Shown here in pieces: positions 1 to 28,134 of a stretch of DNA of 28,134 nucleotides. Made by a program: the position numbers and the translations under genes. Source of the DNA: a virus; the IMG/VR virus record IMGVR_UViG_3300020595_002845, positions 1 to 28,134 of that record. The stretch is one strand, 5' to 3'. The notes under the pieces are model-generated. The model saw only the letters and a list, made by a program, of their open reading frames with translations, did no database searches and was not told the origin of the DNA. The number at the start of each line of letters is the position of its first letter. Position 1 is the stretch's first letter.

Positions 1-249
1 TGGACAAAATAAAGGAACTACATGAGATTTTTTTGCGTTATCTAATTTTGTAACATTTTGTTTTATACCATCTTTAATAGTCCATTTACGACCATCTTCT
101 TCCCAAATATCACCCTCTTCATAAAATGATTGTTTTTTGTTATAACCTACACTTTGACCACTCTTATTAGTATGTTTGCCTGTCATTAAATTTCTAAGAC
201 GTTTAACATCTTTCTTGCCAAATTCTTTTTTTAAAACATTTTCACTCAT
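1..249 (-). CDS. Conserved phage hypothetical protein, 3' end cut off by window edge
   Basis: Reverse-strand reading from the ATG at 249-247 stays open for 83 codons to the window edge, so only the N-terminal part is visible. The protein starts MSENVLKKEFGKKDVKRLRN and is basic and helical at first. It is followed by a segment rich in W, E and K (FYEEGDIWEEDGRKWTIKDG) and ends in VVPLFCP, where the Cys-Pro could open a CPxC zinc knuckle just outside the window. The start overlaps the stop of the upstream small gene by one base (TAATG), which supports it as a real, translationally coupled gene. Function is unknown. The pattern fits small cytosolic phage proteins with a C-terminal zinc ribbon, but that part is not visible. 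Confidence 0.75.
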   Translation of the reverse strand, partial: MSENVLKKEFGKKDVKRLRNLMTGKHTNKSGQSVGYNKKQSFYEEGDIWEEDGRKWTIKDGIKQNVTKLDNAKKSHVVPLFCP

Positions 250-449
250 TATACTATTTTTTTTAATTCAGTAATAATAATATTAATATCAGATGTATTT
301 AGATTACCATCTGCATGTAACATTTTTATTTTATTATAAATTTCTTCAACATTTGCTTGTTTGGGTTGGGATAATTTGAATTCTTTTTTTGACCTTATAT
401 TAGGTATAGATTTACTATATCCTCCTGCTAGTGAATTTATTTTTTTCAT
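249..449 (-). CDS. Small hypothetical protein (66 aa)
   Basis: The chosen start is the ATG at 449-447. It forms an ATGA overlap with the stop of the large upstream gene (446-448), the same coupling seen elsewhere in the window. An in-frame upstream ATG at 527 would place 26 residues inside the upstream gene and is less likely. The N-terminus is basic and probably disordered (MKKINSLAGGYSKSIPNIRS). The C-terminal half is predicted to be helical (VEEIYNKIKMLHADGN, then a short hydrophobic helix ending ELKKIV). The C-terminal part looks like a small helix-turn-helix bundle, but no family is recognised. The stop overlaps the next start by one base. Confidence 0.6.
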   Translation of the reverse strand: MKKINSLAGGYSKSIPNIRSKKEFKLSQPKQANVEEIYNKIKMLHADGNLNTSDINIIITELKKIV

Positions 450-2404
450 ATGCCTAATTTTTTTAGTTGTTGGATTGTATCTGCAGCTGATGTGTGTAAA
501 ATACCTATACCTCCTTGAGATATCCATTGGTCAATATTTGATTTTCTATCATCAATCAAAATATGATTTGGTGCAGCATAATTTTGTTTTGCATGTGCTT
601 GGGCTAATGTTAATTTTATACCAGGCATATTATTTTTAACCCATAACCTTTTTCCTAATCTTGAAGTTGAAGATCTTGAAGGTGAAGATAATAGTTCAGT
701 ATCATAATCTTTTATATAATCCCAATATTGTTTTCCATCTTCCATCCAAGGCATTCCTGCCCAAAATCCTACTTTACCTTTACCATCAATTAATTCCCAA
801 AATTTATCTTTTCCAAATTTCTTTTCATAATCTCTTGGGGGCATTCCTTTTGAGTATTTTTCAAATGATTTGTTAAAATCTGTTAACACACCATCCATGT
901 CTGAGTATATTTTATATTTCATAGATGGTGAAGATACGACTTCTTCCTCAGATATCAAAATTTCTTCGGCTACTTCTTTTACAAATTTATTTAACCCAAA
1001 ATAATCTTTAGTTTCATTTATAGGTTCATTATCATGTCCACATTTATGGCACATAAATAAATCATTACCCCCATCTACTATATTCCAACTCCAACCACAT
1101 TCATCACATTTAATTTTATCTCCCACAACTGATTCATTTAATGTATCTGTCCAATTTCTAAATGTAATATTACCATCTGTGTATGCTTCTTTTTCAATTT
1201 TTTCTAAATTATCATCTTCAGTAGTATTTGTAGTATTAATATTTTCTAATCTATCTTCTAAATTTTGAATATGATGAATCATTTCATGAGCATATGAACG
1301 AACTATATCTTTAGGATGTCTACCTTCAGTGTATAATACAATATGATTTTTTTCAGGATCATAATATGCTGTTTTGCCAAAAAAGTCACTAGCATTTTCT
1401 GAATCTCCATCTACTAATTCAACTGATGGTAAGGGTTCTATATTTAAACCTTTATCAATCATATATTGTGTTAATTGATCTATTTTATCTTGAACATTTA
1501 TATTTTTAGAGTATGTAGCATTTTCATTTAAAGCAATTACTGGGGTAGATGTTTTAAAATCTTTTTTTCTCATAACAGTTTTTGCAACTAAATCAATGTC
1601 ATTAGGTGTTACATTTATAGCAAACGGTATGTTAATATTATTATTAAAATCTTTAACAACAGCATCAAAATCATCATCTACTTTAGATAATGGCTTACCA
1701 TGTTTTCTATGTAAACGTTTAAACATTCCTGTTAATTCAGGTACTGAAATTGGTTTTATATTTCTTTTATCATTTACTCTATCAAGGAAATGTTTTGTAA
1801 ACTCAATATCAATACCTAATTTAGCAAATAATTTATCGGCATAAACTTCAATAGCATCTAATTGAGATTTAGTTATTTCTTCATTAATAGATGGACGCAA
1901 TATTTGAAATATTTCTGACTTTTCTTTTACTTTAGAGGGTAAAAAATTAGAAAATTCTTCTTCAGATTGATTAAGTGCTTTTCTAGCATTTGTTCCACTC
2001 ATATTAGGATTATAAGTGGGAATAACTTTAACTACTATATTAGGATACTTTTCTTTTAAATTTCCTGTTCTTGCAGCTACATCATCTAAATCATCCTGTC
2101 TCCCATCTCTATACCCTATAACAAAATAAATAAGATCTTGAGGGTTATTTTTAGCTAAACGTAAAATTTCTCCAATTGGAGATTTTACAGGTTCTATCCT
2201 AACTTTATTAGCTAAATACTTTTTATAAATATCCCATACTAAAATAGATTCTTCTTGTTCAATACCATCACGTACCTTACCCCCAACAAATATTACAAAT
2301 TCGTCTATTTCAGGAAATTCTTGTAGTGATTTTTCTACAATTTCAAAATGGCCTGCTGTAGGTGGTTTAAATCCACCTCCATATGCTGCTAAAATCTTAC
2401 CCAT
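446..2404 (-). CDS. Five-domain fusion: nucleotidyltransferase, unknown domain, HExxH peptidase, zinc ribbon, HAD phosphatase
   Basis: A 652-residue protein. Residues 1-170 are a nucleotidyltransferase of the cytidylyltransferase/NMN-adenylyltransferase superfamily: GGGFKPPTAGH (9-19) is the T/HxGH nucleotide-binding loop and MSGTNARKAL (135-144) matches the ISxTxxR-type motif. Residues 176-290 are an unidentified domain with H205..R209 and a basic C-terminus. Residues 295-424 look like a zinc metallopeptidase: HEMIH at 373-377 is HExxH, with E406 in EKEAY a candidate third ligand. Residues 430-458 are a zinc ribbon (C433, C436, C452, C455). Residues 496-652 are a HAD domain of the 5'(3')-nucleotidase type, with DMDGVLTDF (502-510) and LIDDRKSNID. 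Short linkers carry I/L-N-E at 173-175, 292-294, 422-424 and 462-464. The start overlaps the kinase gene by 8 bases. Domain identities are from motifs; substrates are unknown. Confidence 0.85.
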   Translation of the reverse strand: MGKILAAYGGGFKPPTAGHFEIVEKSLQEFPEIDEFVIFVGGKVRDGIEQEESILVWDIYKKYLANKVRIEPVKSPIGEILRLAKNNPQDLIYFVIGYRDGRQDDLDDVAARTGNLKEKYPNIVVKVIPTYNPNMSGTNARKALNQSEEEFSNFLPSKVKEKSEIFQILRPSINEEITKSQLDAIEVYADKLFAKLGIDIEFTKHFLDRVNDKRNIKPISVPELTGMFKRLHRKHGKPLSKVDDDFDAVVKDFNNNINIPFAINVTPNDIDLVAKTVMRKKDFKTSTPVIALNENATYSKNINVQDKIDQLTQYMIDKGLNIEPLPSVELVDGDSENASDFFGKTAYYDPEKNHIVLYTEGRHPKDIVRSYAHEMIHHIQNLEDRLENINTTNTTEDDNLEKIEKEAYTDGNITFRNWTDTLNESVVGDKIKCDECGWSWNIVDGGNDLFMCHKCGHDNEPINETKDYFGLNKFVKEVAEEILISEEEVVSSPSMKYKIYSDMDGVLTDFNKSFEKYSKGMPPRDYEKKFGKDKFWELIDGKGKVGFWAGMPWMEDGKQYWDYIKDYDTELLSSPSRSSTSRLGKRLWVKNNMPGIKLTLAQAHAKQNYAAPNHILIDDRKSNIDQWISQGGIGILHTSAADTIQQLKKLGI

Positions 2405-3224
2405 TAATAAATGATTTTAATTTTGCTTGTGCTTCTTCAGCTGATACAGAGTTATCAATAACATTTTTAACACCATCATCTGCTAATAATGATTTAATTT
2501 GAGCATTAATTGCAGCTTTTCTTTTATCAGATCTTGCTTGTGCTTTAGCATCTTTTGGTTTAGTACCTTGGGGTTTAAAAGGTGTTAAATATTTATCAAC
2601 TATATCCTCTAAGTTATCTAATTTTTCATCTTTTAGTAAATTAGATACAGATACAAAATTACCACCAAATGCATTTTTGTATATATCATAATTTTGAGTT
2701 ACATCATTCCATGTACGCATTACAATTGCAGGTGCTAAACTTCTATCTTCACCTCCAGATTTATCAAATCTATCTTGATTTTGTTTTAATGAACGTTCTA
2801 AATCTGTATAAACATAAAGCATAAATACTTCGTATCCTGCATTTTCTAATTCATCTTTTAATTTAAGAGTAGCACGGCTAGATGCTCCTGTTCCATCTAA
2901 TATAAATGATTCTCTACTAGCAATTGCTTTAGGTAAATCTTCATCCTTTAATTTTGAAGCTGCTTGTCTCATTAATTTAGAGGCTTCACTTCTTTCTTCA
3001 GGTGTTGCATTTTTTAAATCTAAACTAACTCCTGCTTTTTTTAATAAAGGTACAAAATCTAAATCTAAATTATAGGTAGTTAAACCTGATAAATCTAAAC
3101 CACGTAATATATAACCTTTACCAGCACCAGGAGCGCCTGCTAATATAATTGCTTTAGGTTTGTTAGAAGCTTCTTTTAATAATCTACCCTCTGTTATGTA
3201 TTTTTTATAATCAAAATTATCCAT
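2397..3224 (-). CDS. P-loop (zeta-toxin/polynucleotide-kinase-like) kinase with N-terminal leader
   Basis: A 275-residue protein with a Walker A motif GAPGAGKG at 30-37 after a hydrophobic strand (KAIILA). ILDGTGA at 108-114 resembles the DGT segment of zeta-toxin/AAA kinases, and the lid region is Arg-rich (RSLKQNQDRF). It probably phosphorylates a small molecule or nucleic-acid end; the substrate cannot be read from sequence. Residues 215-245 are a Lys/Ala-rich low-complexity linker before a short helical tail. The first 20 residues (YKKYITEGRLLKEA) sit before the kinase core and resemble the capsid-targeting leader of T4 internal proteins, with possible prohead-protease sites after E12 and E18. 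Its neighbour is the multidomain fusion, overlapping by 8 bases. A TATTTATAAC motif lies 12 bases before the ATG. There is no Shine-Dalgarno. Confidence 0.8.
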   Translation of the reverse strand: MDNFDYKKYITEGRLLKEASNKPKAIILAGAPGAGKGYILRGLDLSGLTTYNLDLDFVPLLKKAGVSLDLKNATPEERSEASKLMRQAASKLKDEDLPKAIASRESFILDGTGASSRATLKLKDELENAGYEVFMLYVYTDLERSLKQNQDRFDKSGGEDRSLAPAIVMRTWNDVTQNYDIYKNAFGGNFVSVSNLLKDEKLDNLEDIVDKYLTPFKPQGTKPKDAKAQARSDKRKAAINAQIKSLLADDGVKNVIDNSVSAEEAQAKLKSFING

Positions 3225-3236
3225 AGTTGAATTTTT

Positions 3237-3246
3237 GTTATAAATA
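3237..3246 (-). promoter_or_regulatory. Shared AT-rich start-site motif (copy 1)
   Basis: Coding-strand TATTTATAAC, flush against the stop of the exonuclease gene and 12 bases before the kinase ATG. The same 10-mer, or a version with a final A, precedes four other genes. It could be the -10 element of a phage late promoter giving a nearly leaderless mRNA, or an AT-rich translation-start signal. Confidence 0.45.
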
Positions 3247-4017
3247 TTACAATTTTCTTTTAGCTGTAGTTTTAAATTCAGTAAATATTGGTTTATGTTT
3301 TGGATATTCTAAATCAAATAATCTTTTTACAGTATTAAATATATCAATATTTTCATTTTGAGTACGTTTTGACTCATATAATTCCCATCCTTTACCTTGT
3401 ATTACTCCATCTTTAGGTCCCCTTTTTGAAGACTTTAACCATAATATACCATAACGATCTGCTGTTTTACCATAACATTCTTCATAACATTTACCATAAA
3501 CTGCTGTTTGTAAATCATATGTAGTTTGAAGATGATTTGATGTTTTAAAATCTATAATCCATAATTCACCATCAATTTCACATACCATATCACAAGTACC
3601 TGCTACTTTTAATTCATCTGAAAATATATGGACTTCAGTTTCAATTAATGTTGGGTTGTAAGTTTCCCAAAAGTCTACAAATTTTAAAAACATTTGCCAA
3701 ACATTAGGGTGATACATTGGTATTCCATTTTGTAAAAAATTTAATTCTTTACCATTAAGATAGTCTTCACACATTTCATGTACTTGAGTTCCTTCTTCAC
3801 TTGCTTTTTTTACAATCCAATCTGCTGAGTATCCTACTTTTTTTAACCAATCTTGAAAATGTTTACCTTTAGGGTAACAGCTCAAAACATAAGTTATTGA
3901 TGGGTAATACTCACCATTTCTTTGGTAATACCTAGAATCTGGTAGTGTAATTTGCTTTGCATCTTCACTAATCTCTAAAATCCTATTATAAGATTTTTTG
4001 ATGTTTCTTTTACTCAT
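3247..4017 (-). CDS. PD-(D/E)XK nuclease, RecB/Cas4-like exonuclease
   Basis: A 256-residue protein with the motif order of the RecB-type PD-(D/E)XK family: EEGTQVHE with H80, an acidic strand (E126, E128), AGTCDMV with D143, LWIIDFKTS with D156 and K158, and LQTAVYGKCYEE with Q170 and Y174 following the core. These residues coordinate the metal and activate water for phosphodiester cleavage. Length fits a stand-alone phage exonuclease used in recombination or DNA processing. The start ATG at 4017 overlaps the primase stop in an ATGA, so the two are probably co-translated and work in the same replication/recombination block. No cysteine cluster for a Cas4-type Fe-S site is evident. Host DNA degradation is an alternative role. 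Confidence 0.85.
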   Translation of the reverse strand: MSKRNIKKSYNRILEISEDAKQITLPDSRYYQRNGEYYPSITYVLSCYPKGKHFQDWLKKVGYSADWIVKKASEEGTQVHEMCEDYLNGKELNFLQNGIPMYHPNVWQMFLKFVDFWETYNPTLIETEVHIFSDELKVAGTCDMVCEIDGELWIIDFKTSNHLQTTYDLQTAVYGKCYEECYGKTADRYGILWLKSSKRGPKDGVIQGKGWELYESKRTQNENIDIFNTVKRLFDLEYPKHKPIFTEFKTTAKRKL

Positions 4018-4958
4018 ATAAGTTGTAATTTCTTCTCCATTAAATTATATTGTGTTAATGGAGTGGTAGTTTGAATTAATTTTGTAAAATCGTTAAATCC
4101 CATTTCACTAGGGTCTTTCCCCTGAAGTTCTACCATGTAAACTTCTTTACCTTCATTTATAAATTCTTCAGCATATTTTATTGATTTTTTTATTGCATCT
4201 GAATCTAATGCTATATATATTTTTTTAACTGTTGATGTTACTATTTTTTTCATTAAAGAACCCTGTATGTTACTTCCTAATAAAGGTATAGCATTTCTCT
4301 TAATAGCTATAGCGTCAAATGGACCCTCACATAAGACTAGAGGCAAATCCCAATTAATAAACAATTCAAAAGGAATAATATTTCTTGATGCCTCTGGGTT
4401 TTTATATTTTCTATATGGATCCTTTTCAAATGATCTGCCTGTGAAAAAATTAAGTTTACCATTACTATCATAAGATGGAATAATAATCATATTACTATAA
4501 TTTCCATACTCACAATATCCTAAATTATATTTTAAAACATCATCTATAGTAATCCCTCTATTTTTTAAATAATTCCATGCTTTTTTACCTATTAAATCTG
4601 TTGATTGATTACTAATAGGTTTAAAATCATTTGGTAATTTGACTTCTATTTTGTTTTCTACTGTTTGATATTCTTTTTCTTCAGCTACTAACTTATATAA
4701 TTCAGTAAATTTATCTGCTGATGCCCTTAATTGTTTAAATAATGTTGAAATTTTAGTACCTTTTTTCCCACATACCCAACAATGCCATGGATTATATCCT
4801 TTTTTATTTTCTGAAAAGTTAACTTCTAGTTTTGGTTTTGAGTGATTACAAAAGGGACAAGTATATGCTTGATTGCCTCTTGCTGTACGTTTTCCTGTTC
4901 CTAAGACAGAATTTACTAAATTTACTAAAAGTTCATTTACCATGGCAGTAATATACAT
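4014..4958 (-). CDS. DNA primase, zinc-finger plus Toprim (DnaG/T4 gp61-like)
   Basis: A 314-residue protein. The N-terminus has a CHC2-like zinc finger: C34, C37 in YTCPFCNHS and C60, C63 in WHCWVCGKKG. A Toprim core follows, with LCEGPFDAIAI (E211 as catalytic Glu) and YIALDSDA (D252, D254 as the DxD metal-binding pair). NYSNMIIIPSYDSNGKL and GRSFEKDPYRKYKNP resemble the RNA-polymerase-basal segment of DnaG-type primases. It should make RNA primers for lagging-strand synthesis. There is no helicase domain, so a separate replicative helicase must lie outside the window. A second ATG at 4943 (residue 6) is an equally possible start; neither has a Shine-Dalgarno. It overlaps the exonuclease gene by 4 bases. 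Confidence 0.9.
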   Translation of the reverse strand: MYITAMVNELLVNLVNSVLGTGKRTARGNQAYTCPFCNHSKPKLEVNFSENKKGYNPWHCWVCGKKGTKISTLFKQLRASADKFTELYKLVAEEKEYQTVENKIEVKLPNDFKPISNQSTDLIGKKAWNYLKNRGITIDDVLKYNLGYCEYGNYSNMIIIPSYDSNGKLNFFTGRSFEKDPYRKYKNPEASRNIIPFELFINWDLPLVLCEGPFDAIAIKRNAIPLLGSNIQGSLMKKIVTSTVKKIYIALDSDAIKKSIKYAEEFINEGKEVYMVELQGKDPSEMGFNDFTKLIQTTTPLTQYNLMEKKLQLI

Positions 4959-4984
4959 AACTAATTTAACTAATCAAAGCTATA

Positions 4985-5434
4985 TTAATCGAAGTCTTTA
5001 GTATAAAATTTTCCTAAAATATTATCATTCCAAAATTCATCAGGGTTTTCTAATGCTTGGTAAACAAATAAATATTTCGTTTCATAATATGTTAAAAGTT
5101 TTTTAGAAGAACAAGCTATAATTATATTTCTTTCCCAATTTTCAGATGGTTCTGTTTTTATTAATTCTTGTAGTTCTTTATTAGAACCCCAATAAGTTTT
5201 CCAGTCTGATTCTTTTATAGCTAGTTTATATGATGGTCTTCTACCAACTACTCCTTCATATTGTTTTAAATCTTTTTTTCCTAGTTTTACTTTACGAGTA
5301 AAATATAAGATTTTCTTTCCAATATATTTTTTTTGTGAAGGGAGATGAGTTATTGTGTAAACAAACCCATAAGTATCATCTGGGAAGTCTGATATATTCG
5401 TAACTTCTTGGTTTTTATATGTCCAATTTATCAT
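4985..5434 (-). CDS. GIY-YIG endonuclease, SegE-like
   Basis: A 149-residue protein. The variant GIY motif is GFVY (23-26) and the YIG motif is KKYIGKK (35-41). ESDWKTYWGSNKEL (75-88), R102 in NWERNII, E118 in TYYETK and N136/N138 near the C-terminus match the order of conserved residues in the phage SegE-type GIY-YIG family. This is a small single-domain nuclease without an added DNA-recognition domain. It could be a free-standing homing endonuclease or a domesticated nuclease like T4 DenA that cuts host DNA. It sits at the boundary between the tail module and the replication genes, a common place for such nucleases. The start overlaps the upstream tail gene in an ATGA, so it is well integrated into the operon, which slightly favours a resident phage function. 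Confidence 0.85.
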   Translation of the reverse strand: MINWTYKNQEVTNISDFPDDTYGFVYTITHLPSQKKYIGKKILYFTRKVKLGKKDLKQYEGVVGRRPSYKLAIKESDWKTYWGSNKELQELIKTEPSENWERNIIIACSSKKLLTYYETKYLFVYQALENPDEFWNDNILGKFYTKDFD

Positions 5435-6753
5435 GTATCGAAATTTACTACAAATGTTGTATCTGTATACAATGAAATAGGAATTGGTTGTGATAATTTT
5501 CCTACAGCTACTAACTGGAATGATTCATTATATAATCCTATGGTAGTTACATAGGGGCTAAAATATGATCCTGTTGCATAATCATAGTATGTTTGGTTAG
5601 GGTTATCAATAAAAGATAAGTTAACAGTATCTCCTTCTTGTAATTTTATAGGAATATCTCCGGTAGCATTAAATATAACTTGCCCCCCACCGGGTTTGAG
5701 TTGTTCCATATCTAAATTTATTTCATCCCCTTTTAGATAATTTTTTCCTTCATATAATGTAGTTATATTAGTAACTTTACCTGCAGGGCCTACAATTACA
5801 GTTGCGGTAGCTCCTGATCCTACTCCTGTTAAAGTATTATAATTTAAAACATAAGTACCAGCATTTCCATCATCCCCATATGTGCTTACATTTATAGATG
5901 ATGATAAAAGATTATTTACTCCTGATAAATTATTTGATGGTTTTAGCGCAGAAGGATTTTGAGTGTAAGTATATTCACTATCTTTTATAGAACATTTATA
6001 TTGATTTTCTCTTATTGTAATAGATGAAGAAAATGAAATTGAACATGAATCTAAATTATTATTTCCAATACCAACATCAGATCCTATATTATTTGCCATT
6101 AATTTTAAATTTCCTTCTCCATCTCGTGTTAAAATAGCTATACCTTGTGAATAAAATATTTGTCCCACACTACCTGTAAATACTATATCTCCAGCTACAT
6201 TAGATTGAGTTGCAATTAAATTTCCTTCTTCATCATCGTGTATAAAACTTCTAGTATAATTAAGAGATGAAGTATAAGTTAAATTAAATTGACCACATGG
6301 AATTTTTTCTCCAAATAATTTTGAAGGTATTGATATAACTGTAGGACCATTAATATTTCCAGAGGCAGAAAATTGAACAAAATCTCTATTTTGCTTTTCT
6401 GATGTTTGTAAAAAATTATCATATCTAGGACCTGTTGTTTTTCCATAGTATGAATTATATTCTGGGGTTGCTCCTGCTAATAGACTTGCTGTAGATGGAT
6501 TATCACCATAAGATTGAGTTAAATAATTACTATAATATAATTGCTTAATATTATTAAAAACTAATACTTGATCTAATCTAGTTGTAAATCCTGTTGGGAA
6601 AGAGCCAGATACATAAGGCCCCTGCATTGATTGGTAAATTTCAATTCCTACATTAGATGCTGTCATATCAGAACCTCTAAAATAGAAGTCTTTATTAGCA
6701 TAAAAAGGAGTTAATACTACCTCGTTTGTGTTAAATTGTTTGAACGCAGCCAT
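5431..6753 (-). CDS. Virion structural protein with inserted glycine-rich module (440 aa)
   Basis: A Ser/Thr/Asn-rich, beta-strand-rich protein without catalytic motifs, typical of phage tail or appendage proteins. Residues from about 397 (SPYVTTIGLYNESFQLVAVG) match the C-terminus of the upstream 373-residue protein. The segment at about 260 (KDSEYTYTQNPS) matches its NSEFNYSGNPS segment. Between these two blocks this protein has about 105 extra residues holding a glycine-rich module (GVGSGATATVIVG, about 305-317, then NYLKGDEINL, about 338). A related module occurs in the giant protein of the same cluster. It ends the tail block, with an ATGA overlap to the nuclease gene. The exact tail position is unknown; a distal baseplate or fibre protein is likely. 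Confidence 0.7.
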   Translation of the reverse strand: MAAFKQFNTNEVVLTPFYANKDFYFRGSDMTASNVGIEIYQSMQGPYVSGSFPTGFTTRLDQVLVFNNIKQLYYSNYLTQSYGDNPSTASLLAGATPEYNSYYGKTTGPRYDNFLQTSEKQNRDFVQFSASGNINGPTVISIPSKLFGEKIPCGQFNLTYTSSLNYTRSFIHDDEEGNLIATQSNVAGDIVFTGSVGQIFYSQGIAILTRDGEGNLKLMANNIGSDVGIGNNNLDSCSISFSSSITIRENQYKCSIKDSEYTYTQNPSALKPSNNLSGVNNLLSSSINVSTYGDDGNAGTYVLNYNTLTGVGSGATATVIVGPAGKVTNITTLYEGKNYLKGDEINLDMEQLKPGGGQVIFNATGDIPIKLQEGDTVNLSFIDNPNQTYYDYATGSYFSPYVTTIGLYNESFQLVAVGKLSQPIPISLYTDTTFVVNFDT

Positions 6754-6758
6754 TCATC

Positions 6759-7880
6759 TTAAAAATCTAATTTTACTCTTACAAGTAATTCTTTTGTAAA
6801 ATCTTTTTCTAAAGGTCTTGATAATTTAGCTGTTGCTAATAATTCTTGAGAATCATTATAAAGACCTACAGTTGTAATGTAAGTAGTTGGATTAGTAATA
6901 AATGAATCATATATAATTTCTCCTGTTGATGATGATATAAATGATGGATTACCCGAATAATTGAATTCACTATTTTTAGCTCTACAAAATATAAAATCTG
7001 ATGATAGATCTTCTTGGCTATTTAAAGTAAATCCTGTTGGGGCATTTTCATCTAATCCTCCTCTATTTAAGGCATCTATTAATAAATAAGGATTACCTCC
7101 ATTTGCTAAATCATAAGTATCAGATGGAGTTCTTACTGTATTTAATACAATCCCACCATCAGCATGAGCTCCATCTAAAGCTTCACCATTTAATATTAAT
7201 AAATTAACATCAGGTAAAACCCAACCATAAGACCCAGAACCTGGGGTCCAACCATCTGCTTGATTTGAACCTGCATATCCTTGTGATACTACACCTGCTG
7301 AACCCGATATAATGTTATAATATCTACCAGCATCTGAAAATTGGGCTACATTGTTTACTACACTATCATCTGTTAAAACAATTGGATCTTGACCTACTGT
7401 TGAACCTGATAGTTCTAATGTCCAAGTTCCTGGTAGAATACTTTGTTTGTATCTTGCTCTTTCTAAATTTATTACATAAAAATATGAAGATGAATAATTA
7501 CCAAAAATAAAAGAAGCATTTTCATCTCCTAAAACTAAATTTCTATATTGTCCATAATTAGTTCTTGTAGGAGTTACTCCTATAACTAAAGGATTAAGAT
7601 ATTTACTACCACTTCCTTCAGCATCACAATAAGCTACATCAAATTGGATTTCTGCAGTAACATCCGTAGAAGCTGTTTGGAAAACTGTTATATAATAAGG
7701 TGCTGCTGCACTAGCTAATTGTGCCGAACTTGTATAATATTCTCTTAATGTTGGAGAATTATTACTCCACATAGCAGATGTAACTGAGTCATTACTTAAA
7801 ACCACATCATCACTAGATAATGGTATAAAAGCTCCTCTGCCTCCATTTCTTCTTGCTGTTTCTTCGGGTGTTGCTGCCAT
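6759..7880 (-). CDS. Virion structural protein, paralogous C-terminus to the next gene (373 aa)
   Basis: A 373-residue beta-rich protein, Ser/Asn/Tyr-rich with no Cys-rich or enzymatic motifs (one acidic motif, DDVVLSNDSV, lies near the N-terminus). The C-terminal region carries RAKNSEFNYSGNPSF (about 300-314), then TTYITTVGLYNDSQELLATA (from about 332). The next gene shares both blocks, so the two are paralogs or at least share a C-terminal tail-assembly domain. The N-terminal halves do not visibly match, as expected for virion proteins with a conserved docking end and a variable outer part. It lies 5 bases upstream of its paralog and 10 bases downstream of the 229-residue protein gene, within one co-directional tail operon. 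Assignment as virion protein rests on context and composition. Confidence 0.7.
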   Translation of the reverse strand: MAATPEETARRNGGRGAFIPLSSDDVVLSNDSVTSAMWSNNSPTLREYYTSSAQLASAAAPYYITVFQTASTDVTAEIQFDVAYCDAEGSGSKYLNPLVIGVTPTRTNYGQYRNLVLGDENASFIFGNYSSSYFYVINLERARYKQSILPGTWTLELSGSTVGQDPIVLTDDSVVNNVAQFSDAGRYYNIISGSAGVVSQGYAGSNQADGWTPGSGSYGWVLPDVNLLILNGEALDGAHADGGIVLNTVRTPSDTYDLANGGNPYLLIDALNRGGLDENAPTGFTLNSQEDLSSDFIFCRAKNSEFNYSGNPSFISSSTGEIIYDSFITNPTTYITTVGLYNDSQELLATAKLSRPLEKDFTKELLVRVKLDF

Positions 7881-7890
7881 AATTTATTTT

Positions 7891-8580
7891 TTATATAGTT
7901 GCGATTGAGTTTAATGTTATTTGTACTGGGACTTGTACTCTTGCACCACTATCTAATCCTATTACTGTTAATGTAGTATAAAGTGAAGTATTATTTCCAA
8001 ATAAGAAATTATTACCTGTTCCTGTTATTGTTAATGAAGTACCAATTACTGTTTGTGAAACTGCAGTTCCATTTGTAATTATCTGATTAGCATTTTGAGC
8101 ATTTAAAGCATTTGCCGCGTCAGTATTAGTTCCAGTAGCTACAAATCCTGATGTTGTTTTACATACTCTTACATCTGCTATAGTAAAAGAATACCCAGAT
8201 TCTGAAGTTCCTTCAACATTTCCTAAGTAATTAGATGTTTTAGGAATTATAGTAGTTGGTGTAAGTTGTTTTTCTTTAATTGCATTGACTCCCCCAACAG
8301 TAGGCATTACTGATGTTCCTCTATTTAGTGAAACTAATTTATATTTCATCATTTGAGATTCATCCGGAAAAGCTTCCATTAGAGGCATATTTTGAATTGC
8401 TTCACCATAATAAGCTGATCCTGATGGATGGTTTGGATTGTATAATGTATAATCGACTTCATCATCAGATAAAGCAAATTGTGTTATATTAAAGGAGCCA
8501 TCCCCTTTTGCTAATAACTCTCTTCCTTTATTAGTAAGAATAGCATCTACTGTTATTATCTGATTATTTAAATATCCCAT
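7891..8580 (-). CDS. Conserved tail/baseplate structural protein (229 aa)
   Basis: The N-terminus YLNNQIITVDAILTNKGREL followed by GDGSFNITQFALSDDEVDY is a very recognisable arrangement in marine myovirus structural proteins. The start of such proteins, VDAILTxKGRE, is strongly conserved. The middle block (YGEAIQNMPLMEAFPDE, then MMKYKLVSLNRGTS) is also characteristic. The C-terminal 60 residues are Thr/Asn/Gly-rich beta structure. Its precise role is not established to my knowledge; it is placed here between the giant wedge-like protein and the two paralogous tail proteins. A TATTTATAAA motif lies 14 bases before the ATG, in one of the larger gaps of the cluster, so it may head a transcription unit. 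Confidence 0.75.
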   Translation of the reverse strand: MGYLNNQIITVDAILTNKGRELLAKGDGSFNITQFALSDDEVDYTLYNPNHPSGSAYYGEAIQNMPLMEAFPDESQMMKYKLVSLNRGTSVMPTVGGVNAIKEKQLTPTTIIPKTSNYLGNVEGTSESGYSFTIADVRVCKTTSGFVATGTNTDAANALNAQNANQIITNGTAVSQTVIGTSLTITGTGNNFLFGNNTSLYTTLTVIGLDSGARVQVPVQITLNSIATI

Positions 8581-8594
8581 GTTATCGTATTTTG

Positions 8595-8604
8595 TTTATA
8601 AATA
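8595..8604 (-). promoter_or_regulatory. Shared AT-rich start-site motif (copy 2)
   Basis: Coding-strand TATTTATAAA, 14 bases before the ATG of the 229-residue protein, in the 51-bp gap after the giant gene. It has the same core as the other copies and is followed by CAAAA, like the copy before the kinase gene. Confidence 0.45.
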
Positions 8605-8631
8605 TATAATTTTTTAGTTTCTATTCCAAGC

Positions 8632-11600
8632 TTAATCGGAACTTGTTGTACTATCTGTTGCTTTTGTATTATTACTTCCAGGGAATGCATTTTTAGATCT
8701 TAACTCATTTATTATATTTAATGCATTTTGTTTTTGTGTAGTACTTAAATCTGTAGGAAGTAAAAATCCACCTCCAGTTTGCGTTAGATATCCCTGTGAT
8801 CCTAAAGTTGTTTTAGTATCTTTAGTCATTACTTTTCTTTCATTCTCGATTTGTCTTCTTATTGTAAATTTAGTAATTTCTCCAGCATTTATTCCTAGTA
8901 GTACTTCTGAAGGATTTCTATCTGTTTTTAAGAATGTAGGTAATACTAATCCAATTTTTCCTCTTTCATGAGTTTGGTAAGGTGTTTCAGCACCAGCACC
9001 AGCACCACAACCTGCATTATAAGCTGATTGTACCGTAAATGGATTTCCTTGTCCTGCTGTTACAACATTAGCATCAGTTAATGTTAATACTATTGAATAC
9101 AATAATCCTGTTCCAAAATTTACGGAATTATTAAACCATGATGGTGCTATGAAAATTTTATCACCTACTGCATATCCAGTTCCTGTTAAGTTAGCAGATA
9201 TTGAAAAACTATTAAAATTAATCTCTGCATTGCCATTTCTTTCTTCAAAAGAGGTTACTTCAATTGCTCCCCCTGTACCACTACCATTTGTAGTAAAAGT
9301 ACCAGTAGCACCTGATCCACCAGGACCCTCAATAGTTCTAGTTCTTGAATTTTGGGAATCTGTAGGTATATTACCAATTGGAGGATTAACACCTACAAGA
9401 AATTCAACATTAGATTGTAAAAATTCACTTCCTACAATTAAAGTACCAGGACCATTTGCAAAAAATGAGGATGTATAATAATAATTTTGAATTTCTTCTA
9501 CTACAAAATCTTCTTTAAATGTAATAGATGAAGTTAAATCAGTAACATTCGGGGAAAGTAAAGTTTTTATACCCTCAACTCTTAATATATCCCCTCTTTC
9601 TACTAAATATGATTGTTTATTATCTTCATAAAAACCACAATCTGATGAGGAGGGTGCCCATTGGTAATAATTATCTTCATTTGATGGATCTAGGCCATCT
9701 AATACCCATGCATACGATTTAGAAATTGTACTACACTCTAAAGCAGGTTGAGTAGATGCACTTGCTACTAATTGATTGTAAGTATGATATACTGCTAATT
9801 GTGGGCCTCCAATTGATAGTTTTGAAGAATTTGGTAACCCCGCAAATCCTGCTTTAGGTAAATCTTGTGAAAATGGAACTAAATATGTTCCTTCTGATCC
9901 TGTTGTATCACTACCACTTAATAAAAATCCATATTGTGCCCCATCTGGTGTAACCTGACTAGCAGTAACCATTTGAACCGCACTTTCTGCTTGTGGAACA
10001 TATTTTGTTTTACTATATTGAACATTTATTTCAGGAAATTGAAACTGAGCATCCCCAGTAAAATTATTATACCCTCCATAAGAATTAATTATGGCTTCAG
10101 GTATAGTAATTACATCCCCAGGTTGATAACCTGTTGAAAATGGAGAGTTTTCATTATTAAATGTTATCGAATTAACTGAACCATCTCCATCTACTGCAAA
10201 ACGTAAACCTCCTCCACTACCAAATCCTGTGTTTACGTTACCCGCTGTAGATAAATCAATTGATGTAGGAGTGTTTACAACACCAGCAGAAGAACTTAAA
10301 ATAATTCCTCCAGCAGATGGGTTTGAAGGATCAAATTTATTAGTAATTGATCCTGTTACATTTCCTAAAAATGGTATAATTTGGCCTAATTGTTGATCTC
10401 CTTTTGTATACCAATAAGCTGTAGATGATTGGTTTTTAGATTTAGCATTTGAGTTTATAGTTAAAAATTGTATACTTCCTCCTAATAAATTATAATCTCC
10501 TACTTGAATTGTTTCTAAATCAACAAATTTAGTATCTGTAGAGTTAACACTATCAAAAGATACTGCCATTTTTCTATTTGGTGAAAATGTTGAAGATACT
10601 GTTTTTTTATTTTCATTAGAACCATCTATATCTACTGACTCTGGTAGTACTAGATTTTTTTGGAAATCTAATGAAACTGAAATTAATGAACTAATAGTAA
10701 ATTCACGAGAATCATACAAATTAAATTGTTCAAATGATCTATCAAAACGTGCTATATATGCTGGGTAAGCATCAATAACTGATTCTTTTCCATATGAAAT
10801 ATCTCCAGCCCAACTACCAGTTGTTCCATCTAAGAACTCAACTGCAACACTTGAAGAAACTCCACTTCTACCTTTATTATAAGGTTGAGCTTTTAATGAT
10901 TTAACTGGTCTTACACTTCCAGATGGTGTAAACTTATTATATGTTAAGGATTTTAATTTTGTTCCTCTATATGTAGGATTTAAATGTGATAATGCTGTGT
11001 AATTACTTTCAGGAACAGTTGCATTTTCTACTACTAATATAGGAGATGAGGCAGAAAATGGATTATATGTTACATCTATAATAGTTTGTCTATTTTCAGG
11101 ATAAGAATCATTATAATAATCTAATACATAATGTCTTTTATTTGGTCTACTTTCAGTTACATTATTATTTAAAGGATTATAATCAGAAGTTTCAAATATT
11201 ATACTTTGAGTATTATATATGTTAAATGAACCAGAAGTTAGAGGATTATAGTTATTTATAACGTTTAAATCCCAAGGAATTAAAGCTTGTGTTTCTTCAT
11301 ATATTCCTCCTACTCCTTTAATATTAAAGTTTGTAAGATTACCTATTAATCCTCTTTCAATAAACATCATTAAAGAGTATGAATAATAAATATTATTCCA
11401 TAAATCATTATTTTTAACAGCAGCTGCGTTAATATTAGGAGTGATTTCTGGGGGAGTAAACATAAATGAAAATGTAACTGCATTATTCCCAAAACTATTA
11501 AGATATGCTCCATCTGGTGTAGGGACTCCATTTATAATAGCATCAAAAGATCCATTTTGAGATCCTGCGTAATTTTCAGCTGGAATGCCATAAAAATATA

Positions 11601-14600
11601 CACTATTAGCTCCATAACTTATAATAGGAGATAAACCTACACCATTACCTACTTGACTTTGGAAACTTATATCAACATCATAAGAAATTTCATATGTTTG
11701 AAAAGGTATAATTGTAAAGTCTGTTATTTCTGTAAAAAAATTAGAATAATCATTAGTGAAGGTATTGAAATCAAAAGAATTTACTGAGGTTGCTGTTACT
11801 TGTCCTACACTATTCATATCATAAGCAGTGGTAAAATCAATAGTAGGTTGAGTACTAGAAAGTGTTTCTGAAGGTAAAACCTTATTATATGGATTAGATT
11901 GTGTTAATAATGTTTCTAAAGCACTTCCACTATATTCACCATCATAAAATTCTTCTTGAAAACTATTTACTTCAGGAATTGATCCTAATGTAGTTATATT
12001 ATTTTCTAAGTAAGCTTGAGATGATGGATTTAAGGATGATGAAATATCCATTATATCAAAATTTGATATTACTCCAGGATTAGTATACTCATATGTTTTA
12101 AATATAACACTTGAAAGTGATATAGGGAAAACATTACTAAGATTATGTGCAAAAATAGTAATTGATTCTTCAGGAAGTATATCTATTAAAGGTGTAATAC
12201 TAGTAACACTTCCTACACCTGTACCTATTCCTTTAGCTAATTCACCTCTTAATGATGAAGAAACTATTAATTCAAATTGTGAAGCAAAAGCACCCACACC
12301 ATAAAAAGCTAAATGACATTTAACTGGTTTTTTAGATTTTATATATCTAGTATTAGTTGGATCTGTTTCTCCAAAATCATTACTATATTCAAAGTAAAAA
12401 TCATGAAGTGAACTACGATTAGCAGCTAAATCACCAATATTTACATATGCTTTGGGACCTACTCCAATGGAACCTATTGTTTGAAGTACAAAACTTCCTG
12501 ATTGTGTAGATAAAACATTATATTCATTAACACTTCCTCCTGCCCCACCTTCAATATCTACAGTTTCAATACTACCAGTTAATTCTAAATTTTTAGTTGT
12601 TAAAGGGATATTTTGAGTAGCATAAGATTGCGTAGTAACTATATCCATTTGTGGTTCTCGGTACCTGTTACGTTCAAGCATATTTTGTTTAATTACAATG
12701 CCTGTAGACACACTAGTACGTGCTGGTACATAATTTTTTATTGCATTAAATAATGAAACATCAAAATATTTTATTAGTCTTAAATAGTCAAATATATCAC
12801 TTCCTACATATTTTCTAAAATAATCATCTGCTATTTTATCTAATTCAGGATAAGTTAAAGATGATTGAGATCTAAATCTAGGATCTGCAATTGCACTTTG
12901 TATTGCTCCATATCCTAATGTTTGAATTATATCATCATTAATTTCATTTTGAGGAGAAAAAGCAACTTCTAAACTATTAATATTTTCTGTATAGCTTTGA
13001 CTTATAAATGGATCTTTTTGTATACTTACTATATCTGATAAACCTGTTCCAAAATTTAAATTACTTGTTGATTGAATTTTATTTGAAATTCTATTTCTAA
13101 TTCCAATTGAAGGTTGATCTAAAAAGTATGTTTCTACATTCTGTTTACTATATGTTCTTTTTACTTGATTAGCTTCATATCTAATAAAATAACTTGAGGT
13201 AATTGTACTATCTACAGGATTTATAAATGATCCTGTTATATATTCAGGTGCTGATGCTGTAATAGCTGGGTGAGATGAACTTATTATTTCTTCATGTTGT
13301 AATAATGAAGAGGCTGTAAAGAAACTTTCTAATTCATTTCCTAATGGAGCTCTAAAGTTAACTATATCAAATGAGGATTCAGATCCTGTAATTCTATTAC
13401 CTTCAATCGATTCAGGATTCATAACAGTATCATTAAATACTGATTCACTTATGTCATTAGAATAATATCTAAATTCTTGAAAAGATCCTGAAAATCCATA
13501 TCCTGCTTCATTTGTTATAAACCCAGTTGTTCCTACTCTTGAACCATTTAATCTACCTCCTATATAAACCCCATCAACTGCACCGTCTGTACCAAACTTA
13601 TTCCAACCATGATTTATAGATTCAGATATATAACCCCCATATAAAGCAGTACCATAAAGATCTGTTCCATATACACCCCCAGCGGAGGTATCAAAATTAG
13701 AAATTGTAGTTGAACCTTCAAATCCTATACTATTACCATCTTGACCATCATATAATTTATTTTTAGCATATAAAGTATAAGTAGTAATAGATTCATTTGC
13801 ATTAGAATGATTATCTCTTTGTAAAAGAACTGTCCACCAACCTTTATCAAAAAATGGTAGGTAAATTGGATCAGAAATTACTGTTCCACCATCTTGTACA
13901 GATGCAGACATTATAACTCTTAATTCTCCATAATCTACATAGTCACTATTTGATGCCCCTGAATATGAACCAGATGTTGATCCTGTGTAAAATAATGCTA
14001 TACTCCAATCAAATTCATCATTATCTATTCCATTTGATTTTTTAACTGCTAAAGATTGACTAGCAAAACCATCACCTGCATATGAAGAAGAAGGAAAACC
14101 TGTTGTTTTAAATCTAAATCCTACTCCATCAGGGACAATATATTCTGTTTCTGCTATATAATTTCTTTCTAAAGGCATCCAAGGTACTACTGCTGATGCA
14201 CTAGCCCTATAAGAATTAGCTACAGGGGTATATGCGTAACTATATCTTTGGTACCATAAATCATAATCATCAGTTTCATCTTTATTTTTACCTCCAAATT
14301 CACTAATTCTTAAAATAGTACTTGGTATTCCCCAAATATTAATTAATTGTCTTAAACCTGCTATTGTTCCTTTCTTTTTAACAAGATAGGCCATATTATG
14401 ATAAAGACGTTTAAATATTTCTTTACTTACTTTGTCTATAGGATAAGGAAAACCTGCTGTTACTAATTGTTCTACATAATCTTCCCAAGAATAATTTTCT
14501 TGCCAATAGTTAGTAACAGTTCCTTTATTTATAGCTATATAATTTGTTATATATTCGCTGCCAGTTGGGGGAACATAACTACCATCATCATTACCAATTA

Positions 14601-16143
14601 AACCTATAAAATTATCTTGGTTATTATAATTATTTCCAAATCCAGTATATCCTAAAGATGTAATAACATCATCTGCTAAAGATAAAGGAACACCTTTATC
14701 TAGTTGATTTGTAGTATTTAACTTTTCTGTTACTGCCTTTGTATATAACCATAATTCATCAAATGACTGTCCAACTAAATTACAAAATTCAACATAATTG
14801 TCATTGTCATTTTGTTCAGTAATAAAAGTAGGAATTGTATAATATAACCAATTTTCATTGTTTTCATCATATACAGAAGCTGAATATACTATACCCCCAT
14901 AATATTGATTTAAAGTATTATCACTACCTAACCAGGTTTTAACCTGAGTACTAGTAACATCTAATAATTCAAAAGGATATGTTTTTCCTGATGAGGTATC
15001 TTTAGGGTATGCATCTGAACTAGTGTTATAATATTGATAATATTCAAATCCATCAAAATTCTTTATTTCATCTTCAATTTTAGTCCATAATGAAGAAATA
15101 CTAGATGATACAACTGATGCATTTGATGCTGTAGTTGCATTTAATAATCTAATATCATTTTCATAAGTTTGGATATTTGTTACTTTAGTAATAAAATTAT
15201 TTACCCTTGATTTTGCTGATGAAAAATTTATAAATTCATCAAATGAAGCAGATGAGTAATTTGGAGTTAAATTTATTCCTTTTCTATTTAAAACATTTAC
15301 TAATTCATCTTTTGATGCTGATGATTTTGTTTGTATTAATTCGTCTTTATTTTTGTAAATACTATCTCCATTAGTAAAATCTCCAATATTTAAATTAGTA
15401 TTAGGACCTCTTAATTTAACATTCTCATCAGGAATATTAATATTTTCATTAAATATTACTTGATAAGCTAAAGATTCTGCTGTTTTAGTAAAAACATATA
15501 TTTGATCATCTACTTTGTAAGTTGGAGGTAAACCCTCATATAATTTTATTAAAACTGATGTTTGGGGATTTTCTTCATCATTGGAATCTCCTATATCAAT
15601 TTTTGTATTTACTCCAATAAAATTCTTATTATTACCAAATGAAATATAAAATTCATCAAAATATTCTGCTGATAGTAGTTGTTGTTGAAACTTTATAAAA
15701 GAAGATTGAATATCATCATTTGAAATAAAGTTTGACTTTAATCTTATTTCTGTTCTGTCAGATGATATTTCAGATATATAATAAGTATTATCAATAGAAG
15801 AACTTAATTCATTATTTACAAAATTATAAAACGCTTTTAATTCTCCATTAGAATATCCATTTTCTAAAACATCTCTTTCAGGAGTTATATTAATTATATT
15901 AGTACCTTCAGCATTAGGATTAGAATTATTAACTATAATATAATCCGTGTAATTATAATCAGCATATTCTACTTTATTTTGAGCATTATATATAAAAAAT
16001 TCTACATTATTAACATTTTCAATAAAAGATCCCGAAAATTCTTCACTTGGTATTATAGCTTGTGAAGATAACTCAAACCCATCATTTAAAAAACTTGATG
16101 GGTTTAAAGTGGAAATGGATGATGAAACTTCTATTAATGCCAT
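8632..16143 (-). CDS. Giant 2503-aa baseplate/tail protein with tail-protein-I-like segment and LamG-like domain
   Basis: One uninterrupted 2503-codon frame. Around residues 575-610, KKKGTIAGLRQLINIWGIPS resembles the conserved segment of phage tail protein I (P2 gpI), a baseplate wedge component. Residues about 675-915 look like a concanavalin/LamG fold: WWTVLLQRD, a TYTLYAKNKLYDG strand pair, YIGGRLNG and GFSGSFQEFRYYSNDIS, ending in VMNPESIEG. Such domains often bind carbohydrates. Two glycine-rich modules ending in GYQPGD (about 2006) and GYAVGD (about 2323) are near the C-terminus. The rest is Ser/Asn/Tyr-rich beta structure. T4 gp7, the nearest positional equivalent, is about 1030 residues, so this is far longer and may merge wedge and receptor-binding functions. 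It follows gp25-like, gp6-like and DNRLRE-like genes. No frameshift is seen. Confidence 0.8.
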   Translation of the reverse strand: MALIEVSSSISTLNPSSFLNDGFELSSQAIIPSEEFSGSFIENVNNVEFFIYNAQNKVEYADYNYTDYIIVNNSNPNAEGTNIINITPERDVLENGYSNGELKAFYNFVNNELSSSIDNTYYISEISSDRTEIRLKSNFISNDDIQSSFIKFQQQLLSAEYFDEFYISFGNNKNFIGVNTKIDIGDSNDEENPQTSVLIKLYEGLPPTYKVDDQIYVFTKTAESLAYQVIFNENINIPDENVKLRGPNTNLNIGDFTNGDSIYKNKDELIQTKSSASKDELVNVLNRKGINLTPNYSSASFDEFINFSSAKSRVNNFITKVTNIQTYENDIRLLNATTASNASVVSSSISSLWTKIEDEIKNFDGFEYYQYYNTSSDAYPKDTSSGKTYPFELLDVTSTQVKTWLGSDNTLNQYYGGIVYSASVYDENNENWLYYTIPTFITEQNDNDNYVEFCNLVGQSFDELWLYTKAVTEKLNTTNQLDKGVPLSLADDVITSLGYTGFGNNYNNQDNFIGLIGNDDGSYVPPTGSEYITNYIAINKGTVTNYWQENYSWEDYVEQLVTAGFPYPIDKVSKEIFKRLYHNMAYLVKKKGTIAGLRQLINIWGIPSTILRISEFGGKNKDETDDYDLWYQRYSYAYTPVANSYRASASAVVPWMPLERNYIAETEYIVPDGVGFRFKTTGFPSSSYAGDGFASQSLAVKKSNGIDNDEFDWSIALFYTGSTSGSYSGASNSDYVDYGELRVIMSASVQDGGTVISDPIYLPFFDKGWWTVLLQRDNHSNANESITTYTLYAKNKLYDGQDGNSIGFEGSTTISNFDTSAGGVYGTDLYGTALYGGYISESINHGWNKFGTDGAVDGVYIGGRLNGSRVGTTGFITNEAGYGFSGSFQEFRYYSNDISESVFNDTVMNPESIEGNRITGSESSFDIVNFRAPLGNELESFFTASSLLQHEEIISSSHPAITASAPEYITGSFINPVDSTITSSYFIRYEANQVKRTYSKQNVETYFLDQPSIGIRNRISNKIQSTSNLNFGTGLSDIVSIQKDPFISQSYTENINSLEVAFSPQNEINDDIIQTLGYGAIQSAIADPRFRSQSSLTYPELDKIADDYFRKYVGSDIFDYLRLIKYFDVSLFNAIKNYVPARTSVSTGIVIKQNMLERNRYREPQMDIVTTQSYATQNIPLTTKNLELTGSIETVDIEGGAGGSVNEYNVLSTQSGSFVLQTIGSIGVGPKAYVNIGDLAANRSSLHDFYFEYSNDFGETDPTNTRYIKSKKPVKCHLAFYGVGAFASQFELIVSSSLRGELAKGIGTGVGSVTSITPLIDILPEESITIFAHNLSNVFPISLSSVIFKTYEYTNPGVISNFDIMDISSSLNPSSQAYLENNITTLGSIPEVNSFQEEFYDGEYSGSALETLLTQSNPYNKVLPSETLSSTQPTIDFTTAYDMNSVGQVTATSVNSFDFNTFTNDYSNFFTEITDFTIIPFQTYEISYDVDISFQSQVGNGVGLSPIISYGANSVYFYGIPAENYAGSQNGSFDAIINGVPTPDGAYLNSFGNNAVTFSFMFTPPEITPNINAAAVKNNDLWNNIYYSYSLMMFIERGLIGNLTNFNIKGVGGIYEETQALIPWDLNVINNYNPLTSGSFNIYNTQSIIFETSDYNPLNNNVTESRPNKRHYVLDYYNDSYPENRQTIIDVTYNPFSASSPILVVENATVPESNYTALSHLNPTYRGTKLKSLTYNKFTPSGSVRPVKSLKAQPYNKGRSGVSSSVAVEFLDGTTGSWAGDISYGKESVIDAYPAYIARFDRSFEQFNLYDSREFTISSLISVSLDFQKNLVLPESVDIDGSNENKKTVSSTFSPNRKMAVSFDSVNSTDTKFVDLETIQVGDYNLLGGSIQFLTINSNAKSKNQSSTAYWYTKGDQQLGQIIPFLGNVTGSITNKFDPSNPSAGGIILSSSAGVVNTPTSIDLSTAGNVNTGFGSGGGLRFAVDGDGSVNSITFNNENSPFSTGYQPGDVITIPEAIINSYGGYNNFTGDAQFQFPEINVQYSKTKYVPQAESAVQMVTASQVTPDGAQYGFLLSGSDTTGSEGTYLVPFSQDLPKAGFAGLPNSSKLSIGGPQLAVYHTYNQLVASASTQPALECSTISKSYAWVLDGLDPSNEDNYYQWAPSSSDCGFYEDNKQSYLVERGDILRVEGIKTLLSPNVTDLTSSITFKEDFVVEEIQNYYYTSSFFANGPGTLIVGSEFLQSNVEFLVGVNPPIGNIPTDSQNSRTRTIEGPGGSGATGTFTTNGSGTGGAIEVTSFEERNGNAEINFNSFSISANLTGTGYAVGDKIFIAPSWFNNSVNFGTGLLYSIVLTLTDANVVTAGQGNPFTVQSAYNAGCGAGAGAETPYQTHERGKIGLVLPTFLKTDRNPSEVLLGINAGEITKFTIRRQIENERKVMTKDTKTTLGSQGYLTQTGGGFLLPTDLSTTQKQNALNIINELRSKNAFPGSNNTKATDSTTSSD

Positions 16144-16164
16144 TATTTTGTTTTTACTTTTTTA

Positions 16165-16617
16165 TTAATCTCTACCCTCATTTAATCTGTCAATTTCTTC
16201 TCTTGCAGCAAATACATTACCTATATCTATATTTAATTGTAAATTTTGTTCTCTTAATTCTGTTATTTCATCTAATAAAGCTTGTATTTCTTCTTGATTT
16301 GCTTTGTAGTCTACATACTCACTACTTTGTTCTATTAATGTAGTATGTGAGTTAGGTCCAGTTTTAGGTATTAAAAAGAATAAATTATTATACACAGTAA
16401 AAAAATCTCCTGTGGTAGCCAAATTAGGATCAAAAAAACCTAAATCTATTTCAGGTACTCCTAATTCTGTAAATTCTGTATTTACAGTTTCTTCAAATGA
16501 TTTTTTATCAAAGGCTTGTCTTATTAAAGTAACCGAATTTGATTTAAATTCTTTATATTCTTCAGTAACCCTTCGGATTACAGCTAGTTCCTCTGCTGTG
16601 TATTCTTTTTGTGCCAT
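16165..16617 (-). CDS. Small helical/coiled-coil protein in tail cluster (150 aa)
   Basis: A 150-residue protein with an acidic/basic helical N-terminus (YTAEELAVIRRVTEEYKEF) and a C-terminal heptad-like stretch (about 108-148, EEIQALLDEITELREQNLQL) that reads as a coiled coil. The middle has an aromatic segment (TGDFFTVYNNLFFLIPKTG). No enzymatic motif is visible. It shares a one-base TAATG overlap with the upstream DNRLRE-like gene and is followed by the giant wedge-like gene after 21 bases. Probably a small structural or assembly protein of the baseplate that oligomerises through the coiled coil; a chaperone for the giant protein is another possibility. No family is recognised. Confidence 0.6.
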   Translation of the reverse strand: MAQKEYTAEELAVIRRVTEEYKEFKSNSVTLIRQAFDKKSFEETVNTEFTELGVPEIDLGFFDPNLATTGDFFTVYNNLFFLIPKTGPNSHTTLIEQSSEYVDYKANQEEIQALLDEITELREQNLQLNIDIGNVFAAREEIDRLNEGRD

Positions 16618-18497
16618 TATCCATTAACTACTTTAAACATTATATCTTGGTCAAATACATGAGTCGTACCATCTACAACTGTTTTTATTAAAATTGTATA
16701 ATATCTTTCTGGTTCTAATCCATTCATATAAACATCAAAATAACTTGAAGTTGAATCTGCACTAATTTTTGTGTAAGTTTCATCAAAAGGAATCACAAAC
16801 TCATTAGTATCTGTATCTTTAATAGCATATAAAGATGAACTAGAATGTAAATAAAAATTAGTAGTATACAATGATGAAGTTTGAAATACTATATCTGGGT
16901 ATTTTGGTATTGCTGCTATTCTAAATCTTTCTATACTTTCAGAATAATATGTTCCATTATTATTATAAACAGACATAAATGCTTCTGGTGTATTTAAGGT
17001 TAAGTTTGTTGATGATCCTGTATTATAGTACCAATCTTCCCATTTTAAATCTAGTAATGGTGGGTAAATTGTATTTGTATCAATAGAAAAATATCTAAAA
17101 GTAGCTGTTGTAGCTTGACTATTAACAAATTCTTTAGAACTTGATTGTTTTACTAAAAACCCATCATTTGTAAATCCTTTAGTATTGTCTACTAATGAAT
17201 TAGTATACCAAGTTTTTATAGTATTTGTTACATCAACACTTAAATCAACTCCAAATCCATAAGAAAATATTCTAGATTGAGTTACAGGTAATTCTAAATT
17301 TGAACCTGTATACCAATTACCTCCACCTTCATTAGCAGCTGATTCAAAAGAGGCTGTTGCATACGCATTGTAAGGTTCTACTACTTGCCATTTTTCAGCT
17401 CCTGTACCTGCTGATCCTGAATATGTTCTCCATTCCCAACTTGCTCCATCTGTTGTTTGGGGTGAGTTTGAAAATTTACCACTTCCCATTCCCCAACTTC
17501 CTGATACTGGGTATATTTTTAATTCTTGATCTATATTTAAACCTGAAACTACTGCTGCTGAGTTTATTAAATCAACTCCAAATTTTCTATCACTCCAATT
17601 AGATGCTGATACTGCTGGTGATGATAATTTTATAGTAATATCATCTGACATTGGATATCCTACAAATGATTCTGATTTAAATACTAATTCATCTCCAGGT
17701 CTATAACCTATTCCATAAGGTGGTTGTGCTTCTAAAACTGCTACTGTTGTTACTAAATCATCAGCATGAATTTTAAAATAAAAAGTGTCGTCAGGATAAG
17801 CTGAAGAAAATGTAAATACTCCAGCTCCAACTGTTGAGTCAATAGCTGCGGGTGTTAAATAAATATCTTTATTATCAAAATATGAAAAATAATCTTGACT
17901 TACATATGAAGCAGATCCATTATTTACTATTGGAGCCGATATTACTTTATTATCTTTAACTACTAAATTTATTGAAGCACTTAAAGAAGATGTTGTAACT
18001 GTATTTTGCACATCATCATTTGATATAATAAATGGACCATAAGTACCATCATTTGCTGTAAATGGGGGAGTAATTACTAAATCATCTACTATATCTCTAT
18101 TTGGTATAAAATAAGCACCATGTGTTTGAATATGAAAATGTTGTCCTCTACCTACACCTGTAGATGATGAAGGGATTAAATTCCATGCTGGTGTAGTATA
18201 CCCTACACCATCTGATTGTGTTGGATAATTAGCTGATGAAGTCATAGTTTGATCATATAAAAGATCAGACTGACCTACTTCTGTATTAAGTACCGTAACT
18301 CCTGATCCTGATATATAAGTTGTTACCCAATTATTAATTTCTGGTTGTGAAAATTTTAATAAATATCTACTAACTCTAGGTAAAGTATCTTGAATATAGG
18401 TAGATGCCTCTAAAATTTCATCTAAACCTGTATTCATACTGGCTGAAATTGAGTACAATGAAGTATCTTTTATTGGGAAAATTTTATATATTGCCAT
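16617..18497 (-). CDS. Virion protein with DNRLRE-like beta domain (626 aa)
   Basis: The N-terminus has the layout of DNRLRE-type beta domains: FPIKDTSLYS (7-16), ASMNTGLDEILEAS (19-32) and RVSRYLLKF (41-49), that is, a KDT strand, a G-x-x-x-x-L strand and an R-x-LLKF strand. Around 420-455 there is VDVTNTIKTWYTNS followed by GFLVKQSS, which matches the later part of the fold (VDVTxxVxxW, then GxxLK). DNRLRE domains occur in large secreted and surface bacterial proteins. A GIGYRPGD motif near residue 262 resembles modules in the giant protein. The C-terminal 100 residues read as an immunoglobulin-like strand set (FDVYMNGLEPERYYTILIK). It sits directly after the gp6-like gene, where T4 has gp7/gp8. 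Its role as wedge or sheath-proximal protein is inferred. Confidence 0.7.
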   Translation of the reverse strand: MAIYKIFPIKDTSLYSISASMNTGLDEILEASTYIQDTLPRVSRYLLKFSQPEINNWVTTYISGSGVTVLNTEVGQSDLLYDQTMTSSANYPTQSDGVGYTTPAWNLIPSSSTGVGRGQHFHIQTHGAYFIPNRDIVDDLVITPPFTANDGTYGPFIISNDDVQNTVTTSSLSASINLVVKDNKVISAPIVNNGSASYVSQDYFSYFDNKDIYLTPAAIDSTVGAGVFTFSSAYPDDTFYFKIHADDLVTTVAVLEAQPPYGIGYRPGDELVFKSESFVGYPMSDDITIKLSSPAVSASNWSDRKFGVDLINSAAVVSGLNIDQELKIYPVSGSWGMGSGKFSNSPQTTDGASWEWRTYSGSAGTGAEKWQVVEPYNAYATASFESAANEGGGNWYTGSNLELPVTQSRIFSYGFGVDLSVDVTNTIKTWYTNSLVDNTKGFTNDGFLVKQSSSKEFVNSQATTATFRYFSIDTNTIYPPLLDLKWEDWYYNTGSSTNLTLNTPEAFMSVYNNNGTYYSESIERFRIAAIPKYPDIVFQTSSLYTTNFYLHSSSSLYAIKDTDTNEFVIPFDETYTKISADSTSSYFDVYMNGLEPERYYTILIKTVVDGTTHVFDQDIMFKVVNG

Positions 18498-18507
18498 ATT
18501 TACTTTA

Positions 18508-20376
18508 TTATATTTGTACTACTCTACCTTTTATATCTTGTTTTGGATTTTTTACTTCAAAAACCATAGGATCTACAGATGGGTAAACTACTCCATTTAT
18601 TGTAGCTGTTGTTATGTCATATGAAAATTTACTATATCCTAAACTTTCTCCAGATAAATTATTTATTGTTATATTATTTACAGTTTGTACACCTTCTACT
18701 TTATCTAAAATTATAGACATATCTTTTAATAAGATAGGTTCATTAATTTGCCATTTATCTATTTCAAAGAAATTTGTTAATGAATCCACACATTTAGTTA
18801 TTACTTCACTATTATTAAAATTAGGTAATACAACAATATCAAATAATACTTCAATATTAACTATATAAGCATCTTTAATATTAATTGAATCATTTATCAT
18901 TCTATATTCTGATAAATAAGTTTGTAAATTTCTTTTTAATAATAAAGAAGCATTTCTTAATTTTTTATCAACATCATAAGATAAAATATATAAATCTAAT
19001 ACTGTTGGCAATTCCCCAGCTTGATAATCTCCAATTTTTTGAGGTTCGGCATGTGCCTTTGCAATTACTCCTAAATTAGAAGGCATTGATAAGGATCTAA
19101 TTAAATAATCTTGTGTAGTTACTGTTCTTAATTGATTTTGGAAATTACCTAATGAATTTTGTCTTATTTCTTCTGTAGTATCTCCATCCATTCCTCCATC
19201 TGCTGCTTGAATGTTATTACTAGATACTGAATTAAATATTTGGTTTGCTAATGCTTCATTTGCTAAATCAGGGTTAATAAATACAATGTTAGTATCATCT
19301 ACTACTGTTAAGGTTCCTGATTCTACATTAGCTGCTGCACCTCCTCCTGTTAAATATCTTACTGTTAAAGTAGTGTTGTAAGGTGCAATTCCATAAGTAT
19401 TAGTAAATACAAAATTTACTGGAGAAAAAGCAGTTGTTAATTTTGTTTTTTCAAAAGGTAAACCTAAACCTACATTATCTGGGTTTGGGATTATTTCTTC
19501 TGTTGTTGATCTAGTACTTCCGGCCCCAAACTGTAATTGAAGATTTTTTTCATTTAAAAATCTAGAAGCAAATCTTCTTTGAACAGTTTTTAATTCTAAT
19601 ATATAAGGGACTTCTGGGTCTATTACATAATTAGGGTCATTTGTAGTTGTGTTTCTTATTGTATTAAATACGTTTTCTTGTGCTAAATTAGGTACTTCAT
19701 ACCAAGTATTACCATCACTATCTACTACATCTAATATGCCTATAATATTAGTATTATTAATTGTTCTTGTGTCAAACTTTTTTGATGCTGTAAATACAAA
19801 CTCTTGAGTATTAACAGTTGCTGAAATTGCTTTTCTTGATTTTTTTAATAAATAATAAGTAGGGTTTAAACCTGATATTTGATATACTGATTCTATAGTT
19901 GGGTCTAATGAACTTGATGCTGAGAAATCAATTGCATCTTCAATTATAAATTTTTGAGTAGAATCCACATTAGATACTACTTGTGTATTTTCAGGAATTA
20001 TTAATGAATAGTTATAATCTGGGACAAATTCTCCTGATACTGCATCAAATATAGATGGTACTTGTTGATAAAAATCAATCATTGTACTTGCAACTGTTGT
20101 AACCTTAGGAACATATCCTAAAGAGTAAGCTAAAGCATATAAATTTGTAGTTTGTCTTGCTTTTTGAATAAAGGTTTCTTGGATTTGATTATCTAAATAA
20201 AATGATAACACATCCCCTACATAAGCAGCCATTTCCATAAATAACATCCCAGTTGATGTTTCGGAAAAATCATTATAAGTATTAGGAAAATACGTTTTAG
20301 AATATTGTATTAATGAATTTCTAAGTGTATTAAAATCTCTATCTATATACCTTATATCTCTTTCTAATTTAGCCAT
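18508..20376 (-). CDS. Baseplate wedge protein, T4 gp6-like (baseplate J family)
   Basis: A 622-residue protein. The opening DIRYIDRDFNTLRNSLIQYS, then TGMLFMEMAAYVGDVLSFYLD, is the signature N-terminus of gp6-like wedge proteins. Residues about 395-430 (DGDTTEEIRQNSLGNFQNQL, TTQDYLIRSL) are the conserved baseplate-J core, in which residues after the TxxE helix lead to a YxxL docking segment. It forms the ring of the baseplate wedge that holds gp25-like and neighbouring subunits. The gp25-like gene lies directly upstream, with a one-base TAATG overlap, the same order as in many contractile-tail systems. Full length and intact. Confidence 0.9.
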   Translation of the reverse strand: MAKLERDIRYIDRDFNTLRNSLIQYSKTYFPNTYNDFSETSTGMLFMEMAAYVGDVLSFYLDNQIQETFIQKARQTTNLYALAYSLGYVPKVTTVASTMIDFYQQVPSIFDAVSGEFVPDYNYSLIIPENTQVVSNVDSTQKFIIEDAIDFSASSSLDPTIESVYQISGLNPTYYLLKKSRKAISATVNTQEFVFTASKKFDTRTINNTNIIGILDVVDSDGNTWYEVPNLAQENVFNTIRNTTTNDPNYVIDPEVPYILELKTVQRRFASRFLNEKNLQLQFGAGSTRSTTEEIIPNPDNVGLGLPFEKTKLTTAFSPVNFVFTNTYGIAPYNTTLTVRYLTGGGAAANVESGTLTVVDDTNIVFINPDLANEALANQIFNSVSSNNIQAADGGMDGDTTEEIRQNSLGNFQNQLRTVTTQDYLIRSLSMPSNLGVIAKAHAEPQKIGDYQAGELPTVLDLYILSYDVDKKLRNASLLLKRNLQTYLSEYRMINDSINIKDAYIVNIEVLFDIVVLPNFNNSEVITKCVDSLTNFFEIDKWQINEPILLKDMSIILDKVEGVQTVNNITINNLSGESLGYSKFSYDITTATINGVVYPSVDPMVFEVKNPKQDIKGRVVQI

Positions 20377-20783
20377 TATTGTAGTAATATATTAATATTA
20401 TCTTCTATCCCAAAATTTACTATTTGATAATTTAAATTAAAATTTATAGTATTATCATCAGGTTGATTATTAAATTTTATTTCTTTAACTTCAACATTAG
20501 GGAAATATACTGAAATATCATTTTGGATTGTAGCTTTTAAATCTTCTGTAGTTACATCTAAAATATTTTCAAATAATAAGTTTCTTAAGTCAGCACCAAA
20601 TAAAGGTTTAAATACTCTTTCTCCTTTATTAGTTAATAAATAATTAACCATATTTGCTTTTATTTGTTCTCTTGTGGTATAAGTAGGTACAAAGACAGCA
20701 TCTCCATTTAGAGGAAAACCAAAACCAACCGCTCTACTAGGTTGGAGATCTATAGGAAATTTACTTTGTATTATTCTTGCCAT
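20376..20783 (-). CDS. Baseplate wedge protein, gp25-like (GPW/gp25 family)
   Basis: A 135-residue protein with the gp25/GPW pattern: basic N-terminus, a REQIKANMVNYLLTNKGER helix, KPLFGADLRNLLFEN (59-73), and a C-terminal beta region (EIKFN, INFNLNYQIV). Length fits the family, which has a lysozyme-like fold but no cell-wall activity in phage baseplates. It initiates sheath attachment at the baseplate in contractile tails. TAATG overlaps on both sides (the 116-residue protein upstream, gp6-like downstream) support coupled translation in fixed ratio. Strong evidence for a myovirus. Confidence 0.9.
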   Translation of the reverse strand: MARIIQSKFPIDLQPSRAVGFGFPLNGDAVFVPTYTTREQIKANMVNYLLTNKGERVFKPLFGADLRNLLFENILDVTTEDLKATIQNDISVYFPNVEVKEIKFNNQPDDNTINFNLNYQIVNFGIEDNINILLQ

Positions 20784-21133
20784 TATTTATTATTCATTAA
20801 TCCCATTATTTGAGACATATCTACTTCCCCTGGGGGTAAAGTTCCATTAGCAACATCCATATTTGATTGAGGTTGGAAAGATTGAACATTATTACTATTA
20901 AAAGTAGCTGCTGTATCTCCTAATATGTTTTTATATGCTTCTCTTTTATCTACTGCATTCATTGTAGGCGTAGATGGTAAAGAAGGAGTTATATTTTCAA
21001 CTACAGGCACAATAGGAGCTTGTGTTATTACTTTTGGGGTTTTAACAGCTTCTAATAAAATATCTTTTAATTCTTCTTGAATTGCCTCCTTTACGGCTTC
21101 TTTTATTATTATTTTTAATGCTGATGTCTTCAT
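20783..21133 (-). CDS. Small amphipathic-helix protein (116 aa) of tail cluster
   Basis: A 116-residue protein. The first 30 residues (LKIIIKEAVKEAIQEEL and onwards) form a strongly amphipathic helix with alternating hydrophobic and Glu/Lys residues. The rest is Pro/Thr/Val-rich (residues 32-58) and then Asn/Gln/Met-rich with no clear fold, ending MGLMNNK. No domain is recognised. It shares the TAATG overlap with the gp25-like gene and begins 11 bases after a TATTTATAAA motif, so it may be the first gene of a transcription unit carrying the wedge genes. A small bridging or chaperone-like virion protein is a guess. A segment of the large fusion protein (FVKEVAEEILISEEE) has a similar style of helix. 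Confidence 0.6.
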   Translation of the reverse strand: MKTSALKIIIKEAVKEAIQEELKDILLEAVKTPKVITQAPIVPVVENITPSLPSTPTMNAVDKREAYKNILGDTAATFNSNNVQSFQPQSNMDVANGTLPPGEVDMSQIMGLMNNK

Positions 21134-21144
21134 TATTGGTTTTA

Positions 21145-21154
21145 TTTATAAATA
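21145..21154 (-). promoter_or_regulatory. Shared AT-rich start-site motif (copy 3)
   Basis: Coding-strand TATTTATAAA, 11 bases before the ATG of the 116-residue gene, in the 40-bp gap after the 557-residue gene. The coding strand continues ATA, giving TATTTATAAATA, so this copy also contains TATAAATA, the T4 late-promoter consensus, on the same strand. Confidence 0.5.
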
Positions 21155-21173
21155 TTAAATTATTAGGCTTTTG

Positions 21174-22847
21174 CTATGGAGATATTAAATCAAAAGTAGA
21201 TTGTGGAGTTCCTCCATCATTCGATGTTATCTTCATTAAGTATCCCCAAGATCCTGTAGCCTGGAATGTGTATTCTTCTTCTGCATTATTATATGCCAAT
21301 ACTTCTGTGAGTCTGCTTATAATTGATGCCTGGTTAGGTAATCCTACCCCATATGGAGGAGTTATATTAAGAATAGTATTTAAAAAATCACCTTGATTAA
21401 TTCCACCAAATGATTCTAGCTTAATTCTAGTTCCGGGTTTATTAATTTGAATAGAACCACTAACTTCTTTAGGTCCTCCTAACATAGTTACTAAACCTGT
21501 ATTAGGGTTATATGAAGGTATTTCAGGTCTAACAATATTTTGACCATTTAATATAAAATCAGGAAGAGGAGTATTTTGGCTATTTCCACTTCCACCAGTA
21601 TCTAAATCAGTTCCCCCTATATTTTGTATTTCTGGGTCGGCTATTGCAATGGGGTCTTCATTAAATTTTTCTGTTGAAGTTACATCTATCAAAAATTGAT
21701 CTATAGTATATTTCATTTCTTCAACTAATACTTGTACTGATGATGCAAATGAATATCTTCCTTCCTGTTGACCTTGAATTCCTAAAGAATTATTATATAA
21801 GTCTATAGGACCTATTAATGGGTATCTATCAGTTCCATCGTCAGTTTGTTTAAAATATAATCTACCTGTTCCTGTTTGTTGGTATGCTAATGAAAAATAT
21901 CTTCTTGCCCATATTCTTCTAGATGGAAAATCAAAAGGGTTATCAGGGTCATTTTGTAGATATAAAGTAAACCAGTTATAAACAATAGGATTTTCAGCAT
22001 TATATTGTAAAGATGCTATTAAATCTTGTTCACTTAAAATATTCACTGATGGGATAGAAGAATCTCCTAGTTCAGAAACTGCATTTTGAATATCTAATGA
22101 TACTGATGATTTTATTACATCCATATCTTGTTGACTAACATTAGGACATGAATCTCCTAATTCAACCTTAGCCTGTATATAACTACCCATTATTAAAGAT
22201 CCTGGGATGTTAGTTACTAATTTGTCTATAGATTCAATAGTTCCGGAAATCATCCCTGTTACTGCTCTTATTAAAGGAGATACTATTGTAACAACTCCTT
22301 TTGCTTTACCTAATAGTTTATCTAATCCATCTAAAGCATCTGATAGTATTGTAAGAACACTTATGGGTACTGCTATTGCTGGCATCCCAAAAGCTGTAGG
22401 GATTGGAATTGCTTTTATAACTTTAACTGCTCCTTTAACAGTTGTTATTATATTATTTAAATTATTAGCAGTTATTTCTAAAGTTTGTAAGGGTTGTTGA
22501 ACTGTTATTAAAGCTTGCTTTAAAGAATCAATATTATCTACTGTGTTTGAAATGTTTGCTTTTAATCTTTCAACATCCTTAATAGATTGTTGTTTTTGTG
22601 TTTCTGTTAATGGGGGTGGAGTACATAAATTTTCAGGAGTAAAAATACTATTAGGATCTTCAATATTTCCTCTTACTAAATCTTCTACACTAAAATCTAA
22701 TAATCCTGGGTTGATTTGGGTAGTATCAAAAGTCTTTAAAGATTCATTTACAAGTTTATCTTGCATAGTTGCTAATGCATCTTCTATTTTAGCTGTATTT
22801 TTAGCTACTTTTACTACTTGTTTTATTACTACTGCTTCTAATCCCAT
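21174..22847 (-). CDS. Tail/baseplate-hub structural protein (557 aa), unknown family
   Basis: A 557-residue protein. It opens with a helical segment (VVIKQVVKVAKNTAKIEDAL) and a long helical stretch (about 90-140). A hydrophobic Pro/Ile/Ala-rich run follows at about 140-165 (IPIPTAFGMPAIAVPISVL) and another at about 185-200. The middle (about 300-370) has aromatic/Arg-rich motifs (FPSRRIWARRYFSLAYQQTG, LYFKQTDDGTDRYPL) and the C-terminus is beta-rich. No enzymatic motif is visible. The hydrophobic runs could be membrane-interacting or core helices rather than true transmembrane spans. It lies between the spike gene (one-base TAATG overlap) and the small helical protein, which suits a hub component associated with the central spike. 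I do not recognise the family. Confidence 0.65.
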   Translation of the reverse strand: MGLEAVVIKQVVKVAKNTAKIEDALATMQDKLVNESLKTFDTTQINPGLLDFSVEDLVRGNIEDPNSIFTPENLCTPPPLTETQKQQSIKDVERLKANISNTVDNIDSLKQALITVQQPLQTLEITANNLNNIITTVKGAVKVIKAIPIPTAFGMPAIAVPISVLTILSDALDGLDKLLGKAKGVVTIVSPLIRAVTGMISGTIESIDKLVTNIPGSLIMGSYIQAKVELGDSCPNVSQQDMDVIKSSVSLDIQNAVSELGDSSIPSVNILSEQDLIASLQYNAENPIVYNWFTLYLQNDPDNPFDFPSRRIWARRYFSLAYQQTGTGRLYFKQTDDGTDRYPLIGPIDLYNNSLGIQGQQEGRYSFASSVQVLVEEMKYTIDQFLIDVTSTEKFNEDPIAIADPEIQNIGGTDLDTGGSGNSQNTPLPDFILNGQNIVRPEIPSYNPNTGLVTMLGGPKEVSGSIQINKPGTRIKLESFGGINQGDFLNTILNITPPYGVGLPNQASIISRLTEVLAYNNAEEEYTFQATGSWGYLMKITSNDGGTPQSTFDLISP

Positions 22848-24088
22848 TACTTACTTTTACTTATTTGAGATTTATACTGTTGAATTTTATTTAACATCTT
22901 ATTAGCTGCATTTTGAGTTTGAACTGCAGGTACTGGTATTGCTACATTGGGTACAAATGGAATAGGTGTACCTATAGGTGTTTGTAATGCTGATGTTAAA
23001 CTTATAATATTAATCATTAATGATTGAAAGTCTGCTAAAAATTTATCTCCTAATATAATAGATTCCCGTGCATTTTTATCTCCTAATAATATTTTATCTG
23101 ATTTTATTATTGTGGTTGGAGAATCTAAATTAATACTATTTATAGAATTTAAATTAATTGAATCAAATGCACTTAACATAATAGAATCATTTTTAGAATT
23201 AAAAAATAATCTACCAGAATTTAATATTATTTGTTCATCTACAAATTTATCTGCTGATGTTGGGGGTTGGAAATAAGAACTATAAGACGTGCTTGCTGGT
23301 TCTAAAGGAATTGATTGAGCAGATGTTAGATAAATACTTGATTTATCTGTGTTAATATTTTCAACTTGAGGTACCCATGGATCTGTTTCTTCTTCATGTT
23401 GCCCATTTTTTATTATTATAATAGGATCCCCAAAATCTCCTCCAGTATTATTTGACCATGGATTTGGAATATTAGCATCTATAACTGTAGAACCTAATCT
23501 AATAGTATTTCCCCATCTTCCTTGATGTATTAAATCTCCTTCATAAGGTAATAAATTTCTAATACTTAATTTTTCTACAAAAGTATCTCCTAAATCTATT
23601 TCAGTACCTCCATCTGTTACTCTCCTTACTGATCCTCCTTCTGTTTGTTCATAATCCTGTGTTTGGGATTCTGGTATTGTATTATCATTTATAGGATCGG
23701 GGATTGCATTATGGTGAACACTATTCCATATATTGATAGGTTGGAAATAATAATATGATAAATCATTTACATTTGATTGTATATCACTATTAGGTAAAGC
23801 TATTATATATACTATTTCATTTTCTAATGGTACTAGATTTTGATTTGGAAATAAAGGCTTAGCAAAATTATCTGTTGTAAATTGAGGGTCAGGGTTAGGT
23901 TGATTAACTTTATCGAAAAATATACATCCTATAGAACTCCACTCTCCAAATTCTTTAAAGGCTTTATTTTGGGTTTTATCATCAAGCATAGCATATCTAA
24001 CTCTTCCTGAAAAGACATTAGATAATCCCCCAGTAGGGGAATTCTCTGTGGTTAGAGAATTTAGACCTGTTATGGGTTTAGTTGGCAT
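22847..24088 (-). CDS. Central baseplate spike, gp5/VgrG-like OB fold and beta-helix
   Basis: A 413-residue protein. Residues about 185-205 (DLIHQGRWGNTIRLGSTV) match the H/F-x-G-R-x-G-x-S/T-I-R-x-G-S segment found in gp5-like baseplate hub/OB-fold proteins of T4-related phages. Residues about 275-345 hold short repeating strands with hydrophobic alternation (IILNSGRLFFNSKNDSIML, DSINLNSINSINLDSPTTI), as in the intertwined triple beta-helix of gp5 and VgrG spikes. T4 gp5 carries a lysozyme domain between the OB fold and the helix; none is seen here, so this spike probably punctures without a wall hydrolase of its own. The C-terminus (KMLNKIQQYKSQISKSK) is a short basic helix. It lies directly after the 114-residue gene with no gap. 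Confidence 0.8.
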   Translation of the reverse strand: MPTKPITGLNSLTTENSPTGGLSNVFSGRVRYAMLDDKTQNKAFKEFGEWSSIGCIFFDKVNQPNPDPQFTTDNFAKPLFPNQNLVPLENEIVYIIALPNSDIQSNVNDLSYYYFQPINIWNSVHHNAIPDPINDNTIPESQTQDYEQTEGGSVRRVTDGGTEIDLGDTFVEKLSIRNLLPYEGDLIHQGRWGNTIRLGSTVIDANIPNPWSNNTGGDFGDPIIIIKNGQHEEETDPWVPQVENINTDKSSIYLTSAQSIPLEPASTSYSSYFQPPTSADKFVDEQIILNSGRLFFNSKNDSIMLSAFDSINLNSINSINLDSPTTIIKSDKILLGDKNARESIILGDKFLADFQSLMINIISLTSALQTPIGTPIPFVPNVAIPVPAVQTQNAANKMLNKIQQYKSQISKSK

Positions 24089-24433
24089 TTATTCTTCTTT
24101 ATCTTTTATATTTAATTTTTCCATTTCAGCCATAAGTGCTTCTTTTTCTTCATCACTTATACCAAAACTACCATCTTCACCTTCATTTTGGACTGCTCTT
24201 TGAATGATAGTAGCCATTTTAATTAAAGCATCATCATTTTTAACTCCTATTTCCATGTATTCTTTTATTAATGGAACTATAAGAGTGGCATCACCAATTT
24301 CTTGTATTAAAGGTTTTAATTCTGAAATTAATCCACTTACTTGTTTTGATTTTTTTCTTTGATTGGTATAAATTTCTTCTAAAATGTCAGAAAATTTTTT
24401 ATCCCCAAATATTATTGAATCTAATTGGCTCAT
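24089..24433 (-). CDS. Small acidic helical protein upstream of spike (114 aa)
   Basis: A 114-residue, helix-rich protein: FSDILEEIYTNQRKKSKQ, LISELKPLIQEIG, IVPLIKEYMEIGVKND, then an acidic C-terminus (DEEKEALMAEMEKLNIKDKEE). It has no cysteine or catalytic motif. The start lies 8 bases after a TATTTATAAC motif and the stop abuts the spike ATG directly. This position suggests a small baseplate-associated or assembly protein co-expressed with the spike; function is unknown. Confidence 0.65.
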   Translation of the reverse strand: MSQLDSIIFGDKKFSDILEEIYTNQRKKSKQVSGLISELKPLIQEIGDATLIVPLIKEYMEIGVKNDDALIKMATIIQRAVQNEGEDGSFGISDEEKEALMAEMEKLNIKDKEE

Positions 24434-24441
24434 AATTTTTG

Positions 24442-24451
24442 GTTATAAATA
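24442..24451 (-). promoter_or_regulatory. Shared AT-rich start-site motif (copy 4)
   Basis: Coding-strand TATTTATAAC, 8 bases before the ATG of the 114-residue gene, in the gap between the sigma-factor gene and the first tail gene. Placement at the entry to the tail cluster fits a late promoter, though the very short distance to the ATG would give an almost leaderless transcript. Confidence 0.5.
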
Positions 24452-24459
24452 TATCTAAA

Positions 24460-25269
24460 TTAGCCTTTTGAGGAAGGATAATAACCATGTTCTAAATAAA
24501 TTAAATATTTTTCTTTAAAAATTTTATATAAAACATTAGCTATTTTAGTGATTTTAGGGGTTTTGACATCTACCATTTCTCTAATATAAATGTATAATGC
24601 TTTTTTATTAAACACATCTATATTATCTCTTTTTCTAAATAATTCTAAAATAGCATCAGCTATTTGGGCATCATTTCCTTTTGGGAATATAGTATATATT
24701 CTTTCTGTACAATCATTAACAAATTGGTCTATAAAAATTGAAAGTTTATCTTCATATTTATAACCTTTTAGTGCTAAATCATCTCCTTCAAATTCTTTTT
24801 CTGTAAATTTATTTAAACCTTCTTCCATTTTAGGTGAGGTTATAAATCCTGGATTTAATTGGTCAAGATTAGAATAATTATTTAAATCACTTATGGTTAT
24901 ATTTTGAATTTTTTTCCCATAATTTTTAGTATTGTATACTATTAACCATCTTTTTACTATAGTACCAAAATAAGAATAGGCTTTAGCTCCATTTTCAGGA
25001 TTAAATAAATGAATCTTTGATAAAAGAAATACCATAAGCTCATGTTGTAAATCTTCTAAATTTTCAACCTCAGTATAATAAAATTTGAAAGTATGAATTA
25101 TATTTTGAGTTAATTTGTAAAAGGGCCAATGGATGTGGTCTTGATATAAATTGCTTCTTTCTTCTTTATCTGTAGAATTGTTGTATTTTACAATTGCTGC
25201 TTCTGTTTCTTTTGTAAAATATACTCTTCCTTTTCTTTCTCTTTTATTTTTTTCTATTATATGGTCCAT
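24460..25269 (-). CDS. Phage late-transcription sigma factor, gp55-like
   Basis: A 269-residue protein. Residues about 60-115 (FYYTEVENLEDLQHELMVFL, then FNPENGAKAYSYFGTIVKRW) match sigma region 2 in phage gp55-like factors: an acidic LEDLxxE helix, then the NPENGAxAYSYF segment used for core binding and -10 recognition. A C-terminal helical segment (about 235-262, TKIANVLYKIFKEKYLIYL) could be the part that contacts DNA or the sliding clamp co-activator. The middle (130-165) is a variable acidic linker. It should redirect host RNA polymerase to late promoters, and it lies immediately upstream of the tail genes. There is no Shine-Dalgarno before the ATG. Confidence 0.8.
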   Translation of the reverse strand: MDHIIEKNKRERKGRVYFTKETEAAIVKYNNSTDKEERSNLYQDHIHWPFYKLTQNIIHTFKFYYTEVENLEDLQHELMVFLLSKIHLFNPENGAKAYSYFGTIVKRWLIVYNTKNYGKKIQNITISDLNNYSNLDQLNPGFITSPKMEEGLNKFTEKEFEGDDLALKGYKYEDKLSIFIDQFVNDCTERIYTIFPKGNDAQIADAILELFRKRDNIDVFNKKALYIYIREMVDVKTPKITKIANVLYKIFKEKYLIYLEHGYYPSSKG

Positions 25270-25275
25270 TTATTC

Positions 25276-25551
25276 TTAAATTTTCTTAATATTAAAGTCA
25301 TTAAGAATTTCTTGAATATCTTTTATGTTTTTAAAGAAAAAACCTACTTCATCATCACCTTCAAATGAGCCTTTAGCATCTATTTTTTTTAATCTTTCAT
25401 CTGTTACTTGTATTACTCTAGATATATTATCTAAATATTTTAAATACCCTAGTAAAATATCTTCCTGTTTTTCGTTTTTTCGTAGTAGATTAATAGTCGT
25501 AAAACCTAGGGCTACGACTATTATTGAAAGTATTATTATTGTTGTTATCAT
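25276..25551 (-). CDS. Small membrane-anchored protein (91 aa)
   Basis: Residues 1-20 (MITTIIILSIIVVALGFTTI) form one hydrophobic membrane helix with a short basic segment after it (LLRKNEKQ), so the body should face the cytoplasm. The remainder (about 28-91) is helical and charged (YLDNISRVIQVTDERLKKI, then KNIKDIQEILNDFNIKK) with a short acidic loop (GSFEGDDEVG). The start overlaps the HD gene stop in an ATGA. It could be a spanin-like or membrane-tethered helper, but there is no second reading frame or lipobox, so lysis function is not supported. Function unknown. Confidence 0.65.
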   Translation of the reverse strand: MITTIIILSIIVVALGFTTINLLRKNEKQEDILLGYLKYLDNISRVIQVTDERLKKIDAKGSFEGDDEVGFFFKNIKDIQEILNDFNIKKI

Positions 25552-26318
25552 AAATTATCTAACATATTTTTAAGTCCTTTACTTTTTATTGTTCCTAACG
25601 CTTTAGACTTAGTGGATTTATTATTATTCGACAATGTATAATTTTTCTTGCTAGCATCCACGCTATTTTTAAATTTAGGTAACCATTCCTTTTCAAATTC
25701 AACCCTTGCGGCTAACATATCGGCCTGGTGTAATATAAAAGGTAGTGAAGTTCTTGGTTTAGTTTCAGGCATATATGATTTTAGATATTTATCATTTGCT
25801 GGGTCATACAAACCATCATGTGTTTGAATTGCTACCATCTCATTAAAAGTATACTTAATATCATGTTGTTGGAGTAAAAACAATCCTCTATCTGGAACGG
25901 AGGCAAATGCAATTTCTTTATTATGCATATAATCCTCACCTAATTTATCTTTTCTCCATTTATCAGTTTGAGGTAAATAAGATTCATGAGTATCATCTCC
26001 CATTTTACCTAAATCATGATTAATAGCTGAAAATACTAATTCTTCTTTAGTAAATGTAGACATATCCGCACCCATTTGTTCCCACAAATCTGACTGTAAT
26101 AAAGCACAATTTACTACTCTATTAACATGGTCTATGTAACCACCTGGAAAAGCATTATGGTATTCTTTTTTATGTGAAGCTGGCATCATTATAAGACGAT
26201 CTTCAAATTTTTTATAAAATTCTAATAATTTTTCTTTTCTGGGGGATGAAATATGTCCCTCAATAATAGTTGTAAATTTTAACCAATTATTTTGGATTTC
26301 TTGAGCTGATAGTGTCAT
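25548..26318 (-). CDS. HD-domain phosphohydrolase
   Basis: A 256-residue protein with the metal-binding residues of the HD superfamily: H53 in YHNAFPGG, H64 in GYIDHV, H101-D102 in AINHDLGKM, H152-D153 in LQQHDIKYTF, H167-D168 in QTHDG, and H197..D200 in LHQADMLA. HD proteins cleave phosphate esters, including nucleotides and cyclic dinucleotides. The sequence PGGYIDH followed by NHDLGK is typical of a phage/Bacteroidota family that I cannot tie to one substrate. The C-terminus (215-256) is basic and Ser/Lys/Asn-rich, probably disordered. Context (next to a sigma factor, before the tail genes) allows roles in nucleotide metabolism or in removing signalling nucleotides used by host defence; that is inference. 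Confidence 0.8.
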   Translation of the reverse strand: MTLSAQEIQNNWLKFTTIIEGHISSPRKEKLLEFYKKFEDRLIMMPASHKKEYHNAFPGGYIDHVNRVVNCALLQSDLWEQMGADMSTFTKEELVFSAINHDLGKMGDDTHESYLPQTDKWRKDKLGEDYMHNKEIAFASVPDRGLFLLQQHDIKYTFNEMVAIQTHDGLYDPANDKYLKSYMPETKPRTSLPFILHQADMLAARVEFEKEWLPKFKNSVDASKKNYTLSNNNKSTKSKALGTIKSKGLKNMLDNL

Positions 26319-26334
26319 AACTTTTATTTTATTT

Positions 26335-26529
26335 TTATCCGTTTCTTAATGCTGAATGTTCTCTTTCTAATGTAGATTCTAAATCTCTAAGAATATTTTC
26401 TGTTTCTTCTATTTTTTTAATAAAATCTTCAACTGGTTGTTGTGATTTTACTATTAATTTTAAATTAGTTAAATTTCCCTGGATTCTATTTGTTAACCTA
26501 ACTATTGTTTCTGGGTTGCGTAATGCCAT
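26335..26529 (-). CDS. Small coiled-coil protein (64 aa)
   Basis: A 64-residue protein, almost entirely helical. Residues about 10-58 have heptad-like spacing of I/L (VRLTNRIQGNLTNLKLIVK, then IEETENILRDLESTLERE), with a short QQPVED break. It probably forms a small dimeric or trimeric coiled coil. The gene follows the 106-bp regulatory-looking gap and is the first gene after it, 16 bases before the HD gene. No family recognised. Confidence 0.6.
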   Translation of the reverse strand: MALRNPETIVRLTNRIQGNLTNLKLIVKSQQPVEDFIKKIEETENILRDLESTLEREHSALRNG

Positions 26530-26559
26530 ATTGTATTTATTTTAATTAACCTAGGTATA

Positions 26560-26577
26560 CCTTATACCCCTTGTACC
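26560..26577. repeat. Direct repeat, copy A
   Basis: Coding-strand GGTACAAGGGGTATAAGG. It shares GGTACA and GGG-ATAAGG with copy B at 26612-26626, differing by three extra bases; the copies are about 50 bases apart. Confidence 0.5.
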
Positions 26578-26611
26578 TTATTTTTTTTAATCTCTTAATT
26601 ATCTCTCTTTC

Positions 26612-26626
26612 CCTTATCCCTGTACC
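26612..26626. repeat. Direct repeat, copy B
   Basis: Coding-strand GGTACAGGGATAAGG, a shorter version of copy A. The pair stands out because such GC content is rare in the AT-rich gaps of this window. Confidence 0.5.
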
Positions 26627-26635
26627 TCCAAGATA

Positions 26636-27088
26636 CTATAATTGTTTTTCATCTCCAACCTTAGATTGAAGACTTTTTGCTTTTTTTAATATTTTTAATA
26701 AAACAGCACATTTTTCATATTCTTCTTCTTGTTGAAAGAAGTTGATACCTAACTCTAATGACGTATCTAAATATTCGTCTGAGTAATATTTTAAGGCGTC
26801 TATATGCGAGATATCATTAAGATCAACGTTTTGTATATACCCCCAGGCTCTTTTATATGTAACAAATTCTCCTGCTTCTTTTATATCTTCTACATTAAAT
26901 TCCTCATTTGCTTTTTTAAAAAAACTCAATACTTTTTTATTAAAATTAATGTGGTTTAAGATTAGTTTTTTATACATTCCTATATAGTACATAGGAGATG
27001 ATTTTAGATCCATATATGTTGTTTTCCCTGTTGATAAATCATTATCATCATGAGAAAATAATCCAAATATGTTATCTAAATTTGCCAT
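26636..27088 (-). CDS. Hypothetical helical protein (150 aa)
   Basis: A 150-residue, helix-rich soluble protein. Visible segments are LSTGKTTYMDLKSSPMYYIG (18-37), a basic/aromatic helix (KKLILNHINFNKKVLSFFKK), an acidic hinge (EEFNVEDIKEAGEF), DALKYYSDEYLDTSLELG, and a C-terminal helix (EEEYEKCAVLLKILKKAKSL). The many Tyr/Glu/Leu positions suggest a TPR-like helical repeat, but no repeat unit is clear. It is followed by the 106-bp repeat-rich gap, suggesting it ends a transcription unit. No family recognised. Confidence 0.65.
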   Translation of the reverse strand: MANLDNIFGLFSHDDNDLSTGKTTYMDLKSSPMYYIGMYKKLILNHINFNKKVLSFFKKANEEFNVEDIKEAGEFVTYKRAWGYIQNVDLNDISHIDALKYYSDEYLDTSLELGINFFQQEEEYEKCAVLLKILKKAKSLQSKVGDEKQL

Positions 27089-27097
27089 ATAATTATT

Positions 27098-27271
27098 TTA
27101 TGTTTTACCTTTAATTTTTTGGAGTGCATACTCCCACTTCTCTCCAACTGTTTTATATTTATGTTTACTTTGAGAATCCATTTTTTTACATTGTTTCTCA
27201 AATTCCCCCTTAATTCCCATTCTTTCTACCTCTAAGTAGATTTCCATTATGGTATCTTCGTATGCAGACAT
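27098..27271 (-). CDS. Small hypothetical protein (57 aa)
   Basis: The start is set at the ATG 27271-27269 (MSAYEDTIMEIYLEVERMG). An in-frame TTG at 27298 would add nine residues but would lie within the leader, so it is not favoured. The protein is a short acidic helix followed by a Lys-rich segment (CKKMDSQSKHKYKTVGEKWE) and a basic tail (ALQKIKGKT). Its gene is preceded, 32 bases upstream of the ATG, by a TATTTATAAC motif. Function unknown; the size and charge pattern fit small host-takeover or assembly proteins. Confidence 0.6.
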   Translation of the reverse strand: MSAYEDTIMEIYLEVERMGIKGEFEKQCKKMDSQSKHKYKTVGEKWEYALQKIKGKT

Positions 27272-27303
27272 TTTTATTAATTTAGAAATTACTATCAATA
27301 TAT

Positions 27304-27313
27304 GTTATAAATA
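27304..27313 (-). promoter_or_regulatory. Shared AT-rich start-site motif (copy 5)
   Basis: Coding-strand TATTTATAAC directly after the stop of the secreted-protein gene and 32 bases before the ATG of the 57-aa gene. It has the longest distance of the five copies, which fits a promoter better than a translation signal. Confidence 0.4.
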
Positions 27314-27949
27314 CTAGTATTCCAAATGATTTTGGAAATATTTTCTAGTACCATTTTGATTTTTAATAATATAAAAACCTTCTAAATTTAGACTACCAAC
27401 ATCATCCGTTATACATATCAAACCACCATAAAAATCATATATATAATGCGTTAAATCTTGCGTATACTCGCCGACCTCTACACTCCCATAACAGTTGTCG
27501 AAAATAGGATTAAATCCAATATAATTATTATTACCAATTAAATCTAAATTTATTGAATTATTAGGACCTACAATACTTACGGTAGCTTCACAAGTTTCTT
27601 GGTAATATTGAAAAGCTGAGTTTGCACAGTTAAAAGGATCACTCCATTCAGAATATGAGTAAGTAAGAGTATCATTTAAACCTAGTGGGGGGTAGTAATT
27701 AGTAGTATTAGAGGCGATAGTACAAGTAATACCATCAAAACTAAAACCTAATTGTGCAACATATACTGAATCTGGGTGAGGAACCCACCCTGGTGTAGAA
27801 GAATTTGAACAATTATTGTCATTCAAAGTTAAAGTTATAGTTTCTTCATCCCAATCCATATCTAGAAGTTCTAGATCACACGTTGAAATTTGAGATAATA
27901 ATGATGAAGAATAAACAAAAAACGCCCAAAAGAAAAAGAGATTTTTCAT
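27314..27949 (-). CDS. Secreted protein with signal peptide and T9SS-sorting-like C-terminus (211 aa)
   Basis: The start is the ATG at 27949-27947. A longer frame from 28036 begins inside the tRNA-like element and translates its T-arm, so it is rejected. Residues 1-20 (MKNLFFFWAFFVYSSSLLSQ) are a signal peptide ending in SQ, a common flavobacterial style. The mature part has seven cysteines (24, 47, 76, 108, 120, 153, 179), expected to form disulphides outside the cytoplasm, with Asn/Ser/Thr-rich beta strands. The last 45 residues (YIYDFYGGLICITDD, then LNLEGFYIIKNQNGTRKYF) follow the plan of type A type IX secretion sorting domains: a YDxxG turn, then GxYIIxxxxGxxxK. It looks like a host-type secreted protein carried by the phage, and could alter the host surface. 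Function is not known. Confidence 0.6.
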   Translation of the reverse strand: MKNLFFFWAFFVYSSSLLSQISTCDLELLDMDWDEETITLTLNDNNCSNSSTPGWVPHPDSVYVAQLGFSFDGITCTIASNTTNYYPPLGLNDTLTYSYSEWSDPFNCANSAFQYYQETCEATVSIVGPNNSINLDLIGNNNYIGFNPIFDNCYGSVEVGEYTQDLTHYIYDFYGGLICITDDVGSLNLEGFYIIKNQNGTRKYFQNHLEY

Positions 27950-27968
27950 TGAAATATGTATTAAGTAA

Positions 27969-27994
27969 ATTATAGGGATTGACAACTTTTTGTC
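27969..27994 (-). promoter_or_regulatory. Candidate promoter and hairpin upstream of secreted protein
   Basis: A coding-strand TATAAT at 27974-27969 lies 19 bases before the ATG, with no good -35 at the usual spacing. Just upstream is a perfect 5-bp inverted repeat, GACAA-cttt-TTGTC (27981-27994). It has no following T-run, so it may be an operator or transcript-end hairpin after the tRNAs rather than a terminator. The gene-free leader here is only 56 bases long. Confidence 0.3.
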
Positions 27995-28009
27995 ATTAAT
28001 ACATATGGG

Positions 28010-28086
28010 TAGGCAAGGAGAGACTTGAACTCTCATGTAACCAATTACTCTTTCTACAAGGTATAAGCTTGAGGAGATACATGCCT
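28010..28086 (-). pseudogene. tRNA-like element, probably degenerate (class II-like)
   Basis: The minus strand has a perfect T-arm, GAGAG-TTCAAGT-CTCTC (28034-28018), and an acceptor stem AGGCATG/CTTGCCT pairing at six of seven positions, with discriminator A at 28010 followed by CCCA rather than CCA. A GTAA-TTGG-TTAC hairpin (28048-28037) just before the T-arm looks like the long variable arm of a Tyr, Ser or Leu tRNA. No D-arm with the conserved GG and no clean anticodon arm can be folded, though a GTA triplet in TTGTAGA could be a Tyr anticodon remnant. It is 3 bases from the tRNA-Arg. Either a decayed tRNA or an unusual one; covariance-model scoring is needed. Confidence 0.4.
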
Positions 28087-28089
28087 ATG

Positions 28090-28134
28090 TGGTGAACCCG
28101 GTAGGATTCGAACCTACGACCGATACCTTAGAAG
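28090..28134 (-). tRNA. tRNA-Arg(UCU), 3' portion
   Basis: The 3' portion of a tRNA cut by the window edge. Minus-strand order: anticodon loop CTTCTAA with anticodon TCT (28132-28130), stem half GGTAT, five-base variable region CGGTC, T-arm GTAGG-TTCGAAT-CCTAC, acceptor half CGGGTTC, discriminator A and encoded CCA (28092-28090). The D-arm and 5' acceptor lie beyond the window. UCU decodes AGA, a favoured Arg codon in an AT-rich phage genome. Confidence 0.85.

Follow-up and report, generated by a model that had tools for sequence, protein, structure and literature searches.

The gene at the right-hand end of this piece of viral DNA probably encodes a cargo of the host type IX secretion system (T9SS), carrying a divergent and shortened version of the type A sorting signal. 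Export by this system had been proposed in an earlier note, and our comparisons of sequences and models support it in several ways: a profile-profile comparison, a reverse search of genomes, a weak structural match and the restriction of the gene to phages with isolated relatives that infect Bacteroidota. Yet the curated models of sorting domains are silent on the protein, and the YPNP motif is missing from it. The DNA analysed, hereafter the window, is an entire IMG/VR record of 28,134 bases and is part of a contractile-tailed phage (myovirus). Besides two baseplate wedge genes (Table 1), it encodes a DNA primase, a phosphohydrolase-like protein and a protein with a weak match to sigma-70 region 2.

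The protein, P0001, is the product of the last complete gene of the window. Its translation (27949..27314) starts MKNLFFFWAFFVYSSSLLSQ and ends YDFYGGLICITDDVGSLNLEGFYIIKNQNGTRKYFQNHLEY, the C-terminus reading as the earlier note quoted it. The frame is under purifying selection (pairwise dN/dS of 0.10-0.26 over the mature protein), and we therefore regard it as a real gene. The signal peptide ending in SQ that had been claimed is indeed there as an N-terminal Sec signal, both by inspection and in the alignment: it ends LLSQ, with a likely cleavage before Q20, a lysine stands ahead of the hydrophobic stretch, and this stretch and the SQ are invariant among homologues. Since inspection reveals no lipobox (the region reads QISTC or QIPTC), P0001 is more likely to be a soluble secreted protein than a lipoprotein. 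The mature part has the seven cysteines that had been counted (C24, C47, C76, C108, C120, C153 and C178), and all of them except C178 are invariant across nine aligned homologues.

Table 1. Position, strand and basis of the features discussed in the text.
Feature	Position	Strand	Basis
Baseplate wedge gene	18508-20376
Baseplate wedge gene	20379-20783		phrog_261, E 3.7e-19
Gene of the secreted protein P0001 (211 aa and stop)	27314..27949	-	Open frame, homologues, purifying selection
Sorting-like tail, residues 154-211	27317..27490	-	hhalign, reverse genome search, structural match
N-terminal cargo domain, residues 20-153, six invariant cysteines	27491..27892	-	Alignment
Predicted signal peptide, residues 1-19	27893..27949	-	Sequence inspection
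Degenerate tRNA-like element	28010..28086	-	Rfam tRNA 27.3 bits, under the gathering score of 29
tRNA-Arg (TCT), 3' part, cut by the contig end	28090..28134	-	Aligned with complete genes

The tail, whose core reads IYDfyGgLi...GFYIIKNqnGtrKYF, forms the C-terminal end of all complete homologues. It escapes the curated models. The profile search that had been proposed as a check gave no score for the window protein with TIGR04183, PF18962 or TIGR04131 (E<=10). Among homologues, TIGR04183 and PF18962 had no match at E<=10 in the records of the first five, TIGR04183 had none at E<=1 in those of contigs L011 and L221, and the type B model TIGR04131 had none in those of L009, L011, L012, L014 and L221. 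Motif A and YPNP, i.e. the A/B region, are missing, and the hhalign alignment begins after them; an invariant N147-P148 is present but is not aligned to YPNP. The resemblance to type A domains lies in motifs C to E (D..G, G.Y..K and an invariant lysine near the end). In motif D, G191 is invariant and residue 193 is aromatic in all homologues; in motif E, the invariant K203 is aligned to the same motif of host domains. The tail evolves faster than the N-terminal domain (pairwise dN/dS of 0.18-0.63 against 0.06-0.23), as expected of a sorting tag. Since neither a curated score nor the A/B motifs were found, we do not file P0001 as a member of TIGR04183, but it most likely functions as such a protein does.

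More sensitive comparisons revealed what the curated models overlook. Against 29 type A sorting domains (CTDs) from seven Flavobacteriales genomes, the tail alignment reached an hhalign score of 26.6 (P 2.9e-5, probability 74%). In 300 permutations of its columns the score averaged 9.4 (sd 2.0, maximum 17.3), and the reversed tail and the N-terminal domain scored 6.9 and 9.5. Because none of the permutations reaches the observed score, we conclude that, at the level of profiles, the resemblance of the tail to type A sorting domains is more than chance. The earlier note had cautioned that its match was by pattern only; this holds for the curated models but not for the comparison with permuted profiles. 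The alignment spans 36-38 columns, not a whole sorting domain. The score drops to 24.0, against 9.3+-1.8 for permuted columns, when a ninth homologue (L221) is added, and P0001 as a single sequence gives a weaker 17.3 (P 0.003). Our own type A HMM gave the P0001 tail 6.4 bits, and the top score among about 2,000 shuffles was 12.8.

The reverse search used a family HMM, built with no T9SS information, on 395 Flavobacteriales genomes (E<=0.01 per genome). It returned 28 weak matches in 27 of the genomes, where about four were expected by chance. All were inspected. In 26 cases the match is a T9SS sorting domain of type A or B at the C-terminus of its protein, and most of these align to residues 110-209 of P0001; many, however, belong to the same few sets of orthologous host proteins, and the independent count is lower than 26. 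The other two matches fell in a signal peptide and in an XdhC-like protein.

Structural modelling gave a weak match. The AlphaFold model of residues 121-211, which we compared with the seven-stranded Ig-like beta-sandwich of type A domains, has a mean pLDDT of 58, reaching about 70 or above across much of the final 45 residues. VIA-align superposes it on the CTD of RgpB (5ag8) with a Z of 4.0 and an rmsd of 2.0 over 46 residues, and its top 22 rows include RgpB (5ag8, 7pq4), RemZ (8gl8_D), NucA (8glk_D), RemA (8gl6_D) and HBP35 (5y1a); all Z values for these CTDs are below 5, tied with unrelated beta-sandwich or Ig-like folds. Foldseek found nothing better than an E of 0.8 for the same model. 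These ties, together with the silence of the curated models and the missing YPNP, are what one would expect if P0001 were a periplasmic or Sec-only secreted disulfide protein, resembling CTDs by convergence on a generic pair of Ig-like beta-hairpins. We consider this rather unlikely given the permutation controls, the in-register alignment of the 26 CTDs found genome-wide and the location of the tail at the extreme end of all complete homologues.

The gene was found in nine phage contigs: one is from a crAss-like phage and the others are from a genus of myoviruses akin to Flavobacterium phage immuto. The eight full or near-full homologues all lie in phage contigs. The earlier note had held that T9SS export would be untenable if a missing sorting-domain score went together with a lack of homologues in Bacteroidota or their phages; only the former was observed. 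Scans of viral contigs showed 72-86% identity for homologues in contigs having the same downstream genes, and those of L011, L012 and L221 are 50-55% identical to P0001; among annotated phages we found no homologue. L011 is a 116 kb contig in which a 1830-aa protein encoded upstream of the gene matches crAss-like phages. This background is distinct from the myovirus genus; the gene has thus passed between unrelated phages, the isolated relatives of which infect Bacteroidota. The baseplate wedge protein of the window shares 44% identity with its immuto counterpart along the whole length, and that of Microcystis phage Mel-JY01 is just as close. Judging from immuto and the crAss-like relatives of the phages bearing homologues, the window phage presumably infects a marine flavobacterium.

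The gene lies less than 200 bp from the end of the window and near the contig end in several homologues, which raises the question of a bacterial gene or a misassembly. This is extremely improbable and in fact already refuted: the gene has the same neighbours where it is internal (L009, L012 and L221, immediately after tRNA-Leu and tRNA-Arg), it recurs in the second, unrelated phage background of L011, and we found no cellular homologue. The 3' part of tRNA-Arg at the window's end was aligned with the complete genes of L009, L012, L014 and L221. Between it and the P0001 gene, directly upstream of the latter, lies a degenerate tRNA-like element conserved in the myovirus genus. Its T-arm shows paired changes across eight contigs (the window, L009, L012, L221, L014, L002, L007 and L008), and it has no clean anticodon stem and no ARAGORN call.

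Three contigs (L014 at 4426-4800, L015 and L016) carry an allele in which the signal peptide and the first half of the gene are deleted and the downstream half is still open and conserved; the gene is thus dispensable. This bears on whether P0001 might instead be a virion component, a decoration of tail or head that uses its CTD-like end to bind PorV or some other part of T9SS as receptor. In the myoviruses the gene shares its strand with the baseplate region and is located upstream of it, and surface parts of T9SS would be plausible phage receptors. Nevertheless, the conserved signal peptide would direct the protein out of the cytoplasm, where virions assemble, and the gene is found beside tRNA genes, outside the structural block, and partly deleted in those three contigs. 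A virion role is therefore very unlikely.

Genes for other putative exported proteins occur nearby. In the myovirus genus, a conserved lipoprotein-like gene (CTKE.....CNGDCET; L009 3135-3818, L012 6177-6857, L221 4394-5104) lies a few genes upstream of the P0001 homologue, and its L009 copy has no family match. In the crAss-like phage, two genes with Bacteroidota-type signal peptides precede the homologue (L011 5701-7984). The first encodes a 393-aa protein resembling an outer-membrane beta-barrel; the product of the second has a thioredoxin fold (PF00085, E 3.6e-5) without the CxxC motif.

The N-terminal domain belongs to no known family. It has no standout match in Pfam, NCBIfam or PHROG, and the P0001 family as a whole has no entry in these collections; a PADLOC scan gave no usable match and a sequence search of the PDB only chance-level ones. 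Searched alone against 395 Bacteroidota genomes, the domain returned four weak matches, about as many as chance would give, and neither this search nor a family-alignment scan of genome contigs found a cellular relative. The full-length AlphaFold model (pLDDT 47) was too poor for use. Three other marine phage contigs (L187, L188 and L190) encode proteins of 434-633 aa that combine an N-terminal NCGCNEYT domain, a spacer with many TDTVY-type repeats and type B domains of T9SS (TIGR04131 scores of 31.6-48 bits for a cut-off of 35, which one of the three exceeds). Membership of the P0001 domain in this family was unsupported (hhalign P 0.028, out of register).

How does P0001 compare with known cargo? 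Like proteins with the type A domain (Por_Secre_tail, TIGR04183 / PF18962), it combines a Sec signal with a C-terminal tag, has D..G, G.Y..K and a lysine of the terminal region in the same order at the protein end, and weakly matches the CTD structures of RgpB, RemA, RemZ, NucA and HBP35. Unlike them, it scores below all curated cut-offs, has neither YPNP nor motif A, is recognisable over only about 40 residues and is encoded by a phage. In the CTD of HBP35, the last 22 residues (motifs D and E) suffice for the export of GFP, and export depends on the motif E lysines (PMC10202324).

The earlier note considered T9SS cargo unusual in phages, which overstates the case, since phage-encoded T9SS cargo is already known. 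It has been reported in Cryophage (PMC7468147) and in crAss-BACON phages (PMC6949934), also Bacteroidota phages, where curated sorting domains are borne by enzymes or BACON proteins. Phage immuto, the closest cultured Bacteroidota phage that we found, provides a further case: its gene 15 (QQO91694.1; L237 / MW353175.1 12691-13422), which carries a cohesin domain annotation, encodes an SQ signal peptide and, at the C-terminus, a type A T9SS domain scoring 46.5 bits, well over the cut-off. This unambiguous cargo gene in a relative counts in favour of the same export for P0001. It shares with P0001 the SQ signal peptide and the C-terminal T9SS domain, but its cargo domain is unrelated, its CTD canonical and its genome location different. 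Immuto and its host, Flavobacterium sp. LMO8, are a cultured pair in which the use of T9SS by a phage could be tested. P0001 differs from these precedents by its small six-cysteine domain and its divergent tail.

Large secreted proteins of phages also led us to a compact C-terminal tail, ITDxLGRxxK....LLFYIYDDGTVEKK. It occurs on at least 15 phage proteins (contigs L191-L219) and in 68 of 196 Flavobacteriales genomes (L245-L294), nearly all of 1-2 Mb, the maximum being 35 matches per genome. It is borne by many varied, unrelated proteins, several with clear signal peptides, and SprA is present in nine of the ten compact-tail genomes tested. No Pfam or NCBIfam model covers it, TIGR04183 had no match to it in the phage records tested, and a literature text search found the string DDGTVEK in none of the papers covered. 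Its similarity to type A domains is no more than suggestive (hhalign P 0.003), and the compact tail is possibly an uncatalogued short T9SS signal of marine flavobacteria and their phages. It resembles the P0001 tail in being short, with D..G and a lysine-rich end, on secreted proteins; the identity of the two is unsupported (profile score of 15.2 against 10.0+-2.5, in the wrong register). The compact tail may matter more than P0001 itself.

As the tail has motifs D (G191 and the aromatic residue) and E (K203), passage through Sec and then T9SS to the surface or medium is the most likely route of P0001. In the infected cell, the Sec system would export the protein, its cysteines would pair in the periplasm and the host T9SS (PorM, PorV, SprA) would read the tail, which is perhaps removed. 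The cargo domain would then end on the surface or in the medium and bind something there. One might speculate on the purpose. Modification of the host surface and superinfection exclusion, both raised in the earlier note, are speculative; our best guess, though still rather unlikely, is interference with adsorption, the protein blocking a receptor to other phages or to the phage's own progeny near a lysed cell, and the cargo may equally have some other surface role. Somewhat more doubtful is the broader view of a mobile family of small surface-acting proteins, shared by myoviruses and crAss-like phages, that hijacks T9SS by a minimal C-E tail to coat the cell and exclude competitors.

If P0001 is indeed T9SS cargo, uncultured marine phages of Bacteroidota export proteins by a host system in a way that curated models overlook, and phage-encoded surface proteins would consequently be under-counted. 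Its shortened tail would then also be a natural test, to be compared with HBP35, of the minimal part of a sorting domain that T9SS requires.
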